Assembly (NCBI RefSeq): GCF_014649875.1
Contig: NZ_BMTW01000002.1
Coordinates: 434,001 to 498,000, forward strand
Source: Streptomyces rubiginosohelvolus
GTDB lineage: Bacteria; Actinomycetota; Actinomycetes; Streptomycetales; Streptomycetaceae
DNA length: 64,000 nt
Reading direction: 5' to 3'
The stretch's first letter is position 1, and each line of letters opens with the position of its first letter. Positions 1 through 64,000 of this stretch are shown in pieces. The notes beneath the pieces were generated by a model. It searched no databases. It had not been told where the DNA came from and saw only the letters and a list, made by a program, of their open reading frames with translations. The translations under genes and the position numbers were made by a program.

Positions 1-624
1 CAGCTTGCGGCGCAGCTGGGCCATGTAGACGCGCAGATAGTTGGTCTCGGTGCCGTAGGAGGGGCCCCAGACCTCCTGGAGGAGCTGTTTCTGGCTGACC
101 AGGCGGCCGGCGTTGCGGACGAGGACCTCCAGCAGGTGCCACTCGGTGGGGGTGAGGCGTACGTCGCGGCCGGCCCGGTGCACCTTCTTCGCCGCCAGGT
201 CGACGGTGAAGCCGGCGGTCTCGACGAGGGCGATGTCCTCGGTGCCGCCCTCCTGGCCGACCGGCTCCGCCCGGCGTACGGAGGCGCGCAGCCGGGCCAG
301 CAGCTCGTCCATGCCGAACGGTTTGGTGACGTAGTCGTCGGCGCCGGCGTCCAGCGCCTCCACCTTCTCGTCGGAGGTCTGGCGCGCGGAGAGGACCAGG
401 ATCGGGACCCGGGTCCAGCCGCGCAGGCCCCTGATCACCTCGACCCCGTCCATGTCGGGCAGCCCGAGGTCGAGGAGGACGACATCGGGGTGGCGGGCGG
501 CGGCGAGTTGGAGGGCGGTCGCCCCGTCGGGCGCGGCGTCGACCTCGTACTGGCGGGCCTTCAGGTTGATCACGAGGGCGCGGACGATCTGCGGCTCGTC
601 GTCGACCACAAGCACCCTGGTCAT
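1..624 (-). CDS. kdpE: KdpE-type OmpR-family response regulator (3' end outside the window)
   Basis: This is the DNA-binding response regulator paired with KdpD, which controls high-affinity potassium uptake genes in the families studied. The receiver domain begins MTRVLVVDDE. The acidic pocket and phospho-acceptor are visible (LLDLGLPDMDG, Asp52), as is the conserved KPFGMDELLARLRA end of the receiver. A winged-helix domain of OmpR type follows (LTPTEWHLLEVLVRN, then YLRVYMAQLRRKL), and the gene runs off the left edge shortly before its expected end. The ATG start is preceded by an AAAGG-type site. It lies 112 bp downstream of kdpD on the same strand, so the two probably form one transcript. 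No kdpFABC genes are visible. Confidence 0.92.
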   Translation of the reverse strand, partial: MTRVLVVDDEPQIVRALVINLKARQYEVDAAPDGATALQLAAARHPDVVLLDLGLPDMDGVEVIRGLRGWTRVPILVLSARQTSDEKVEALDAGADDYVTKPFGMDELLARLRASVRRAEPVGQEGGTEDIALVETAGFTVDLAAKKVHRAGRDVRLTPTEWHLLEVLVRNAGRLVSQKQLLQEVWGPSYGTETNYLRVYMAQLRRKL

Positions 625-736
625 CGCGGACCTGCCTTTCTGCTGTTCGGGCTGTATGGGCTGCACTGGCTGCCCGGGTTGTACGGGGAGGAGCTGGGGA
701 ACACGTCGGGGCGGGCGGAGTGCGCCCGGGGGTGGG

Positions 737-3280
737 TCACGAGGTGACCCGGGCCGGAAGCTCTGGGTCGGCCCGGACGCCGCCCGGTGCCGCGGCCAGC
801 GTCAGGACCATGGTCAGCCCGCCGCCCGGGGTGTCCTCGGCGTCCAGCGTGCCGCCCATGGCCTCGGCGAAGCCCCGGGAGACGGCGAGGCCGAGCCCCA
901 CTCCGGCGCCGCGCGGGGCGTCCCCGTACCGCTGGAAGGGCTCGAAGATGCGTTCCTTGGCCTCGTCGGGGACGCCCCGGCCCCGGTCCACCACCCGCAG
1001 CTCGACCCGGCCGCCGAGTGCGCTGGCGGCAACGGCGACGGGCTCCCGGCCCGGGTTGTACTTGACGGCGTTCTCGACGATGTTGGCGACGACCCGCTCC
1101 AGGAGCCCGGGGTCGACGGCGACCATCGGCAGCGTCTCCGGGATGTCGAGGTCGACGCTGCCCTCGGGGACGCCGCCGAGTGCCATGGGGACCACCTCGT
1201 CGAGGTCGATCTCGCGGATCAGGGGCGTCACGGTGCCGGTCTGGAGGCGGGACATGTCCAGCAGGTTGCCGACGAGGTGGTCCAGCCGGTCCGCGCCGTC
1301 CTCGATGCCTTCCAGAAGCTCCGCCTCGTCCTCGTCGGACCAGGCGACGTCGTCGGAGCGCAGTGAGCTGACGGCGGCCTTGATGGCGGCCAGCGGGGTG
1401 CGCAGGTCGTGGCTGACGGCGGCTAGCAGGGCGGTCCTGATCCGGTTGCCCTCGGCGAGTCTGCGGGCCTGCTCGGCCTCCCCGACCAGGCGCTGGCGGT
1501 CCAGAACGACGGCTGCCTGGGCGGCGAACGCGCCGAGCACCCGGCGGTCCTCGGCGGGCAGCACCCGGCCGGAGAGCGCGAGGGCCAGGTTGTCGCCGAC
1601 CGGCATGTCCACGTCGGCGTCGTCGGGGCGGGCGACCGGGGCCGGGCCGACGGATCCGGCGCAGGTCCACGGCTCGACGTCGCTGCTGCGCTCCAGCAGG
1701 GCGACGGACTCCATGGCGAAGGTCTCGCGGACCCGCTCCAGCAGGGCGTCCAGGGCCGTTTCGCCGCGCAGCACGCTGCCGGCCAGGAAGGAGAGGATCT
1801 CCGACTCGGCGCGCAGCCGGGCCGCCTGGTGGGTGCGCCGGGCCGCGAGGTCGACCACGGAGGAGACCGCCACCGCCACCGCGAAGAAGATCACGATGGC
1901 GACGAGGTTCTCCGGGTCCTGGACGGTCAGAGTGTGGGTGGGCGGGGTGAACCAGTAGTTCAGCAGCAGGCAGCCGACGGCCGCCGAGGCCAGCGCGGGT
2001 CTCAGCCCGCCGAGCAGGGCGGCGGCCACCGTCAGGAAGAGGAAGAGCAGGACGTCGTTGGCGAGGCCGGGAGCGTCCTCCATGGAGCGCAGGACCACCG
2101 CGAGCAGGACGGGGCCGACGACGCCGACGAGCCAGCCCCAGATGATCCGGGCGCGGCCGAGCCGGGCGCCGCGGGCGATGGGCAGACCGCGGCCCTTGGC
2201 GACCTCTTCGTGGGTGACGATGTGGACGTCGAGGTCGGGTCCGGACTCGCGGGCGACGGTCGCGCCGACCCCGGGGCCGTAGATGTACTGCCAGGTCTTG
2301 CGGCGGCTGGAGCCCAGCACGATCTGGGTGGCGTTGACGCCCCGCGCGAACTCCAGCAGGGCGGCCGGTATGTCGTCGCCGATGACGTGGTGGAAGGTGC
2401 CGCCGAGGTCCTCGACCAGGGTCCGCTGGACGGTCAGCTCCTTCGGGGAGGCGGAGGTGAGGCCGTCGCTGCGGGCGATGTAGACGGCGAGGATCTCGCT
2501 GCCGGAGCCCTTGGCGGCCATCCGGGAGGCACGGCGGATGAGGGTGCGGCCCTCGGGCCCGCCGGTCAGCCCGACGACGATGCGTTCGCGGGCCTGCCAG
2601 GTGGTGCGGATGTTGTGCTCGCCCCGGTACTGCTGGAGGTACTCGTCGACCCGGTCGGCGGTCCACAGCAGGGCCAGCTCGCGCAGGGCGGTGAGGTTGC
2701 CGGGGCGGAAGTAGTTCGAGAGGGCGGCGTCCATCTTGTCGGGCTGGTAGATGTTGCCGTGCGCCATCCGGCGGCGCAGCGCCTGGGGCGACATGTCGAC
2801 CAGTTCGATCTGGTCGGCCCGGCGGACCACCTCGTCGGGGACGGTCTCGCGCTGCCGGACGCCGGTGATCGACTCGACGACGTCGCCGAGCGACTCCAGG
2901 TGCTGGATGTTGACCGTGGATATGACGTCGATGCCGGCCTTGAGCAGCTCCTCGACGTCCTGCCAGCGCTTGGCGTTGCGGGAGCCGGGGACGTTGGTGT
3001 GGGCGAGCTCGTCGACCAGGGCCACGGCCGGGGCGCGCTCCAGGACGGCGTCGACGTCCATCTCGGTGAAGACGGCGCCGCGGTAGCTGATCTCGCTGCG
3101 CCGGACCTGCTCCAGGCCGTGCAGCAGCACCTCGGTGCGCGGCCGGGCGTGGTGCTCCACGAAGGCCACCACGCAGTCGGTGCCGCGCTCGACCCGGCGG
3201 TGCGCCTCGGAGAGCATCGCGTACGTCTTGCCGACGCCCGGTGCCGCGCCCAGGTAGATCCGGAGTATGCCGCGTCCCAT
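737..3280 (-). CDS. kdpD: KdpD sensor histidine kinase
   Basis: KdpD is a membrane sensor kinase for potassium limitation and turgor that phosphorylates KdpE. The 847 residues match the usual family length. The N-terminal KdpD domain carries a Walker A motif (GAAPGVGKT, residues 11-19) and DELAHTNVPG. A Usp-like domain follows (VLGSSRRKTWQ). Next is a cluster of transmembrane helices (IIWGWLVGVVGPVLLAVV and following), then a GAF-like region, an H-box (VSHDLRTPL, His624) and an ATPase with N box (NIVENAVKYN) and G boxes (DRGRGVPDEA, GVGLGLAVSRGF). All catalytic motifs look intact. It is transcribed towards kdpE. Confidence 0.95.
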   Translation of the reverse strand: MGRGILRIYLGAAPGVGKTYAMLSEAHRRVERGTDCVVAFVEHHARPRTEVLLHGLEQVRRSEISYRGAVFTEMDVDAVLERAPAVALVDELAHTNVPGSRNAKRWQDVEELLKAGIDVISTVNIQHLESLGDVVESITGVRQRETVPDEVVRRADQIELVDMSPQALRRRMAHGNIYQPDKMDAALSNYFRPGNLTALRELALLWTADRVDEYLQQYRGEHNIRTTWQARERIVVGLTGGPEGRTLIRRASRMAAKGSGSEILAVYIARSDGLTSASPKELTVQRTLVEDLGGTFHHVIGDDIPAALLEFARGVNATQIVLGSSRRKTWQYIYGPGVGATVARESGPDLDVHIVTHEEVAKGRGLPIARGARLGRARIIWGWLVGVVGPVLLAVVLRSMEDAPGLANDVLLFLFLTVAAALLGGLRPALASAAVGCLLLNYWFTPPTHTLTVQDPENLVAIVIFFAVAVAVSSVVDLAARRTHQAARLRAESEILSFLAGSVLRGETALDALLERVRETFAMESVALLERSSDVEPWTCAGSVGPAPVARPDDADVDMPVGDNLALALSGRVLPAEDRRVLGAFAAQAAVVLDRQRLVGEAEQARRLAEGNRIRTALLAAVSHDLRTPLAAIKAAVSSLRSDDVAWSDEDEAELLEGIEDGADRLDHLVGNLLDMSRLQTGTVTPLIREIDLDEVVPMALGGVPEGSVDLDIPETLPMVAVDPGLLERVVANIVENAVKYNPGREPVAVAASALGGRVELRVVDRGRGVPDEAKERIFEPFQRYGDAPRGAGVGLGLAVSRGFAEAMGGTLDAEDTPGGGLTMVLTLAAAPGGVRADPELPARVTS

Positions 3281-3462
3281 GGCCCCATTGTCTTCTTCCG
3301 TCCGGCCGTGTCCTGCGGAGGGCCGGTGGCGCGCCCGGTGCGGCTGCCGCCATCGACGCTACTCCGCCGCGGGCCGTGGTTCGGTCCGGGGAGTGCAGGT
3401 GAGGGGCGTATTGACGGAACTCTGATGCGCGCCGGGAGAGCCGGAAGGGTGGGCCCGGGGGC

Positions 3463-4197
3463 TCAGGACTGTTCGACGATATGGCCGTCGCTCAGCTCCA
3501 GGACCCGGTCGGCGAGGCCCAGCAGCTGGGGGTCGTGGGTGGCGACGAGGGCGGTGACGTTCTCGCTGCGGACGACCGCGCGGAGCAGTTCCATCACGGC
3601 GAGCCCGGTCTCGGCGTCGAGCTGTCCGGTGGGCTCGTCGGCGATCAGGAGGGCGGGGCGGTTGGCGAGGGCGCGGGCGATGGCGACACGCTGCTGCTGG
3701 CCGCCGGAGAGCTCGCCGGGCCGCTGCTCGGCGTGGTCGGCGAGGCCGACGAGGGAGAGCAGCAGGGCGACCCGTTCGTCGCGCTCGGCCGGGTCGGCCT
3801 TGCGCAGCCGGAGCGGTACGCCGACGTTCTCGGCGGCGGTCAGGATCGGGATGAGGCCGAAGGACTGGAAGATGAAGCCGACCCGGTCCCGGCGCAGCTC
3901 CAGCAGGCCCTTCTCGCCGAGGCCCGCCAGCTCGGTACCGTCGACGGTGATCCGGCCGCTGTCGGGGGTGTCCAGGCCGCCGACCAGGTTGAGCAGGGTG
4001 GTCTTGCCGGAGCCGGAGCGGCCCTTGAGCGCGACCAGCTCGCCGCGCGGGATCTCGAAGGAGACGCCGCGCAGGGCGTGCACGGCCGCCGCTCCGCTGC
4101 CGTACGAACGGTGCAGGTCCTCGACCGTGACCATGGCGCTGCGGGCCGGGTCCTCGGCGAGGGCCGTGCCGGACTGCCCGCTGGTGCTCTCGGTCAT
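3463..4197 (-). CDS. ABC transporter ATP-binding protein (LolD/MacB type), no adjacent permease
   Basis: A 244-residue ATPase subunit of an ABC transporter, of the family that normally pairs with FtsX/MacB-like permeases. Visible motifs are Walker A (GRSGSGKTTLLN), Q-loop (FIFQSFGLIP), signature (LSGGQQQRVAIARAL), Walker B with D-loop (LLIADEPTGQLD) and H-loop (LVATHDPQ). The ATG at 4197 follows a strong GGGGGAG site. Longer in-frame upstream starts lack one. Neither neighbour, kdpD downstream or DUF3710 upstream, is a permease, so the partner must be encoded elsewhere or the protein acts in a non-transport role. The substrate is unknown. Confidence 0.9.
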   Translation of the reverse strand: MTESTSGQSGTALAEDPARSAMVTVEDLHRSYGSGAAAVHALRGVSFEIPRGELVALKGRSGSGKTTLLNLVGGLDTPDSGRITVDGTELAGLGEKGLLELRRDRVGFIFQSFGLIPILTAAENVGVPLRLRKADPAERDERVALLLSLVGLADHAEQRPGELSGGQQQRVAIARALANRPALLIADEPTGQLDAETGLAVMELLRAVVRSENVTALVATHDPQLLGLADRVLELSDGHIVEQS

Positions 4198-4304
4198 GCT
4201 GCTCCCCCGTCGTACGTACATGGCCCGCGTCTGACCCGCGTCGTCGCCCGCCAAGTATGTGTGTACGGCACACGGCCGGGCAATGGCCGGGGCCGGTACG
4301 TGCG

Positions 4305-4350
4305 ACGGCCGGTGGGCCGCACCCGGGAAGGGGTGCGGCCCACCGGCCGT
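4305..4350. terminator. Strong hairpin terminator after the dut/DUF3710 block
   Basis: A perfect 20-bp inverted repeat (arms 4305-4324 and 4331-4350) with a 6-nt loop, 26 bp past the end of the DUF3710 gene on the minus strand. There is no long T-run, as is usual for Streptomyces terminators. Confidence 0.8.
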
Positions 4351-4375
4351 AGCTGTGGAGTTCCGCGAGGTGCCG

Positions 4376-5149
4376 CTAGCGGACCTCGGTGATCTCGGGG
4401 CCGCGCTGGAGCTGGCCCATGCCGCCGGAGAACCGGGAGCTCTCCTGGTCCTCCTGCTGCACACCCTCGGGCACCATCTGGGCGTCGTTGGGGAGCTTGA
4501 GGACGATCGGGTCGCGGGGGGCCATCGGGCCGTCGCCGCGGACGACCACGGTGTCCCGGAAGATCGTCTCCAGCAGTCCGGCGGCCTCCGGCTGGACGGC
4601 GCCCTGGCCGGAGATCACTCCGCGCAGGAACCAGCGGGGACCGTCGACGCCGACGAAGCGCACGAGCTGCACCCCGCCCGTGCCGTCCGGGAGCTGTACG
4701 GGGACCTGCGCGCGCAGCTCCCAGCCCAGCGGGCCCTCGACCTCGTCGATGACGCCGCCCTGCTGGGTGATGCCCGAGGCGATCTCGTCGCGGACCTCGC
4801 CCCAGATGCCCTCCTTCTTGGGGGCGGCGAAGGCCTGCAGCTGGACCGCGCTGTCGCGCAGCACCACGGTGGCGGCGACGATCGCGTCCCCGGCCACCTC
4901 GACGCGCAGTTCCATGCCCTCGACCCCGGGGACGAAGATGCCGCCCAGATCGACCCGGCCCTCGCCGGGCTGGGAGACCTCGGAGCTGTCCCAGGGTCCG
5001 TCCGGCCGGGGGGCCGGCGGAAGATTCATCCGACGCGTGCCCCCGGCGGCGGCGTCGCCGCTCTCGGGCTCGTCGGCGACCTGCTCGGCCTCGCGCACCT
5101 CGTCCGCCGCGTCCTCGGCGGAACCACTCTTCTTGCGACGTCCGAACAC
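4376..5149 (-). CDS. DUF3710 domain protein
   Basis: A 257-residue protein of the actinobacterial DUF3710 family; its biochemical role is unknown to me. It starts with a basic VFGRRKKSG stretch and an acidic disordered segment to about residue 50. A folded domain follows (VDLGGIFVPGVEGMELRVE, then IVAATVVLRDSAVQLQAFAAPK, then IWGEVRDEIASGI). The GTG at 5149 follows AGGACAG. Upstream in-frame starts would overlap dut heavily and were rejected. The gene begins 1 bp after the dut stop, so the two are probably translationally coupled, and a strong terminator follows. Confidence 0.88.
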   Translation of the reverse strand: MFGRRKKSGSAEDAADEVREAEQVADEPESGDAAAGGTRRMNLPPAPRPDGPWDSSEVSQPGEGRVDLGGIFVPGVEGMELRVEVAGDAIVAATVVLRDSAVQLQAFAAPKKEGIWGEVRDEIASGITQQGGVIDEVEGPLGWELRAQVPVQLPDGTGGVQLVRFVGVDGPRWFLRGVISGQGAVQPEAAGLLETIFRDTVVVRGDGPMAPRDPIVLKLPNDAQMVPEGVQQEDQESSRFSGGMGQLQRGPEITEVR

Positions 5150-5150
5150 G

Positions 5151-5681
5151 TCACTGTCCTTCCCGGTCGGATACGACCGAAGCGTAGCTGTTCCCACCGT
5201 GGGTGATCCCGCCCTCGGCGCCGTCCACCGACGCGTGGCCGCCGGTGGACCCGAAGCCCCCTTCGGCCCGCGCCGAGCCGGGAAGTTCCGCCACCTCGTG
5301 GAAGCGCACCTTCTCGACCTGCTGGACAACCAGTTGGGCAATCCGGTCGAACCGTTCGAATCGCACGCTCTCGCGTGGATCGAGGTTGACCACGATCACC
5401 TTGATCTCCCCACGGTACCCGGCATCAACCGTCCCTGGGGCATTCACGAGGGCCACTCCGCAGCGGGCTGCGAGGCCGGAGCGCGGGTGCACGAACGCGG
5501 CGTACCCGTCGGGCAGGGCGATCGAGACCCCGGTGGGCAGCACCACGCGCTCGCCGGGGGCGAGTTCGGCGGCCTCGGTGGTCACCAGGTCGGCACCGGC
5601 GTCGCCCGGGTGCCCGTACGCCGGAATCGGCACATCCGGGTCGGTCCGGCGGATCAGTACGTCGACGGGGTTGCGGGTCAC
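5151..5681 (-). CDS. dut: dUTP diphosphatase (dUTPase)
   Basis: Hydrolyses dUTP to dUMP and pyrophosphate, keeping uracil out of DNA and supplying dUMP for dTMP synthesis. The trimeric dUTPase motifs are present: motif 1 (HPGDAGADL), motif 2 (PRSGLAA), motif 3 with the catalytic Asp (NAPGTVDAGYRGE), motif 4 (RIAQLVVQ) and the glycine-rich C-terminal motif 5 (RAEGGFGSTG). At 176 residues it has the usual length plus a short tail. The ATG overlaps the stop of the thioesterase gene by 4 bp (ATGA), indicating an operon. Confidence 0.95.
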   Translation of the reverse strand: MTRNPVDVLIRRTDPDVPIPAYGHPGDAGADLVTTEAAELAPGERVVLPTGVSIALPDGYAAFVHPRSGLAARCGVALVNAPGTVDAGYRGEIKVIVVNLDPRESVRFERFDRIAQLVVQQVEKVRFHEVAELPGSARAEGGFGSTGGHASVDGAEGGITHGGNSYASVVSDREGQ

Positions 5682-6262
5682 GGGTTCACCTCGAAGGCGC
5701 GGGCGCGGCGGACCTGGTCGGGGTCGGACATGGCGGCCTGGATCTCGGCGGGCCTGCCGTTGTCGATGAAGTGGTCGACCTTGACCTCGATGAAGAGGGC
5801 GTCGGCCCGGACCGCGACGGGGCCTTCGGGGCCGCCGATCCGGCCGGTGGCGGTGGAGTAGATCTTGCGCCCGTGCACGGCGGTGATCCGGGCGTCGAGG
5901 TGCAGCACGGTGTCCACGGGGACGGGGCGGACGAAGTCGGTCTCCAGCCGTCCGGTCACCGCGATGGTGCGCAGCAGCCAGTTCAGCGAGCCGAGCGTCT
6001 CGTCCAGCGCCGTGGCGAGCACGCCGCCGTGGGCGAGGCCGGGGGCACCCTGATGGGCGGGCTGCACGGTGAACTCGGCGGTGACGCTCACGCCTTCACC
6101 GGCGCGCGCCATCAGGTGCAGTCCGTGCGGCTGTCCCCCGCCGCAGCCGAAACAGTGTTCGTAGTGCGCTCCGAGGAGCTCGCCGGGGGCGGGCGCGTCG
6201 GGGTGCCGGACCGGCGCGACGGCGTCGGCCGGGGGTGTCAGAGCTGCTGATGTTCCACTCAC
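5678..6262 (-). CDS. PaaI-family hotdog thioesterase
   Basis: A 194-residue predicted acyl-CoA thioesterase of the 4HBT hotdog fold; the substrate is not predictable from sequence. Hallmarks are the N-terminal HCFGCG...PHGL segment, common in this subfamily, and the central helix motif AHGGVLATALDETLGSLNW with the catalytic acid. The GTG at 6262 has a weak AAGG upstream and fits family length. A start further upstream would add a low-complexity arginine-rich extension. It is the first gene of a tight block with dut and DUF3710 and faces away from the DUF3093 gene. Confidence 0.85.
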   Translation of the reverse strand: MSGTSAALTPPADAVAPVRHPDAPAPGELLGAHYEHCFGCGGGQPHGLHLMARAGEGVSVTAEFTVQPAHQGAPGLAHGGVLATALDETLGSLNWLLRTIAVTGRLETDFVRPVPVDTVLHLDARITAVHGRKIYSTATGRIGGPEGPVAVRADALFIEVKVDHFIDNGRPAEIQAAMSDPDQVRRARAFEVNP

Positions 6263-6320
6263 AGGCGCAGACCTTACCCGCGCGGCAGGGTGCGGGTCGC
6301 GCCGTGCCAAGCTTGGTGCC

Positions 6321-6779
6321 ATGCAGCCTTCCGCCCCGCCCTTCGACGAACGTCTCACCGCGCCCCGCTCCTGGTGGTTCATCGCCTTCGGGGTCGGTGT
6401 CGCCTGTGCTCTGATGCTGCTGCCGCTGGGCACGCTGCCGATGCTCGCGGGGCTGGTCGGCGGGACGGCCGCGGCGGCCCTCGTGGTGAGCGGTTACGGC
6501 TCGGCCCGGATCCGGGTGGTGGCGGGGTCCCTCGTCGCCGGCGAGGCCCGGATCCCGCTGTCGGCGCTCGGTGAGCCCGAGGTGCTGGACGCGGAGGAGG
6601 CGCGGGCGTGGCGCACGCACAAGGCGGACGCCCGTGCGTTCATGCTGCTGCGCGGCTATGTCGAGACGGCGGTGCGGGTGGAGGTCACGGACCCGGAGGA
6701 CCCGACTCCGTACGTCTATCTGTCCACCCGGGACCCGCGGGGCCTGGCGGCGGCGCTGAGCGGCGCCAGGACCGCCTGA
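6321..6779 (+). CDS. DUF3093 membrane protein
   Basis: A 152-residue integral membrane protein of the actinobacterial DUF3093 family. Two adjacent hydrophobic helices (about residues 19-38 and 41-58) are followed by a soluble domain with typical family features (GEARIPLSALGEPEVLDAEE, then ARAFMLLRGYVETAVRV, then YVYLSTRDPRGLAAAL). The function is unknown. It is transcribed divergently from the thioesterase gene, 58 bp away, a genomic association with dut common in Streptomyces as far as I recall. Confidence 0.85.
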   Translation: MQPSAPPFDERLTAPRSWWFIAFGVGVACALMLLPLGTLPMLAGLVGGTAAAALVVSGYGSARIRVVAGSLVAGEARIPLSALGEPEVLDAEEARAWRTHKADARAFMLLRGYVETAVRVEVTDPEDPTPYVYLSTRDPRGLAAALSGARTA

Positions 6780-6806
6780 GCCGTTCGCCGGACCGGCCGG
6801 GTGCCC

Positions 6807-7769
6807 TCAGGGGCCCTCGATCTCCTTGGGCAGCTCGGCCGGGTTCAGCGGCTGCTCCAGCGGCGGCAGCGCGGGCAGCCGGTCCCAAGGGATCTGGTCC
6901 TTGCGCAGGTCGTCCCTGACCCGGTCGGCGAGCTTGCGGGTGTCGCGGCGGTTCATCGTGGCGCCGACGGCGGCGCCGATCATGAACGGGATCAGGTTGG
7001 GCAGATTGCGCGCCATGCGCTTCATGATCTGCTGCCGCAGCTCACGCTTCATCTGGCCGCCGAGGGCGGCGTTGAGCGTGGTGGGCCGGGTGACGTCGAT
7101 GCCGCGCTCCTCGGTCCACGACGTCAGATACGCGGTGCTGCGCTGGCCGAGATTGCCCGGGGGCCGACGGCCGTAGACCTCGTGGAGCTCGGCGACGAGC
7201 TTCATCTCGATCGCGGCGACGCCGGTGACCTCCGCCGCCAGCTCGGCGAGCATCGCGGGCGGTACGGGCATCATCGCGGCGGCCCCGATACCGGCGCCGA
7301 CGGTCGCGGTGCCCCGGCAGGCTCCCGTGACCAGCTTGTCGGCCAGCTCCTCGGGCCCGAGGCCCGGAAACTGCCTGCGCAGGGTGGCGAGGTCGCGCAC
7401 CGGCACGCGCGGAGCCGTGTCGATGATGCGGTCGGCCAGCTGTGCGGCCAGTGCCTTCGCGCTCTCGCCGCTCTTGCGTACGCCCCGTTTCACTGCGTGC
7501 AGGCGGCCCCCGGCCTGGGGCTCCGCCCGGTCCTGCTGTTCCCGCTGCGCGGCCAGGTCCGGCAGTGCTGCCGACCCGGCCACTTCGAGCGAGGCCGAAC
7601 GGCCTCGCTCGTCGTCGGGACCGCCGGAGTGATCCGGCGGGGCGGCGGACCGCTCGGCAGACGCGTGACCGCCTTCTGCCGGGCCTGTGCCGCCGGTACC
7701 GTCCTGTGGTGCCTGCTGGCCGTGCCGACGCCAGGGGCGCCGCTTCCGGAACGGTGTCTCGCCTGCCAC
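6807..7769 (-). CDS. Hypothetical membrane-associated protein, EcsC-like
   Basis: A 320-residue protein I do not firmly recognise. Residues 1-90 are charged and low complexity. The rest is helical with two hydrophobic segments: one rich in Gly/Ala (about residues 145-190, GAGIGAAAMMPVPPAMLAEL) and one near residue 260 (LIPFMIGAAVGATMNRRDTR). The pattern resembles EcsC-family proteins, but that is an impression only. The GTG start at 7769 lies 14 bp after the DUF4193 stop, so the two are probably co-transcribed. The true start could be further in, because the N-terminal segment shows no conserved features. Confidence 0.7.
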   Translation of the reverse strand: MAGETPFRKRRPWRRHGQQAPQDGTGGTGPAEGGHASAERSAAPPDHSGGPDDERGRSASLEVAGSAALPDLAAQREQQDRAEPQAGGRLHAVKRGVRKSGESAKALAAQLADRIIDTAPRVPVRDLATLRRQFPGLGPEELADKLVTGACRGTATVGAGIGAAAMMPVPPAMLAELAAEVTGVAAIEMKLVAELHEVYGRRPPGNLGQRSTAYLTSWTEERGIDVTRPTTLNAALGGQMKRELRQQIMKRMARNLPNLIPFMIGAAVGATMNRRDTRKLADRVRDDLRKDQIPWDRLPALPPLEQPLNPAELPKEIEGP

Positions 7770-7782
7770 GGTCGACTCGACC

Positions 7783-8079
7783 TCAGTCGCAGTCGCGGCA
7801 GATGGGCTGACCGTTCTTCTCGCGGGCCAGCTGGCTGCGGTGGTGCACCAGGAAGCAGCTCATGCAGGTGAACTCGTCGGCCTGCTTGGGCAGCACCCGG
7901 ACGGCCAGCTCCTCGTTGGAGAGGTCCGCGCCGGGCAGCTCGAGGCCCTCGGCCGCGTCGAACTCGTCGACGTCGACGGCGGAAGCCGTCTTGTCGCTCC
8001 GACGCGCCTTGAGCTCTTCGAGGCTGTCCTGGTCCACGTCGTCGTCGGTCTTGCGTGGGGTGTCGTAATCCGTTGCCAT
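7783..8079 (-). CDS. DUF4193 small zinc-binding-type protein
   Basis: A 98-residue acidic protein of the actinobacterial DUF4193 family. The C-terminal third holds two CxxC pairs (Cys72/Cys75 in TCMSC, Cys94/Cys97 in ICRDC), with paired histidines between, consistent with a zinc ribbon. The N-terminal part is rich in Asp and Glu. The ATG at 8079 follows a strong GGGGGAG site. The function is unknown; possible relatives act as small regulators or RNA polymerase-associated proteins, but nothing here proves that. It heads a short operon with the EcsC-like gene and has a 400-bp upstream region. Confidence 0.9.
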   Translation of the reverse strand: MATDYDTPRKTDDDVDQDSLEELKARRSDKTASAVDVDEFDAAEGLELPGADLSNEELAVRVLPKQADEFTCMSCFLVHHRSQLAREKNGQPICRDCD

Positions 8080-8482
8080 GTCGCTCTCCCCCTCTTGGGT
8101 GTCTAGGTGTCTCAGCGCACGTAACGCGTGAGAGGCCGGACTTGTGCCCGACCTGAGGCGGAGATTTTGCCTCACATCAAGGTCTGTTACTCAATCGACA
8201 CCCAACCGGCCGCCTCGGCGAGGCTCGGCTTGGGTGGCGATGGGGACCGTACACGGTCCCGCCTGCGCAGTTCACGGGCGCCACCCCGTGTACTTCCCGT
8301 GATAACGATCCCCGAAAACCCGGACGATTACCGGCTTTCCGACAGAGTCGTGATCACGGAGAGTAGATGGGCGGAAAATCGGCCCTGTGATCGATCACAC
8401 ACGACCCGCCCGGGAACGGGTCCTGAAAATTCCGCCCAAAGCGAACATGAAGATTCGGTACGGAGTCACATCGTGCAGCCTC
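8080..8482. other. Noncoding region between the DUF4193 gene and cutS
   Basis: These 403 bp hold no convincing ORF. They include the DUF4193 promoter region and the 3' side of cutS. The one clear structure is an 18-bp palindrome, GGGACCGT-AC-ACGGTCCC, at 8243-8260, about 165 bp upstream of the DUF4193 start. It could be an operator or a hairpin. The stretch from 8280 to 8450 is noticeably more AT-rich than its surroundings. Confidence 0.6.
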
Positions 8483-9724
8483 TCAGACCGGCAGAGTGAC
8501 GCGCATCACGAGACCGCCGCCCTCGCGGGGCTCCGCGATGATACGGCCTCCGTGGGCCCGCGCGACGGACCGCGCGATCGACAGGCCGAGCCCGACCCCC
8601 TTGTCGCTGCCCGTGCGCTCCGTACGCAGCCTCCTGAAGGGCTCGAAGAGGTTGTCGATCTCGTACGCCGGGACCACCGGGCCGGTGTTGGAGACGACGA
8701 GCAGGGCCTGCCCGTCCGACATCTCGGTGGTGACCTCCACCCAGCCGTCCTCGGGCACGTTGTAGCGCACGGCGTTCTGCACGAGGTTCAGCGCGATCCG
8801 CTCCAGCAGGACGCCGTTGCCCTGCACCGTGGCCGAATCCCGCTCGCCGCGGATCTCGACCTTCCTGGCCAGCGCCTCCGCCCGGGTCTGGTCGATGGCG
8901 CGCTCGGCGACCTCCGCCAGGTCGACCGGTTTGCGCTCGACGATCTGGTTGTCGCTGCGGGCCAGCAGCAGCAGGCCCTCGACGAGCTGCTCGCTGCGCT
9001 CGTTGGTCGCCAGGAGGGTCTTGCCGAGCTGGTGGAGCTCCGGCGGGGCCCCGGGATCGGAGAGATGGACCTCCAGCAGGGTGCGGTTGATCGCCAGCGG
9101 GGTGCGCAGCTCGTGCGAGGCGTTGCCGACGAACCGCTGCTGTGCGGTGAAGGCCCGCTCCAGCCGGTCCAGCATGTCGTCGAAGGTGTCCGCCAGCTCC
9201 TTCAGCTCGTCGTCCGGGCCGTCCAGCTCGATCCGCCGGGTGAGGTCCGTGCCGGCCACCCGGCGCGCGGTCCGGGTGATCCGGCCGAGCGGGGACAGGA
9301 CGCGTCCGGCCATGGCGTATCCGAAGGCGAAGGCCATCACGCTGAGGCCGACCAGGGCGAGGAGGGCCCGGTTGAGCAGGCTGTCCAGCGCCTGCTGCCG
9401 CTGGGCCGACGTACAGGCCTTGATCGCGTCGTTCAGCTGGTCGTTGTTGAGGGCGGCGCCCAGCTGCGGGCAGGTGTCGCTGGTGATCTGGACATTGGTC
9501 CCGGCGACCCGGAAGGCCACGCTCCCCGCGTCGTGGAGCGCCTGCGCGGCCAGCATGTAGATGATCGACAGCAGCACGATGCCCGCGATCAGGAACATCC
9601 CGCCGTACAGCAGCGTGAGCCGTATCCGGATGGTCGGGCGCAGCCAGGGGTACGGGGGGTCCGGCTGCTTGGGCTCCCAGGTGGGCTTCGGTGGCGCCGC
9701 GGGCGGCTCCGGTGTGGTGGCCAT
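8483..9724 (-). CDS. cutS: CutS sensor histidine kinase
   Basis: The membrane sensor kinase of the CutRS system, long known in S. lividans and linked to antibiotic production and, later, to envelope or secretion stress. The 413 residues contain an N-terminal Pro-rich tail, TM1 (about 34-60), an extracytoplasmic sensor of only about 55 residues with exactly two cysteines (Cys85, Cys104), TM2 (about 119-139), HAMP, an H-box (NASHELRTPL, His204) and the ATPase (NLVQNAVRYN, VGLGLSIARSVARAHGG). The ATG at 9724 lies 5 bp after the cutR stop, so the two are co-transcribed. Naming rests on gene neighbourhood and the two-cysteine sensor. Confidence 0.85.
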   Translation of the reverse strand: MATTPEPPAAPPKPTWEPKQPDPPYPWLRPTIRIRLTLLYGGMFLIAGIVLLSIIYMLAAQALHDAGSVAFRVAGTNVQITSDTCPQLGAALNNDQLNDAIKACTSAQRQQALDSLLNRALLALVGLSVMAFAFGYAMAGRVLSPLGRITRTARRVAGTDLTRRIELDGPDDELKELADTFDDMLDRLERAFTAQQRFVGNASHELRTPLAINRTLLEVHLSDPGAPPELHQLGKTLLATNERSEQLVEGLLLLARSDNQIVERKPVDLAEVAERAIDQTRAEALARKVEIRGERDSATVQGNGVLLERIALNLVQNAVRYNVPEDGWVEVTTEMSDGQALLVVSNTGPVVPAYEIDNLFEPFRRLRTERTGSDKGVGLGLSIARSVARAHGGRIIAEPREGGGLVMRVTLPV

Positions 9725-9729
9725 GGTCC

Positions 9730-10383
9730 TCAGATCCGGTATCCGGAGCCCGGCACGGTGACGATGACGGGCGGTTCGCCGAGCTTGCGGCGGAGGGTCA
9801 TCACCGTGACCCGCACCACGTTGGTGAAGGGGTCGGTGTTCTCGTCCCAGGCCTTCTCCAGCAGCTGCTCGGCCGAGACGACCGCGCCCTCGCTGCGCAT
9901 GAGGACCTCCAGCACCGCGAACTCCTTCGGGGCGAGCTGGATCTCCACGTCGTCGCGGAAGACCTCGCGGCGGTTCGGGTCGAGCTTGATGCCGGCGCGC
10001 TCCAGGACGGGCGGCAGCGCCACCGTCGTACGGCGGCCCAGCGCACGCACCCGGGCGGTCAGCTCGCTGAAGGCGAAGGGCTTGGGCAGATAGTCGTCGG
10101 CGCCCAGCTCCAGGCCCTCGACCCGGTCGCTGACGTCGCCGGAGGCGGTGAGCATGAGCACCCGGGTGGGCATGCCGAGTTCGACGATCTTGCGGCAGAC
10201 GTCGTCCCCGTGCACCACCGGGAGGTCCCGGTCCAGCACGACGACGTCGTAGTCGTTGACCCCGATGCGCTCCAGGGCCGCGGCACCGTCGTAGACGACG
10301 TCGACGGCCATGGCCTCCCGGCGCAGTCCGGTGGCCACCGCATCGGCGAGCAGCTGCTCGTCCTCGACGACGAGTACGCGCAC
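9730..10383 (-). CDS. cutR: CutR OmpR-family response regulator
   Basis: The DNA-binding partner of CutS, 217 residues. The receiver contains the acidic pocket (VVEDE), phospho-acceptor Asp51 (VVVLDRDLPVVHG) and KPFAFSELTARVRA. The winged-helix domain shows LAPKEFAVLEVLMRS, TVMTLRRKLG and the terminal PGSGYRI. The GTG at 10383 follows a GAAGGAAGGA ribosome site; longer in-frame starts are not supported. The 380-bp upstream noncoding region probably carries the cutRS promoter. Confidence 0.88.
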   Translation of the reverse strand: MRVLVVEDEQLLADAVATGLRREAMAVDVVYDGAAALERIGVNDYDVVVLDRDLPVVHGDDVCRKIVELGMPTRVLMLTASGDVSDRVEGLELGADDYLPKPFAFSELTARVRALGRRTTVALPPVLERAGIKLDPNRREVFRDDVEIQLAPKEFAVLEVLMRSEGAVVSAEQLLEKAWDENTDPFTNVVRVTVMTLRRKLGEPPVIVTVPGSGYRI

Positions 10384-10765
10384 GGCGCAGTCCTTCCTTC
10401 GGTCCTTCGTCGGGTTCACAGAGCGAGCGGCCCACACGGGGCCGCTCGGACACGGGCAGCAGAGCCGACCGTGTACCTCCATCCTGCCCTCAACGCGCAT
10501 AAACCGGCGGTAAGACGGCGGCGGGCCGGGCCTTCCGGCGGCCTTCCGCGGGGAAACGGTCGGTTTCCCGGGCCAGTTGAGGTTTCTCTGAGCTGCGGCA
10601 TGGGGAAGAGGGCTTCACACCCGCGATCACGCCTGTCCCGTGGCCTGCCACGGTCCGCCTCTTTTTCCTCGGAGCGGCGGCGCGATCACCCGCTCCTCCG
10701 GCTCCCCGGCCGGGGGTATCCCGGGCACACCCCCGTGCCACCGACCCACGATGAGGGGGCGCATC
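10384..10765. other. Noncoding region upstream of cutR and of the small 57-aa gene
   Basis: A divergent intergenic region of 382 bp without a credible ORF. It should contain promoters for cutRS (leftward) and for the small gene at 10766 (rightward). A short hairpin (CCGTGG-CCTG-CCACGG, 10638-10653) followed by a CTTTTTCC tract is visible, but no rightward gene upstream needs terminating, so its role is unclear. Confidence 0.5.
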
Positions 10766-10939
10766 ATGGACGCTTTCACCGCAGGTCTGCTGCAACGCAT
10801 CAAGACGACCGAGTCCGACCTCACGCGGGCGCGCGAGGACGGCGACGACTTCCTCGCGGATGTCGAGCAGGGCGAGCTGGACGATCTGCACCGTCTCGCC
10901 GCCGAGCACGGCGTACAGGTCGGCGCCGCCGGCGTCTGA
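10766..10939 (+). CDS. Small 57-residue acidic protein
   Basis: A short ORF (MDAFTAGLLQRIKTTESDLT...) with a GAGGGGG ribosome site upstream, strong third-position GC bias and a terminator 9 bp downstream, all supporting a real gene. The sequence is predicted helical, amphipathic and rich in Glu/Asp/Leu, with no cysteine and no membrane segment. I do not recognise a family; similar small proteins sit here in other Streptomyces as I recall. A start at the upstream ATG at 10751 is possible but would place the ribosome site inside the gene. Confidence 0.7.
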   Translation: MDAFTAGLLQRIKTTESDLTRAREDGDDFLADVEQGELDDLHRLAAEHGVQVGAAGV

Positions 10940-10948
10940 GCCGTACGC

Positions 10949-10989
10949 CACAGGGCCCCGGATGCTGTCCAGGCATCCGGGGCCCTGTG
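10949..10989. terminator. Bidirectional hairpin terminator
   Basis: A perfect 17-bp stem (10949-10965 with 10973-10989) and 7-nt loop between two convergent genes, the small protein gene and the inositol monophosphatase-like gene. Confidence 0.85.
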
Positions 10990-11030
10990 CTGTGCCGTCG
11001 GGCTCCCAGGGCCCCACCAGGGGCTTCGGG

Positions 11031-11831
11031 TCAGTCGTGCCAGGCGCCCAGCTCGTCGAGTGCGGCCTGCAGCGGCTCGAAGACGCCGGGGGTGGCGGCC
11101 ACCGTCAGGTCGCCGTCGGCGGGCAGCCCCGGGCGGCCGCCGGTCAGCGCGCCCGCCTCCCGGGCGATGAGGTCACCCGCGGCCAGGTCCCAGGGGTGCA
11201 GCCCGCGCTCGTAGTAGCCGTCGAGACGGCCCGCCGCCACATCGCAGAGGTCGACTGCGGCCGAACCGCTGCGCCGGATGTCGCGGAGCCTGGGGATCAG
11301 CCGCTGGGCGACGTCCGCCTGGTGGGCGCGGACGTGGGCGACGTAGTTGAAGCCGGTCGAGACGAGGGCCTGGTCCAGCGGCGCGGTGGGCCGGCAGCGC
11401 AGCGCTTCGCCGTTCGCGAACGCACCGCCGCCGAGGACCGCCTGGTACGTCTCCCGGCGCATCGGGGCCTCGACGACCCCCACGACCCGCTCCCCGTCGC
11501 GCTCGGCGGCGATGGAGACGGCCCAGGTCGGCAGGCCGTAGAGGTAGTTCACCGTGCCGTCGAGCGGGTCGATCACCCAGCGGATACCGGTGGAGCCCGG
11601 GGAGCTGGCGCCCTCCTCGCCGAGGAAGCCGTCGTCGGGGCGGAAGTCGGTGAGGTAGCCGGTGATCAGCTTCTCGGCGGCGATGTCCATCTCGGTGACC
11701 ACGTCGATGGGGCTGGACTTGGTCGCGGCCACCCCCAGGTCGGCGGGGCGGCCGTCGCGCAGCAGGGCTCCGGCGCGGCGGGCGGCTTCGAGAGCGAGGC
11801 CGAGCAGTTCGGACAGGGCGGGGTCGGTCAC
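11031..11831 (-). CDS. Inositol monophosphatase-family phosphatase
   Basis: A Mg-dependent, lithium-sensitive-type sugar phosphatase of 266 residues. Metal-binding motifs are intact: the GEEG loop, WVIDPLDGTVNYLYGLP and the C-terminal HPWDLAAGDLIAREAGA. Members hydrolyse inositol-1-phosphate, histidinol phosphate, fructose-1,6-bisphosphate or 3'-phosphoadenosine phosphate; I cannot tell which from sequence. The GTG at 11831 has GGGAGC upstream. It lies 45 bp downstream of the ferrochelatase gene on the same strand, so co-transcription is likely. Confidence 0.9.
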   Translation of the reverse strand: MTDPALSELLGLALEAARRAGALLRDGRPADLGVAATKSSPIDVVTEMDIAAEKLITGYLTDFRPDDGFLGEEGASSPGSTGIRWVIDPLDGTVNYLYGLPTWAVSIAAERDGERVVGVVEAPMRRETYQAVLGGGAFANGEALRCRPTAPLDQALVSTGFNYVAHVRAHQADVAQRLIPRLRDIRRSGSAAVDLCDVAAGRLDGYYERGLHPWDLAAGDLIAREAGALTGGRPGLPADGDLTVAATPGVFEPLQAALDELGAWHD

Positions 11832-11876
11832 GGTGCTCCCAGGTGATCGGTGCGCGCGGTCGGGTGGTCGTACGGG

Positions 11877-13004
11877 CTACACGTACGGGCTGTCGGCGCC
11901 CGCGGCGGCGGGCTTCGGGGCCCTGGCGGGGCAGCAGCCGACGGGGCAGAGGTCGTGGGAAGGCCCCAGCGACCCCAGCGCGCAGCGCTCGACCGCCCGG
12001 CCGCGCTCGCTCGCGGCACGCTCCAGGACCAGGTCCCGTACGGCGGCGGCGAAGCGCGGGTCGTCGCCCACCGTGGCGGAGCGGCGGACCGGCAGACCGA
12101 GCTCGGCGGCCTTGGCGGTGGCCTCGGTGTCGAGGTCGTACAGCACCTCCATGTGGTCCGAGACGAAGCCGATGGGCGCCATCACGACCGCGGGGACGCC
12201 CTCGCCGTGCAGGGTCTCCAGGTGGTCGCAGATGTCGGGCTCCAGCCACGGGATGTGCGGGGCGCCGCTGCGGGACTGGTAGACGAGCTGCCAGGGGTGC
12301 TCGACACCGGTCTCGGCGCGCACCGCGTCGATGATCAGCCGCGCCACGTCGAGGTGCTCGGCCACGTACGCGCCGCCCTCGCCGTGGGCCTCCACCGGGC
12401 CGGAGGCGTCGGCGGCCGAGGTCGGGATGGAGTGGGTGGTGAACGCGATGTGCGCGCCCGCCCGGACGCCCTCGGGGAGGTCGGCGAGCGAGGCGAGGAC
12501 GCCGTCGGCCATCGGGCCGACGAAGCCGGGGTGGTTGAAGTAGTGGCGGAGCTTGTCGACCCGGGGCACATCGAGGCCCTCGGCCTCCAGGGCGGCCAGC
12601 GACTCGGCGAGGTTCTCACGGTACTGGCGGCAGCCCGAGTAGGAGGCGTAGGCGCTGGTGGCGAGGACGGCGATCCGGCGGTGTCCGTCGGCGGTCATCT
12701 CGCGCAAGGCGTCGGTCAGGTACGGGGCCCAGTTGCGGTTGCCCCAGTAGATCGGCAGGTCGACGCCGTGGTCGGCGAAGTCCTTGCGCAGCGCGTCGAG
12801 CAGGGCGCGGTTCTGCGCGTTGATCGGGCTGACCCCGCCGAACAGGAAGTAGTGCTGACCGACCTCCTTCAGGCGTTCGTCGGGGATGCCGCGGCCGCGG
12901 GTCACGTTCGCCAGGAACGGGACCACGTCGTCCGGGCCCTCGGGGCCGCCGAAGGAGAGCAGCAGCAGGGCGTCGTAGGGAGCGGGATCGCGCAGATCGG
13001 ACAT
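11877..13004 (-). CDS. hemH: Ferrochelatase, probably coproporphyrin ferrochelatase
   Basis: Inserts ferrous iron into a porphyrin in haem synthesis. Actinobacteria use the coproporphyrin-dependent route, so the substrate is probably coproporphyrin III (CpfC-type). Of 375 residues, the catalytic His lies in [10 protein letters not shown] and the conserved Glu in [18 protein letters not shown]. An internal cysteine ([11 protein letters not shown]) and a C-terminal CPVGCCPA cluster match the four-cysteine arrangement that binds a [2Fe-2S] cluster in mycobacterial and propionibacterial enzymes. The ATG at 13004 follows AGGA; the longer upstream reading is Arg/Pro-rich and rejected. Confidence 0.93.
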
Positions 13005-13201
13005 GCCGTCGATCCTGCCACCCGTCTCCGGCGGGGCGGCAACCGACATCCGACGGTCCGTCGGGAAAGCGTGGAACCGCTGGTGGGGAACCCGCCGGAA
13101 CCGCTCCCCCGGTCCGTCCGGAATCCGGTGTCCCGGGCCTCCGCACGCCCGTAAGCTGTATGGGCCAGCTATACGCCTGACAGGCACGACCGGAGTACCC
13201 C

Positions 13202-14446
13202 TTGCCCAGCCCCTACCGCGCCATCTTCTCCGCCCCCGGTACCAAGGGGTTCTCCGCCGCAGGCTTCCTCGGCCGGATGCCGCTGTCCATGATGGGCATC
13301 GGCGTCGTCACGATGGTCTCCCAGCTCACCGGCCGCTACGGACTGGCCGGGGCGCTGTCGGCGACCCTGGCGATGTCGGCCGCGGTCTGCGGCCCCCAGG
13401 TCTCCCGGCTCGTCGACCGTTACGGGCAGCGCCGGGTGCTGCGCCCGGTCACGCTGGTCGCGGTGGCGGCGGTGGCGGGTCTGCTGGTCTGCGCCCAGCA
13501 GGGGGCGCCGGAGTGGACGCTGTTCGTCTTCTCGGTGGGCGCGGGCTGTGTGCCGAGCGTGGGTTCGATGGTCCGGTCCCGCTGGGCGGAGATCTACCGG
13601 GGCTCCGGCCGGGATCTGCACACCGCGTACTCGTGGGAGTCGATCGTCGACGAGGTGTGCTTCATCTTCGGCCCGATCATCTCCATCGGCCTCTCCACCG
13701 CGTGGTTCCCGGAGGCCGGGCCGCTGATCGCCGCCGCGTTCCTGCTGGTCGGCGTCTTCTGGCTGACCGCGCAGCGCGCGACCGAGCCGATGCCGCACCC
13801 GAAGTCGCAGCACACCGGGGGCTCGGCGCTGCGCTCGCGGGGGCTCCAGGTCCTGGTGGCCACCTTCGTGGCGACCGGCGCGATCTTCGGGGGTGTGGAC
13901 GTGGTGACCGTGGCCTTCGCCGAGGAGCGCGGCCACAAGGCCGCGGCCTCCCTGGTGCTGGCCGTCTATGCCCTCGGCTCGTGTCTCGCGGGGGCCGTGT
14001 TCGGGCTGCTGCACCTGAAGGGGAACCCCGCGACCAGGTGGCTGGTGGGTGTCGGCGCGATGGCCGTGAGTATGATCCCCCTCCTACTGGCCGGGAACCT
14101 TCCGTTGCTGGCCGTGGCGCTCTTTGTCGCGGGCCTCGCCATCGCACCGACGATGGTCACCACCATGGCCCTCGTCGAAGCGCACGTACCGCGCACCAAG
14201 CTGACCGAGGGCATGACCTGGACCAGTACCGGGCTCGCGGTCGGAGTGGCGCTCGGCTCCTCGGCCGCCGGCTGGGTGGTCGACGCCGCCGGGGCGAAGG
14301 CGGGGTACGCGGTGCCCGTCGTGGCGGGAGCGCTCGCGGCGGCGGTGGCGTTCCTGGGATATCGCCGGCTGGCCGGGCCGGCTGCGACGGGAGGGCGCGG
14401 GGAAGATGACCGACACCTACGCACGGACGACGAGCGCGTGGCGTAA
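13202..14446 (+). CDS. MFS transporter
   Basis: A 414-residue major facilitator family membrane protein, probably an exporter, with about 12 hydrophobic helices and an MFS-like loop between helices 2 and 3 ([16 protein letters not shown]). The start is TTG at 13202 with GGAG at about 8 nt spacing. The hydrophilic C-terminal tail overlaps the first 41 bp of the next gene. The substrate cannot be inferred. The gene is divergent from hemH, with a 197-bp gap. Confidence 0.87.
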
Positions 14447-15725
14447 CTGGGCGGGCACCGTCACCGCCCGGCCTGCCCGCACCGAGTCACCCGCGTCCGT
14501 GGACGAGCTCGCGGACGTGCTGCGCCGGGCGCACGCGGACGGCCTGAGGGTGAAGCCGGTCGGCGCGGGCCACTCCTTCACGGCGGCGGCCGCCACCGAC
14601 GGGGTCCTGATACGCCCCGATCTGCTCACCGGGATCCGGGGCATCGACCGTGAGGCGATGACCGTGACGGTGGAGGCGGGCACTCCGCTCAAGCGGCTGA
14701 ACACCGCTCTCGCCCGCGAGGGCCTGTCGCTCACGAACATGGGCGACATCATGGAGCAGACGATCGCCGGGGCGACCTCCACCGGCACGCACGGCACGGG
14801 CCGCGAATCGGCCTCCATATCCGCGCAGATCCGGGCGCTGGAGCTGGTCACCGCCGACGGCACGGTCCTGGTCTGCTCGGCCGAGGAGAACCCGGATATC
14901 TTCGCCGCGGCCCGGGTCGGGATCGGCGCCCTCGGGGTGATCACCGCCGTCACCCTCGCCGTGGAGCCGATCTTCCTGCTGACGGCCCGCGAGGAGCCGA
15001 TGGGCTTCGACCGGGTCACCGAGGACTTCGACCAGCTCGTGGCCGAGAACGAGCACTTCGAGTTCTACTGGTTCCCGCACACCGGGAACTGCAACACCAA
15101 GCGCAACAACCGCAGCGCCGGACCGGCCGCCCCGCCCGGCCGGGTGAGCAGCTGGATCGACGACGAGCTGCTGTCCAACGGGGTCTTCCAGGTGGCCTGT
15201 TCGCTCGGCCGCGCGGTCCCGGCGACGATCCCCTCGATCGCCAGGCTCTCCAGCCGGGCGCTGTCGGCGCGTACGTACACCGACATCCCGTACAAGGTGT
15301 TCACGAGCCCGCGCCGGGTGCGGTTCGTGGAGATGGAGTACGCCGTTCCGCGAGAACAGGCGGTGACGGTGCTGCGGGAGCTGAAGGCCATGGTCGAGCG
15401 GTCGCCGCTGAAGATCAGCTTCCCGGTCGAGGTGCGCACCGCTCCGGCCGACGACATGGCCCTGTCGACCGCGTCCGGCCGCGACAGCGCGTACATCGCC
15501 GTGCACCTCTACAAGGGCACGCCCCATCGCTCGTACTTCACGGCGGTCGAGCGGATCATGACGGCGCACGCCGGCCGGCCGCACTGGGGCAAGATCCACA
15601 CCCGGGACGCGGCCTACCTGGCGGAGGTCTACCCGCGCTTCGGTGAGTTCACCGCGCTGCGCGACCGGCTGGACCCGGACCGCCTGTTCGGCAACGACTA
15701 TCTGCGGCGCGTGCTCGGCGACTGA
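14406..15725 (+). CDS. FAD-linked D-arabinono-1,4-lactone oxidase-type oxidoreductase
   Basis: A 439-residue vanillyl-alcohol-oxidase-fold flavoprotein. The N-terminal FAD domain shows GAGHSFTAAAATDG and GATSTGTHGTGRES, where the family often links FAD covalently through His. The C-terminal ALO domain ends HWGKIHTRDAAYL...YPRFGEFTALRDRLDPDRLF. Relatives oxidise sugar lactones or alditols; the physiological substrate is uncertain. The 41-bp overlap with the upstream MFS gene suggests translational coupling. Confidence 0.9.
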   Translation: MTDTYARTTSAWRNWAGTVTARPARTESPASVDELADVLRRAHADGLRVKPVGAGHSFTAAAATDGVLIRPDLLTGIRGIDREAMTVTVEAGTPLKRLNTALAREGLSLTNMGDIMEQTIAGATSTGTHGTGRESASISAQIRALELVTADGTVLVCSAEENPDIFAAARVGIGALGVITAVTLAVEPIFLLTAREEPMGFDRVTEDFDQLVAENEHFEFYWFPHTGNCNTKRNNRSAGPAAPPGRVSSWIDDELLSNGVFQVACSLGRAVPATIPSIARLSSRALSARTYTDIPYKVFTSPRRVRFVEMEYAVPREQAVTVLRELKAMVERSPLKISFPVEVRTAPADDMALSTASGRDSAYIAVHLYKGTPHRSYFTAVERIMTAHAGRPHWGKIHTRDAAYLAEVYPRFGEFTALRDRLDPDRLFGNDYLRRVLGD

Positions 15726-15749
15726 GTCCGGCCCGCCTCCGGTACGACG

Positions 15750-15790
15750 TCGGCCCCGGTCCTCTCCGTGGCGGAGCGGGCCGGGGCCGA
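15750..15790. terminator. Terminator hairpin after the lactone oxidase gene
   Basis: A 13-bp stem with one G-T pair (15750-15762 with 15778-15790) and a 15-nt loop, placed between two convergent genes. Confidence 0.7.
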
Positions 15791-15816
15791 TGTGCTGTGC
15801 GCGGTACGCCGGTGGG

Positions 15817-16974
15817 TCACTCGGCGTCGGCGCCCGCGCCGGGCGGGGCCTGCTCGCCCTGCCCGGGGGCGACGCCCGTGCCGGTCGAGGGTTCGCCGGT
15901 GCCGGGGTCCGACGGAGTCGGCTGCGTCGGCTCGGGCGTGGGCTCACCGGCGGATCCGGAGGGCGTCGGGGTGGGGGTGGGCCCGGTGGTCGGGTTCTCA
16001 CCGCCGGTGCTCCTGCCCGGGTCCGGGCTCGTGCCACTGCCGTCGCCGCCATCCGTGGCGGGGGAGGATCCGGTGCCGTCGCCCGGGGTCGGGGACTGCT
16101 CGTCCGCTCCCCCGTCCTGGCCGGTGTCCCCGGAGGGGGCGGGGTCCGCGGGCCCGGGGTCCCGGTCGCCGCCGCGCACGACGGAGCTGAGGGTGGTGCC
16201 CTGGCCGCCGCTGAGGTCGTTGCCCGAGATCAGCTCGAACGCGGTGATCCCGGCCATCGAGACCGCGAAGACCGCGGCGGCCGCCAGCGCGGGCCGCTTC
16301 CAGCCGCGCAGCCGCGTGCCGTGCGTGACACCCTCGCCGAACGCCTCGTCGGGACCGGCGGCCCGGTCCGCTCCGGCCTGCGGGAGCATCTGCGTACGGT
16401 CGTCGGCGCGCGGGATCATCTGCGTACGGTCCGCGTCGGCTCCGGCTCCGGGGCCTCCGGCCGGTGGGACGCGGAGCATCCGGGTCCGCTCGTCGCCGAG
16501 GTTCAGCAACTGCGTCCGGTCCGTGTCGAGCGGCCTCAGCACCTGTGTGCTCTCCGCGTCCGGGATCACCTCCGGGACCGTGCCCGGGCCGACCGTGGGC
16601 AGCACCGTGGTGGCGTCGTCCGCCGGCTGCGGCCCCGTCGGCTCCGGCTCCGTCCGCTGCGCGGCGGCTCTGCGCCCGGCGGGCGTCGTCTCCTTGGTGT
16701 GCACGGTCACCTGGCGGCCCTCCGGGTGGGTCACCTGGACCGTCACCTCACGGATCTGCTCGCCGGTGCGGCGGAAGAAGTGCTGGAAGACCGAGCCGCC
16801 GCACGTGGCGACGACACTCATCACGCCCGCGCCGGCGATCGTCCCGTACACGCCCAACTGCGAGGCCAGCACCGCTGCCGCGACGGCCGCCACGGCGCTC
16901 CCGGCGACCTGCGGGAGACTCAGATCTATGCGCCTTTCCTTGGGTTCTGCGTCACTTTCCGGCTTCTGAACCAT
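15817..16974 (-). CDS. Membrane protein with repeated D/E-R-T-Q motifs and Pro/Thr-rich tail
   Basis: A 385-residue protein of unknown function. A hydrophobic hairpin lies at about residues 22-60. Between 141 and 196 a short motif recurs five times (ESTQVL, DRTQLL, ERTRML, DRTQMI, DRTQML). A single strong membrane helix follows at 229-249, and residues 255-385 are Pro/Thr/Ser/Gly-rich and probably extracytoplasmic. Short TQ motifs of this kind resemble threonine phosphorylation sites read by FHA domains in actinobacteria, so a kinase substrate is a reasonable but unproven idea. The ATG at 16974 follows AGGGG; an alternative start further upstream is less likely. Confidence 0.75.
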   Translation of the reverse strand: MVQKPESDAEPKERRIDLSLPQVAGSAVAAVAAAVLASQLGVYGTIAGAGVMSVVATCGGSVFQHFFRRTGEQIREVTVQVTHPEGRQVTVHTKETTPAGRRAAAQRTEPEPTGPQPADDATTVLPTVGPGTVPEVIPDAESTQVLRPLDTDRTQLLNLGDERTRMLRVPPAGGPGAGADADRTQMIPRADDRTQMLPQAGADRAAGPDEAFGEGVTHGTRLRGWKRPALAAAAVFAVSMAGITAFELISGNDLSGGQGTTLSSVVRGGDRDPGPADPAPSGDTGQDGGADEQSPTPGDGTGSSPATDGGDGSGTSPDPGRSTGGENPTTGPTPTPTPSGSAGEPTPEPTQPTPSDPGTGEPSTGTGVAPGQGEQAPPGAGADAE

Positions 16975-17382
16975 TACCAGCCCCTGCTTGACATCTCTCC
17001 CACCATGCAACAGGAAGGGACAAATGAGCGAAGTGGATAGTTCCGATTCTGGTGATTGTGTGAAGCACAACACGCATCAGGGGCATTTCGCGGAGAACTG
17101 GGTACCTCAACTCCCGCAGCCCGCGAGAACTTCGGCGGCGCGCCGGTCCACCCCGGTGGCCCGAATGGAGTACTGTGACGAGCCCTGGGGCGGACTCCGA
17201 CGTGGGAATCCGCAGCTACCGGAGGGGGCCACGGCGGCACCCTAGGTGGGCGAACCGGGGCGAGCGCCCGCCACGCCGGGCAATTTGGCAAGGTTGTGGC
17301 AGGCTGCACCCGGGCAGGTCACACTCGACTAGCGGAAGCAGCGACGCACGTGACGTCGGCAGGCACCACCCGGGAGGTCCCC
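16975..17382. other. Noncoding divergent region upstream of sepH
   Basis: 408 bp between the TQ-repeat membrane protein gene and sepH, with base composition closer to 60% GC than its neighbours. A possible 73-codon frame opens at ATG 17024 behind GGAAGGGA, but its codon use is poor and I do not call it. Promoters for both flanking genes should lie here; none stands out by consensus. Confidence 0.5.
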
Positions 17383-18480
17383 ATGCCCGAACTGCGTGTC
17401 GTGGCCGTCTCCAACGACGGCACACGACTGGTGCTCAAGGCTGCGGACAGCACGGAGTACACGCTTCCGATCGATGAGCGGCTGCGCGCCGCCGTGCGCA
17501 ACGACCGCGCCCGGCTCGGCCAGATCGAGATCGAGGTGGAGAGCCACCTCCGGCCCCGCGACATCCAGGCCCGCATACGGGCCGGTGCCTCCGCGGAGGA
17601 GGTCGCCCAGTTCGCGGGCATCCCCGTCGACCGTGTACGCCGCTTCGAGGGCCCCGTGCTCGCGGAGCGCGCCTTCATGGCCGAGCGGGCCCGGAAGACT
17701 CCTGTGCGCCGTCCCGGCGAGAACACCGGCCCCCAGCTCGGCGAGGCGGTGCAGGAACGTCTCCTGCTGCGCGGCGCCGACAAGGAAACCGTCCAGTGGG
17801 ACTCGTGGCGCCGTGACGACGGCACCTGGGAAGTCCTGCTGGTCTACCGGGTCGCGGGCGAACCGCACTCGGCGAGCTGGACGTACGACCCGCCGAGGCG
17901 GCTGGTCCAGGCGCTGGACGACGAGGCGCGCTCGCTGATCGGCGAGACCGACGACGTCGCCGCGCCGGAGCCGAGCTTCCCGTTCGTGCCCCGGATCGCC
18001 CGGCTGCCGCGTGACCGGCCGCTGGACCGGAGCCTCGACCGGCAGGCCGACCGCGAGCGCCCGCTGGACCGGGCCCTGGACCGGCAGATCGAGCGGCCCG
18101 CGCCGGTCGCCGAGCCCGAGGAGTACGTGAGCAGCGCGTCGGCCGGTGAGCGTGACTCGCTGACCAGCCTGCTGGAGGCGGTGCCGAGCTTCCGGGGCGA
18201 CATGGTCGTGCCCGAGCGGCCCACGCAGCCCGAGCCGCCCGCGCTGGAACCGGCGGAGGAGGCGGAGGCGGACGAGCCGCCGGCCGCCGCCGCTTCGGCC
18301 GGTGCCGGGTCGGCTTACGCGGATGTGCTGATGCCGCGCGCGGTGGCCGGTCATCGCGACCGGCTGACCGGGACGACGGACCGTCAGGCGGAGGCGGACG
18401 GGGTCCGGCCGGGCCGCCGGGCCGCCGTGCCGAGCTGGGACGAGATCGTCTTCGGCACCCGGCGCAAGAAGCAGGACTGA
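17383..18480 (+). CDS. sepH: SepH, FtsZ-activating cell division protein
   Basis: SepH is an actinobacterial septation protein that binds FtsZ and promotes filament assembly during vegetative and sporulation division. The 365 residues start with the conserved DUF3071 domain (MPELRVVAVSNDGTRLVL). It includes a helix-turn-helix-like segment (RPRDIQARIRAGASAEEVAQ...GIPVDRVRRFEGPVLAERAFM) and WEVLLVYRVAGEPHSASW. After about residue 200 it is disordered, with a run of PLDR/ALDR-type repeats near 210-240, ending in a conserved-looking WDEIVFGTRRKKQ tail. The ATG at 17383 follows GGGAGGT. Confidence 0.93.
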   Translation: MPELRVVAVSNDGTRLVLKAADSTEYTLPIDERLRAAVRNDRARLGQIEIEVESHLRPRDIQARIRAGASAEEVAQFAGIPVDRVRRFEGPVLAERAFMAERARKTPVRRPGENTGPQLGEAVQERLLLRGADKETVQWDSWRRDDGTWEVLLVYRVAGEPHSASWTYDPPRRLVQALDDEARSLIGETDDVAAPEPSFPFVPRIARLPRDRPLDRSLDRQADRERPLDRALDRQIERPAPVAEPEEYVSSASAGERDSLTSLLEAVPSFRGDMVVPERPTQPEPPALEPAEEAEADEPPAAAASAGAGSAYADVLMPRAVAGHRDRLTGTTDRQAEADGVRPGRRAAVPSWDEIVFGTRRKKQD

Positions 18481-18502
18481 CCGGGGATGACCACCGGTGG
18501 GG

Positions 18503-18536
18503 GCGGGGGCCGTACGCGATGGCGTACGGCCCCCGC
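18503..18536. terminator. Terminator after sepH
   Basis: A perfect 15-bp stem (18503-18517 with 18522-18536) with a GATG loop, 22 bp after the sepH stop and before the convergent rhodanese gene. Confidence 0.85.
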
Positions 18537-18594
18537 TCCTTCGCCGTGGTCCGGCGCGGCCCCGGTCGGGATCGGCCGGACCCGCGCTGCGGGA

Positions 18595-19425
18595 CTACTG
18601 GGGCTCGGGCCCCGTGGCGACCGGCCGGGAGGGGTCCGAGGACCACTCGGACCAGGAGCCCGGATAAAGGACACCGGTGAAGCCGGCGATCTCCAGGGCC
18701 AGCACCTCGTGCGCGCCGGAGACCCCGGAGCCGCAGTAGACGCCCACGCCCTCGGTGCCGGCCTCCGCCCCCAGCCCGGCGAACCGTGCGGCCAGCTGCT
18801 CGGCCGGGAGGTAGCGGCCGTCGGCGTCGACGTTCTGCGTGGTCGGCGCGGAGACGGCCCCGGGGATATGGCCGCCGACGCGGTCGATCGGCTCCACATC
18901 GCCCCGGTAGCGCTCGGCCGCCCGGGCGTCCAGCAGCAGACCCGACCGGGCGAAGGCCGCCGCCCTTTCCGCGTCCAGGGTCGGCAGGGCCCCCGGCTTC
19001 GGCCGGAAATCGCCCTCGGCGGGGTGCGGGATCTCCGTGGTGAGGTCACCGGTCCAGGCGGCGAGCCCGCCGTCCAGGACGCGTACGTCCCGGTGCCCGG
19101 TCCAGCGCAGCAGCCACCAGGCGCGGGCCGCCGCCCAGCCCTGCCCGCCGTCGTACACCACGACGGGGGTGTCCTGGCCGACCCCGGCCCGGCGCATCAC
19201 GGCACCGAAGGCCTCCGGGTCCGGAAGGGGGTGGCGGCCGCCGTCGCCCGCCGGTCCGGCCAGCTCCGTGTCGAGGTCGACGAAGACCGCGCCGGGCAGA
19301 TGGCCGGCCTCGTAGTCGGGGCGGCCGTTCGGGCCGCCGAGCTGCCAGCGGACGTCCAGGAGCACCGGGGGCCGGGACCCGGCCGACTCGCTGGCGCATT
19401 CGGATGCGGTGATGATGGGCTTCAT
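18595..19425 (-). CDS. Two-domain rhodanese (thiosulfate/3-mercaptopyruvate sulfurtransferase)
   Basis: A 276-residue sulfurtransferase with tandem rhodanese domains. The N-terminal one is inactive in type (LLDVRWQLGG...YEAGHLPGAVFVDLD...VVVYDGG). The C-terminal one carries the active Cys231 in the loop CGSGVSG, closer to the mercaptopyruvate type (CG-GV-A) than to classical rhodanese loops. Its role is probably sulfane sulfur transfer or cyanide/mercaptopyruvate metabolism. The ATG at 19425 was chosen; an ATG three codons upstream is equally possible. Confidence 0.9.
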   Translation of the reverse strand: MKPIITASECASESAGSRPPVLLDVRWQLGGPNGRPDYEAGHLPGAVFVDLDTELAGPAGDGGRHPLPDPEAFGAVMRRAGVGQDTPVVVYDGGQGWAAARAWWLLRWTGHRDVRVLDGGLAAWTGDLTTEIPHPAEGDFRPKPGALPTLDAERAAAFARSGLLLDARAAERYRGDVEPIDRVGGHIPGAVSAPTTQNVDADGRYLPAEQLAARFAGLGAEAGTEGVGVYCGSGVSGAHEVLALEIAGFTGVLYPGSWSEWSSDPSRPVATGPEPQ

Positions 19426-19661
19426 GGGTGCCATCCTCGCGCAGCGGGGCCGGCACCCGTAACAGCATCGGACGGGACGGCCGGCGGGAATCCGGCCGTC
19501 CTTCGTCGAGAACCCGGACGACGCGGCGCGGCCGGTGCGCCTCCCGCGCCGGGGGGTGCAAGCATCTGCACGGGGCACGCGGACCACGTCCTGACCCGGG
19601 ACGGCTCCGCTGTCCCGTTCCCCCGCACGGCCACCACAACGGTCCGAGGAGAGAGAAGACG

Positions 19662-20444
19662 ATGACCGAGGCCCCCGCCCGGCGCACGCCCGGAACACCT
19701 TGCTGGGTGAGTCTGATCGTGCACGGCCTGACCGCGACCCAGGAGTTCTACGGAGCCCTGTTCGACTGGGAGTTCCGGCCGGGCCCCGAACAACTGGGCC
19801 CCTACGTCCGCGGGCTGCTGCACGGCGAGGAGGTCGCGGGCATCGGCCAGCTGCCGCCCGACCGGCATCTCCCGATCGCCTGGACCACCTACCTCGCCAC
19901 GGACGACGCCGACGTCACCGCGGAGGCCATCCGCGCCTGCGGCGGGACGGTCGCGGTCGGCCCGCTGGACGCGGGCGAGGCCGGGCGGCTCGCCATCGCC
20001 TCGGACCCGAGCGGGGCGGTCTTCGGTATCTGGCAGGGCTCGGAACACATCGGCACGATGACGGCGGGCGTACCCGGCACCCCCGTCTGGAACGAGCTGG
20101 TGACGCGGGAGACCTCGATGGTCGCGAAGTTCTACCAGACGGTCTTCGGTTACGAGACGGAGGCGGTGCTCTCCGCCGACTTCGACTACCAGACGCTGCA
20201 CCTGGACAACGTGGCGGTGGCGGCCCTGCACGGGGTCGGCCACGCGCTGCCGCGCGACCGGGGGCCGCACTGGATGACGTATTTCGAGGTCGCCGACACC
20301 GACCGGGCCGCGGCCCGGGTGGTGGAGCTGGGCGGGCGCGTCCTGCAGCCGCCGCGCGAGGGGTCGAGCGGCAGGCTGGCGACGGTCGCGGACCCGGAGG
20401 GGGCCGTGTTCACGGTCATCCGGTCCGCTTCGGACACCGCCTGA
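19662..20444 (+). CDS. VOC-superfamily protein (two glyoxalase-like domains)
   Basis: 260 residues forming two vicinal-oxygen-chelate modules. The first begins PCWVSLIVHGLTATQEFYGALFDWEFRPG and ends with DPSGAVFGIWQG. The second has VWNELVTRETSMVAKFYQTVFGYE and ends with DPEGAVFTVIR. This layout is typical of Streptomyces proteins annotated as glyoxalase or hydroxylase. No substrate can be assigned, and metal ligands are only partly recognisable. The ATG at 19662 follows GAGGAGAG. It is divergent from the rhodanese gene. Confidence 0.87.
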   Translation: MTEAPARRTPGTPCWVSLIVHGLTATQEFYGALFDWEFRPGPEQLGPYVRGLLHGEEVAGIGQLPPDRHLPIAWTTYLATDDADVTAEAIRACGGTVAVGPLDAGEAGRLAIASDPSGAVFGIWQGSEHIGTMTAGVPGTPVWNELVTRETSMVAKFYQTVFGYETEAVLSADFDYQTLHLDNVAVAALHGVGHALPRDRGPHWMTYFEVADTDRAAARVVELGGRVLQPPREGSSGRLATVADPEGAVFTVIRSASDTA

Positions 20445-20516
20445 CACGTCCTGGTACGACGGTCCCGGCGACGCCCGGCCCGGCGCTGCGGGGGTTGGAT
20501 CCGGCGCCCGTACGGC

Positions 20517-21167
20517 TCAGACGGAGGACACCGGCAGGACATCGGGCGAGAGCGCGCCCGCGCGGGCGGTCTCCGCGGTCATGCGGCGGCAGTGGTGGCG
20601 GCGGCACAGCACCTCGTAACCGACCTCGCCCGCCTGCCGGTTGACGTCGCCGACGACGACCTGGGCCCCCTCGACGACCATCTCGCCGTCCACGGTCCGG
20701 GCGTTGTGCGTGGCGCGGGCCCCGCACCAGCAGAGCGCCTCGACCTGGAGGGCCTCTATGCGGTCGGCCAGTTCGATCAGCCGCTGGGAGCCCGGGAACA
20801 GCTTGGTGCGGAAGTCCGTGGTGATGCCGAAGGCGAAGACGTCGAGCTTCAGATCGTCGACCACGCGGGCCAGTTGGTCGATCTGGTCCGGGGCGAGGAA
20901 CTGCGCCTCGTCCACGATGACGTAGTCGACCCGGCCGCCCCGGCTGACCCGGTCCACGATGTGCGCGTACAGGTCCATGCCCTCCTCGGCCTCGACGGCG
21001 TCCGTCACCAGGCCGAGCCGGGAGGAGAGCTTGCCCTCCCCCGCGCGGTCGTCCCGGGTGAAGATCACGCCCTGGAGGCCGCGGGCCGAGCGGTTGTGAC
21101 CGATCTGCAGGGCCAGCGTGCTCTTTCCGCAGTCCATGGTTCCGGAGAAGAACACCAGCTCGGGCAT
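20517..21167 (-). CDS. tdk: Thymidine kinase
   Basis: A type II thymidine kinase that phosphorylates thymidine to dTMP in the salvage pathway. Of 216 residues, the P-loop is SGTMDCGKST, the Walker B/lid segment VIVDEAQFL, the base-binding region ITTDFRTKLFPGSQRLIELAD, and a zinc site uses CWCG plus C-terminal Cys residues (LCRRHHC). It lies downstream of the phosphodiesterase gene with a 44-bp gap and may belong to the same transcript. Confidence 0.93.
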   Translation of the reverse strand: MPELVFFSGTMDCGKSTLALQIGHNRSARGLQGVIFTRDDRAGEGKLSSRLGLVTDAVEAEEGMDLYAHIVDRVSRGGRVDYVIVDEAQFLAPDQIDQLARVVDDLKLDVFAFGITTDFRTKLFPGSQRLIELADRIEALQVEALCWCGARATHNARTVDGEMVVEGAQVVVGDVNRQAGEVGYEVLCRRHHCRRMTAETARAGALSPDVLPVSSV

Positions 21168-21211
21168 GAGGGGTCGAGCACCTTTCGGAGGGGGCGGTAC
21201 GGCAGGAAGGG

Positions 21212-22399
21212 TTACGAGCGTACTTCGAGGAGGGGGACGAGCTGTTCCACGGGGGTCAGGGAGCCGTGCACGCCCGCCATCGCCGACTCGTGCGGCTCGT
21301 TGACGGAGGCCGTGATGATCACGTCGTCGTGGGCGGCGGCGACCACGTCGCCGATCCGGCCGTACACCCGCTCGTCGACCGTCGGGCCGAACCAGCCGGC
21401 CGCGATCGCCTCGTCCCGGCTCGCGATCCAGAACTGCTCGCCGAGGACCTCGCGCCAGACGGCCAGGACGTCGGCCTGGGCGCCGGGCACCGCGTAGACG
21501 TGGCGGGCGCGGCCTTCACCGCCGAGGAGGGCGACGCCCGCGCTCAGCTCCCAGTCCTCGTCGAAGTCGATCCGGGACTGATCGTCGAACGGGATGTCGA
21601 TCATGCCGTGGTCGGCGGTGATGTAGAGCGCGGAGCGCGGCGGGAGCTGCTCGGCGAGGCGGCGGGCGAGCCCGTCCACGTACATCAGCTGGCCGCGCCA
21701 GGCGTCGGAGTCGGTGCCGAAGCGGTGGCCCTTGCCGTCGACCTCGCTGTAGTACGTGTAGACGAGCGAACGGTCGCCCGCGGCCAGGCGCTGGGCGGCG
21801 ACGTCCATCCGGTCCTCGCCGGAGAGCCGGCCGAGGAAGGATCCGCCGCTGAGCGCGATCTTGGTCAGGGGGGTCTGCTCGAACATCGGCGCGGAGACCT
21901 GCGCGGTGTGGACGCCCACGGCGTCGGCGAGCTGGAAGACCGTGGGGTACGGCTGCCAGGCCTTCGGCTCGGTCCACGGCTTCCAGCGGAGCTGGTTCAT
22001 CAGCTCGCCGGTCTGCGGGTTGCGCGCGGTGTAGCCGGGAAGGCCGTGCTCGCCGGGCGGCAGCCCCGTACCGACGGAGGCGAGGGAGGTCGCGGTGGTG
22101 GAGGGGAAGCCCGCCGTGAGCGGGCGGCCGGTGCCACCGCGCGAGGTGGGGAGCAGGGAGTGCAGGAAGGGGGCCTCGTCCGGGTGGGCCTTGATCTGCT
22201 CCCAGCCGAGGCCGTCGATCAGGAAGACGCAGTTGCGGTCCGCCGGGGTCAGCTCGGGGATCGCGGCGGTGAAGCCCGGCACCTCCAGTCCGGCGGCGAG
22301 CGTCGGCAGCAGGTCCGCGAGCGAGCCGCTGCCATACTCCGGCACGGGCGCGGTGTCGAGGGCCAGCGGCTCGGGGTCCTGCCAGGCGGGCTGGGCCAT
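21212..22399 (-). CDS. Alkaline-phosphatase-superfamily nucleotide pyrophosphatase/phosphodiesterase
   Basis: A 395-residue metal-dependent phosphodiesterase of the NPP type. Two-metal ligand motifs are visible: FLIDGLGWEQI, the nucleophile region GFPSTTATSLASVGTG, YYSEVDGKGHRFG and ITADHGMIDIP. No signal peptide or membrane helix is obvious, so it is probably cytoplasmic. The substrate is unknown. Its ATG overlaps the stop of the DUF5998 gene by one base (TGATG), implying coupled translation. Confidence 0.88.
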   Translation of the reverse strand: MAQPAWQDPEPLALDTAPVPEYGSGSLADLLPTLAAGLEVPGFTAAIPELTPADRNCVFLIDGLGWEQIKAHPDEAPFLHSLLPTSRGGTGRPLTAGFPSTTATSLASVGTGLPPGEHGLPGYTARNPQTGELMNQLRWKPWTEPKAWQPYPTVFQLADAVGVHTAQVSAPMFEQTPLTKIALSGGSFLGRLSGEDRMDVAAQRLAAGDRSLVYTYYSEVDGKGHRFGTDSDAWRGQLMYVDGLARRLAEQLPPRSALYITADHGMIDIPFDDQSRIDFDEDWELSAGVALLGGEGRARHVYAVPGAQADVLAVWREVLGEQFWIASRDEAIAAGWFGPTVDERVYGRIGDVVAAAHDDVIITASVNEPHESAMAGVHGSLTPVEQLVPLLEVRS

Positions 22400-22995
22400 C
22401 AGCGGCCACTCGCCGCGGTGGCGGCCGTGGCCTCGGAGAGCGCCTGGGCGAAGGCGAGGGTCTGGCGCACGGCGTCGGGGCCGTCGCCGGCCTCGCTGAC
22501 CCGCAGGCTCAGGTCGTCGGCGGTGGAGCTGCCGGTGTAGCCGTGGTCGGCCTCGCAGTTGGAGTCGCCGCAGGCGGCGGGCTCCAGGTCGATCCGGGAG
22601 ACCGCGCCCCAGCCGATGGTCAGGACGACCTCGCGGGGCAGGGTGCCCGGGACGTACTTCTCCGGGTTGGCCACCACGCGGCTGACGACGACGGAGGAGA
22701 TCCGCTCCAGCTTCACCGACTCGGTGGAGGTGGTGGCGTACGGCGTCGGGGAGCTGGTGTCGGCGGCCTGCTCGTCGGTGTGGCTGACGATGAACCGGTG
22801 CTCGGTCAGGACGAGGACGGTCACATGACGGCGGACCTCGTTGGAGTCGAACGTGGTCTCCTGGTGGACCAGGTACGAAGCGACCGGCTCCCCGCCGACG
22901 GCGGCCTCCACCGCCTCGGCCACGAGGGCCGGGTAGTAGCCGCTGCGCTCGATCGCCGCGCGCAGCCCCTTGGTCGTCGTACCGGTCTTTGCCAT
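22399..22995 (-). CDS. DUF5998-family protein
   Basis: A 198-residue protein conserved in Streptomyces and relatives, with no known function. Features include RAAIERSGYYPALVAEAVEAAVGGEPVASYLVHQETTF near the N-terminus, a beta-rich middle (VTVLVLTEHRFIVSHTDE) and a GDSNCEADHGY loop with one cysteine. The ATG at 22995 was preferred because AGGA lies 8 nt upstream. The gene is translationally coupled to the phosphodiesterase that follows, which suggests a shared role. Confidence 0.85.
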   Translation of the reverse strand: MAKTGTTTKGLRAAIERSGYYPALVAEAVEAAVGGEPVASYLVHQETTFDSNEVRRHVTVLVLTEHRFIVSHTDEQAADTSSPTPYATTSTESVKLERISSVVVSRVVANPEKYVPGTLPREVVLTIGWGAVSRIDLEPAACGDSNCEADHGYTGSSTADDLSLRVSEAGDGPDAVRQTLAFAQALSEATAATAASGR

Positions 22996-23060
22996 GAGCA
23001 CCATCCTACGGCGGGCCGGTGACTGCCGGGGACGCCCCGGGGGCCACCGGCCGCTGGGTC

Positions 23061-26051
23061 TCAGTAGTTCGGAAGGCGGCGGGGGCCGACGTCGCTCCGG
23101 GCGGGCGGCGGGGCGAGCCGGACGCTCGCGCCGAGCACGGTGAGTCCCTGCGGGGCGACGACGACGGGTTCGAGGGCGACGGAGACCACCTCCGGGTGGT
23201 CGTCGACCAGCCGGGACAGCCGCAGCAGCAGCTCTTCGAGCGCGGCCGTGTCGACCGGGGCCGAGCCGCGCCAGCCGAACAGCACCGGGGCCGCCCTGAT
23301 GGACCGGATCAGCTCGGCGGCGTCCCGGTCGGTGGCGGGGACCAGCCGGTGCGCGGTGTCGCCGAGCAGTTCGGAGGGCGCTCCCGCGAGGCCGAAGGAG
23401 AGGATCGCCCCGGCCGCCGCGTCGATGGAGGCCCGCACGACGGTGTCCACGCCGCGCGGGGCCATCGCCTGGACGACGGGGAGCAGTTCGGCGGGCTTGC
23501 CGAGGAGGTCGGTGAGCTCTCCGTACGCCCGGCGCAGCGCCTCCTCGTCGGCGACGTCGAGGCGGACCCCGCCGAGGTCGGCGCGGTGGCGCAGGTGGGG
23601 CGCGGTGGTCTTGAGGGCCACCGGGTAGCCGAGCCGGGCCGCCGCGGCGACGGCCGCCTCGGGGTCGGGGGCGGGGAGGGTGGGGCGTACGTCGATGCCG
23701 TAGCGGCCGAGCAGCTCGCGGGCCTCGTCGTGGGTGAGCGGGCGCCCGCGCGGGTCGGGGGCGGTGGCGAGCTGTGCTTCGATCAGGGCGGCGGCCCCCG
23801 CCTCGTCGATGGTGTCGTCGAGGAACTCGGGGATCTTGCCGGGCACGGCCGCCTGCCGGCGCCACTGGGCGTACTTCACGGCCTCGGCGAGCGCGCGGAC
23901 GGCGCGTTCGGCGGCGGGGTAGGCGGGGATACGGCCGGGGCGGGGCGGGGTCTCGGGGTCGGCTGTCGCGTCAGCCGGTGTTCCGGAGGCGGGTGTTCCG
24001 AGGGCGGCCGTGGCCGTCGCGGTTCCGGGGGCGGTGGGTCCTGTGCGGGCGGTGGCCGTGGCCGGGGTGGTGGTCCCGGCCCGGTCGTTGGTCGCTTCCG
24101 AGGCGGTGGCCGCTGCCCGGTCCGCGCCCGCTTCCGGCGATACGGTCCGGGACGCCGCCGTCCGGGGGCGCGGGGTCGCCGTGCTGCTCGCGGCGGCCAG
24201 TGCCTCGGCGAGGCCGCCGATCTCGACGTGGACGACGGCCACCGGCTTGGCCGACCCCCCGGCCACCGCCTTGGTCAGGGCCTCGGCCAGCACTTGGCCG
24301 TCGCCGGTCTCGGCCTCCCCGTTCTCCCCCACCCACGGGATGGCGGTGACGATCACGGCGTCGCAGGTGCCGTCCGCGAGCGCCTCGGCCAGCGCGTCGC
24401 GGAAGTCCTGCGGGGAGGCGGCGGTGGTGAGGTCGATCGGCGGGCGCGGGCGCAGCCCCTCGGCGAGGCAGGCGTCGTACGTCAGCAGGCCGAGGGACTC
24501 GGAGTTGCCGAGGATGGCGACCCGGGGGCCGGCCGGGAGGGGCTGGCCCGCCAGCAGGAGTCCGGCGTCGACCATCTCGGTCACGGTGTCGACCCGGATG
24601 ACGCCGGCCTGGCGCATCAGCGCGGAGACCGTGGTGTCGGGGATGCGGCTGACCGGGACGGCGTGGCCGGGCGGGTTGGTGCCGCTGTGCCGGGCGCCCT
24701 TCACCACGACGACGGGCTTGACGGCGGCGGTGCGGCGGGCGAGGCGGGTGAACTTGCGGGGGTTGCCGAGCGATTCGAGGTAGAGCAGGGCGACGTCGGT
24801 GTCCGGGTCCTCGAAGGAGTACTGGAGGAAGTCGTTGCCGGAGACGTCGGCCCGGTTGCCCGCCGAGATGAACGAGGACAGGCCCGCACCGCGCCGGTGG
24901 AGGCCGGAAAGCAGGGCGATGCCGATCGCGCCGGACTGCGTGAACAGACCGATCCGGCCGCGGGCGGGCGACTCGGGGGCGAGGGAGGCGTTCAGCCGGA
25001 CGGTCTCGGCGGTGTTGATGATGCCGAAGGCGTTCGGGCCGATGATTCGCATGCCGTACGAGCGGGCTTGGCGGACCAGTTCGCGCTGGAGCTCGCGGCC
25101 CTCGGCGCCCCGCTCGGCGTAACCGGCGGAGAGGACGACCAGGCCCTGGACCCCGTGCTCGCCACAGTCGGCGACGGCCTCGGGGACGCGGTGGGCGGGG
25201 ACGGCGATGACGGCGAGGTCGACCTGTTCGTCGATCTCGCCGAGCGAGCGGTGGGCGGGCACCCCGTCGAGGGTGGCGAGGCCCTCGTCGAAGGCGCGGT
25301 TCACGGCGTAGGTGCGGCCGGTGTAGCCGGCGGCGAGGAGGTTGCGCAGGACCGTGCGGCCCACGCCGCCGGGGGTGCGGCCGGTGCCGATGACCGCGAC
25401 GGAGCCGGGGGCGAGGAGGCGCTGCACCGAGCGGGCCTCGGCGCGCTGTTCGCGGCCTCGTTGGACGGCGAGGGACTTCTCGGTGGGTTCGAGGTCGAGG
25501 GTGAGGTGGACGGAGCCGTCCTCGAAGCTGCGGCGCTGGGTGTACCCGCCGTCCCGGAACACCTTGATCATTTTGTTGTTGGCGGGGAGCACCTCGGCGG
25601 CGAAGCGCCGGATGCCGCGCTCGCGGGCGACCGCGGCGATGTGTTCGAGCAGCGCCGAGGCGACGCCGCGGCCCTGGTGGGCGTCCTGGACGAGGAAGGC
25701 GACCTCGGCCTCGTCGGCGGGGGCGGAGGCGGGGCGGCCCCGGTCGTCGATGCGGTCGTAGCGGACGGTCCCGATGAACTCGCCCCCGATCGTGACCGCC
25801 AGTCCCACCCGGTCGACGTAGTCGTGATGGGTGAAGCGGTGCACGTCCCGGTCGGATAGGCGGGGATACGGGGCGAAGAAGCGGTAGTACTTCGACTCGT
25901 CGGACACCTGCTCGTAGAAGCTGACCAGTCGCTCGGCGTCGTCCGTGGTGATCGGCCTGATGCGCGCGGTGCCCCCGTCGCGGAGCACCACGTCCGCTTC
26001 CCAGTGGTCGGGGTACGCGTGATGCGGACTCTGTTCCGGCGTGGGCTCCAT
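23061..26051 (-). CDS. GNAT acetyltransferase fused to acyl-CoA synthetase (NDP-forming) domains; Pat-like
   Basis: A 996-residue fusion. Residues 1-210 are a GNAT domain (EVAFLVQDAHQGRGVASALL, acetyl-CoA loop GRGVA). Residues about 220-510 form CoA-binding and succinyl-CoA-ligase-like domains (GSVAVIGTGRTPGGVG...YAVNRAF, IIGPNAFGIINT). A Thr/Ala/Pro-rich linker spans about 640-745, and the C-terminus is an ATP-grasp domain (ALIEAQLATAPDPRG...VALKTTAPHLRHRADLGGVRLD). Such fusions are protein lysine acetyltransferases that inactivate acyl-CoA synthetases. The usual SHTGA catalytic-His motif of the ligase part is not seen; GHAVPVSRIPD stands in its place, consistent with a regulatory domain. 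Confidence 0.88.
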   Translation of the reverse strand: MEPTPEQSPHHAYPDHWEADVVLRDGGTARIRPITTDDAERLVSFYEQVSDESKYYRFFAPYPRLSDRDVHRFTHHDYVDRVGLAVTIGGEFIGTVRYDRIDDRGRPASAPADEAEVAFLVQDAHQGRGVASALLEHIAAVARERGIRRFAAEVLPANNKMIKVFRDGGYTQRRSFEDGSVHLTLDLEPTEKSLAVQRGREQRAEARSVQRLLAPGSVAVIGTGRTPGGVGRTVLRNLLAAGYTGRTYAVNRAFDEGLATLDGVPAHRSLGEIDEQVDLAVIAVPAHRVPEAVADCGEHGVQGLVVLSAGYAERGAEGRELQRELVRQARSYGMRIIGPNAFGIINTAETVRLNASLAPESPARGRIGLFTQSGAIGIALLSGLHRRGAGLSSFISAGNRADVSGNDFLQYSFEDPDTDVALLYLESLGNPRKFTRLARRTAAVKPVVVVKGARHSGTNPPGHAVPVSRIPDTTVSALMRQAGVIRVDTVTEMVDAGLLLAGQPLPAGPRVAILGNSESLGLLTYDACLAEGLRPRPPIDLTTAASPQDFRDALAEALADGTCDAVIVTAIPWVGENGEAETGDGQVLAEALTKAVAGGSAKPVAVVHVEIGGLAEALAAASSTATPRPRTAASRTVSPEAGADRAAATASEATNDRAGTTTPATATARTGPTAPGTATATAALGTPASGTPADATADPETPPRPGRIPAYPAAERAVRALAEAVKYAQWRRQAAVPGKIPEFLDDTIDEAGAAALIEAQLATAPDPRGRPLTHDEARELLGRYGIDVRPTLPAPDPEAAVAAAARLGYPVALKTTAPHLRHRADLGGVRLDVADEEALRRAYGELTDLLGKPAELLPVVQAMAPRGVDTVVRASIDAAAGAILSFGLAGAPSELLGDTAHRLVPATDRDAAELIRSIRAAPVLFGWRGSAPVDTAALEELLLRLSRLVDDHPEVVSVALEPVVVAPQGLTVLGASVRLAPPPARSDVGPRRLPNY

Positions 26052-26108
26052 GGCCGAAGCCTACGGCCGGACGGGAGGCCGGGCACAGCACCACGCACTG
26101 CATGAGAG

Positions 26109-26124
26109 ACTGGTCTAGACAACC
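26109..26124. promoter_or_regulatory. dre-type DasR-binding site upstream of ptsH
   Basis: ACTGGTCTAGACAACC matches the DasR responsive element consensus (ACTGGTCTAGACCA-T) at 13 of the 14 bases of the core. It ends 23 bp upstream of the ptsH start. DasR control of ptsH by N-acetylglucosamine-derived phosphosugars is established in S. coelicolor; binding here is inferred. Confidence 0.8.
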
Positions 26125-26147
26125 GTTGATATGTGAAGGGCAGAACC

Positions 26148-26429
26148 ATGGCTGAGCGCCGCGTAAACGTCGGTTGGGCCGAGGGCCTGCACGCCCGCCC
26201 CGCTTCCATCTTCGTCCGTGCCGCCACGGCCTCCGGCGTCCCGGTGACGATCGCCAAGGCCGACGGCAACCCGGTGAACGCCGCCTCCATGCTGGCCGTG
26301 CTCGGTCTGGGCGCGCAGGGTGGCGAGGAGATCGTGCTCGCGTCCGACGCGGACGACGCCGAGGCCGCTCTGGACCGGCTGGCGAAGCTGGTCGCCGAGG
26401 GCCTGGAAGAGCTTCCGGAGACCGTCTGA
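26148..26429 (+). CDS. ptsH: Phosphocarrier protein HPr
   Basis: HPr carries phosphate from enzyme I to sugar-specific PTS EIIA components. The 93-residue protein has the active-site His15 in GLHARPAS and the regulatory-type Ser47 in NAASMLAVL. There is no other pts gene beside it. The ATG at 26148 with GAAGGG upstream is preferred over a start 5 codons earlier. A DasR-type operator precedes it and a terminator follows, so it is monocistronic. Confidence 0.95.
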   Translation: MAERRVNVGWAEGLHARPASIFVRAATASGVPVTIAKADGNPVNAASMLAVLGLGAQGGEEIVLASDADDAEAALDRLAKLVAEGLEELPETV

Positions 26430-26467
26430 CCCCTCCGTCTCCGGTCCGTCCGGATACGACCCGCGCG

Positions 26468-26506
26468 AGAGCCGTGACCCGTGATCCCTTCACAGGTCAC
26501 GGCTCT
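26468..26506. terminator. Terminator after ptsH
   Basis: A 12-bp perfect stem (26468-26479 with 26495-26506) extended inside by GTGA/TCAC (26481-26484 with 26490-26493), followed by a TTCCGTTTCC tract. Confidence 0.8.
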
Positions 26507-26613
26507 TCCGTTTCCGGGAATCGGGAAAGACCCGGGAAAGATCCGCACCTTGATAATGCGGGCAGCGTGAAATAGCGCTCCGAAATTACTTCTCTTTGTA
26601 TACGGCGCTTTTG

Positions 26614-27321
26614 TTAATGCCGGACACTCGCCGTGTTTACGCCATGTTGCGAACTTCTCACCGGGGGAACCGGGGCGGCGCGACGCCCCGGGAGATCCGG
26701 GCGGCGGAGCCGGTGCTCGGCGGTGGAGCGTTCCGCGTGCTGGGCGGTGAGCGCCCTCGCCCGTTCCGCGTCGCCGCGCGCCACGGCGTCCACGATCGCG
26801 CCGCGCTCGGCCCAGGATTCGACCGGGCGGGCCGGCTGCTCGACCGCGTACATCCAGGCGATCTTGTGCCGGAGCTGGGTCAGCAGCGCGATGAGCCCGG
26901 GGCTGCCGGAGGCCTGGGCGAGGGTCTCGTGGAACCAGCCGCCCAGCGAGCGCAGATCCTCGCCCTCGCCCCGGCGGGCCCGCTCCTGGCCCAGCCTGAC
27001 CAGACCTCGGAGCACCTTGAGATGGGCTTCGGTACGGCGCTGGGCGGCGCGGGCCGCGCCCAGCGGCTCCAGGAGCATCCGCACCTCCAGAAGGTCGGCG
27101 GCCTCCTGGACGGTGGGCTCGGCGACACAGGCGCCGGCGTGCCTGCGGGTGACCACGAACCCCTCGGACTCCAGCGTGCGCAGCGCCTCGCGGACCGGGA
27201 CGCGGGAGACCCCGTAGCGGCGGGCCAGCAACTCCTCGGTGAGGCGGCTGCCGCGCTCGTAGACACCGGAGACGATGTCGTCACGGATCGCCGTGCATAC
27301 CGAATGCGCGGGAATGCGCAT
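26614..27321 (-). CDS. GntR-family regulator, FadR (FCD) subfamily
   Basis: 235 residues. The N-terminal winged helix (IVSGVYERGSRLTEELLARRYGVSRVPVREALRTLESEGFV) is classical GntR. The all-helical FCD effector domain (LLEVRMLLEPLGAARAAQ, FHETLAQASGSPGLIALL, HAERSTAEHR) would bind a carboxylate ligand via a metal. The C-terminal 25 residues look unstructured. The regulated genes are not evident; it sits convergent to ptsH and downstream of nothing related. An ATG at 27321 gives the usual family length. Confidence 0.88.
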   Translation of the reverse strand: MRIPAHSVCTAIRDDIVSGVYERGSRLTEELLARRYGVSRVPVREALRTLESEGFVVTRRHAGACVAEPTVQEAADLLEVRMLLEPLGAARAAQRRTEAHLKVLRGLVRLGQERARRGEGEDLRSLGGWFHETLAQASGSPGLIALLTQLRHKIAWMYAVEQPARPVESWAERGAIVDAVARGDAERARALTAQHAERSTAEHRLRRPDLPGRRAAPVPPVRSSQHGVNTASVRH

Positions 27322-27446
27322 ATCCGAACCTCCGCCTTGATCCCCGCGAAACGCGGCCGCCCGACGTCTGTTCCGTGACTCTATGACAATCCGCTGGAAT
27401 TTCCGATGGCAGGTCGGAATCCATGGATATCTTCACGCGGGAATTG

Positions 27447-27478
27447 CCGAAGGCCCCGGCGGGCGCCGGGGCCTTCGG
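27447..27478. terminator. Terminator after the M23 peptidase gene
   Basis: A perfect 14-bp stem (27447-27460 with 27465-27478) and 4-nt loop, 24 bp past the M23 peptidase stop on the minus strand. Confidence 0.85.
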
Positions 27479-27501
27479 ACGGTGACTCGCGCGGGGTGGG
27501 G

Positions 27502-28317
27502 TCAGACGTTCAGACCGTGGGAGCGCAGGTAGGCGACGGGGTCCATGTCGGAGCCGTAGTCGGGGGTGGTGCGGGCCTCGAAGTGCAGGTGCGGGCCGGT
27601 GGAGTTGCCGGTGGAACCGGAGAGGCCGATCTGCTGGCCGGAGGAGACGCTCTGGCCGACGGAGACGCCGATCGAGGAGAGGTGGCCGTACTGGGTGTAG
27701 GTGCCGTCCGCCATCCGGAGCACGATGTTGTTGCCGTACGCGCCGCCCCAGCCGGCCTCGACGACCGTGCCGGCGCCGACCGCGACGACGGAACTGCCGG
27801 AGGCGGCCTGGAAGTCCACGCCGGAGTGGCTGCCGGAGGACCAGAGGGAGCCGCCGGTGTTGTAGCCGGTGGTGACGTGGGAGCCGGCGACCGGGAGGTG
27901 GAAGGCGTTCAGCCGGGCGCGCTCGGCGGCGCGGGCGGCGCGGGCCTTTTCCTCGCGGACCTCCTTGGCGCGGGCCTCGGCCTTGCGCTCGGCCTCGGCC
28001 TTCGCCTTGGCCTTGGCGGCCTTCTCGCGGGCCTCGGCGGCTGCCTTGGCCTTCGCCTTCGCGACCGCGTCGGCCTGCCGCTGCTGGGCGTGGGCCTGGG
28101 CGTCGATCTGCTCGGCGAGGGTGGTGTCGAGGGAGATGGCCTGGGTGAGGCCGGTGTCGGCGACCTTGGCGGCCTCGGAGTCCGCGGCGAGGGCCGGGGA
28201 GGACAGCGAGCCGAGGACTCCGGTGGTGGCCAGGGCCGCGATGCCGGCGGCCTGGGCGCTCCGCCGCGTGAGGCGGCTCGGGGCACGGTGCTTCCCGGTG
28301 GCACGGGTGAACGCCAT
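27502..28317 (-). CDS. Secreted M23 (LytM-type) peptidoglycan endopeptidase
   Basis: 271 residues. The N-terminus is a Sec/twin-Arg-like signal (SRLTRRSAQAAGIAALATTGVLGSLSSPALA, cleavage after about residue 44). Residues about 55-140 are an Ala/Lys/Glu-rich coiled coil. The C-terminal LytM domain carries zinc ligands in GSHSGVDF and HLHFE, with the family GxxYGNNIVL segment. It probably cleaves peptide cross-links in the wall during growth or germination. A 5' leader with a cyclic-di-AMP riboswitch controls it, as known for cell-wall hydrolase genes in actinobacteria. Confidence 0.93.
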   Translation of the reverse strand: MAFTRATGKHRAPSRLTRRSAQAAGIAALATTGVLGSLSSPALAADSEAAKVADTGLTQAISLDTTLAEQIDAQAHAQQRQADAVAKAKAKAAAEAREKAAKAKAKAEAERKAEARAKEVREEKARAARAAERARLNAFHLPVAGSHVTTGYNTGGSLWSSGSHSGVDFQAASGSSVVAVGAGTVVEAGWGGAYGNNIVLRMADGTYTQYGHLSSIGVSVGQSVSSGQQIGLSGSTGNSTGPHLHFEARTTPDYGSDMDPVAYLRSHGLNV

Positions 28318-28345
28318 GGAGGGGCTGGTTCCTTTCCTTCCTTCT

Positions 28346-28500
28346 CGCCTACCGGGTTAGCTGACGGGTTCGGAGCAGGAAGGTCTCCTACGGATCCCCG
28401 CGCCGGTTCGCGGCACGGGCCTCCGATTCACCCCAGGGACTGCGTGGGTCCCCGGCTCCCCAGGCTCGCGCCTGACGGGGACTCGGCGATGACTGCCCGG
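28346..28500 (-). promoter_or_regulatory. Cyclic di-AMP riboswitch (ydaO-yuaA class)
   Basis: The leader of the M23 peptidase gene contains the conserved ydaO blocks in order on the minus strand: GAGCCGGGGACCCAC, then GGGGTGAATC, then the closing ACCCGTCAGCTAACCCGGTA followed by GGCG. The aptamer ends about 30 nt before the start codon. In this class c-di-AMP binding turns expression off. Boundaries are approximate because I could not fold it. Confidence 0.88.
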
Positions 28501-28540
28501 CGCCGCGGCTGCGGCATACGGGTGACGGACAGCCGGGCCG

Positions 28541-28570
28541 ACGCTAGGCGGGGCGACTTCCCATCACCAA
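28541..28570 (-). promoter_or_regulatory. Candidate promoter for the riboswitch/M23 transcript
   Basis: On the minus strand TTGGTG (28570-28565), an 18-bp spacer and TAGCGT (28546-28541) resemble a HrdB-type promoter just upstream of the aptamer. This is a consensus match only. Confidence 0.4.
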
Positions 28571-28658
28571 ACGGACAAGGCGATTTGTCGCGCATCCCAC
28601 AGGGCAGACAGGCAACCACTACCCCAAAGGGTGTGAAGCGGACCAAGCAGGCAAAAGC

Positions 28659-28696
28659 ACAGGACCCCGACGAAATCTCTTTCGCCGGGGTCCTGT
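28659..28696. terminator. Terminator after the M16 peptidase operon
   Basis: A 17-bp stem with one A-C mismatch (28659-28675 with 28680-28696) and a 4-nt loop, 48 bp past the stop of the downstream M16 gene. Confidence 0.8.
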
Positions 28697-28743
28697 TCGC
28701 GGCAGTGGTCGCGCGGTGGCGGCCGTGCGCTCCGCAGGCGGTG

Positions 28744-30144
28744 TCAGCCGGTGACGACGGTCACCTCTCCGATACCGAGGGCCTTCACCGGCTCGGCGAT
28801 CCGCGAGGCGTCCCCCACGAGGACCGTGACCAGCCGGTCGACCGGGAAGGCGTTGACCACGGCGGCGGTCGCCTCCACGGTGCCCGTCTCGGCGAGCCGG
28901 GCGTAGAGGTGGGCCTGGTAGTCGTCGGGGAGGTGCTGCTCGACCTGGTCGGCCAGCGTGCTCGCGACGGAGGCGGCGGTCTCGAACTTCAGCGGGGCGA
29001 CGCCCACCAGGTTCTGCACGGCCGTCTCGCGCTCGGCGTCGGTCAGCCCCTCGGCGGCCAGCGTCCGCAGGACCTTCCAGAGGTCGTCCAGGGCCGGTCC
29101 GGTGGACTCGGTGTCCACCGAGCCGCTGATCGCGAGCATCGCCGCGCCGCCCGAGTCGGGGCCGGAGGAGCGCAGCACCTGGGCGAAGGCGCGTACGCCG
29201 TAGGTGTAGCCCTTCTCCTCGCGCAGCACCCGGTCCAGCCGGGAGGTGAGCGTGCCGCCCAGGCAGTACGTGCCGAGCACCTGCGCGGGCCAGACGCGCT
29301 CGTGCCGGTCCGCGCCGATACGGCCGATCAGCAGCTGGGTCTGGACCGCGCCGGGGCGGTCCACGATGACCACGCGGCCGGTGTCGTCCGCGGTGATGGG
29401 CGGCACCGGGCGGGCCTGGGCGGTGTTGCCCGACCAGTCGCCGAGGGTCTCCGCGAGCAGCGCGTCCAGATCGATGTCGGTCAGGTCGCCGACGATCACG
29501 GCCGTCGCGGTGGACGGACGGATGTGGGCGTCGAAGAAGGCGCGCACGGCGGCCTGGTCGATCCGCCGGACCGTCTCCTCGGTGCCCAGGCGCGGGCGGG
29601 ACATCCGGGCGGTGGCCGGGAACAGCTCCTTGGAGAGCTGCTTGGCGGCGCGCCGGGACGGGTTGGCCTGCTCGTGCGGGATCTCGTCGAGGCGGTTGCC
29701 CACCAGGCGCTCGATCTCGCTCTCGGCGAAGGCCGGGGCCCGCAGCGCCTCGGCGACCAGTCCGAGCGCCTTGGCCAGCCGGGAGGCCGGGACCTCCAGG
29801 GAGACCCGGACGCCCGGGTGGTCGGCGTGCGCGTCGAGCGTGGCGCCGCAGCGCTCCAGCTCGGCGGCGAACTCCTCGGCGCTGCGCTTGTCGGTGCCCT
29901 CGGAGAGCGCCCGCGACATGATCGTGGCCACGCCGTCGAGGCCCTCGGGCTCGGCCTCCAGCGGCGCGTCCAGGAAGATCTCCACGGCGACGACCTGCTG
30001 GCCGGGGCGGTGGCAGCGCAGCACGGTCAGCCCGTTGGGCAGAGCGCCGCGCTCGGGTGCCGGGAAGGCCCAGGGGCGGGCCGTGCCGGGCGTGGGCTGC
30101 GGGTGGAACTCCATGGCTACTCCAGTCACGGCGGCGTCGCTCAC
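28744..30144 (-). CDS. M16 peptidase-like protein, non-catalytic (beta-type) subunit
   Basis: 466 residues. It has the M16 fold but no HxxEH zinc motif; the equivalent helix reads IMSRALSEGTDKRSAEEFAAEL. The C-terminal half keeps the Arg/Tyr substrate-binding region GGTLTSRLDRVLREEKGYTYGVRAF. This matches the beta subunit of heterodimeric bacterial M16 proteases. The GTG start overlaps the stop of the catalytic gene by 4 bp (GTGA), so the two are made together. A start at the internal ATG at 30114 is possible. Confidence 0.87.
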   Translation of the reverse strand: MSDAAVTGVAMEFHPQPTPGTARPWAFPAPERGALPNGLTVLRCHRPGQQVVAVEIFLDAPLEAEPEGLDGVATIMSRALSEGTDKRSAEEFAAELERCGATLDAHADHPGVRVSLEVPASRLAKALGLVAEALRAPAFAESEIERLVGNRLDEIPHEQANPSRRAAKQLSKELFPATARMSRPRLGTEETVRRIDQAAVRAFFDAHIRPSTATAVIVGDLTDIDLDALLAETLGDWSGNTAQARPVPPITADDTGRVVIVDRPGAVQTQLLIGRIGADRHERVWPAQVLGTYCLGGTLTSRLDRVLREEKGYTYGVRAFAQVLRSSGPDSGGAAMLAISGSVDTESTGPALDDLWKVLRTLAAEGLTDAERETAVQNLVGVAPLKFETAASVASTLADQVEQHLPDDYQAHLYARLAETGTVEATAAVVNAFPVDRLVTVLVGDASRIAEPVKALGIGEVTVVTG

Positions 30145-31505
30145 TTGGCCGCCCCCTCGTGCGCGTCGGTGCCCTCTTCGCCCTCGGCGGCCTCGTCGGC
30201 CGGCTCGATGGGCTCGTAGACCAGCACGGCCCGGTTGTCGGGGCGCAGGGCCGCCGCGGCCGCCGCGCGCACCTCCTCCGCGGTGACGTCCAGGACGCGG
30301 CCCACGGCGGTCAGGGCGAGCTGCGGGTCGCCGAACAGGACGGCGTAACGGCACAGTTCGTCGGCGCGGCCGGCGACCGTGCCGAGCCGGTCGAGCCACT
30401 CGCGCTCCAACTGCGCCTGGGCCCGCTCCATTTCCTCGGGGGTGGGCCCCTCGGCGGCGAACCGGGCCAGCTCCTCGTCGACGGCGGCCTCGATCGTCTC
30501 CACCTCGACGCCGCCGGACGTCTTCACGTCCAGCCAGCCCAGCGAGGGCGCCCCGGCGAGCCGCAGCAGGCCGAAGCCCGCCGCAACCGCCGTACGGTCG
30601 CGGCGGACCAGGCGGTTGTGCAGCCGGGAGGACTCGCCGCCGCCCAGCACGGTCAGCGCCAGGTCCGCGGCGTCGCAGGCGCGGGTGCCGTCGTGCGGGA
30701 GGCGGTAGGCGGCCATCAGGGCGCGAGCGGGGACCTCCTCGTGGACCACTTCGCGCAGCTGCTCGCCGATGATCTCGGGCAGCGTCCCGTCGCGCGGCGG
30801 CTGCTTGCCGTCGTGCGAAGGGATGGAGCCGAAGTACTTCTCGATCCAGGCGAGGGTCTGCTCGGGATCGATGTCGCCGACCACCGACAGCACCGCGTTG
30901 TTGGGCGCGTAGTACGTACGGAAGAACGCGCGGGCGTCCTCCAGCGTGGCCGCGTCCAGGTCGGCCATGGAGCCGATCGGGGTGTGGTGGTAGGGGTGGC
31001 CCTCGGGGTAGGAGAGGGCGGTCAGCTTCTCGAACGCGGTGCCGTAGGGCACGTTGTCGTAGCGCTGACGGCGCTCGTTCTTGACGACGTCACGCTGGTT
31101 CTCCATGGACTCCTCGTCGAGCGCGGCGAGGAGGGAGCCCATCCGGTCGGCTTCGAGCCACAGGGCGAGCTCCACCTGATGGGTGGGCATGGTCTCGAAG
31201 TAGTTGGTCCGCTCGAAGCTGGTCGTTCCGTTGAGCGAGCCGCCGGCCCCCTGGACGAGCTCGAAGTGACCGTTCCCCTTGACCTGGCCCGAGCCCTGGA
31301 ACATCAGGTGCTCGAAGAGGTGAGCCAGGCCGGTGCGTCCCTTGACCTCGTGGCGCGAACCGACGTCGTACCAGAGGCAGACCGCGGCGACCGGGGTCAG
31401 ATGGTCCTCGGAGAGCACCACACGCAGGCCGTTGGCCAGGCGGTGCTCGGTCGCTGTCAAGCCGCCGGAGCCGGCCTGTGCGGTGGCCGTGTGACCCATG
31501 GGCAT
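30141..31505 (-). CDS. M16 zinc metallopeptidase, catalytic (alpha-type) subunit
   Basis: A 454-residue processing-peptidase-like protease. The inverted zinc motif HxxEH is intact (HLFEH, His62, Glu65, His66), with the distal ligand in the ESMENQRDVVKNERRQR helix. Together with the downstream non-catalytic partner it should form a closed chamber that degrades short or unfolded peptides. No signal peptide is visible, so it is probably cytoplasmic. It is divergent from the topoisomerase A gene with a 292-bp gap. Confidence 0.9.
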   Translation of the reverse strand: MPMGHTATAQAGSGGLTATEHRLANGLRVVLSEDHLTPVAAVCLWYDVGSRHEVKGRTGLAHLFEHLMFQGSGQVKGNGHFELVQGAGGSLNGTTSFERTNYFETMPTHQVELALWLEADRMGSLLAALDEESMENQRDVVKNERRQRYDNVPYGTAFEKLTALSYPEGHPYHHTPIGSMADLDAATLEDARAFFRTYYAPNNAVLSVVGDIDPEQTLAWIEKYFGSIPSHDGKQPPRDGTLPEIIGEQLREVVHEEVPARALMAAYRLPHDGTRACDAADLALTVLGGGESSRLHNRLVRRDRTAVAAGFGLLRLAGAPSLGWLDVKTSGGVEVETIEAAVDEELARFAAEGPTPEEMERAQAQLEREWLDRLGTVAGRADELCRYAVLFGDPQLALTAVGRVLDVTAEEVRAAAAAALRPDNRAVLVYEPIEPADEAAEGEEGTDAHEGAAK

Positions 31506-31797
31506 GTACGTCCCTTCGATCGCGATACTGGACTTCCTGCCAGACCTGCCACTCTAAGCAAGCGCACCGGCACCTGGCGAAGTTCCCGTTCGGTGGATGT
31601 TTCCGTCGATGGTGTCGCGAACACCCTCGACGGCGTGCCGCCCGGGCGGGTTCGGACCGTCCTTCGGACAGGCCTTCGGACGGGTCGAGGTCGGCGTTGT
31701 CAGTGGGGCGGTCCACAATGGACCGCGTCAGCAGCACGTGTTGTCCCGAACAAGCTCAGGTCGCCCGAACAGAATCCGTGAAGGAGTCGCAGCCGCG

Positions 31798-34254
<2,457 letters not shown>

Positions 34255-34293
34255 CCGCTGCCGGACGACGGGGAGCGGCCGCGCGGGCATGAC

Positions 34294-34366
34294 GCCTCCG
34301 TGGCCGCTTTCTGGTTACGCCTCCGCGGCCGCTTCCCGGTTACACCTCTGCGGCCGTTTCCGGTAC
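34294..34366. repeat. Three tandem copies of a 23-25 bp unit across a gene end
   Basis: Units at 34294-34318, 34319-34343 and 34344-34366 share the pattern CCTC-G-GGCCG-TT-C-GGTAC. The middle unit contains the stop codon of the COG0523 gene (34340-34342), so the two outer-lying copies look like duplications of that gene's 3' end. Confidence 0.75.
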
Positions 34367-35482
34367 GTCGACCTCCGCCTCGTCGGCCTCCGCATCCCCT
34401 TCACGGGCGGGCTCCGGTGCGTAGCGGAGCACGCCCCACATGGCACGTTCGATGTCCGGTGCGTCGGGCCCCGGCTCCGCGCGGCAGGCGGCCAGCCCCT
34501 CGTGCAGCGCTGCGGCGTCGATGCCCGCGCCGATCATGACCAGCTGGGTGAGCCGCTGTTCGCCGCGCGCCCACGGCCGGGGCACGAAGCGCAGGAACCG
34601 GCCGACCGCATGCAGCGCGTAGGTGTTGTCGCGGTCCCCCGCGCCGAAGTCGACGAACCCCTTGATCCGGTAGAGCCCTTCGGGCCGGGAGTCGAGGAAG
34701 GCCATGAAGCGGCGCGGGTCCATCGGCACGTCGGCGGTGAAGTCGACGCTCTCGTACGCCGCGTGGAGGTGGTCGGCGTGCCCGTGCCCGTCGCACTCCT
34801 CGTGCTCGTCGCACTCCTCCTGACGCAGCAGGTCCTCGAAGCTCAGCTGCCCCGCCATCTCCTCGCCGTCCGGCCGCAGCGCGGGGTCGAAGAGCAGCTC
34901 GGGGTCGATCCGCCCGTGCTCGGCGGAGATCACGGCGGCGGGGCCGCTCAGCTCCGCGACCGTCGCCCGCAGCCGCTCCCGTTCGGCCTCCCCCACCCGG
35001 TCGGTCTTGTTCAGGACGACGAGGTCGGCGACGGCCAGATGGCGGTCGAGCTCGGGGTGCCGTCGGCGGGTGGCGTCGAACTCCGCCGCGTCGACGACCT
35101 CGACGAGACCCCCGTACAGGATGTGCGGGTTGTCGCTGGCCAGCAGCATGCGGACGAGTTCCTGGGGTTCGGCCAGTCCGCTCGCCTCGATGACGATCAC
35201 GTCCAGCCGGGCGGACGGCCGGGTCAGGGACTCCAGGAAGGTGTCGAGTTCACTCGCGTCCACGGCGCAGCACAGGCAGCCGTTGCCCAGCGAGACCGTC
35301 GAGCCGACCTGCCCCGAGACGGTCATGGCGTCGATCTCGATGGCCCCGAAGTCGTTGACGATCACGCCGATCCGGGTGCCCGCCCGGTTGCGGAGCAGAT
35401 GGTTCAGGAGCGTGGTCTTGCCGGAGCCGAGGAAGCCCGCCAGGACGACGACCGGGATCTGCGGGATACGGGGCGGGGTCAA
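34340..35482 (-). CDS. COG0523 (CobW/G3E) GTPase, predicted metallochaperone
   Basis: 380 residues. Walker A is GFLGSGKTTLLNHLL (16-30), the family metal-binding motif GCLCC is at 68-72, and NKTDRV is present. A loop at 221-240 is very rich in Cys, His, Asp and Glu (EECDEHEECDGHGH), a metal-sensing or storage feature. The C-terminal CobW domain has the FRIKGFVDF-like segment. COG0523 proteins hand zinc, cobalt or other metals to enzymes using GTP. TTG 35482 follows AGGAAGG and lies 23 bp after the citrate synthase stop. Confidence 0.87.
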   Translation of the reverse strand: MTPPRIPQIPVVVLAGFLGSGKTTLLNHLLRNRAGTRIGVIVNDFGAIEIDAMTVSGQVGSTVSLGNGCLCCAVDASELDTFLESLTRPSARLDVIVIEASGLAEPQELVRMLLASDNPHILYGGLVEVVDAAEFDATRRRHPELDRHLAVADLVVLNKTDRVGEAERERLRATVAELSGPAAVISAEHGRIDPELLFDPALRPDGEEMAGQLSFEDLLRQEECDEHEECDGHGHADHLHAAYESVDFTADVPMDPRRFMAFLDSRPEGLYRIKGFVDFGAGDRDNTYALHAVGRFLRFVPRPWARGEQRLTQLVMIGAGIDAAALHEGLAACRAEPGPDAPDIERAMWGVLRYAPEPAREGDAEADEAEVDVPETAAEV

Positions 35483-35505
35483 CGGGAGCCTTCCTGGGAA
35501 CGTCG

Positions 35506-36660
35506 TCAGAGTGCCGGGACCGGCTGCGGCGGGGGTGCGCCGACGTAGCGGGCCGCCGGGCGGATGATCTTCGAGTCCTCCGCCTGCTCCAGGATATTGG
35601 CGCTCCAGCCGATCACCCGCGCCGCACAGAAGGTGGGGGTGAACATCGCGCGCGGCAGCCCGCACAGCTCCATGACCACCCCGGCGTAGAACTCCACGTT
35701 GGTGTGCAGCTCCCGGCCCGGCTTGAGCTCGGCGAGGATCGCCTCGACATGGGCCTCCACCTCGACGGCGAAGTCGACGAGGGGGCCGCCGAAGCTCTGG
35801 GCGATCGACTTGAGCATCCGGGAGCGCGGGTCCTCGGTGCGGTAGACGGGGTGGCCGAAGCCCATGATGCGGCGGCCGGCCAGGACCTGTTCGCGGATCC
35901 AGCCGTCGATCCGGTCGGGGGTGCCGATGGCGTCCAGGGTGTCCAGGGCCCGGCTGGGGGCTCCGCCGTGCAGCGGTCCGGAGAGCGCGCCGACCGCTGC
36001 CACCAGGCAGGCGGCCAGGTCGGCTCCGGTGGAGGCGACGACGCGGGCGGTGAAGGTGGAGGCGTTGAAGCCGTGGTCGACGGTCGAGACGAGGTACTGC
36101 TCGACCGCCCTGGCCTGGTCGGGTCCGGGCTCCGAACCGGTCAGCATGTACAGGTAGTTCGCGGCGTGCGGCAGGTCGGCGCGGGGTGCGACCGGCTCCA
36201 GGCCCTGGCCGAGGCGGTGGAGAGCGGTCAGGATCGTGGGCACGGCCGCGCAGACGGCGAGTGCGTCCTCGCGTCGGCGCCCGGCGTCGATGTCGTACAC
36301 CGGGCGGAAGCCGGCCGAGGCGCCGAGCAGGGAGAGCGCGGTGCGCAGTCCCGCGAGGGGGCCCGAGACGGCGCTCGCGCGGGCGATGGCGGGCAGGGCC
36401 TCGGTCACATCGGCGGGGAGCGTGCGCAGGCTCGCCGTACGGGCGGCGAAGTCGGCGGCCTCGGCCCGGTCGGGCAGCTCCCCGTGGAACATCAGGTACC
36501 ACACGTCCTCGAAGCCGCGGGTCTGCGCCAGCTCGATCGCCGAGTACTGGCGGTAGTGGTAGAAGCCTTCGCGGCCGCGGACGTCACCGAGGGCGGTGTC
36601 GGTGACGACGACACCAGCGAGGCCACGGGGGACGGCGGGGACGACAGGGGTGGTGGTCAT
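35506..36660 (-). CDS. Citrate synthase (second-type)
   Basis: A 384-residue short-form citrate synthase, condensing acetyl-CoA (or propionyl-CoA) with oxaloacetate. Catalytic histidines are His231 (SGPLHGGAPS) and His270 (GFGHPVYRTEDPRS). At the position of the catalytic Asp (NVDFYSG in classical enzymes) it has Glu323 (NVEFYAG). The AMFTPTFCAARVIGWSANILEQ segment is conserved. The ATG at 36660 follows GGAGGAGAG. It is divergent from an HTH-citrate synthase gene with palindromic sites between, and co-transcribed with the COG0523 gene. Confidence 0.9.
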   Translation of the reverse strand: MTTTPVVPAVPRGLAGVVVTDTALGDVRGREGFYHYRQYSAIELAQTRGFEDVWYLMFHGELPDRAEAADFAARTASLRTLPADVTEALPAIARASAVSGPLAGLRTALSLLGASAGFRPVYDIDAGRRREDALAVCAAVPTILTALHRLGQGLEPVAPRADLPHAANYLYMLTGSEPGPDQARAVEQYLVSTVDHGFNASTFTARVVASTGADLAACLVAAVGALSGPLHGGAPSRALDTLDAIGTPDRIDGWIREQVLAGRRIMGFGHPVYRTEDPRSRMLKSIAQSFGGPLVDFAVEVEAHVEAILAELKPGRELHTNVEFYAGVVMELCGLPRAMFTPTFCAARVIGWSANILEQAEDSKIIRPAARYVGAPPPQPVPAL

Positions 36661-36686
36661 GGCTGCTCTCTCCTCCGTGCATGCAA

Positions 36687-36743
36687 CATTGATTCGACTG
36701 TCCATGCTTGACTTGAGATCTGTCAATGTTGATTGAATCAATG
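36687..36743. promoter_or_regulatory. Candidate operator cluster in the divergent citrate synthase promoter
   Basis: An AT-rich island with a perfect 13-bp palindrome TTGATT-G-AATCAA (36729-36741), inverted elements CATTGATTC (36687-36695) and GAATCAATG (36735-36743), and a further TCAATGTTG (36723-36731). The 110-bp gap separates genes for citrate synthase and for an HTH-citrate synthase. Binding by the latter is inferred. Confidence 0.6.
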
Positions 36744-36771
36744 CATGTGCAGAGTGGATACGGTGGTTTCC

Positions 36772-38061
36772 ATGACGGATCAACCAGAGCCCGAGCAGCA
36801 CGACGCGCCCCGGCTCACCACCCGGCAGGCGGCCGAGCTGCTGGGCGTGAAGCCGGAGACGGTGTACGCCTACGTCAGCCGGGGTCAGCTCAGCAGCGTG
36901 CGGGCCGCCGGAGGGCGGGGCAGCACGTTCGACGCCGAGGAGGTCCGGGCGCTGGCGCGGCGTTCGGGCCGCCGTGACCCGTCTCCGGCCGGGGGTGACC
37001 TCGCCTTCCGGACCGGCATCACGCTCATCGAGGACGACCGCTGCTACTTCCGCGGGGTCGACGCGACGGAGCTGGCCCGGCGCTACGGCTACGAGGAGGT
37101 CGCCGAGTGGCTGTGGACGGGGGAGCTACGGCCCGGCGCCCGGTTCGCCGCACCCGACGGGACCCTCACGGCGACCCGCAGGGCGGTCGAGGCGCTGCCC
37201 GCGCACAGCGGGTCGACGGACCGGCTGCGGGTGGCGGTGACGGCTGCCGCGGCCACGGATCCGCTGCGGTTCGACCTGTCGCCGGCGGCGGTATTGAACA
37301 GTGCGCGCGGCCTGATTCCGACGCTGGTGGGCGCGTTGCCCGTGCTGGGCGGTCCGGCGGCCGAAGGGGATTCGCTGGCGGCGGAGCTGTGGTCGCGGCT
37401 CACCGCGGAGTCGGCCGATGCCCCGTCCCTCGCCGTGCTGGACGCGGCCCTGGCGCTGCTGGTCGACCACGACCTGGCGGCCTCCACCCTGGCCGCCCGG
37501 GTCGCCGCCTCCGCTCGGGCCCATCCGTACGCCGTGGTCTCGGCGGGCCTCGGCGTGCTGGAGGGGCCGCTGCACGGTGCGGCGAGCGGCCTGGCGCACC
37601 GGCTGCTCCGGGAAGCGGTGGACCGGGGCAGCGCGGTCCCCGTGGTCGCCGACCATCTGCGGACCGGGCGGCGGGTGCCCGGCCTGGGCCACCGGATCTA
37701 CCGGGGCGAGGACCCCCGGGCGACCGTCCTGTTCGAGCTGCTGGCGGAGGTGCCGCAGGCGGCCGGGGCGCTGGCGGCGGCCCGTGAGGTGGTGGCGACG
37801 ACGGCGCGGCACGCTCCGCTGCACGCCAACATCGACCTGGCGCTGGCCGTCCTGTCGGTCTCCCGGGGGATGGCGGCGGACGCGGGCGAGACCGTGTTCG
37901 CGGTGTCCCGTACGGCGGGCTGGATCGCCCACGCGCTGGAGGAGTACGGGGAGCGCCCGCTGCGGATCCGGCCGAGCGGGCAGTACTCCGGGCCCCGGCC
38001 GCCCCAGCCCCTCCCCCGGGACGGATCAGGTCCGGACCAAGGGCCGGGCAGCGCAAATTAG
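36772..38061 (+). CDS. Citrate synthase-fold protein with N-terminal helix-turn-helix
   Basis: 429 residues. Residues 13-65 form an excisionase/MerR-like DNA-binding domain (RLTTRQAAELLGVKPETVYAYVSRGQLSS...STFDAEEVRALAR). Residues 75-410 are citrate-synthase fold with the catalytic set His268 (EGPLHGAAS), His307 (GLGHRIYRGEDPRA) and Asp355 (ANIDLALAV) all retained, so it may bind or turn over oxaloacetate/acyl-CoA. It probably acts as a metabolite-responsive regulator of the adjacent divergent citrate synthase gene. ATG 36772 was chosen; a TTG at 36733 would overlap the palindrome. Confidence 0.85.
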   Translation: MTDQPEPEQHDAPRLTTRQAAELLGVKPETVYAYVSRGQLSSVRAAGGRGSTFDAEEVRALARRSGRRDPSPAGGDLAFRTGITLIEDDRCYFRGVDATELARRYGYEEVAEWLWTGELRPGARFAAPDGTLTATRRAVEALPAHSGSTDRLRVAVTAAAATDPLRFDLSPAAVLNSARGLIPTLVGALPVLGGPAAEGDSLAAELWSRLTAESADAPSLAVLDAALALLVDHDLAASTLAARVAASARAHPYAVVSAGLGVLEGPLHGAASGLAHRLLREAVDRGSAVPVVADHLRTGRRVPGLGHRIYRGEDPRATVLFELLAEVPQAAGALAAAREVVATTARHAPLHANIDLALAVLSVSRGMAADAGETVFAVSRTAGWIAHALEEYGERPLRIRPSGQYSGPRPPQPLPRDGSGPDQGPGSAN

Positions 38062-38068
38062 CTACGGA

Positions 38069-39088
38069 TCACAGGGAATTCTCGCGCGGCGGCTGGGCGG
38101 TGGATCCGCGCACCACCAGCTCCGGCTCGAAGAGCAGCTCGTCCGAGGGCACGGCCCGCCCGCCGATCTGCACCGAGAGCAGCTCCACGGCCGCGCGCCC
38201 CATGGCCTCGATGGGCTGGCGGACGGTGGTGAGGGGCGGCTCGGTGCAGTTCATGAAGGCCGAGTCGTCGTAGCCGACGATCGACACGTCGCCGGGCACC
38301 GAGAGCCCCCGGCGGCGGACGGCGCGCACGGCGCCCAGCGCGAGCGGGTCGCTGGCGCAGATGATGCCGGTGACACCGCGCTCCAGCAGCCGCGTCGCGG
38401 CGGCCTGCCCGCCCTCCAGCGAGAACATGGCCCGGGCCACCCACTCGTCGGGGATGCTCGTTCCGGCCTCCTCGGCGAGCACCCGGGCGGCGGCGAGCTT
38501 GCGCTGCGACGGCACGTGGTCGGACGGTCCGAGGACGAGTCCGATGCGGTCGTGGCCGAGCGAGACGAGGTGACGCCAGGCCTGCTCGACCGCGACGGAA
38601 TCGTCGCAGGAGACGCCGGGGAAGCCGAGGTGTTCGATGGCCGCGTTGATCAGAACTACGGGGATCTTGCGGTCGGCGAGCACCTTGTAGTGGTCGTGCG
38701 GGGCGTCGGCCTGGTGGTAGAGGCCGCCCGCGAAGACCACGCCGGAGACCTGCTGCTGGAGGAGCAGCTCGACGTAGTCGGCCTCGGAGACGCCGCCCTT
38801 GGTCTGGGTGCAGAGCACCGGGGTCAGCCCCTGCTGGGCGAGCGCGCCGCCGACCACCTCGGCGAAGGCCGGGAAGATCGGGTTCTGCAGCTCCGGCAGG
38901 ACCAGGCCGACCAGCCGGGCGCGTTCGCCGCGCAGCTGGGTCGGGCGCTCGTAGCCGAGGACGTCCAGCGCGGAGAGGACGGCCTGCCTGGTGGCGTCGG
39001 AGACGCCCGGCTTGCCGTTCAGCACCCGGCTGACCGTCGCCTCGCTGACTCCCACCTTCTGGGCCACTTGAGCAAGTCGTCGCGTCAT
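38069..39088 (-). CDS. LacI-family transcriptional regulator
   Basis: 339 residues. The N-terminal LacI helix-turn-helix is intact (RRLAQVAQKVGVSEATVSRVLNGKPGVSDATRQAVLSALDVLGYERP), followed by a periplasmic-binding-protein-like sugar-sensing domain (LVGLVLPELQNPIFPAF, VSIVGYDDSAFMNCTEPPLTTVRQP). No sugar transporter is adjacent, so its targets are elsewhere or it acts on its own promoter. ATG 39088 gives the exact family N-terminus. Its stop lies 7 bp from the convergent HTH-citrate synthase stop. Confidence 0.92.
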   Translation of the reverse strand: MTRRLAQVAQKVGVSEATVSRVLNGKPGVSDATRQAVLSALDVLGYERPTQLRGERARLVGLVLPELQNPIFPAFAEVVGGALAQQGLTPVLCTQTKGGVSEADYVELLLQQQVSGVVFAGGLYHQADAPHDHYKVLADRKIPVVLINAAIEHLGFPGVSCDDSVAVEQAWRHLVSLGHDRIGLVLGPSDHVPSQRKLAAARVLAEEAGTSIPDEWVARAMFSLEGGQAAATRLLERGVTGIICASDPLALGAVRAVRRRGLSVPGDVSIVGYDDSAFMNCTEPPLTTVRQPIEAMGRAAVELLSVQIGGRAVPSDELLFEPELVVRGSTAQPPRENSL

Positions 39089-39091
39089 GAA

Positions 39092-39126
39092 CGCAAGATT
39101 AGCGCAAGAAACGCAAGAAGATTGCG
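39092..39126. promoter_or_regulatory. Candidate LacI-type operator
   Basis: Directly upstream of the LacI start: CGCAA-GAAGA-TTGCG inverted repeat (39112-39126) and two more CGCAAG direct half-sites at 39092 and 39103. The position suggests autoregulation. Confidence 0.55.
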
Positions 39127-39149
39127 TTGATGGCGAACTCCCGGGACCT

Positions 39150-39218
39150 CTCACGGAAGCAGCGCTGAATCCCTCACGGAGGCGCCGCTGAAACGCTCAC
39201 AGACGCGGCGGCCGGAGG
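39150..39218. repeat. Three 23-bp iterons upstream of the sensor kinase gene
   Basis: Units start at 39150, 39173 and 39196 with exact 23-bp spacing. The first two share CTCACGGA-GC followed by CGCTGAA; the third keeps CTCAC-GA-GC and then decays. They lie between the LacI gene and the kinase gene (start 39307). Regular spacing of about two helical turns suggests binding of tandem regulator dimers. Confidence 0.65.
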
Positions 39219-39306
39219 CAAGAGCCGCGCGGTTCGAACCCTCGAATTCCCGGGCGCCGAGCGACGAGATTTCCGCCCCGGCCGCCCGGCCCTTACCGTC
39301 TCTCTG

Positions 39307-40992
39307 ATGAACGCCCCACCGACCCCCGGCCGGGGACCGCGCCGGTTCGGCTGGCCTCAGCGGGTCTTCTCCCAGGTCCTGCTGATGCAGCTGGCCATCA
39401 TCACCGGTGTGACGATCCTGGTCACCGGCCTCTTCCTGGCCCCGCTCAGCGACCAGCTGGACGACCAGGCGATGCGCCGCGCCCTGGCCATCGCCCAGTC
39501 CACCGCCGCCGACCCGGACATCGTGGAGCACCTGAGCAGCACGGACCCGTCGGACGGGGGCCCGGTCCAGTCGGCCGCCGAGCGGGTGAGGCGGGCGACC
39601 GGCGCGGAGTACGTCGTCGTCATGAACCAGCGCGGGGTGCGCTGGTCGCACCCCGACACCCACCGGATCGGCGCGGTCGTCTCCACCGACCCCGGTGAGG
39701 CGCTGCGCGGCCGGGAGGTGATGGAGATCGACAGCGGCACCCTCGGCCGCTCGGCGCGGGGCAAGGTGCCGTTGTTCGGCCCGTCCGGCGAGGTGATCGG
39801 CGCGGTGTCGGTGGGTATCGCGTACGACAGTGTCCGCGCCCGGCTCCTCGCGGCGATCCCGGGGCTGCTCGCGTACGCGGGCGGGGCCCTGGCCGTCGGT
39901 GCGCTCGCCGCGTATCTGATCTCCCGGCGCTTGCAGCGGCAGACCCATGACCTGGCGTTCTCCGACATCTCCGCGCTGCTGACCGAACGCGAGGCCATGC
40001 TGCACGGCATCCGCGAGGGGGTCGTCGCCCTCGACGGGGCCGGCCGCGTCCGGCTGCTGAACGACGAGGCGCAGCGGCTGCTGGGGCTGGGCCCGGAAGC
40101 GGCGGGCCGGCCGCTGGAGGAGGTGCTGGGCGACGGGAGGACCACGGACGTGCTGGCCGGGCGGGTGGTCGGCGACGACCTGCTGGCGGTACGGGGCAGC
40201 CGGGTGCTGCTGGCCAACCGGATGCCCACGGACGACGGCGGAGCCGTGGTGACCCTGCGCGACCGGACCGAGCTGGAGCACCTCGGCCGCGAGCTCGACT
40301 CCACCACGGGGCTGATCGACGCCCTGCGCGCCCAGGACCACGAGCACGCGAACCGGCTGCACACCCTGCTGGGGCTGCTGGAGCTGGAGATGCACGAGGA
40401 CGCGATGGAGTTCGTGACCGAGGTGGTGGGCGTGCACCGGGCGACGGCCGAGCAGGTCACCGAGAAGGTCCAGGACCCGCTGCTGGCCGCCCTCCTCGTC
40501 GGCAAGACGACGGTCGCCGCCGAGCGCGGTGTCTCGCTGCGACTGGCTCCCGGCACGCTGCTACCGGACCGGGTGGTCGATCCCCGGGGTCTGGTGACGG
40601 TGGTGGGCAACCTCGTCGACAACGCCACGGACGCGGCGGCCGGATCGGACGGGGCGCGGATCGAGGTCGGCCTGCGGACCGAGGGCCGTACGGTGATCCT
40701 GGGGGTGCGCGACAGCGGCCCCGGCGTCCCGCAGGACCAGCACGCGTCGATCTTCACGGAGGGCTGGTCCACCAAGGACGTCCCGGCGCACGGCAAGCGC
40801 GGCCTCGGGCTCGCCCTCGTACGACGGCTCGCGGAGCGCCAGGGAGGCAGTGTGACGGTGTCCGGGGCGGACGGCGGCGGCGCGGTGTTCACGGTCGTGC
40901 TGCCGGAGGCGCTGGCGGAGCCCCCCGCGGGCTCCCCGGAAGACCGTCCGCCGCACCCCACGCAACCGGCGACGACGGGAGAGCAGCGGTGA
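39307..40992 (+). CDS. CitA/DcuS-family sensor histidine kinase
   Basis: 561 residues. TM1 is at about 22-46, followed by a periplasmic PAS-like sensor (about 47-178; typical GAEYVVVMNQRGVRWSHPDTHRIG and GSARGKVPLFG-type ending), TM2 at about 185-206, a cytoplasmic PAS (about 225-325) and a kinase with the family H-box DHEHANRLHTLLGLLEL (His345). The ATPase motifs are NLVDNATDAAAG and GKRGLGLALVRRLAERQGG. Such kinases sense di- or tricarboxylates outside the cell. The stop overlaps the regulator start by 4 bp. Confidence 0.9.
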   Translation: MNAPPTPGRGPRRFGWPQRVFSQVLLMQLAIITGVTILVTGLFLAPLSDQLDDQAMRRALAIAQSTAADPDIVEHLSSTDPSDGGPVQSAAERVRRATGAEYVVVMNQRGVRWSHPDTHRIGAVVSTDPGEALRGREVMEIDSGTLGRSARGKVPLFGPSGEVIGAVSVGIAYDSVRARLLAAIPGLLAYAGGALAVGALAAYLISRRLQRQTHDLAFSDISALLTEREAMLHGIREGVVALDGAGRVRLLNDEAQRLLGLGPEAAGRPLEEVLGDGRTTDVLAGRVVGDDLLAVRGSRVLLANRMPTDDGGAVVTLRDRTELEHLGRELDSTTGLIDALRAQDHEHANRLHTLLGLLELEMHEDAMEFVTEVVGVHRATAEQVTEKVQDPLLAALLVGKTTVAAERGVSLRLAPGTLLPDRVVDPRGLVTVVGNLVDNATDAAAGSDGARIEVGLRTEGRTVILGVRDSGPGVPQDQHASIFTEGWSTKDVPAHGKRGLGLALVRRLAERQGGSVTVSGADGGGAVFTVVLPEALAEPPAGSPEDRPPHPTQPATTGEQR

Positions 40993-41663
40993 TCGAGGTC
41001 CTGATCGTCGACGACGACGTGCGGGTGGCGCAGATCAACGCTGCGTACGTCGCCAAGGTCCCCGGCTTCCGGGTGGCCGCCCAGGCCCACTCGGCGGCCG
41101 GGGCACTGGCGACGGTCGAGGAGGTCCCGGTCGACCTGATCCTGCTGGACCACTATCTGCCCGACCGCAACGGCCTCGCCGTCGTGCGGGAGCTGCGCCG
41201 CCTCGGCCATCAGGTCGACGTGATCATGGTGACGGCCGCCCGGGACGTCGCCACCGTGCAGGACGCGATGCGGCACGGTGCGCTCCAGTACCTGGTGAAG
41301 CCGTTCACGTACGCCGGTCTGCGCGCGAAGCTGGAGGCGTACGCGGCGCTGCGGCAGACGCTCGACGGGGGCGGGGAGGCCGAGCAGGCTGAGGTGGACC
41401 GGCTCTTCGGCGCGCTGTGGGCGACGGGCGAGCCGGCCCTCCCCAAGGGCCATTCCCCCACCACGGCCGAACTCGTCCGGGGGGCCCTGCGCGGCGCCGA
41501 CGGCCCGCTGTCCGCGCAGGAGATCGCCGACAGTGCGGGGATGAGCCGGCAGACGGCCCAGCGCTATCTGAAGCTGCTTGAGCGCACCGGCAAGGTCCGG
41601 CTGACGCTGCGGTACGGCGAGACGGGCCGCCCGGAACACCGGTACGCCTGGGCCGCGGGCTGA
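40989..41663 (+). CDS. CitB/DcuR-family response regulator
   Basis: 224 residues. The receiver has VDDD, Asp54 (LILLDHYLPDRNG) and KPFTYAGLRAKLEAYA, then a linker and a C-terminal helix-turn-helix (LSAQEIADSAGMSRQTAQRYLKLLERTGKVRL) typical of the CitB class. It starts with GTG inside the kinase stop (GTGA). Likely targets are carboxylate uptake genes; the symporter operon that ends 21 bp away on the opposite strand is the obvious candidate, by analogy with DcuSR and MctC-type loci. Confidence 0.92.
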   Translation: MIEVLIVDDDVRVAQINAAYVAKVPGFRVAAQAHSAAGALATVEEVPVDLILLDHYLPDRNGLAVVRELRRLGHQVDVIMVTAARDVATVQDAMRHGALQYLVKPFTYAGLRAKLEAYAALRQTLDGGGEAEQAEVDRLFGALWATGEPALPKGHSPTTAELVRGALRGADGPLSAQEIADSAGMSRQTAQRYLKLLERTGKVRLTLRYGETGRPEHRYAWAAG

Positions 41664-41683
41664 GCCCACGGCCCGCCCACGCC

Positions 41684-43276
41684 CTATGCCGCCCCGGCCC
41701 CCGTCAGCGCCCGCACCTCGGCCTCGGCGTGCTTGGCCTCGTCGGGCGGCTCGGGCGAGATGACCGTACCGATCCAGCCGGCCAAGAAGCCGAGCGGGAT
41801 CGAGACCAGGCCCGGGTTCTCCAGGGGGAAGAGCTGGAAGTCGACGCCGGGGAAGAGGGATGTCGGGCTGCCCGAGACGACGGGTGAGACCAGCACCAGG
41901 ACGACCGCCGGGACCAGGCCGCCGTACACCGCCCAGACCGCGCCCCGGGTGGTGAAGTTGCGCCAGAACAGCGAGTAGAGCAGGACCGGGAGGTTCGCCG
42001 AAGCGGCCACGGCGAAGGCGAGGCCGACGAGAAACGCCACGTTGAGGTCCTGGGCGAGCAGCCCGAGACCGATCGCGACCGCACCGATCCCGGCGGCGGC
42101 GGTACGCGCCACGGCGACCTCGCTGCGCTTCTTGCGCCCGGGGCGGCGGAGCGAGGCGTAGAGGTCGTGGGCGACCGAGGCGGACGAGGCGAGCGTGATG
42201 CCCGCGACGACGGCCAGGATGGTGGCGAAGGCGATGGCGGCGACCACGGCGAAGAGAATCGTTCCACCGGTGGAGCCCTCGCCGCCGCCCAGATCGAGGG
42301 CCAGCAGCGGGATCGCGGTGTTGCCCGCCGCGTTCGACGCACGGACCTCGGCGGAGCCGACGAGTGCGGCGGCGCCGAACCCGAGCACGATCGTCATCAG
42401 GTAGAAGCTGCCGATCAGGCCGATGGACCAGACGACGGACCGGCGCGCGGCGCGGGCGGTGGGCACGGTGTAGAAGCGCGACAGGATGTGCGGCAGCCCC
42501 GCCGTGCCGAGGACCAGGGCCACGCCCAGGCTGATGAAGTCGAAACGCGAGGTCCAGTCCCCTCCGTACCGCAGGCCGGGGGCGAGGAAGTCCTTGCCGT
42601 GGCCGCTGCGTTCGGCCGCGGTGTTGAGCAGGCTGTTGATGTTCCCGTGGAAGTGGACCAGGACGAGCACGGTGAGCGCGACGGCTCCGGCCATCAGCAG
42701 GACGGCCTTGACGATCTGGATCCAGGTGGTGGCGCGCATACCGCCGAAGGACACGTAGATCACCATGAGCGCGCCGACCCCGACGACGGTCCAGGACCGG
42801 GCCGCGTCGCTCGTACCGCCGAGCAGCAGGGCCACCAGGCTGCCCGCGCCGACCATCTGGGCGACCAGATACAGCACGGAGACGGTGACGGACGAGGTGC
42901 CGACGGCGGTACGCACCGGGCGCTCCGCCATCCGCGCGGCGACCACGTCGGCCAGCGTGAACCGGCCGCAGTTGCGGACGAGTTCGGCGACGAGCAGCAG
43001 AACGACCAGCCAGGCGACGAGGAAGCCGACGGAATAGAGCATGCCGTCGTAGCCGAAGAGGGCGATCAGCCCGGAGATGCCGAGGAAGGAGGCTGCCGAC
43101 ATGTAGTCCCCGGCGATGGCGAATCCGTTCTCCATGGGCGAGAACAGGCGTCCGCCGGCGTAGAACTCCTCGGCGGAGCCCTGCCGGTTGCGGCCGACCC
43201 AGGTGGTGATGAAGAGCGTCACCGCGATGAACGCGCTGAACAGCAGCAGGGCGAGGGTCTGGTGGTCTCCTTTCAC
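41684..43276 (-). CDS. Sodium:solute symporter, ActP/MctC-like monocarboxylate transporter
   Basis: 530 residues with about 13 transmembrane helices of the SSS family. Family signatures include FYAGGRLFSPMENGFAIAGDYMSAASFLGISGLIALFGYDG and GLPHILSRFYTVPTARAARRSV. Closest in type to acetate permease ActP and corynebacterial MctC (acetate, propionate, pyruvate). The GTG start overlaps the DUF485 stop by 4 bp (GTGA), so both are made from one mRNA. It faces the CitA/CitB-type two-component genes tail to tail. Confidence 0.92.
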   Translation of the reverse strand: MKGDHQTLALLLFSAFIAVTLFITTWVGRNRQGSAEEFYAGGRLFSPMENGFAIAGDYMSAASFLGISGLIALFGYDGMLYSVGFLVAWLVVLLLVAELVRNCGRFTLADVVAARMAERPVRTAVGTSSVTVSVLYLVAQMVGAGSLVALLLGGTSDAARSWTVVGVGALMVIYVSFGGMRATTWIQIVKAVLLMAGAVALTVLVLVHFHGNINSLLNTAAERSGHGKDFLAPGLRYGGDWTSRFDFISLGVALVLGTAGLPHILSRFYTVPTARAARRSVVWSIGLIGSFYLMTIVLGFGAAALVGSAEVRASNAAGNTAIPLLALDLGGGEGSTGGTILFAVVAAIAFATILAVVAGITLASSASVAHDLYASLRRPGRKKRSEVAVARTAAAGIGAVAIGLGLLAQDLNVAFLVGLAFAVAASANLPVLLYSLFWRNFTTRGAVWAVYGGLVPAVVLVLVSPVVSGSPTSLFPGVDFQLFPLENPGLVSIPLGFLAGWIGTVISPEPPDEAKHAEAEVRALTGAGAA

Positions 43277-43749
43277 CGTCCGAGCCCTCTCGTCATCTCC
43301 TGGGTGTCCCAGCGCAGATCGAGCGCCGCCCGGTCCCTGCGCAGCCGCGCGTGCCGTGCGTACGCCCAGGTGAGCAGGAACGTGGTGAGGAACTGGCCGA
43401 GACCGGCCACCATCGCTACGTTCACCGCTCCGGCGACCGGGCGGGCCATCAGAGCGGGAGCGGTGGTCGCTGCGACGACGTAGGCGAGATACCAGAGCAG
43501 GAAGGCGAGGGCGGCGGGGGCCACGAAGCGGCGGTAGCGGCGGCGCACCTCGCGGAAGGCGTCGCTGCGGTGCACCTCCAGATAGATGTCGGCCGCGCTG
43601 GGCCGGGGGTCCGGCTCCGCCGCACCGGACGCGTCGAGGGCCGCGGCACCTCCCGTACCGTCCTGGTCGCCCCGGCCGGGGGCCGGCACGTCGTCCCACG
43701 GGTCGTCGAGCCGCACTCCCGCGGTCTGAGGCCCTGCTTCCTTCTCCAC
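43273..43749 (-). CDS. DUF485 membrane protein (symporter partner)
   Basis: A 158-residue small membrane protein of the YjcH/DUF485 family that accompanies ActP-like symporters. It has two transmembrane helices (FVAPAALAFLLWYLAYVVAA and VNVAMVAGLGQFLTTFLLTWAYARHAR) after a hydrophilic N-terminal region, preceded by the family motif FREVRRRYRRF. The GTG at 43749 has GGGGAG 7 nt upstream; an earlier in-frame start lacks one. Confidence 0.88.
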   Translation of the reverse strand: MEKEAGPQTAGVRLDDPWDDVPAPGRGDQDGTGGAAALDASGAAEPDPRPSAADIYLEVHRSDAFREVRRRYRRFVAPAALAFLLWYLAYVVAATTAPALMARPVAGAVNVAMVAGLGQFLTTFLLTWAYARHARLRRDRAALDLRWDTQEMTRGLGR

Positions 43750-43903
43750 CGAACAACTCCCCTGATCCGCGGACCTTTTCGGCCGCACGGCCAACGATGG
43801 GCGGTTCGGGAGGATCCCGGGCGCGTCATTCGCCCGACTTCACCCCTTCAGGTGACAGATATCCGGGACTGCTGCGCGCTTCCCCGACAAGGCCCCGGGA
43901 AAC

Positions 43904-43946
43904 GCACGCGGCCCCCGCGCCGGCGGAACCGGAGCGAGGGCCGTGC
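43904..43946. terminator. Probable terminator after parE
   Basis: An imperfect stem GCACG-GGCCC with GGGCC-GTGC and GC-rich loop, 16 bp downstream of the parE stop on the minus strand. A small bulge interrupts the stem. Confidence 0.55.
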
Positions 43947-43961
43947 GACGGGACCTTGGGG

Positions 43962-46088
43962 TCAGGCGTCGATGCGCGAGCGGTCCAGGGTGGCGGCGGA
44001 GCTGGTGATGAACTCCTTGCGGGGCGCGACCTCGTTGCCCATCAGCAGGTCGAAGACCTGCTCGGAGGATTCCAGGTCGCCGATGTTGATGCGCCGCAGC
44101 GTGCGGTGGCGCGGGTCCATCGTCGTCTCGGCCAGCTGGTCGGCGTCCATCTCGCCGAGCCCCTTGTAGCGCTGGATCGATTCCTTGATCCGCACGTTCT
44201 TGCGCTGGAACTCCAGGAGGGTCTGGCGCAGTTCGTTGTCGGAGTAGGTGTAGACGTACTTGTCCTGGCCCTTCTTGGGCTGGACCAGCTCGATCCGGTG
44301 CAGCGGGGGCACCGCGGCGAAGACCCGTCCCGCCTCGACCATCGGGCGCATGTAGCGCTGGAAGAGGGTGAGCAGCAGGGTGCGGATGTGGGAGCCGTCG
44401 ACATCGGCGTCGGTCATCATGATGACCTTGCCGTAGCGGGCGGCGTCGATGTCGAAGGTCCGCCCGGAACCGGCTCCTATGACCTGGATGATCGCGCCGC
44501 ACTCGGCGTTCTTCAGCATGTCGGAGACGGACGACTTCTGGACGTTGAGGATCTTGCCGCGGATCGGCAGCAGCGCCTGGAACTCGCTGTTCCGGGCCAG
44601 CTTCGCGGTGCCGAGCGCCGAGTCACCCTCGACGATGAACAGCTCGCTGCGGTCGACGTCGTCGCTGCGGCAGTCGGCGAGCTTGGCGGGCAGCGAGGAG
44701 GACTCCAGCGCGGTCTTGCGGCGCTGGGCGTCCTTGTGCTGCCGGGCCGCGATCCGGGTGCGGGCGGCGGCCACGGCCTTCTCCAGCACCGCCCGGGCCT
44801 GCGCCTTGGCGTCCCGCTTCGTCGAGGTCAGGAACGCCTTGAGCTCCTTGGCGACCACGCCCGCGACGATCCGGTTGGCCGCCGAGGTGCCGAGCACCTC
44901 CTTGGTCTGCCCCTCGAACTGCGGCTCCGCGAGCCGTACGGTCACGACGGCGGTGAGGCCTTCGAGGGCGTCGTCCTTGACGATGTCGTCCTCGGCGACC
45001 CGCAGCATCTTGGCGGAGCGCAGCGCCTCGTTCACCGTCTTGGTCAGCGAGCGCTCGAACCCGCTGACATGGGTGCCGCCCTTGGGGGTGGCGATGATGT
45101 TCACGAACGACCGTACGGTCGTGTCGTAGCCGGTGCCCCAGCGCAGGGCGATGTCGACGGCGAGCTCACGGGTGACCTCGGTGGCGGTCATGTGGCCGCG
45201 GTCGTCGAGGACCGGGACGGTCTCCTTGAAGGTGCCCGTGCCGCTGAGGCGCTGGACGTCGCAGACGGCCTTGTCCTGGGCCAGGTACTCGCAGAACTCG
45301 CTGATGCCGCCGTCGAAGCGGAACGTCTCCTCCGTCTTGCCCTCGCCATCGATGCCCCGCTCGTCGCGGACGATGATCGTGAGGCCGGGGACGAGGAAGG
45401 CGGTCTGGCGGGCCCGCTGGTGGAGCGTCTCCAGGTTGAGCTTGGCGTCCTTGAGGAAGATCTGCCGGTCCGCCCAGTACCGCACCCGGGTACCGGTACG
45501 GGTCTTGGGGACGCGCTTGCCCTTGCGCAGGCCGTTGGCCGGATCGAACGGGCTGTCCGGCCCCTGCTCGGTGAACATGCCGGGGACGCCGCGCCGGAAG
45601 CTGATGGAGTGGGTCGCGCTGCTGCGGTCGACCTCGACGTCCAGGCGGGAGGAGAGGGCGTTGACCACGGAGGCGCCGACGCCGTGGAGACCGCCCGAGG
45701 CGGCGTAGGAGCCGCCGCCGAACTTGCCTCCGGCGTGCAGCTTGGTCATGACGACCTCGACGCCGGAGAGGCCCGTCTTGGGCTCGACGTCGACGGGGAT
45801 GCCACGGCCGTTGTCCCGGACCTCGACGGAGGCGTCGTCGTGGAGGATGACCTCGATCTGGTCGCAGTAGCCGCCGAGGGCCTCGTCGACGGAGTTGTCG
45901 ATGATCTCCCAGAGGCAGTGCATCAGGCCACGGCTGTCGGTGGACCCGATGTACATGCCGGGGCGCTTGCGGACCGCCTCGAGGCCTTCGAGGACGAGAA
46001 GGTGCCGCGCGGTGTAGTTGGAGCTGTCCCGGTCGCCTCCTGCTGCGGCCAGCATCGCGGTGGACGGCACGGACGTTTCGGCGGTCAC
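43962..46088 (-). CDS. parE: Topoisomerase IV subunit B (GyrB-like, ParE/ParY)
   Basis: A 708-residue ATPase subunit that works with the ParC/ParX-type protein to relax and decatenate DNA. GHKL ATPase motifs are EIIDNSVDEALGG, VEVRDNGRGIPVD and GGLHGVGASVVNALS. The TOPRIM metal site is FIVEGDSALG plus MMTDADVDGSHIRTL, and RYKGLGEMDADQL closes the domain. The GTG at 46088 follows GAGGAG; a longer upstream reading is not supported. It is separate from parC by about 10 kb. Confidence 0.93.
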   Translation of the reverse strand: MTAETSVPSTAMLAAAGGDRDSSNYTARHLLVLEGLEAVRKRPGMYIGSTDSRGLMHCLWEIIDNSVDEALGGYCDQIEVILHDDASVEVRDNGRGIPVDVEPKTGLSGVEVVMTKLHAGGKFGGGSYAASGGLHGVGASVVNALSSRLDVEVDRSSATHSISFRRGVPGMFTEQGPDSPFDPANGLRKGKRVPKTRTGTRVRYWADRQIFLKDAKLNLETLHQRARQTAFLVPGLTIIVRDERGIDGEGKTEETFRFDGGISEFCEYLAQDKAVCDVQRLSGTGTFKETVPVLDDRGHMTATEVTRELAVDIALRWGTGYDTTVRSFVNIIATPKGGTHVSGFERSLTKTVNEALRSAKMLRVAEDDIVKDDALEGLTAVVTVRLAEPQFEGQTKEVLGTSAANRIVAGVVAKELKAFLTSTKRDAKAQARAVLEKAVAAARTRIAARQHKDAQRRKTALESSSLPAKLADCRSDDVDRSELFIVEGDSALGTAKLARNSEFQALLPIRGKILNVQKSSVSDMLKNAECGAIIQVIGAGSGRTFDIDAARYGKVIMMTDADVDGSHIRTLLLTLFQRYMRPMVEAGRVFAAVPPLHRIELVQPKKGQDKYVYTYSDNELRQTLLEFQRKNVRIKESIQRYKGLGEMDADQLAETTMDPRHRTLRRINIGDLESSEQVFDLLMGNEVAPRKEFITSSAATLDRSRIDA

Positions 46089-46535
46089 GCGGTTCGCTCC
46101 TCGCTGAATTTCATCTGGGGCCCCCGTGGGTATCGGGCTGGGCGTCGGTTGCCGCTGAGAGCCTACAGAGGCCTGGTAGAGCGGTTGTAACGCCACCCTC
46201 GGGGAATCCTCATGCTAGTCGAGCCTCATCCGGGCTCGCATGGATGTTCGATCATTCGTTGGAGTGACGTGCACATCACGTTCCCTTCGACGCATGAACC
46301 ATTTAGGCTCCGGGCACGTCCTCATGAACAAACCGGCAAGCCGGCCGGCGGGACCCACCCCCAAGACAAGCAATGCGAAACCGTAGCGCTCCGCATACGG
46401 CACATTCGCCGCCAACCGGCAACAGACAGCCACACCGAGAAGAAGTTTCGAAGAAAAGCCACGAGCGGGAACGTTTTCGGCCTGGTTGGATGTTGACCCT
46501 GGTACGACAGCTCGTCGAGCTAGAGAAGAGGCGAC
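46089..46535. other. Noncoding divergent region between parE and the zinc-ribbon gene
   Basis: 447 bp without a supported ORF. Base composition is lower in GC than average, notably at 46230-46330 and 46370-46500. Promoters for both flanking genes should be here. Visible structures are short inverted repeats only (GAGCC/GGGCTC around 46219-46236, AGCTCG-T-CGAGCT at 46509-46521, just before the ribosome site of the + strand gene). Confidence 0.5.
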
Positions 46536-46769
46536 GTGACTACTGTTCTGACCCCCGCGAGCCCGCTGACCGCAGCAGACCGCTGTGACCGTTGCGGCGC
46601 CCAGGCATATCTGCGCGTCGTCCTGATCAGCGGCGGTGAACTGCTCTTCTGCGCCCACCACGGGCGCAAGTTCGAGCCGGAACTCAAGAAGATCGCCGCG
46701 GAAATACAGGATGAGACGGATCGGCTCACCGCCGTACAGACGGCTGCTGCCGACGAGGACCAACACTGA
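46536..46769 (+). CDS. Small zinc-ribbon-type protein (DUF7455-like)
   Basis: 77 residues: CDRC (Cys17, Cys20), a hydrophobic strand pair (AYLRVVLISGGELLFC), Cys39 and adjacent His41/His42, then a charged helix (FEPELKKIAAEIQDETDRL). The pattern suggests one zinc site. Conserved next to parE/hrdB in Streptomyces as I recall; the function is unknown. The GTG at 46536 gives a compact family-length protein. A strong terminator follows. Confidence 0.85.
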   Translation: MTTVLTPASPLTAADRCDRCGAQAYLRVVLISGGELLFCAHHGRKFEPELKKIAAEIQDETDRLTAVQTAAADEDQH

Positions 46770-46814
46770 CACCTCGCATCCACGACGAGCCAGGGGCTGG
46801 TCCAGGACCGGCCG

Positions 46815-46848
46815 ACGGGCGGCTCCCCCACCGGGGGGAGCCGCCCGT
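46815..46848. terminator. Bidirectional terminator
   Basis: A perfect 15-bp stem (46815-46829 with 46834-46848) and ACCG loop between the convergent zinc-ribbon and protease genes. Confidence 0.88.
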
Positions 46849-46898
46849 TCTCGTGGCCGGTCACCGGGCCATACGGCTCCGAGACGGCCCGGAGCCGC

Positions 46899-47729
46899 TC
46901 AGATGCGGCCTGCGGCCCATTCCAGCGCGGCGGAGCCCCGGGTGTACACCCCGGGGCTGCCCGGACGCCCGCAGCCGCTGCCCCAGGACACCAGGCCGAT
47001 GAGCCGCCCACGGGCCACCAGCGGCCCGCCGCTGTCGCCCTGGCACGCGTCCCGGCCCCCCGCGGGCTCGCCCGCACAGAGCATCGCCGAAGCCTTGTAC
47101 GTACCCTCCCGGCCGCCCGGGTAGGCCCGGGCGCAGTCACCGTCCGGCAGGACCTGGACCCGGGCGGAGCGCAGCACGGAGGCGTAGGTGCCGCTGCCCG
47201 TCGTATCGCCCCAGCCGTAGACGTCCGCGGCGGTCCCGGCCCGGTAGGCGGCGTCCCCGCTCCGGGCCATCGGAATGGTCGCGCCCTTCGGCAGGGCGCG
47301 GGACAGGGTCAGCACCGCGAGGTCGCCCGCGTTGGAGACCGGGTCGTAGGCCGGGTTCACCCAGATGCGCCGGACCGGGATCTCCCGGCCGCCGGAATCG
47401 CTCAGCCGCTCCCGGCCGGCGATGACGAGGAGGTCCTTCACCCGCTTCGCCGGTCCGCCGAGCGCCTCGTCACTCAGACAGTGGGCGGCCGTCAGGATCT
47501 TCGTGGGCGCCACGGCCACACCGCCGCAGAACTGCCCGGAGCGCGCGCCTCCGAACCGGTCCCGGCTCGACAGCGCCACGACCCAGGGGCTGTCCGCCAC
47601 GGGGGCGGGCTGTCCGCCGACGATGATGCTCTCCGCGACCGCCTCGGAGGGCGCGGCGAGCGGCAGCACGGCCGCGGCGGCGGTCAGGGCGAGCGCCCCG
47701 GTCAGGGCACGGACGACGGGACGGGGCAT
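46899..47729 (-). CDS. Secreted trypsin-like serine protease (S1 family)
   Basis: 276 residues. A signal peptide covers about residues 1-33 (RALTGALALTAAAAVLPLAAPSEAVA), and the mature enzyme probably begins at IIVGG (residue 35), so there is a very short or no propeptide. The catalytic triad is His83 (TAAHC), Asp136 (NAGDLAVLTL) and Ser233 (GDSGGP), with paired cysteines in FCGG/AAHC and CAG/CQG. An Asp six residues before the catalytic Ser (GGRDACQGDSGG) indicates trypsin-like Arg/Lys specificity. The ATG at 47729 follows AGGAG. Confidence 0.93.
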   Translation of the reverse strand: MPRPVVRALTGALALTAAAAVLPLAAPSEAVAESIIVGGQPAPVADSPWVVALSSRDRFGGARSGQFCGGVAVAPTKILTAAHCLSDEALGGPAKRVKDLLVIAGRERLSDSGGREIPVRRIWVNPAYDPVSNAGDLAVLTLSRALPKGATIPMARSGDAAYRAGTAADVYGWGDTTGSGTYASVLRSARVQVLPDGDCARAYPGGREGTYKASAMLCAGEPAGGRDACQGDSGGPLVARGRLIGLVSWGSGCGRPGSPGVYTRGSAALEWAAGRI

Positions 47730-47808
47730 GGAGGCTCCTGACACTGAGACGACAAACCGTTTCACCCAGCGTGATCCAGGCAGTCCGTGTCCGGCCCCGG
47801 AGACACGC

Positions 47809-47849
47809 CGGAGGGCCCGGATCCCCTGGGGGGTTCCGGGCCCTCGGCC
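47809..47849. terminator. Terminator after hrdB
   Basis: An 11-bp stem (47812-47822 with 47836-47846) with further CCCC/GGGG pairing inside the loop, 47 bp beyond the hrdB stop on the minus strand. Confidence 0.8.
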
Positions 47850-47895
47850 GGTGAATCTTCGGCGTTCCGCCCTTCGGCGAGCCGCCTTCCGCGCT

Positions 47896-49443
47896 CTAGT
47901 CCAGGTAGTCGCGGAGGACCTGGGAACGCGACGGGTGCCGGAGCTTCGACATCGTCTTCGACTCGATCTGACGGATGCGCTCACGCGTCACGCCGTAGAC
48001 CTTGCCGATCTCGTCGAGCGTCTTCGGCTGACCGTCGGTGAGGCCGAAGCGCATCGAGACCACGCCGGCCTCACGCTCGGAGAGCGTGTCGAGCACCGAG
48101 TGGAGCTGCTCCTGGAGGAGCGTGAAGCTCACCGCGTCGGCCGGGACGACCGCCTCGGAGTCCTCGATCAGGTCACCGAACTCGCTGTCGCCGTCCTCGC
48201 CGAGCGGGGTGTGCAGCGAGATCGGCTCGCGGCCGTACTTCTGGACCTCGATGACCTTCTCGGGAGTCATGTCGAGTTCCTTGGCCAGCTCCTCCGGGGT
48301 GGGCTCGCGGCCCAGGTCCTGGAGCATCTGGCGCTGCACACGCGCGAGCTTGTTGATGACCTCGACCATGTGCACCGGGATACGGATGGTGCGGGCCTGG
48401 TCGGCCATCGCGCGGGTGATCGCCTGACGGATCCACCAGGTGGCGTACGTGGAGAACTTGTAGCCCTTGGTGTAGTCGAACTTCTCGACCGCGCGGATCA
48501 GACCGAGGTTGCCCTCCTGGATCAGGTCCAGGAAGAGCATGCCGCGGCCGGTGTAGCGCTTGGCCAGGGAGACCACCAGACGGAGGTTGGCCTCCAGAAG
48601 GTGGTTCTTGGCCCGGCGGCCGTCCTCGGCGATGATCTCCAGCTCGCGCTTGAGCTTCGGGGCGAGCTTGTCGGCGTTCGCCAGCTTGTCCTCGGCGAAG
48701 AGACCGGCCTCGATGCGCTTGGCGAGCTCGACCTCCTGCTCGGCGTTGAGGAGGGGAACCTTGCCGATCTGCTTCAGGTAGTCCTTGACCGGGTCGGCGG
48801 TGGCGCCGGCGACGGCGACCTGCTGGGCAGGTGCGTCGTCCTCGTCGTCGTCGGAGAGGACGAAGCCCTTGTTCTCGCCCTCGCCCTCCTCTTCCTCGCC
48901 CTTGCCGACCTTGACCTCCTCGACCGGCTCATCGCCGTCGAGGAGTTCGTCGTCCTGCTTGCCGGACTTCTTGGCGGCGGTCTTCTTGGCCGCCGTCTTC
49001 TTCACGGCTGTCTTCTTCGCGGCGGTCTTCTTGGCCGCCGCCTTCTTCGCCGGAGCGGCCACGACGGCGTCGTCGGCCACCGCGTCCGCACTCTCGGCCG
49101 CCGGGGCGGAGGTGGCCGCGACGGTCCTGGTCACGGTGGTCTTCGCCGCGACGGTCTTGGTGGCGGTGCGCTTGACCGGGCTCTTCGCTGCGACGCTCTT
49201 GCGGGCGCGCTTCGGCGACTCCGCGGCACTGACCATCAGCGTCACACCCTCTTCCTCGAGGATCTGGTTGAGGCTGCGCAGAACGTTCTTCCACTGGGTT
49301 GGCGGAATCTGGTCAGCCTCGAAGGCCCGACGCACGTCATCGCCGGCGATCTGCCCATCAGCCTTTCCCCGCTCGATGAGCGCCATCACAGATTCGGACT
49401 CGGCGATCTCCGGCGGGAGCGTACGGGATGTGCTGGCCGACAC
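47896..49443 (-). CDS. hrdB: Principal RNA polymerase sigma factor HrdB
   Basis: The essential housekeeping sigma factor, 515 residues. Region 1.1 is replaced by an actinobacterial extension with a Lys/Ala repeat tract (about 130-165, [10 protein letters not shown] units) and an acidic stretch. Then come regions 1.2-2.4 ([71 protein letters not shown]), region 3, and region 4 ([12 protein letters not shown]...[22 protein letters not shown]). The GTG at 49443 gives the known N-terminus [15 protein letters not shown] and has GAGAGG upstream. Confidence 0.98.
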
Positions 49444-49768
49444 GAACAACCTCTCGGAACGATGGAAACGGCTTCCGGCCCTGCCCTGGAGGGGGCTGGA
49501 ACCGACGACCGCCGACTGGGAATGTCGTCGACGGCGCGGGCTTGGCCTCAGAACTGAAACAGCGCGCCCCAGGGCTGCTGTATTCCTTCCGCTGCGCTCA
49601 CCTCTTAAGTCATCGCGCTGCTTCGAGGAGTGTTACGGCCAATCCGCGTGGCCCGAGTCACACCCCATTTGCGGCGTACGGGACCAAAGGTTGCATCCCC
49701 TTCCATTGTGCCGCCGAACCTGTGCGGCCCGGCGGCATCGGGCCCGCGGTCCCGTCACCCCGGCCGGT
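49444..49768. other. Noncoding region with the hrdB promoter(s)
   Basis: 325 bp between the whiH stop and hrdB start, with no ORF. The hrdB promoters must lie here on the minus strand. A GGAAT element occurs at 49586-49582, but no GTT at the spacing expected for a SigR promoter, and I could not assign a clean HrdB-type promoter. No terminator hairpin for whiH is obvious. Confidence 0.5.
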
Positions 49769-50656
49769 TCAGTGCTCGCGCGGCGCGGGAACCACTCGTT
49801 CGACGTCGGGATGGACGACGAGCAGTTGACGCATGGCGGTCTCGGCGGCCCCGGCGTCGCCCGATGCCAGGGCGTCGGCGATGCGCGCATGGTGAGCGAG
49901 GGAGGTCTCGCCGGGACGGTCACAGCCGGTGACGGGACCGCCGGAGACATGGAGGGCGGCCGAGACGATGCCGGAAAGGTGCTCGAGCATCCGGTTGCCC
50001 GCGGCCTGGATGAGCAGCGCGTGGAACTCGGCATCGGCGCGGGAGAAGGTGATCGCGTCCCCCTGGCCCGTGGCGTGCCCCATGATCTCGACCATGTCGG
50101 CGAGCCGCTGCTGAATGTCGTCCCGGCCGTGCCCGGCCGCGAGGCGGGCCGCGAGCGGCTCGATGGTCCAGCGGAGCTCGGCCAGCTCACGACGCTGGTC
50201 GTCCCGCTGGGGGCCGAAGGCACGCCATTCGATGATGTCGGGATCCAGCAGGTTCCAGTCGCTGACCGGGCGGACCCGCGTCCCCACGTTGGGACGGGCG
50301 CTGACCAGCCCCTTGGCTTCGAGGACGCGCAGGGATTCACGGACGACGGTGCGGGAGACCTCGAATCGCTGGCCGATCTCCTCGGGTACGAGGGGGCGGT
50401 CCGCGCCGAGGTCACCGGAAACGATCATCTGGCCCAGCTGCTGGACGAGTTGGCCGTGGAGACCGCGCCCCCGGCTGGCCGAGCCCCGTCGGCTCGCCCG
50501 TCCCAGCTCGGAATCGGCGCCGCCCCAGGCCCGGGTCGCGGCACGCTCGCCGGCCGGCGCCTCCGGATAGGGATAGCGGTCGAGTTCGCCCGAGCCGGCC
50601 AGGCCGGAATCGGCGGTGCGGGCGGCGGTCATCATGGTGTGCGCAAGGGTACTCAC
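49769..50656 (-). CDS. whiH: WhiH sporulation regulator (GntR family)
   Basis: WhiH controls septation in aerial hyphae and is expressed from a SigWhiG promoter in S. coelicolor. 295 residues: a disordered N-terminus (MSTLAHTMMTAARTADS), a GntR winged helix (GLHGQLVQQLGQMIVSGDLGADRPLVPEEIGQRFEVSRTVVRESLRVLEAKGLV), and an FCD ligand domain (LRWTIEPLAARLAAGH, ADAEFHALLIQAAGNRML, HHARIADALASGDAGAAETAM). Its position directly upstream of hrdB matches S. coelicolor. The GTG at 50656 reproduces the start reported for the family. Confidence 0.93.
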   Translation of the reverse strand: MSTLAHTMMTAARTADSGLAGSGELDRYPYPEAPAGERAATRAWGGADSELGRASRRGSASRGRGLHGQLVQQLGQMIVSGDLGADRPLVPEEIGQRFEVSRTVVRESLRVLEAKGLVSARPNVGTRVRPVSDWNLLDPDIIEWRAFGPQRDDQRRELAELRWTIEPLAARLAAGHGRDDIQQRLADMVEIMGHATGQGDAITFSRADAEFHALLIQAAGNRMLEHLSGIVSAALHVSGGPVTGCDRPGETSLAHHARIADALASGDAGAAETAMRQLLVVHPDVERVVPAPREH

Positions 50657-50719
50657 GCATCCTTTGTCGGCGCGGCTCGCTCACCCCTTGAGGTCTTTGG
50701 TGAAAAGCACACGAAAGGG

Positions 50720-50744
50720 TGATCGGCGCCCGCTCCGCAATTGA
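50720..50744 (-). promoter_or_regulatory. Candidate SigWhiG-type promoter of whiH
   Basis: On the minus strand GCCGATCA (50727-50720) matches 7 of 8 bases of the SigWhiG/FliA -10 element GCCGATAA. TCAA (50744-50741) lies 13 bp upstream, slightly closer than the usual 14-16. The element is about 64 bp before the whiH start, as expected for this SigWhiG-dependent gene. Confidence 0.5.
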
Positions 50745-50816
50745 CGCCATATCCGCACAAACCAGTCATTTTTCAGGGAGTTGCGGACCCCTCTCCCCGG
50801 CGCGGGGCGGCGGCGA

Positions 50817-52550
50817 TCACCAACGCGCCTTTCCTCGAAGGCTGGTGAACAGATACGCGCAGATCAGGGCCGACAACGACAGGGTGAGCGCGGTCCCGAC
50901 GGGCTGCGCAACCACCCGCGCGACGGCGAGGATCCAGTGGTCCGCCTCCTGCGGCAGCTGCCACCCGGCCAGTTCACGCAGCCGGCCCGGGAGTCCGGCA
51001 ACCGAACGCGCGGACGGCACCGCGAAGATCTTCTGCACCAGCGGAACGACGAGCACCGGTACGGCCAGCACCGCGGCGATACCCGCACCGGCCACCCGGA
51101 AGACACCGGCGGCCAGCAGCCCCGCCCAGGCGCAGCCGACCGTCAGACCGGTCCAACTCGCTCCCAGCGCGAAGGCGTTCGAAGGGATCTCGATCAAGTC
51201 CGGTCCGTACACGAGCCGGAGACTTTGCGCTCCGCCCACCACGGTGAGGGCCGCGAGCAGCAGGGCGAAGCCCGCGGTCACGGTGAGCTTGGCCAGCAGC
51301 AGCCCGAGTCTCCGGGGCACGGTGCCACGAGCGGCGGCGAGCGCGGGATAGCGGAACTCGTCCCCGAAGGACAGCGCCCCGAGCAGGCCCGCGCCGAGCG
51401 CGGCGGGAGGCAGCGGCAGCAGAGCGGGCCAGGCGGCGAGCACGCGGGGAAGGGCGGTGCCGTCGGTACGGGCGAGCAGGACGGACATCGCAGCCGACAC
51501 GACCAGAACGGCCGCCATGATCATGGTCGTTTTCCGGACGCCGAGGGAGCGTCGCAGTTCGTACCGGAGGGGGCGCAGCGGGCCGCGCGCGGGGCGCACC
51601 CGGATCGGGGGCGGCAGCTCGGACAGGGCGGCGGCCGCGTCGTCCCGCTCCGCTCCCCCGGGCGCCGGGTCGGCGGGTCCGGTGTCTCCGATCTCGTCGG
51701 CGAGCCGGTGCACGGGGACGCCGTGCCGGTAGGCGGTGTCGCCGATCTCCGCGCAGGTGCTGCCGTACACCGTCAGCCGGCCGCTCGCCTCCTCGACCAC
51801 CTCGACGGAGCGCTGCGCCGCCCGGGCCTCCCGGCTGACCACGGCCGCCAGCCGGGCCGCGTGCGGGGTGCGGACGGCGACGCGGGCCCGGAGCCGGGTG
51901 CGGGCGAAGTCGGCGACGTCCTGGTCGGCGACGAGGCACCCGCCGCCGATGGTGACGACGCGATCGGCGGTGCGGGCCGCCTCCTTGGGGTCGCCGGTGG
52001 TGTAGAGGACCGTGCCGCCCTGGGCCGCGTGCGCGCGCAGCAGCCCGTACAGCCAGCTGTTCTCCCGTGGGGACAGCCCGTCCGCCGGTTCGTCCAGGAT
52101 CAGGGTGTGCGGGTCTCCCAGCAGCGCGGAGGCGAGGCCGAGGCGGCGGTCCATCCCCACCGAGAGGGTCCCCAGGCGCTGGTCCCCGAGCCCGGCGAGA
52201 CCGACGACCTCCAGCACCTCGTCGGCCCGGGTGGCGGGCACGCCCGCGGCCGCGCAGAGCATCCGGAGCTGGCCCCGGGCGGTCCGGGAGGGATGGCCCG
52301 GTACGTCGCCGAGCAGCACGCCCACTTCCCGCGCCGGGTGGGCGATGCGGTGCAGCGGCCGCCCCCGGAAGTAGGCGACGCCCCGCCCGGCGTCCAGTTC
52401 GAGCATCAGCCGCAGGGCCGTGGTCCTGCCCGAGCCGGGGGCGCCCAGCAGGGCCGTGACCCGGCCGGGAGGAGCTTCGAAGGTCAGATCGTTCACGGCG
52501 GGCGGAGCGTCGCGACGGGGGGTGCTGGTGAGTCCGATGGCCTGAAGCAT
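50817..52550 (-). CDS. ABC transporter with fused ATPase and membrane domain
   Basis: 577 residues. Residues 1-230 are an ATPase: Walker A GAPGSGRTTALRLM (Arg instead of Lys in the usual GKT, i.e. GSGRTT), signature LSVGMDRRLGLASAL, Walker B LILDEPADGLSP. A linker with regulatory character follows, then from about 330 a membrane domain of about six helices (MIMAAVLVVSAAMSVLLA to LTLSLSALICAYLF). Ends fused like this resemble ABC-2-type exporters. The substrate is unknown. The ATG at 52550 has GAGAGAAG upstream. Confidence 0.85.
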   Translation of the reverse strand: MLQAIGLTSTPRRDAPPAVNDLTFEAPPGRVTALLGAPGSGRTTALRLMLELDAGRGVAYFRGRPLHRIAHPAREVGVLLGDVPGHPSRTARGQLRMLCAAAGVPATRADEVLEVVGLAGLGDQRLGTLSVGMDRRLGLASALLGDPHTLILDEPADGLSPRENSWLYGLLRAHAAQGGTVLYTTGDPKEAARTADRVVTIGGGCLVADQDVADFARTRLRARVAVRTPHAARLAAVVSREARAAQRSVEVVEEASGRLTVYGSTCAEIGDTAYRHGVPVHRLADEIGDTGPADPAPGGAERDDAAAALSELPPPIRVRPARGPLRPLRYELRRSLGVRKTTMIMAAVLVVSAAMSVLLARTDGTALPRVLAAWPALLPLPPAALGAGLLGALSFGDEFRYPALAAARGTVPRRLGLLLAKLTVTAGFALLLAALTVVGGAQSLRLVYGPDLIEIPSNAFALGASWTGLTVGCAWAGLLAAGVFRVAGAGIAAVLAVPVLVVPLVQKIFAVPSARSVAGLPGRLRELAGWQLPQEADHWILAVARVVAQPVGTALTLSLSALICAYLFTSLRGKARW

Positions 52551-52695
52551 CGCTTCTCTCGCGTCTCTCGCGGACGGTGAGACCGCTCGGCGGCAAGGGG
52601 GTACCGCAGCAACATAACGCGACATTTCAGACTTTTGGCGCAGGGGCGGTTCGACGGGCGCTCCGCGGGACCGGCGCGGGGGAACGTCCGAGGGC

Positions 52696-53454
52696 TCAGA
52701 CCTCGGGGCGCAGCATCGGCGGGTTGAGCACCGTGGCCGCCCCGGCCCGGAAGAGCTGCGCGGGCCGTCCGCCCTGGCGTGTGGTCGTCCCGCCGGACGG
52801 CACCAGGAATCCCGGCGTCCCGGTGACCTTGCGGTGGAAGTTACGGGGGTCGAGGACCACACCCCACACGGCTTCGTAAACGCGGCGCAGCTCGCCGACC
52901 GTGAACTCGGGCGGGCAGAACGCCGTGGCCAGCGAGGAGTATTCGATCTTGGAACGGGCCCGCTCCACCCCGTCGGCCAGGATCCGCGCGTGATCGAAGG
53001 CCAGCGGCGCCGCCTGCTCGCCCTCCCGCCCGGTGCCGGGGTGCAGCAGATCCTCGACCGGCGCCCAGCGCGCGCTGTTGGCGTCGCCGCCGGCCCGGGG
53101 CGCGGGCAGGTCCGGTGCGAGGGCGAGGTGGGCCACGCTGACCACCCGCATCCGGGGGTCGCGCGCCGGATCGCCGTAGGTGGCCAGCTGCTCCAGATGT
53201 GCGCCGTTGCCCACGGCCGGTTTCGCCGGATCGTGCGCGCAGAGGCCTGTTTCCTCGACGAGTTCGCGCGCTGCCGCGGAGCCCAGGTCCTCGTCCAGCC
53301 TGACGAAACCGCCGGGCAGCGCCCATCGGCCCTGGAACGGGGTCTCTCCGCGACGGACGACCAGCGCGCAGAGCGCGTGACGGCGCACGGTGAGCACGAC
53401 CAGGTCGACGGTGACTGCGAAGGGCGGGAAGGTCGACGGGTCGTAGGGCGGCAT
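52696..53454 (-). CDS. Nudix-domain protein, possibly an NrtR-type regulator
   Basis: 252 residues. An intact Nudix box (GGFVRLDEDLGSAAARELVEETGL) sits in the N-terminal half. The C-terminal 90 residues (LAFDHARILADGVERARSKIEYSSLATAFCPPEFTVGELRRVYEAVWG) match the winged-helix region seen in NrtR-like proteins, which sense ADP-ribose and repress NAD genes, and in related ADP-ribose pyrophosphatases. The Nudix box keeps REL-EE, so hydrolysis is possible. An imperfect inverted repeat lies just upstream of the start. The targets are unknown. Confidence 0.87.
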   Translation of the reverse strand: MPPYDPSTFPPFAVTVDLVVLTVRRHALCALVVRRGETPFQGRWALPGGFVRLDEDLGSAAARELVEETGLCAHDPAKPAVGNGAHLEQLATYGDPARDPRMRVVSVAHLALAPDLPAPRAGGDANSARWAPVEDLLHPGTGREGEQAAPLAFDHARILADGVERARSKIEYSSLATAFCPPEFTVGELRRVYEAVWGVVLDPRNFHRKVTGTPGFLVPSGGTTTRQGGRPAQLFRAGAATVLNPPMLRPEV

Positions 53455-53589
53455 GCCGCGATCATAGTCGTCTGCCTGACGATAAACACTCCCTTCAGCA
53501 TGCTCGTGATCAGTCCGGGTGCCGCTGTTCCGGAATCGCCGGGGCGGGGAGCACCACGGCGTGGCAGGAGCGGCCCGTCGACGGGACGG

Positions 53590-54984
53590 TCAGTCATGCC
53601 GCCTCGCCCTGCTGCCGCGTCGGCCGTACCGCCGGGCCTCGTGCGTCCGCCGCCCGGCCGCCGGGACCCGGGGACGGGTCGAGCCGGGTGACGCCTTCCG
53701 CCGCTCGGCGCCCGGAGGCCGGAGAGCGCGCGCCCGCCGCCGTCCGCCCTCGGGCAGCGGGCGGACCTTGCGGACGTGCAGAGGGGCGGCGCCCCGGTCG
53801 GTGGCGGACCCCACCACCGCCTCCCCCGCTTCGGCGTCGGCGCCCGGCTGCTCCTCGTCGGCGTCGGCCGCCTCCCGCAGACAACGGCGCAGGGCCTCCG
53901 GATCGAGCCCTTCGTTGCAGGCCCGGTGCAGCAGTTGGGCGAACGTGTAGTCCGGATCGGCGCGCAGCGCCAGCGACAGGGCGACCCGGGCGCCCGGCTC
54001 GTCGCCCGTGGACCAGGAGACCCAGCCGGCCAGAGTGAGCGGAGCCGCGGCGTGCTCCCTGTACGGTCCGACGCAGCGCCGTGCCAGCGTCCGCCACAGC
54101 CGGAGGGCGGACTGGGCTTCCGGCCCCTCCATCCAGGCTGCGGCCTTGTCCCGGGTCTCGCGGTCCTGGAGCCCGAGGATGACGGCGGCGGCCTCGTCGG
54201 AACCGATCAACTGGTCGTCCCCGGCGTCCGAGAGTGCGGGTGGCGCGGGCTGTGCCTCCTCGATCCGGTCCATGAGCCGGCGCGCCAGTCCGAGGGTCTC
54301 CGTCGCGACCTCCCGCCTGGCCCGCTCGTCGAGAAGCCTCGGCAGCAGCGCCGGTCCGGTCGTGTCCAGGGCCATCTCCTGCGCCCGTACGGCTGCCGGA
54401 GTCCGCCAGGGCTGGAGCCGCGCCTCCATGTCTCGCAGCGTGCCCCGCACATGGACGCCCGCGTAGGTGGCGGCCGCGGCCATCACCGTCGTACCGGGCA
54501 TGGCCAGGGGATTTCCCTGGTCGGGGCAGCACCGCGGGTCGGGACAGCAGTAGGACCAGTAACGGCCGTCGGAGATGCAGAGCGCTTCGAGGACGGGGAC
54601 GTCGAGTGCCCCGCACGCTGTCCGTAGACGTTGCGCGAACGGCCTGAGCCGCTCCATGGTCAGCCGGCCGCTCGAACCGTCCGGGGAGTCCTGGCAGAGG
54701 AAGATCACGATCGCGTCGGGCCGCCCTTCGCGCCGCTCGCTTCCCGAGACCAGGCACTCCGCCAGCTGGTCGGCGACCGGCCCCCATTCGCCGGGCGCCT
54801 GCGGAATTCCGAGGCGGAGCCGGCCGCCGAAACGGCCCTGGCCGCCGTGCAGGGCCACCATCACGACGCTGTCGTCGGGGTAGAAGCCCATGAGATAAGG
54901 GAGGGCGTCGGCGAGGTCGGCGGGGCCGCGCAGGGTGATCTGCTGCTCCCCGGCGGGGCCGGTGGATTCGTGGTGCTTGCTCAT
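53590..54984 (-). CDS. DUF4192 protein
   Basis: 464 residues of an actinobacterial family of unknown function. The core (about 15-345) has [64 protein letters not shown] (a five-cysteine cluster) and a helical C-terminal part with [32 protein letters not shown]. From about residue 365 the sequence is acidic and then strongly basic and Arg-rich, ending [10 protein letters not shown], suggesting nucleic-acid contact. It is divergent from recQ across a 110-bp gap that holds two inverted DnaA boxes. Confidence 0.85.
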
Positions 54985-55021
54985 GGCTCGACGGTCCCGC
55001 GAGCCGCCGAATCCCGCGACC

Positions 55022-55045
55022 CCTGTGGATAACGTTATCCACAGG
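55022..55045. promoter_or_regulatory. Perfect 24-bp palindrome of two inverted DnaA boxes
   Basis: Two perfect TTATCCACA boxes in opposite orientation, separated by the two bases CG, with the symmetry extending one further CC/GG step on each side of that core pattern. It lies between the divergent DUF4192 (38 bp from its start) and recQ (50 bp from its start) genes, so it overlaps both promoter regions. TTATCCACA fits the DnaA consensus of Streptomyces and E. coli. Confidence 0.8.
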
Positions 55046-55094
55046 CTCGCGCCGTCGTTCGCGGTTTGTCGTAGTCATCGGGTTGCATGGGGGC

Positions 55095-57266
55095 ATGACC
55101 AACGCAGACCGTGCAGCGCTCAGGGCTTCGGCCGACTCCGTCCTCGCCCGCCTGGTGGGCGACGACAGCGGTAAGGCCGTGCTGCGCGAGGACCAGTGGG
55201 TGGCCATCGAGGCGCTCGTCGCCGACAAGCGCAGGGCTCTGGTCGTGCAGCGCACCGGCTGGGGCAAGTCCGCCGTCTACTTCGTGGCGACCTCGCTGCT
55301 CCGCGCCCAGGGCAGCGGCCCGACCGTGATCGTCTCACCGCTGCTGGCGCTGATGCGCAACCAGGTCGCGGCGGCGGCCCGGGCCGGGATCAGCGCCCGC
55401 ACGATCAATTCGTCCAACACCGAGGAGTGGGAGAGCGTCCAGGCCGAGGTGGCGGCGGGTGAGGTGGATGTCCTGCTGGTGAGCCCGGAGCGGCTCAACA
55501 ACCCCGACTTCCGCGACCAGGTGCTGCCGAAGCTCGCGGCGGCGACCGGGCTCCTGGTGGTCGACGAGGCCCACTGCATCTCCGACTGGGGGCACGATTT
55601 CCGGCCCGACTACCGGCGGCTGCGGACCATGCTCGCCGATCTGCCGACCGGGGTCCCGGTGCTCGCCACCACCGCCACGGCCAACGCCCGGGTGACCGCG
55701 GACGTCGCGGAGCAGCTGGGCACCGGCGCCGGCACGGACGCGCTGGTCCTGCGGGGGCCGCTCGACCGGGAGAGCCTGAGCCTGAGCGTGCTGCAACTCC
55801 CCCATGCCGCGCACCGGCTGGCCTGGCTGGGCGACCATCTCGGCGAGCTTCCCGGCTCCGGAATCATCTACACACTGACCGTGGCGGCGGCCGAGGAGAT
55901 CACCGCCTATCTGCGCCAGAACGGGCACGCGGTCGCCTCCTACACCGGGCGGACCGAGAACGCCGACCGGCAGCAGGCCGAGGACGATCTCCTGGCGAAC
56001 CGGGTCAAGGCCCTGGTCGCCACATCCGCGCTGGGCATGGGATTCGACAAGCCCGACCTCGGCTTCGTCGTGCACCTGGGCTCGCCCTCCTCCCCCATCG
56101 CCTACTACCAGCAGGTCGGGCGTGCGGGGCGCGGTGTCGAGCACGCCGAGGTACTGCTGCTCCCCGGCAAGGAGGACGAGGCGATCTGGCAGTATTTCGC
56201 CTCCGTCGCCTTCCCTCCCGAGGAGCAGGTGCGCCGCACCCTGGACGTGCTGGCCCAGGCGGAGCGGCCGGTCTCGCTCCCCGCCCTGGAGCCCTTGGTC
56301 GATCTGCGCCGGACCAGGCTGGAGACGATGCTCAAGGTGCTGGACGTCGACGGTGCGGTGAAGCGCGTCAAGGGCGGCTGGATCTCCACGGGCGCCCCTT
56401 GGGTCTACGACGCCGAGCGTTACGCCTGGGTCGCCCGGCAGCGGGAGGCCGAGCAGCAGGCGATGCGCGACTACGCCTCGACGACGGCGTGCCGGATGGA
56501 GTTCCTGCGGCTGCGTCTGGACGACGAGGAGGCGGCGCCCTGCGGACGCTGTGACAACTGCGCGGGCGCCCGCTTCGACGACAAGGTCTCCACCGCCGCC
56601 CTGGACGGAGCCCGCCACGAGCTGGGCCGGCCCGGTGTCGAGGTGGATCCCCGCAAGATGTGGCCCACCGGCCTGCCCGCGGTGGGCGTCGATCTCAAGG
56701 GGCGTATCCCCGCGGGCGAGCTGTCCTTCGCCGGACGGGCGCTGGGCCGGCTCTCCGACATCGGCTGGGGCAACCGACTGCGCCCGATGCTGGCGGCGCA
56801 GGCTCCGGATACTCCGGTGCCGGACGATGTCACGGACGCCGTGGTCACCGTGCTCGCCGACTGGGCGAAGGGGCCGGGCGGTTGGGCCTCCGGATCGGCG
56901 GACGCGGCTCCCCGGCCGGTCGGTGTGGTGACCGTCGCCTCACGCCGCAGGCCGCAGCTGGTCCAGTCACTCGGCTGGCGGATCTCCGAGATCGGCCGGA
57001 TGCCCCTGCTCGGGACGGTCTCCTACGCGCCGGGCTCCGAGGACGTGCGGATGTCCCAGACCAACAGCGCGCAGCGGGTGCGGGCGCTGCACGAGTCCCT
57101 GGTCGTGGAGCCGGATCTGGCGGCGGCGTTGGCGGCGGCCGACGGCCCCGTCCTGCTGGTGGACGACCTGTCGGACACCGGCTGGACCCTGGCCGTCGCG
57201 GGGCGCCTGCTGCGGCGGGCCGGAGCCCAGGGAGTGTTTCCGCTGGTCCTCGCGGTTCAAGGGTGA
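55095..57266 (+). CDS. recQ: RecQ-family DNA helicase with C-terminal phosphoribosyltransferase-like domain
   Basis: 723 residues. Helicase motif [13 protein letters not shown], motif [24 protein letters not shown], motif III TTATAN, motif [13 protein letters not shown], and the RecQ zinc module of four cysteines (ACRMEFL..., APCGRCDNC). RQC and HRDC domains are not evident. Instead residues about 590-723 carry a PRTase-like tail whose PRPP-type motif [14 protein letters not shown] lies near 686-699, in a ComFC-like context. The ATG at 55095 with GGGGG upstream is preferred over 55083. Confidence 0.9.
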
Positions 57267-57482
57267 CAGGGGGAGTCATCCCGGGCGGGTCTGGGCAGGG
57301 ATATCAGTGTCATTCCGGCTGATTCCCGTCAGCCGCAGTAATTGCTCGTTGCCGCCTGCCGGTAGGCCAGGGAGAATTGGGAGCGCCCCCGCACAGTTCT
57401 CGTCGGGCCCGGAAGGGCTGTGCCGCGGCGCGCCCTCACCCGACCCCTGCCCGCACTGTGGGCGCGTAGCGAAGGGAGGACC

Positions 57483-58130
57483 GTGACCTTCGGATTCGCC
57501 CCGTCCTCAGCCACGTCGACATCGGCGTCCTCGGTTTCCGCCGACTCCGTCAACCGCCTTGCCCGCATGCTCGAACCGGCGGAGTGGGCCTCGGCGGGGA
57601 TCCCCCTGCTGCGCAGCCCCCGAGAGGTCGTCAGCGGCCTGCACTCCCGTCACCGGCCGACTCCGGCCACCGCGGTGGTCGCGGTCCTCGACCATGAGGA
57701 ACGGCTCACGGCGAGCGCCTCGTTCGCCCGCCGGTCGACGCTGGCCGCGGACGGCTGGGAGTTCCGCAACGCCCTGCTGGCGCAGTTGCGGCGGGTGATC
57801 CCGCACGATCTGCGCCGCCGTACGCCGGTCCGTACGGCCGTCCTTCTGTACTGCCGCGACGGCGACGAACGGTGGACCGAGGAGGACGGTGCGTGGATGT
57901 GGGGCCTCCGGGACGCCTGCACCCTGCACGGGCTGCGCTGCGGCGCGTACATCACGCTGACCCGCGGGGGCTGGCAGGTGCTCGGCGAGGGAAGGGGCGG
58001 GCGGCGGCCCAGTTCGCTGTCGGAGCCCTCTCTCCTGGCCGACACCGTCTCCGCCCACCAACACCGGAGCGCCCCGACCCGGTCGGGCGGCGGAGCGGTG
58101 GAGGCGCTGCGTCGCACGGCGGCCCGCTGA
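57483..58130 (+). CDS. Hypothetical protein, 215 residues
   Basis: I do not recognise the family. It has an N-terminal disordered Ser/Thr-rich stretch (about 1-25), then an alpha/beta domain: VNRLARMLEPAEWASAGIPLL, ATAVVAVLDHEERLTASASFARRS, FRNALLAQLRRVIPHDLRRRTPVRTAVLLYCRDGD, DACTLHGLRCGAYITLTRGGWQVL. The C-terminus is basic and disordered. The GTG at 57483 follows GGGAGGA and codon bias is strong. It lies 217 bp downstream of recQ on the same strand; a link to DNA metabolism is possible only by position. Confidence 0.75.
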   Translation: MTFGFAPSSATSTSASSVSADSVNRLARMLEPAEWASAGIPLLRSPREVVSGLHSRHRPTPATAVVAVLDHEERLTASASFARRSTLAADGWEFRNALLAQLRRVIPHDLRRRTPVRTAVLLYCRDGDERWTEEDGAWMWGLRDACTLHGLRCGAYITLTRGGWQVLGEGRGGRRPSSLSEPSLLADTVSAHQHRSAPTRSGGGAVEALRRTAAR

Positions 58131-58159
58131 GCGGACGCCGACCGCCTGCCGGACGGCGC

Positions 58160-58219
58160 TGATCCTCAACCGGGCGGCCCGGTCACGGATGATCGTCAAC
58201 CGGCCGGCCCGGTCACGGC
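58160..58219. repeat. Two tandem 30-bp units
   Basis: Units 58160-58189 and 58190-58219 are identical at 27 of 30 positions (TGATC-TCAACCGG then CGGCCCGGTCACGG). They lie in the gap after the 215-residue gene, before a terminator. Confidence 0.75.
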
Positions 58220-58238
58220 CGGAGGACCGGCCATGACG

Positions 58239-58268
58239 GTCCCGGCCGCCCGTGCGGGCGGCCGGGAC
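58239..58268. terminator. Bidirectional terminator
   Basis: A perfect 14-bp stem (58239-58252 with 58255-58268) between two convergent genes. Confidence 0.85.
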
Positions 58269-58273
58269 ACCGG

Positions 58274-58915
58274 TCAGACCCCGGCGCCGAGTGCGGAGTT
58301 GATCGTCTGCGGGTCTCCGCAGACGATCAGCAGCACGCCCGCGCGATCACGTGCGGCAGGCAGGGTGCGCGCCACGGTCCCGTCGGCGTCACCGTTGACC
58401 GCGACGACGACCACGGGCCGGGACGCAGCCCGGTCGGCCGCGGAGACGTCGGCGAAGAAGACGTCGTCGCCCGCGTCGTGCTGGGCCCAGTACGCGGCTT
58501 CGCCGAAGGACAGCTCGTGGGCGGCCCACGGGTGCTGTTCGCCGGTGGTGAGCACCAGGATGTCGCCCGGTGCGCGACCGGACTCCAGCAGCAGGTCGAC
58601 GGCTTCCTCGGCCGCGTCCAGCGCACCGGCCACCGGGGCCGGGATCAGCTGGATCTGCGGTGCGGAACCGTTCTCGGCCGGCTTCGGACGGGCGGGGGCC
58701 GGCGCCGGAGCCGCAGGGGTGGGGTGGGCGCGCTGCGCCGGGGGCGCGCTGCGCCGGGGGCGCGGGGCGCGCGGGGCCGGGGCCCGGACGACCGGGACGC
58801 GGGGTGGCCGCTGAACGCGGACCGGGTACGGGACGGAGGGTCGGCGCGGTGCGGCCGGCGGCCGGAGTGACGCGGGGACCCTGGGCGCTCTCGGGAATCT
58901 GAGGCTCCTCGGAGA
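58274..58915 (-). pseudogene. Probable frameshifted gene with Pro/Ala-rich N-terminus and helicase-C-terminus-like end
   Basis: The 3' part (58274-58633 if started at GTG) encodes LDAAEEAVDLLLESGRAPGD, ILVLTTGEQHPWAAHELSFG, RPVVVVAVNGD and LLIVCGDPQTINSALG. It vaguely resembles the C-terminal part of UvrD-like helicases. The frame stays open upstream with coding-like sequence (PKPAENGSAPQIQLIPAP) but has no ATG/GTG/TTG before a stop near 58918. A 16-bp perfect tandem duplication (58729-58760) lies in the Pro/Ala linker; removing one copy joins this frame to the open upstream frame (LISEEPQIPESAQGPRVTP). The start is uncertain. A shorter intact 119-residue gene is the alternative. Confidence 0.5.
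58729..58760. repeat. Perfect 16-bp tandem duplication
   Basis: CGCGCTGCGCCGGGGG occurs twice in direct succession (58729-58744 and 58745-58760). Sixteen is not a multiple of three, so gain or loss of one copy switches reading frame within the gene next to rnhB. Confidence 0.9.
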
Positions 58916-58987
58916 TCAGAGGCAGGAAAAGTGGTCTGGGGTGAACGCCGATGTCGTCGGCGTGGTCGAAAGGGCGCGTGCGCGCGA

Positions 58988-59698
58988 TCAGAATTCGAAG
59001 CCGAGCTGGCCCCCGCTTTCGAGTGCGGCCGCCTCGGCGGAAATACGGACCTTCTTCAGGTGCTGCCACCGGGGCAGCCCGTCCAGGTACGACCAGGAGA
59101 GGCGGTGGTGGGCCGTGGGCCCCCGCTCCTCCAGCGCGGCCCGGTGCACGGGCGAGGGATACCCCGCGTTGGCGTCGAAGGCGAAGTCGCCGCAGTCCTC
59201 GGACGCGGCACCGAGCTCGGCCATCATCCGGTCCCGGTGAACCTTGGCGATCACCGAGGCCGCCGCGACCGCGATACAGGACTGATCGCCCTTGATCACG
59301 GTGCGGACCTTCCAGGGAACGCCCAGGTAGTCGTGTTTGCCGTCAAGTATCACCGCGTCGGGACGGACCGGAAGACCTTCCAGGGCGCGCACGGCGGCGA
59401 GCCGGAGCGCGGCGGTCATTCCGAGGTCGTCGATCTCCTGCGGCGAGGCGTCGCCGAGGGCGTAGGCGGTGACCCAGTTCCGCAGCACGGGTTCGAGCTC
59501 GGCGCGCCGCCGCGGGGTCAACAGCTTGGAATCGGTGAGACCTTCGGGCGGTCGGCGCAGGCCGGTGATCGCCGCACACACGGTGACGGGTCCGGCCCAC
59601 GCTCCGCGTCCGACCTCATCGACACCGGCGACGGTCCTGGCACCGGTGGTAGCGCGAATCGAGCGCTCGACGGTGTGCGTGGGTGGTTCGTACGGCAT
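58988..59698 (-). CDS. rnhB: Ribonuclease HII
   Basis: Removes RNA from RNA-DNA hybrids and single ribonucleotides from DNA. 236 residues with the acidic active site: [18 protein letters not shown] (Asp and Glu), [19 protein letters not shown] and [12 protein letters not shown], plus the type 2 tail [23 protein letters not shown]. The ATG at 59698 was chosen; the upstream in-frame reading is Arg-rich without a family match. It is followed by the probable frameshifted gene, probably in the same transcript. Confidence 0.95.
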
Positions 59699-59795
59699 GG
59701 CGCCAGCCAGCGTACGCCGAGAGCCACGGCAGCAACACCCCGGGGCACCGTGCGTACTGCGAATCAGCCATCGAGGGCGGGTGTACAGGACCGAA

Positions 59796-59827
59796 GGCCC
59801 TTTGAACACAGCTGCGTTCAAAGGGCC
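59796..59827. terminator. Terminator after the DUF4153-like gene
   Basis: A 12-bp perfect stem (59796-59807 with 59816-59827), extended by CCGA/TCGG across one mismatch, 58 bp past the stop of the minus-strand membrane protein gene. Confidence 0.8.
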
Positions 59828-59884
59828 CTCGGGCTCGGAGGGTGTGGCGGCTCGGAGCGGCGCCGCCGCTCGGAAGGCCGTTGC

Positions 59885-61642
59885 TCAGTACGGTTCGTAG
59901 CCGTCGTCGTCCGGCTCGTAGCCGTCGCGGAACCCGTCCGTGCCCAGGCGGTAGCAGTCCCGGCCGTCGCCCCGCACCGGGCGCTTCTCCAGGATCTCCT
60001 TCGCCCGCGCCTCTCCCCAGCTGGTCGCGTACCAGGGGGTGTCGGTGTGGAGAACCTCGCGCTGGATGATCCGCAGCGCACAGGAGCGTTCCGGTTCGGG
60101 GAGCCGGTCCAGGGCCGGTACGGCGTCGGCGGAGAGGTCCTTGACGTAATCGATGTCGATGCCGGCGGACTCGCGGGCTTCGAAGCGCTGGACGTTCTGC
60201 TCGGCGATCAGTCCGTCCGGCGAGATCAGCCCGAAGGCCAGGACCCCGGCCGCCGCGCTCACCGCGATGGCCCGGGGCAGGAACCGGGCCCCGAAGACCC
60301 CGGCCGCCAGGATCAGGACCAGCACCACCCCGAGCCAGAGTTCCATGGCGGCCACGGATATCCGGAGCCTCGTGAGGCCGTACTCGTCGACGTACAGGTC
60401 CATGCGGCGCAGCGCGGAGGCGACGACGACGAGGGTGAGCACGCAGAGGGTGCCGAGGACGGCGCGCACCAGCGTCCGGTCCCGGCTACCGCCGCGCGGG
60501 GCCCAGCGCAGGGCCAGGGCGATGACGAGGAGGGTGAGCAGGGTCGCCCAGAGCAGCTGCCAGAAGCCCTGGCGGGCGTACTCGGCGTGGTCGAGCCCGG
60601 TCTCCGCCCGCACCTTCTCGTAGCCCCCGAGGAGGACGACGAGCTGGAGGGCGATGAACGCGGCGAAGAGCAGGTTGAGCACGATCAGCGGAAGGGCCCA
60701 CTCGACCCGTCCCCGCGGCTTGCCGGACGACACGGTGATCCCGTCCCAGCGCACCGGGGCCGCGGCGGCGTACGCGGCGGCGAGCGCACCGGCCAGACCG
60801 AGCGCGAACAGGAAGATCCGCCAGGGGCCCTCGCCGAGCGAGACGTCGGGCATGAGGTCGCCCAGCAGATCGGCGAAGGCCGCGTCCGCGCTCGCGAAGA
60901 GCGTCCCGAAGACCACCAGCAGCACGACGGCCACCGCCGTGGTGCGCAGGCCCGCCCCCCAGCGCGCCCGGGAGCCGTCGGCGCGGGCACGTATCCCCCG
61001 TACGCCCCAGATGATGCCGGGGACGGCCGAGTCGAACAGGCCCAGCGAGCCGATCAGTACGCCCAGCCAGCTGCGGCTGCCGTGCAGTGCCAGCGAGCCG
61101 AGCGCGAAGGCGGACACCACGGCGAGGAACGTGGGCCAGCCCGCGTCCCGGAGCGCGGGCACGGCGAGCAGCGCGAGGCCCCCGACCGCCCAGGTCGCGG
61201 TCCAGGGCCGCAGCCGACGGCCCGCCGACCGTGCGGCGAAGAACGCCGCCAGCGCGGCGGGCACCGCCACGATCAGCAGGTTCACCCCGAGTCCATCGCC
61301 CAGGAAGAGCGCACTCACGACGGCGGTGGCCAGGACCGACCAGAGCACGGCGGGACGGATCAGGGGCGGAGCGGGTGGCCGGAGCCGGGCTGTCGCTCCG
61401 TCGCCCGGACTGTTCCTGGCTCCGGGCGCCCCCGCACCGTACTGCCAGGGATTGCCGGGGCCGGCTGGCGGTGCACCGGCGGTCACGGTGGCCTTGACGG
61501 CCTGGTCGGCCACGGCGGTTGCGGCGGGCGCGGCGGGCGCCGGTGATTGCGGTTCCGGTTGTTGTTGTTGCGGTTGCTGTTGCGTACCGGCTTCCGGTGA
61601 CTGCCCCGGCGGTCTGGACGCCTCGGACGGCTGATCGGACAT
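59885..61642 (-). CDS. Large polytopic membrane protein (DUF4153/DUF4173 type)
   Basis: 585 residues. Residues 1-95 are cytoplasmic-looking, Gln- and Pro-rich (GTQQQPQQQQPEPQS). About 12 membrane helices follow between 97 and 480. The C-terminal soluble segment (IDIDYVKDLSADAVPALDRLPEPERSCALRIIQREV...WYATSWGEARAKEIL) is typical of DUF4173 proteins. It is suspected to be a membrane component of unknown transport or signalling role. The ATG at 61642 fits. Confidence 0.85.
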   Translation of the reverse strand: MSDQPSEASRPPGQSPEAGTQQQPQQQQPEPQSPAPAAPAATAVADQAVKATVTAGAPPAGPGNPWQYGAGAPGARNSPGDGATARLRPPAPPLIRPAVLWSVLATAVVSALFLGDGLGVNLLIVAVPAALAAFFAARSAGRRLRPWTATWAVGGLALLAVPALRDAGWPTFLAVVSAFALGSLALHGSRSWLGVLIGSLGLFDSAVPGIIWGVRGIRARADGSRARWGAGLRTTAVAVVLLVVFGTLFASADAAFADLLGDLMPDVSLGEGPWRIFLFALGLAGALAAAYAAAAPVRWDGITVSSGKPRGRVEWALPLIVLNLLFAAFIALQLVVLLGGYEKVRAETGLDHAEYARQGFWQLLWATLLTLLVIALALRWAPRGGSRDRTLVRAVLGTLCVLTLVVVASALRRMDLYVDEYGLTRLRISVAAMELWLGVVLVLILAAGVFGARFLPRAIAVSAAAGVLAFGLISPDGLIAEQNVQRFEARESAGIDIDYVKDLSADAVPALDRLPEPERSCALRIIQREVLHTDTPWYATSWGEARAKEILEKRPVRGDGRDCYRLGTDGFRDGYEPDDDGYEPY

Positions 61643-61832
61643 GGGACCCCTCCCCCCACCGGTTCCGGGCGCGGCCCACAGCCGTACGCCCGGCCCGGTG
61701 TCTCATTCGGCGCGCGCCCTCAAGATCAACCAGGGGCGGCGTGGCCGAAAGAGTAGTCCCGAACTCTCGTTCGCAGACACGCAGAGTGATCCTGTGGCAG
61801 GACCGTGACAGAGAGGCGGAACAGCCGGAGGG

Positions 61833-62741
61833 TCAGCGCAGGGACGGGGTCAGCCACCCCGGCGGCTCCTCCGTCTGCTCCAGCCAGCCGGAGGGTGGTG
61901 CTCCGGTCTCACCGGACGCGACGACACCGCCGACGATGGCGCACGTCGTGTCGACGTCGCCGCCCGCCTGGGCCGTCACCCAGAACGCTTCCTCGTAGTT
62001 CCCGAGGCTCCTGGCGGCCGACCAGAGCGCGAACGGCACGGTGTCGTGGGCGCTGGTCCGGCGGCCGTTGCCGAGGACCGCGGCGACCGTTCCGGCGTCC
62101 TGGTAGTCCAGCATGTCGCGGGCCCGGCGCAGCCCCGCGCCGACCGCGCTGCGGGGCACGAGCGCGATGACGCCGTCGAGGAGGTCCTCGGGGCGCGGCG
62201 GCCCGCCGGGGGCGGCGGCGAGCGACGCGGCGGCGGCCACGGCCATCGCGCCGACGACGGCCTCACGGTGCTGGTGGGTGGTGTACGACGAGATCTCCGC
62301 CTGGTGCGTCGCCTGCTCCGGGTCGTCCGCGTACCAGGCGCCGAGCGGGGCGATGCGCATCGCCGAACCGTTGCCCCATGAGCCCTGGCCCTTGAACAGC
62401 GCCGAGGACAGCTCCCGCCAGTCGCCGCCCTCCCGTACGAGCCGGAGGAGCCGGTTGACGGCGGGGCCGTAGCCGCGGTCGAAGTCGTGGTGCTCCGCGA
62501 AGGAGCGGGCGAGCGCGTCCTGGTCGATACGGCCGTGCTCGGCGAGCACGGCCAGGACCGAGCAGGCCATCTCGGTGTCGTCGGTCCACTGCCAGGGCCC
62601 GGGCGGCAGGGCCCGCTGTTTCAGCAGGGGGTAGTTGGCCGGAACGAAGAACTGGGAGCCCAGGGCGTCTCCCACGGACAGCCCACGCAGGCTGGCCAGG
62701 GCGCGTTCGAAGCGCCGCGCGGAAGCAGAATCAGCGGTCAT
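61833..62741 (-). CDS. ADP-ribosylglycohydrolase-family protein
   Basis: 302 residues of the DraG/ARH fold. Metal-binding motifs are intact: GLSVGDALGSQF, WTDDTEMA, SWGNGSAMRIAPLGAW and the closing AGGDVDTTCAIVGGVVA. Members remove ADP-ribose from proteins, DNA or small molecules. The exact substrate is unknown. It is the first of a head-to-tail set with a histidine phosphatase gene 13 bp upstream on the same strand. Confidence 0.92.
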   Translation of the reverse strand: MTADSASARRFERALASLRGLSVGDALGSQFFVPANYPLLKQRALPPGPWQWTDDTEMACSVLAVLAEHGRIDQDALARSFAEHHDFDRGYGPAVNRLLRLVREGGDWRELSSALFKGQGSWGNGSAMRIAPLGAWYADDPEQATHQAEISSYTTHQHREAVVGAMAVAAAASLAAAPGGPPRPEDLLDGVIALVPRSAVGAGLRRARDMLDYQDAGTVAAVLGNGRRTSAHDTVPFALWSAARSLGNYEEAFWVTAQAGGDVDTTCAIVGGVVASGETGAPPSGWLEQTEEPPGWLTPSLR

Positions 62742-62753
62742 CGCACAGCCACT

Positions 62754-63413
62754 CTAACCGGTACGGCCGTACGGTTCGGGGGTCCGCCAGTGCTGAAAGG
62801 GCCGGTCGAGGGTGTAGCGGCCGTTCTCGCCCAGCAGCAGGGTCCGCGTCTCGCCGTTGCCCGGATTGGACAGCGACTCGAACTCCGCGACCGACCAGTG
62901 GAACCAGCGCATGCAGAACAGCCGCATCGTCAGTCCGTGGGTGACGAGCAGGACGTTCTCCGGGTGGTCCGACTCCTCGAAGCTCCGGTGCAGGCTCTCC
63001 AGAAACGCCCCGACCCGGTCGTAGACGTCGGCGCCGGACTCGCCCTGGGCGAAGCGGTAGAAGAAGTGCCCATAGGCGTCCCGGTAGGCCTTCTGCAGCC
63101 GTACGTCGTCCCGGTCCTGCCAGTTGCCCCAGTCCTGCTCGCGCAGCCGGGGCTCCTCGCGGACCCGGACGCGTGCCGGGTCGAGATCGAAGGCCCGGAA
63201 CGTCTCGTGGGTGCGGCGGTAGGGCGAGATGTAGACGCTCACCCGCTCGTCGCCGAACTGCTCGCGCAGCTCCTGGCCGGTCTCCCGGGCCTGCCGCAGA
63301 CCGGTGGCGGTGAGCCGGAGCGCGTGGTCGGGCTCCCGCTCGTACACCGTGTCGTCGGCGTTGCCCTCGGACTCGCCGTGCCGGACGAGGACGATGCGCT
63401 GCGGTCGTGCCAT
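62754..63413 (-). CDS. Histidine phosphatase-family protein (phosphoglycerate mutase-like)
   Basis: 219 residues. The catalytic RHGESEGNADD motif (phospho-His11) is at the N-terminus; the second conserved residues are in YISPYRRTHET and the acid/His pair in LLVTHGLTMRLFCMRW. It is probably a phosphatase rather than a glycolytic mutase, judged from length and family. The ATG at 63413 gives a compact protein; a longer upstream reading is Arg-rich and rejected. The gap to the ADP-ribosylglycohydrolase gene is only 12 bp. Confidence 0.92.
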   Translation of the reverse strand: MARPQRIVLVRHGESEGNADDTVYEREPDHALRLTATGLRQARETGQELREQFGDERVSVYISPYRRTHETFRAFDLDPARVRVREEPRLREQDWGNWQDRDDVRLQKAYRDAYGHFFYRFAQGESGADVYDRVGAFLESLHRSFEESDHPENVLLVTHGLTMRLFCMRWFHWSVAEFESLSNPGNGETRTLLLGENGRYTLDRPFQHWRTPEPYGRTG

Positions 63414-63478
63414 GTCCCGAGCCTAGAACGGATCGGACCCGCACGATCGGTCGGGGCGGCAGGAGAGGACCGCGCGGG

Positions 63479-64000
63479 TCACACCGTCCAGGACGGTTCC
63501 AGCTCCACGACGTCTCCCGTCAGCGCGATCACGTCCGTCTCGGTCTGCGCGCGGGCCGCAAGCCGCTCGGCCCCCGCCGCGCGGTACTTGCCGCGCTCGG
63601 CGCTCGACTTCCACAGGGACAACGCCAGGAACTCGTTGCCCGGCGCCTCGCCGAACACGCCGCGCAGCATGCCGGGCGATCCGGCCATGGCGGGGTTCCA
63701 TACCTGCTGCTGCATCAGTACGAAGTGCTCGGCGCGCTCCTCGTGGACCCGGCTGTGTGCGACCCGTACGACGTCGGCCTCCGCGAAGTGGGGCTCGAAG
63801 CCCGTCTTCACGTCGAAGCGGCGCTCGAAGAGCGTGACCTGCATATCGCGGAACATGCCCGACTGCCCGGCCGCCAGCCGGTCGTGCCCGCGGGCCATGA
63901 AGGAGTCGTAGAAGACGCGGTTCTCCCAGAAGGCGAAGACGTGGGCGACATCGGGGCGTGTTCGGCTCCACCCGCCGCTCTGTCCTCTGAACCCCGGCTC
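63479..64000 (-). CDS. DUF4937-like (YdbC) protein, 5' end outside the window
   Basis: The reading frame is open from the stop at 63479 to the right edge. The upstream part, GFRGQSGGWSRTRPDVAHVFAFWENRVFYDSF, joins in frame to MARGHDRLAAGQSGMFRDMQVTLFERRF, a pattern typical of DUF4937 dimeric alpha-beta barrel proteins. The second module has VWNPAMAGSPGMLRGVFGEAPGNEFLALSLWKSSAERGKYRA. The start codon lies beyond the window, so the ATG at 63898 is internal. The function is not known. Confidence 0.8.
   Translation of the reverse strand, partial: EPGFRGQSGGWSRTRPDVAHVFAFWENRVFYDSFMARGHDRLAAGQSGMFRDMQVTLFERRFDVKTGFEPHFAEADVVRVAHSRVHEERAEHFVLMQQQVWNPAMAGSPGMLRGVFGEAPGNEFLALSLWKSSAERGKYRAAGAERLAARAQTETDVIALTGDVVELEPSWTV

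Follow-up and report, generated by a model that had tools for sequence, protein, structure and literature searches.

In our study, a gene encoding a winged helix-turn-helix (HTH) joined to a citrate-synthase fold, here called HTH-CS, was found divergent from a citrate synthase gene, CS2, in the window (the whole stretch of 64,000 nucleotides that was analysed). HTH-CS was best explained as a local autoregulating transcription factor with the citrate-synthase fold as its effector domain (probability about 0.8), because conservation across two phyla was shared by a candidate operator and the recognition helix, and because the operator often stayed with HTH-CS where the partner gene was a different one. 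Action of the protein, whose DNA binding is predicted, on the divergent citrate synthase gene and on its own gene was well supported by comparison.

Domain structure of HTH-CS

The features of HTH-CS were as follows.

36772..38061, + strand: HTH-CS gene, ATG at 36772, 429 aa; winged HTH and citrate-synthase fold (profiles and AlphaFold2 model)
36814..36963, + strand: winged HTH domain of BldC/Xis/MerR type, covering residues 15-64 (HTH_17, AlphaFold2, Foldseek)
36853..36879, + strand: recognition helix, modelled at residues 28-36; the conserved motif TxYAYVSRG extends to residue 38
37003..37974, + strand: citrate-synthase-fold domain, residues 78-401 (Citrate_synt profile, AlphaFold2 model)
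37573-37575, 37690-37692 and 37834-37836, + strand: catalytic positions H268, H307 and D355, respectively

In Pfam, HTH_17 matched residues 15-64 with 35.1 bits (cut-off 27) and Citrate_synt (PF00285) matched residues 78-401 with 201 bits (cut-off 27), which bore out the initial annotation of an HTH joined to a citrate-synthase fold. Such a fusion of an HTH to an enzyme fold is a feature of enzyme-derived transcription factors of the BirA/BzdR kind, as is a conserved candidate operator linked to the gene of the regulator (see below). The MerR profile (PF00376) scored 28.2 bits, exactly its cut-off of 28.2, as for a MerR-type winged HTH, followed by MerR_1 (PF13411) with 22 bits against 21.6. 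In NCBIfam, the excisionase family TIGR01764 ('excise') was passed with 29.5 against 28.8, whereas the BldC family NF033787 was missed with 25.7 bits against 77. The protein was far under the NCBIfam cut-offs for citrate and methylcitrate synthases (TIGR01800, 155.7 against 421.3; NF009005, 153.5 against 332).

The AlphaFold2 model, built from 29 sequences (mean pLDDT 83), contained a winged HTH, a low-confidence linker at residues 67-79 and then the citrate-synthase fold. In Foldseek the best match to solved structures had an E value of 1e-13, and the best 50 matches were all citrate or methylcitrate synthases. The HTH modelled alone (pLDDT 87) was closest to DNA-bound BldC (6ama) and to the Pukovnik excisionase Xis (4j2n); SoxR was also among the matches. 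BldC and the phage excisionases (6ama, 6amk, 4j2n) resembled it with TM-scores of about 0.73-0.80 but are small stand-alone proteins. No solved structure of an HTH-citrate-synthase fusion was found, as the best 60 of 62 phmmer matches started at residue 75 or later. Members of the MerR family have a long coiled-coil dimerisation helix after the HTH, and their operator lies inside a 19-20-bp spacer between -35 and -10. The coiled coil was absent from the HTH-CS model, where the linker leads into the citrate-synthase fold, and membership of the MerR family proper was rejected; the likeness was confined to the HTH.

The divergent citrate synthase

The following features were located upstream of HTH-CS on the opposite strand.

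35506..36660, - strand: CS2, CitA-type citrate synthase (like B. subtilis citrate synthase 1), divergent partner
34340..35485, - strand: GTPase gene of CobW/G3E type, co-directional with CS2 and downstream of it, with an uncertain start
36668-36676, - strand: Shine-Dalgarno sequence of CS2, GGAGGAGAG, a good one ahead of the start at 36660

With this start, the start-to-start gap between CS2 and HTH-CS was 111 bp. The best solved-structure match of CS2 was B. subtilis citrate synthase 1 (2c6x). Both contained Glu at the third catalytic position, whereas HTH-CS contained Asp; the source genome has four PF00285 genes, and the other two had one Glu and one Asp. The initial annotation had described HTH-CS as divergent from a normal citrate synthase. 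The divergent arrangement was confirmed, but CS2 as the catalytically standard paralogue had to be reversed, since it is HTH-CS that keeps the Asp. In B. subtilis, a CitA-type citrate synthase gene is likewise divergent from the gene of its dedicated regulator (the citR-citA pair). The layout is the same, but CitR is a LysR-type regulator and not a citrate-synthase fold.

Catalytic residues and the recognition helix

Residues were compared over 150 rows, leaving out L005 (the own gene again), L019 (the same gene as L039), and L036 and L038 (no HTH-CS). H233, H268, H307, R316, D355 and R400, which we take to be the catalytic His/His/Asp and the citrate-binding Arg positions, were intact in all 116 rows from Streptomyces and close relatives (some genomes being represented twice because two collections were used) and in all 20 readable rows from other actinobacteria. 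Outside these 20 rows, L156 showed H/H/D by eye. The three catalytic residues named in the initial annotation (His268, His307, Asp355) are thus kept when numbered from the ATG at 36772.

The recognition helix ranked with the best-conserved parts of the protein. The YAYVSRG sequence was invariant in the Streptomyces, close-relative and other actinobacterial rows, except for YSYVSRG in L120 and L051. Among the 13 proteobacterial rows, three (L160, L163, L164) were unreadable at the catalytic positions, and H/H/D was kept in 6 of the other 10 and lost in 4 (L165-L168). The helix, readable in 11 of the rows, was YxYVSRG in 8, with YANVSRG in L162, YAYVGRK in L167 and YAYASRG in L169; it was thus largely conserved even where the catalytic triad was degenerate. 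The four members that had lost catalytic residues kept the HTH and were divergent from cupin, dioxygenase-component or porin genes. The operator described below was found in strict form in L165 only, as a near match in L166, and was not seen in L167 and L168. The translations of L156, L160 and L163 were read separately from the 150-row count, and that of L163 resembled L165. In eight further members both the citrate-synthase domain and the HTH were recognised by Pfam, the HTH falling below every cut-off in L165 only. As some members keep their catalytic residues and others have lost them, the family would offer a natural series for studying the passage from enzyme to transcription factor.

An enzyme would be just as likely to keep its active site intact, and HTH-CS is possibly, though somewhat doubtfully, a bifunctional trigger enzyme. 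Such a protein would combine citrate (or methylcitrate-type) synthase activity with repression, and transcription would then directly follow substrate supply or flux. This is a special case of the local regulator and its odds overlap with those of that reading. It would fit the conservation in every readable actinobacterial row and the standard Asp in HTH-CS with Glu in CS2. The low NCBIfam scores argue against it, as do the 4 of 10 readable proteobacterial members that lack catalytic residues beside catabolic or transport genes. These members also show that the ligand need not be identical in all.

The intergenic region

The 111-bp gap and its borders contained the following features.

36721..36743: conserved candidate operator TGTCAATGTTGATTGAATCAATG, with the consensus TGTCAAyrTTGATTnAATCAAt at 36721-36742, containing the 13-bp palindrome
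36729-36741: palindrome TTGATT-G-AATCAA, inside the candidate operator
36687-36695 and 36735-36743: arms CATTGATTC and GAATCAATG, with 39 bp between them
36689..36706: second conserved block TTGATTCGACTGTCCATG, resembling the reported MtrA site of the SCO5831-SCO5832 gap
36697..36726, - strand: candidate CS2 promoter, with -35 TTGACA (36721-36726), 18-bp spacer and -10-like GACAGT (36697-36702)
36759..36764, + strand: candidate HTH-CS -10, TACGGT, 7 nt before the ATG, possibly leaderless

The consensus was taken from Streptomyces and close relatives, where 109 segments gave 103 usable ones with the anchor and 98 distinct ones; positions fixed by the anchor are uninformative. Column conservation showed TTGATTCGACTGTCCATG, followed by TTGACT and then TGTCAAyrTTGATTnAATCAAt, and fell to background level directly after. 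The palindromic elements of the initial annotation were present in part as described: TTGATT-G-AATCAA lies at 36729-36741, but the conserved site is wider than 13 bp. Both arms CATTGATTC and GAATCAATG were also present, but one long palindrome was rejected, as the arms fall in two separately conserved blocks, the left arm from 36687 belonging to TTGATTCGACTGTCCATG. In evidence of the candidate HTH-CS -10, the sequence GGATACGGTG was seen in many of the loci inspected.

The candidate CS2 promoter was placed from sequence and column conservation, and the candidate HTH-CS -10 from sequence. The -35 of the candidate CS2 promoter was inside the candidate operator, which was about 15 bp before the candidate HTH-CS -10 and closer to the start of HTH-CS than to that of CS2. 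With this placement, repressing both genes would be the simplest way for the protein to act, and HTH-CS is probably a repressor acting over the CS2 -35. A dimer of citrate-synthase type would present two winged-HTH heads on flexible linkers to the operator, built of TTGAY half-sites (TGTCAAyrTTGAT-N3-ATCAAy in Streptomyces; in other groups with spacers of 3 to 7, mostly 6-7). Occupancy between the divergent genes would repress both CS2 and HTH-CS. Known citrate synthases close on oxaloacetate; closing of the domain on oxaloacetate, acyl-CoA or citrate would set the DNA affinity and so relieve or tighten repression. We infer DNA binding by HTH-CS, its dimer geometry, repression over activation, and the ligand, the last (oxaloacetate, acyl-CoA or citrate) being proposed solely from the intact active site.

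An activator that remodels the CS2 promoter on ligand binding, as MerR does, is unlikely. The HTH is of the MerR/BldC class and the operator abuts the candidate promoter, as an activator of this kind would have it, but in the candidate CS2 promoter the spacer is 18 bp long and the operator covers the -35 instead of lying in the spacer, which speaks against such remodelling, as do the missing coiled coil and a site nearer the HTH-CS start.

In S. coelicolor, MtrA was reported from gel shifts to bind TTGACTTAACTGTCCA between SCO5831 and SCO5832 (citA3/citA4), and both genes were higher late in growth in the mtrA mutant (PMC12323332, as far as its available text goes); the distances of the site were given there as -92 and -16. 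The TTGACTTAACTGTCCA site resembles the second block, at 36689-36704, and not the candidate operator. SCO5831 was called 'citrate synthase-like' in the parts available of PMC9739823, PMC7324645 and PMC8981147. From this name and the MtrA-site distances, SCO5831 would be the HTH-CS orthologue; with the similar intergenic block, SCO5831/SCO5832 are probably the orthologous pair of HTH-CS/CS2. In the available part of PMC12323332 the two are treated as citrate synthases under MtrA, and the term 'helix-turn-helix' is absent from that text. As the adjacent block is bound by MtrA and citA3/citA4 rise in the mutant, some of the conservation is not due to HTH-CS, and part of it may serve MtrA or promoters. 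The initial annotation, which had proposed a transcription factor controlling its paralogue, was partly upheld. It had not foreseen this MtrA site; a local regulator was borne out by comparison, through the conserved operator and helix and the linkage of the operator to HTH-CS.

Such data could also be taken for an ordinary extra citrate synthase (annotated citA3 in S. coelicolor) in which the HTH is incidental and the sites serve MtrA/GlnR or promoters. MtrA binding with the mutant phenotype, and the grouping of SCO5831 with TCA enzymes or as 'citrate-synthase-like' in the available text of the proteomic and transcriptomic papers, agree with it. It is nevertheless very improbable, given that the MtrA-like block and the operator are distinct, that the recognition helix is so highly conserved, and that the operator recurs in Proteobacteria beside HTH-CS with unrelated partner genes. 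Because of this last recurrence of a similar site, plain promoter conservation was also rejected as the sole cause.

The pair and the operator in Streptomyces

The genus sample contained 61 genomes, the own genome (G000) included, and orthologues of HTH-CS were taken at E below 1e-100. HTH-CS and CS2 were each found in 36 genomes: both in 35, HTH-CS alone in one (G013), CS2 alone in one (G027) and neither in 24. In G012, CS2 was split, apparently through rearrangement, with its 5' part still beside HTH-CS. The pattern TCAAYRTTGAN{2,8}ATCAA had a single match in the 7.5-Mb source genome, at 36723-36741 of the window. The 61 genomes contained 37 matches, 32 at the HTH-CS/CS2 locus and 5 elsewhere (one identical sequence in G002, G021 and G051, and one extra match each in G011 and G059), whereas the reversed pattern had zero matches in all 61. 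Lack of a conserved palindrome in species with the pair had been set beforehand as a refuting outcome, and it was not observed: the site was conserved at the locus in 32 of the 36 genomes with HTH-CS, the others being G011, G013, G031 and G047. In G032, CS2 and HTH-CS are now in tandem and each has an operator copy, slightly degraded in the case of HTH-CS. No operator was found in the roughly 140 bp inspected upstream of the orphan CS2 of G027, and the pattern had zero matches in that genome.

Among named genomes, at least 595 stretches encoded a relative and the best 80 were retained, so this sample represents near relatives. The nearest loci were from Streptomyces, with S. fimicarius at 92% identity over HTH-CS. 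Among the best 80, CS2 was divergent in 74, on the same strand in 1 and absent from the flank in 5. The core TCAAYRTTGA was found within 500 bp upstream of HTH-CS in 76 of them, including all 74 with a divergent CS2, and was absent within that distance in L089, L121, L124 and L136. At least four Streptomyces HTH-CS genes (G013, L121, L124, L136) persist without an adjacent CS2 and without the operator; these may have another role, or the losses may be recent. The active-site residues of the G013 protein were intact.

Other genera and the phylum

In the phylum sample of 296 genomes, 46 matched at E <= 1e-35. The match reached the HTH in 26 (query start 1-19), was a fragment in one (G087) and covered only the citrate-synthase part in 19, which were classed as presumably ordinary citrate synthases by their query start (41 or higher). 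Among 19 fetched full members of other genera, a citrate synthase on the opposite strand was found upstream in 16 and none in L044, L045 and L061. In L059, another ORF (beta-lactamase-like by eye) was present between HTH-CS and the opposite-strand citrate synthase.

The operator was searched for in 34 loci, which were the 19 from other actinobacterial genera, Embleya, Nonomuraea and 13 proteobacterial plasmid loci. TCAAnnTTGA-N1-9-ATCAA was found upstream of HTH-CS in 25 of the 34, with 0.002 expected from Markov resampling and 1 match in 2010 control windows from the same loci; these figures describe rather than test, because the pattern was written after several sites had been viewed and some loci share a genus. 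It was missed in L044, L048, L059, L158, L159 and L166-L169. Of these, L159 contained an operator overlapping the HTH-CS start, and L158, L048 and L166 contained near matches.

As a partly independent check, the stricter pattern TCAAYRTTGATN{2,8}ATCAA matched in 36 of the 296 phylum genomes and its reversed control in 3. It was present at the locus in 19 of the 26 genomes with a full HTH-CS, not in G013, G073, G134, G146, G171, G251 and G304. The other matches were in G171, off the locus, in G199 and in 15 genomes without a detected HTH-CS. The G199 match led to an HTH-CS truncated at the contig end and absent from the protein-search results, with a divergent citrate synthase on the other side of the site. 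Direct comparison of the genus, other-genus and phylum counts is precluded by small differences between the three patterns. The half-sites TTGAT and ATCAA were most often 3 bp apart in Streptomyces and 6 bp apart in family f18; in the proteobacterial sites that matched, the spacer was 7 bp.

Partner genes

The operator was kept in seven loci where the partner was not a citrate synthase (L045, L156, L157, L159, L161, L164, L165). It was linked to HTH-CS and not to one partner gene, and it often followed HTH-CS when the partner changed. In L044, L045 and the Nonomuraea locus L156 the divergent gene encoded an HMGL-family enzyme, judged by eye in L044. Two of these three partners were profiled and were closest to NifV homocitrate synthase, with 236 and 240 bits, below the cut-off of 463. 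Like citrate synthase, enzymes of the HMGL family join acetyl-CoA to a 2-oxoacid. A 2-hydroxyacid dehydrogenase was the partner in a Comamonadaceae plasmid, followed by genes for fumarylacetoacetate hydrolase, SDR and a tricarboxylate transporter, and in Cupriavidus, where the profile was below cut-off. The partner was a DUF2332 gene in Roseomonas, a cupin or (judged by eye) an MFS transporter in Paraburkholderia, and a citrate synthase in Agrobacterium and Ensifer. In L169, the upstream neighbours were co-directional with HTH-CS and the operator was not found upstream.

The co-occurrence of the pair in 35 of the 37 genus genomes with either gene, together with the fold common to both proteins, would suit a hetero-oligomer in which HTH-CS pairs with CS2 subunits and CS2, or its occupancy, signals its own repression. 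The partners of other kinds in other groups and the Streptomyces HTH-CS genes without an adjacent CS2 leave this with little probability.

Relation to known systems

No characterised HTH-citrate-synthase regulator was found in the PMC open-access literature searched; the initial annotation had likewise known of none. HTH-CS apparently represents a widespread and uncharacterised family of putative gene switches, derived from an enzyme of core metabolism, with a similar site from actinobacteria to proteobacteria. BirA and RbkR are HTH-enzyme fusions with local or autoregulatory use, and both are catalytically active. They have other enzyme folds, whereas catalysis by HTH-CS is putative. The nearest concept is BzdR (PMC3602430, available in part), which also joins an N-terminal DNA-binding domain to an enzyme-derived effector domain and regulates a catabolic pathway. 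In contrast to HTH-CS, with its intact active-site residues in actinobacteria, BzdR has a shikimate-kinase-like fold that has lost activity and binds benzoyl-CoA.

Tentatively, a TCA-entry enzyme may have become a sensor. Actinobacterial members would still be catalytic and would couple occupancy by oxaloacetate with acyl-CoA directly to transcription of the gene for a citrate synthase or for a homocitrate-synthase-like enzyme. Proteobacterial members would have been recruited to other clusters, many with nearly the same operator code and some with catalysis lost and the HTH kept. If the regulatory role is true, the citrate-synthase fold as a sensor would read substrate availability directly, the annotation of genes counted as extra citrate synthases (probably including citA3 of S. 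coelicolor) would be corrected, and the family would be a possible source of biosensors for TCA intermediates.

In Caulobacter, the citrate synthase CitA was reported to act in regulation without the need for its catalytic activity (PMC7083601); unlike in HTH-CS, a DNA-binding domain of CitA is unmentioned in the available part of that paper. The same text reports that Caulobacter CitC failed to complement an E. coli gltA mutant, and the citC locus tag adjoins that of citB. CitC is a lead in the search for relatives of HTH-CS.

Burkholderiales plasmid members

The HTH-CS genes of four Burkholderiales plasmid loci (L165–L168) were annotated either as "citrate synthase" or as "citrate synthase family protein." The encoded proteins were found to contain the HTH, and their catalytic residues were degenerate. 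The genes lay next to dioxygenase, cupin/aldolase, and porin genes. These "citrate synthase" genes are probably misannotated regulators.

Operator-like sites and variation of the gene pair

An operator-like sequence, TCAACGTTGAGATTATCAA, was identical in three genomes of the genus (G002, G021, and G051), all of which were devoid of HTH-CS. In the Roseomonas gilardii plasmid (L164), the HTH-CS reading frame was broken and unannotated, yet an operator-like site was found there; the reading frame of its R. mucosa homologue (L159) was whole. CS2, the divergent citrate synthase gene, was in two parts in the genome G012 (L035/L036), apparently through a chromosomal rearrangement, and its 5' part still adjoined HTH-CS and the operator. 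A second, divergent HTH-CS-like match was found in one genome of the genus (G003:C22:28245-29459), with 36% identity and an alignment starting at residue 9.

Neighbouring genes

The following genes were present around HTH-CS and CS2 in the window:

34340–35485, minus strand: CobW/G3E-type GTPase gene, downstream of CS2 on the same strand
38069–39154, minus strand: LacI-type regulator gene, directly downstream of HTH-CS and convergent with it
39307–41663, plus strand: DcuS/MalK-like sensor kinase and DcuR-like response regulator, with profile matches below the family cut-offs
41684–43756, minus strand: sodium:solute-type symporter gene, identified by eye only

The kinase and response regulator pair, one gene away from HTH-CS, is predicted from its sequence to be of the C4-dicarboxylate/citrate-sensing type, and is followed by the symporter gene. 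A CobW-type gene (recognized by eye) was directly divergent from HTH-CS in G013 (L037) and in locus L121, both of which contained neither CS2 nor the operator.
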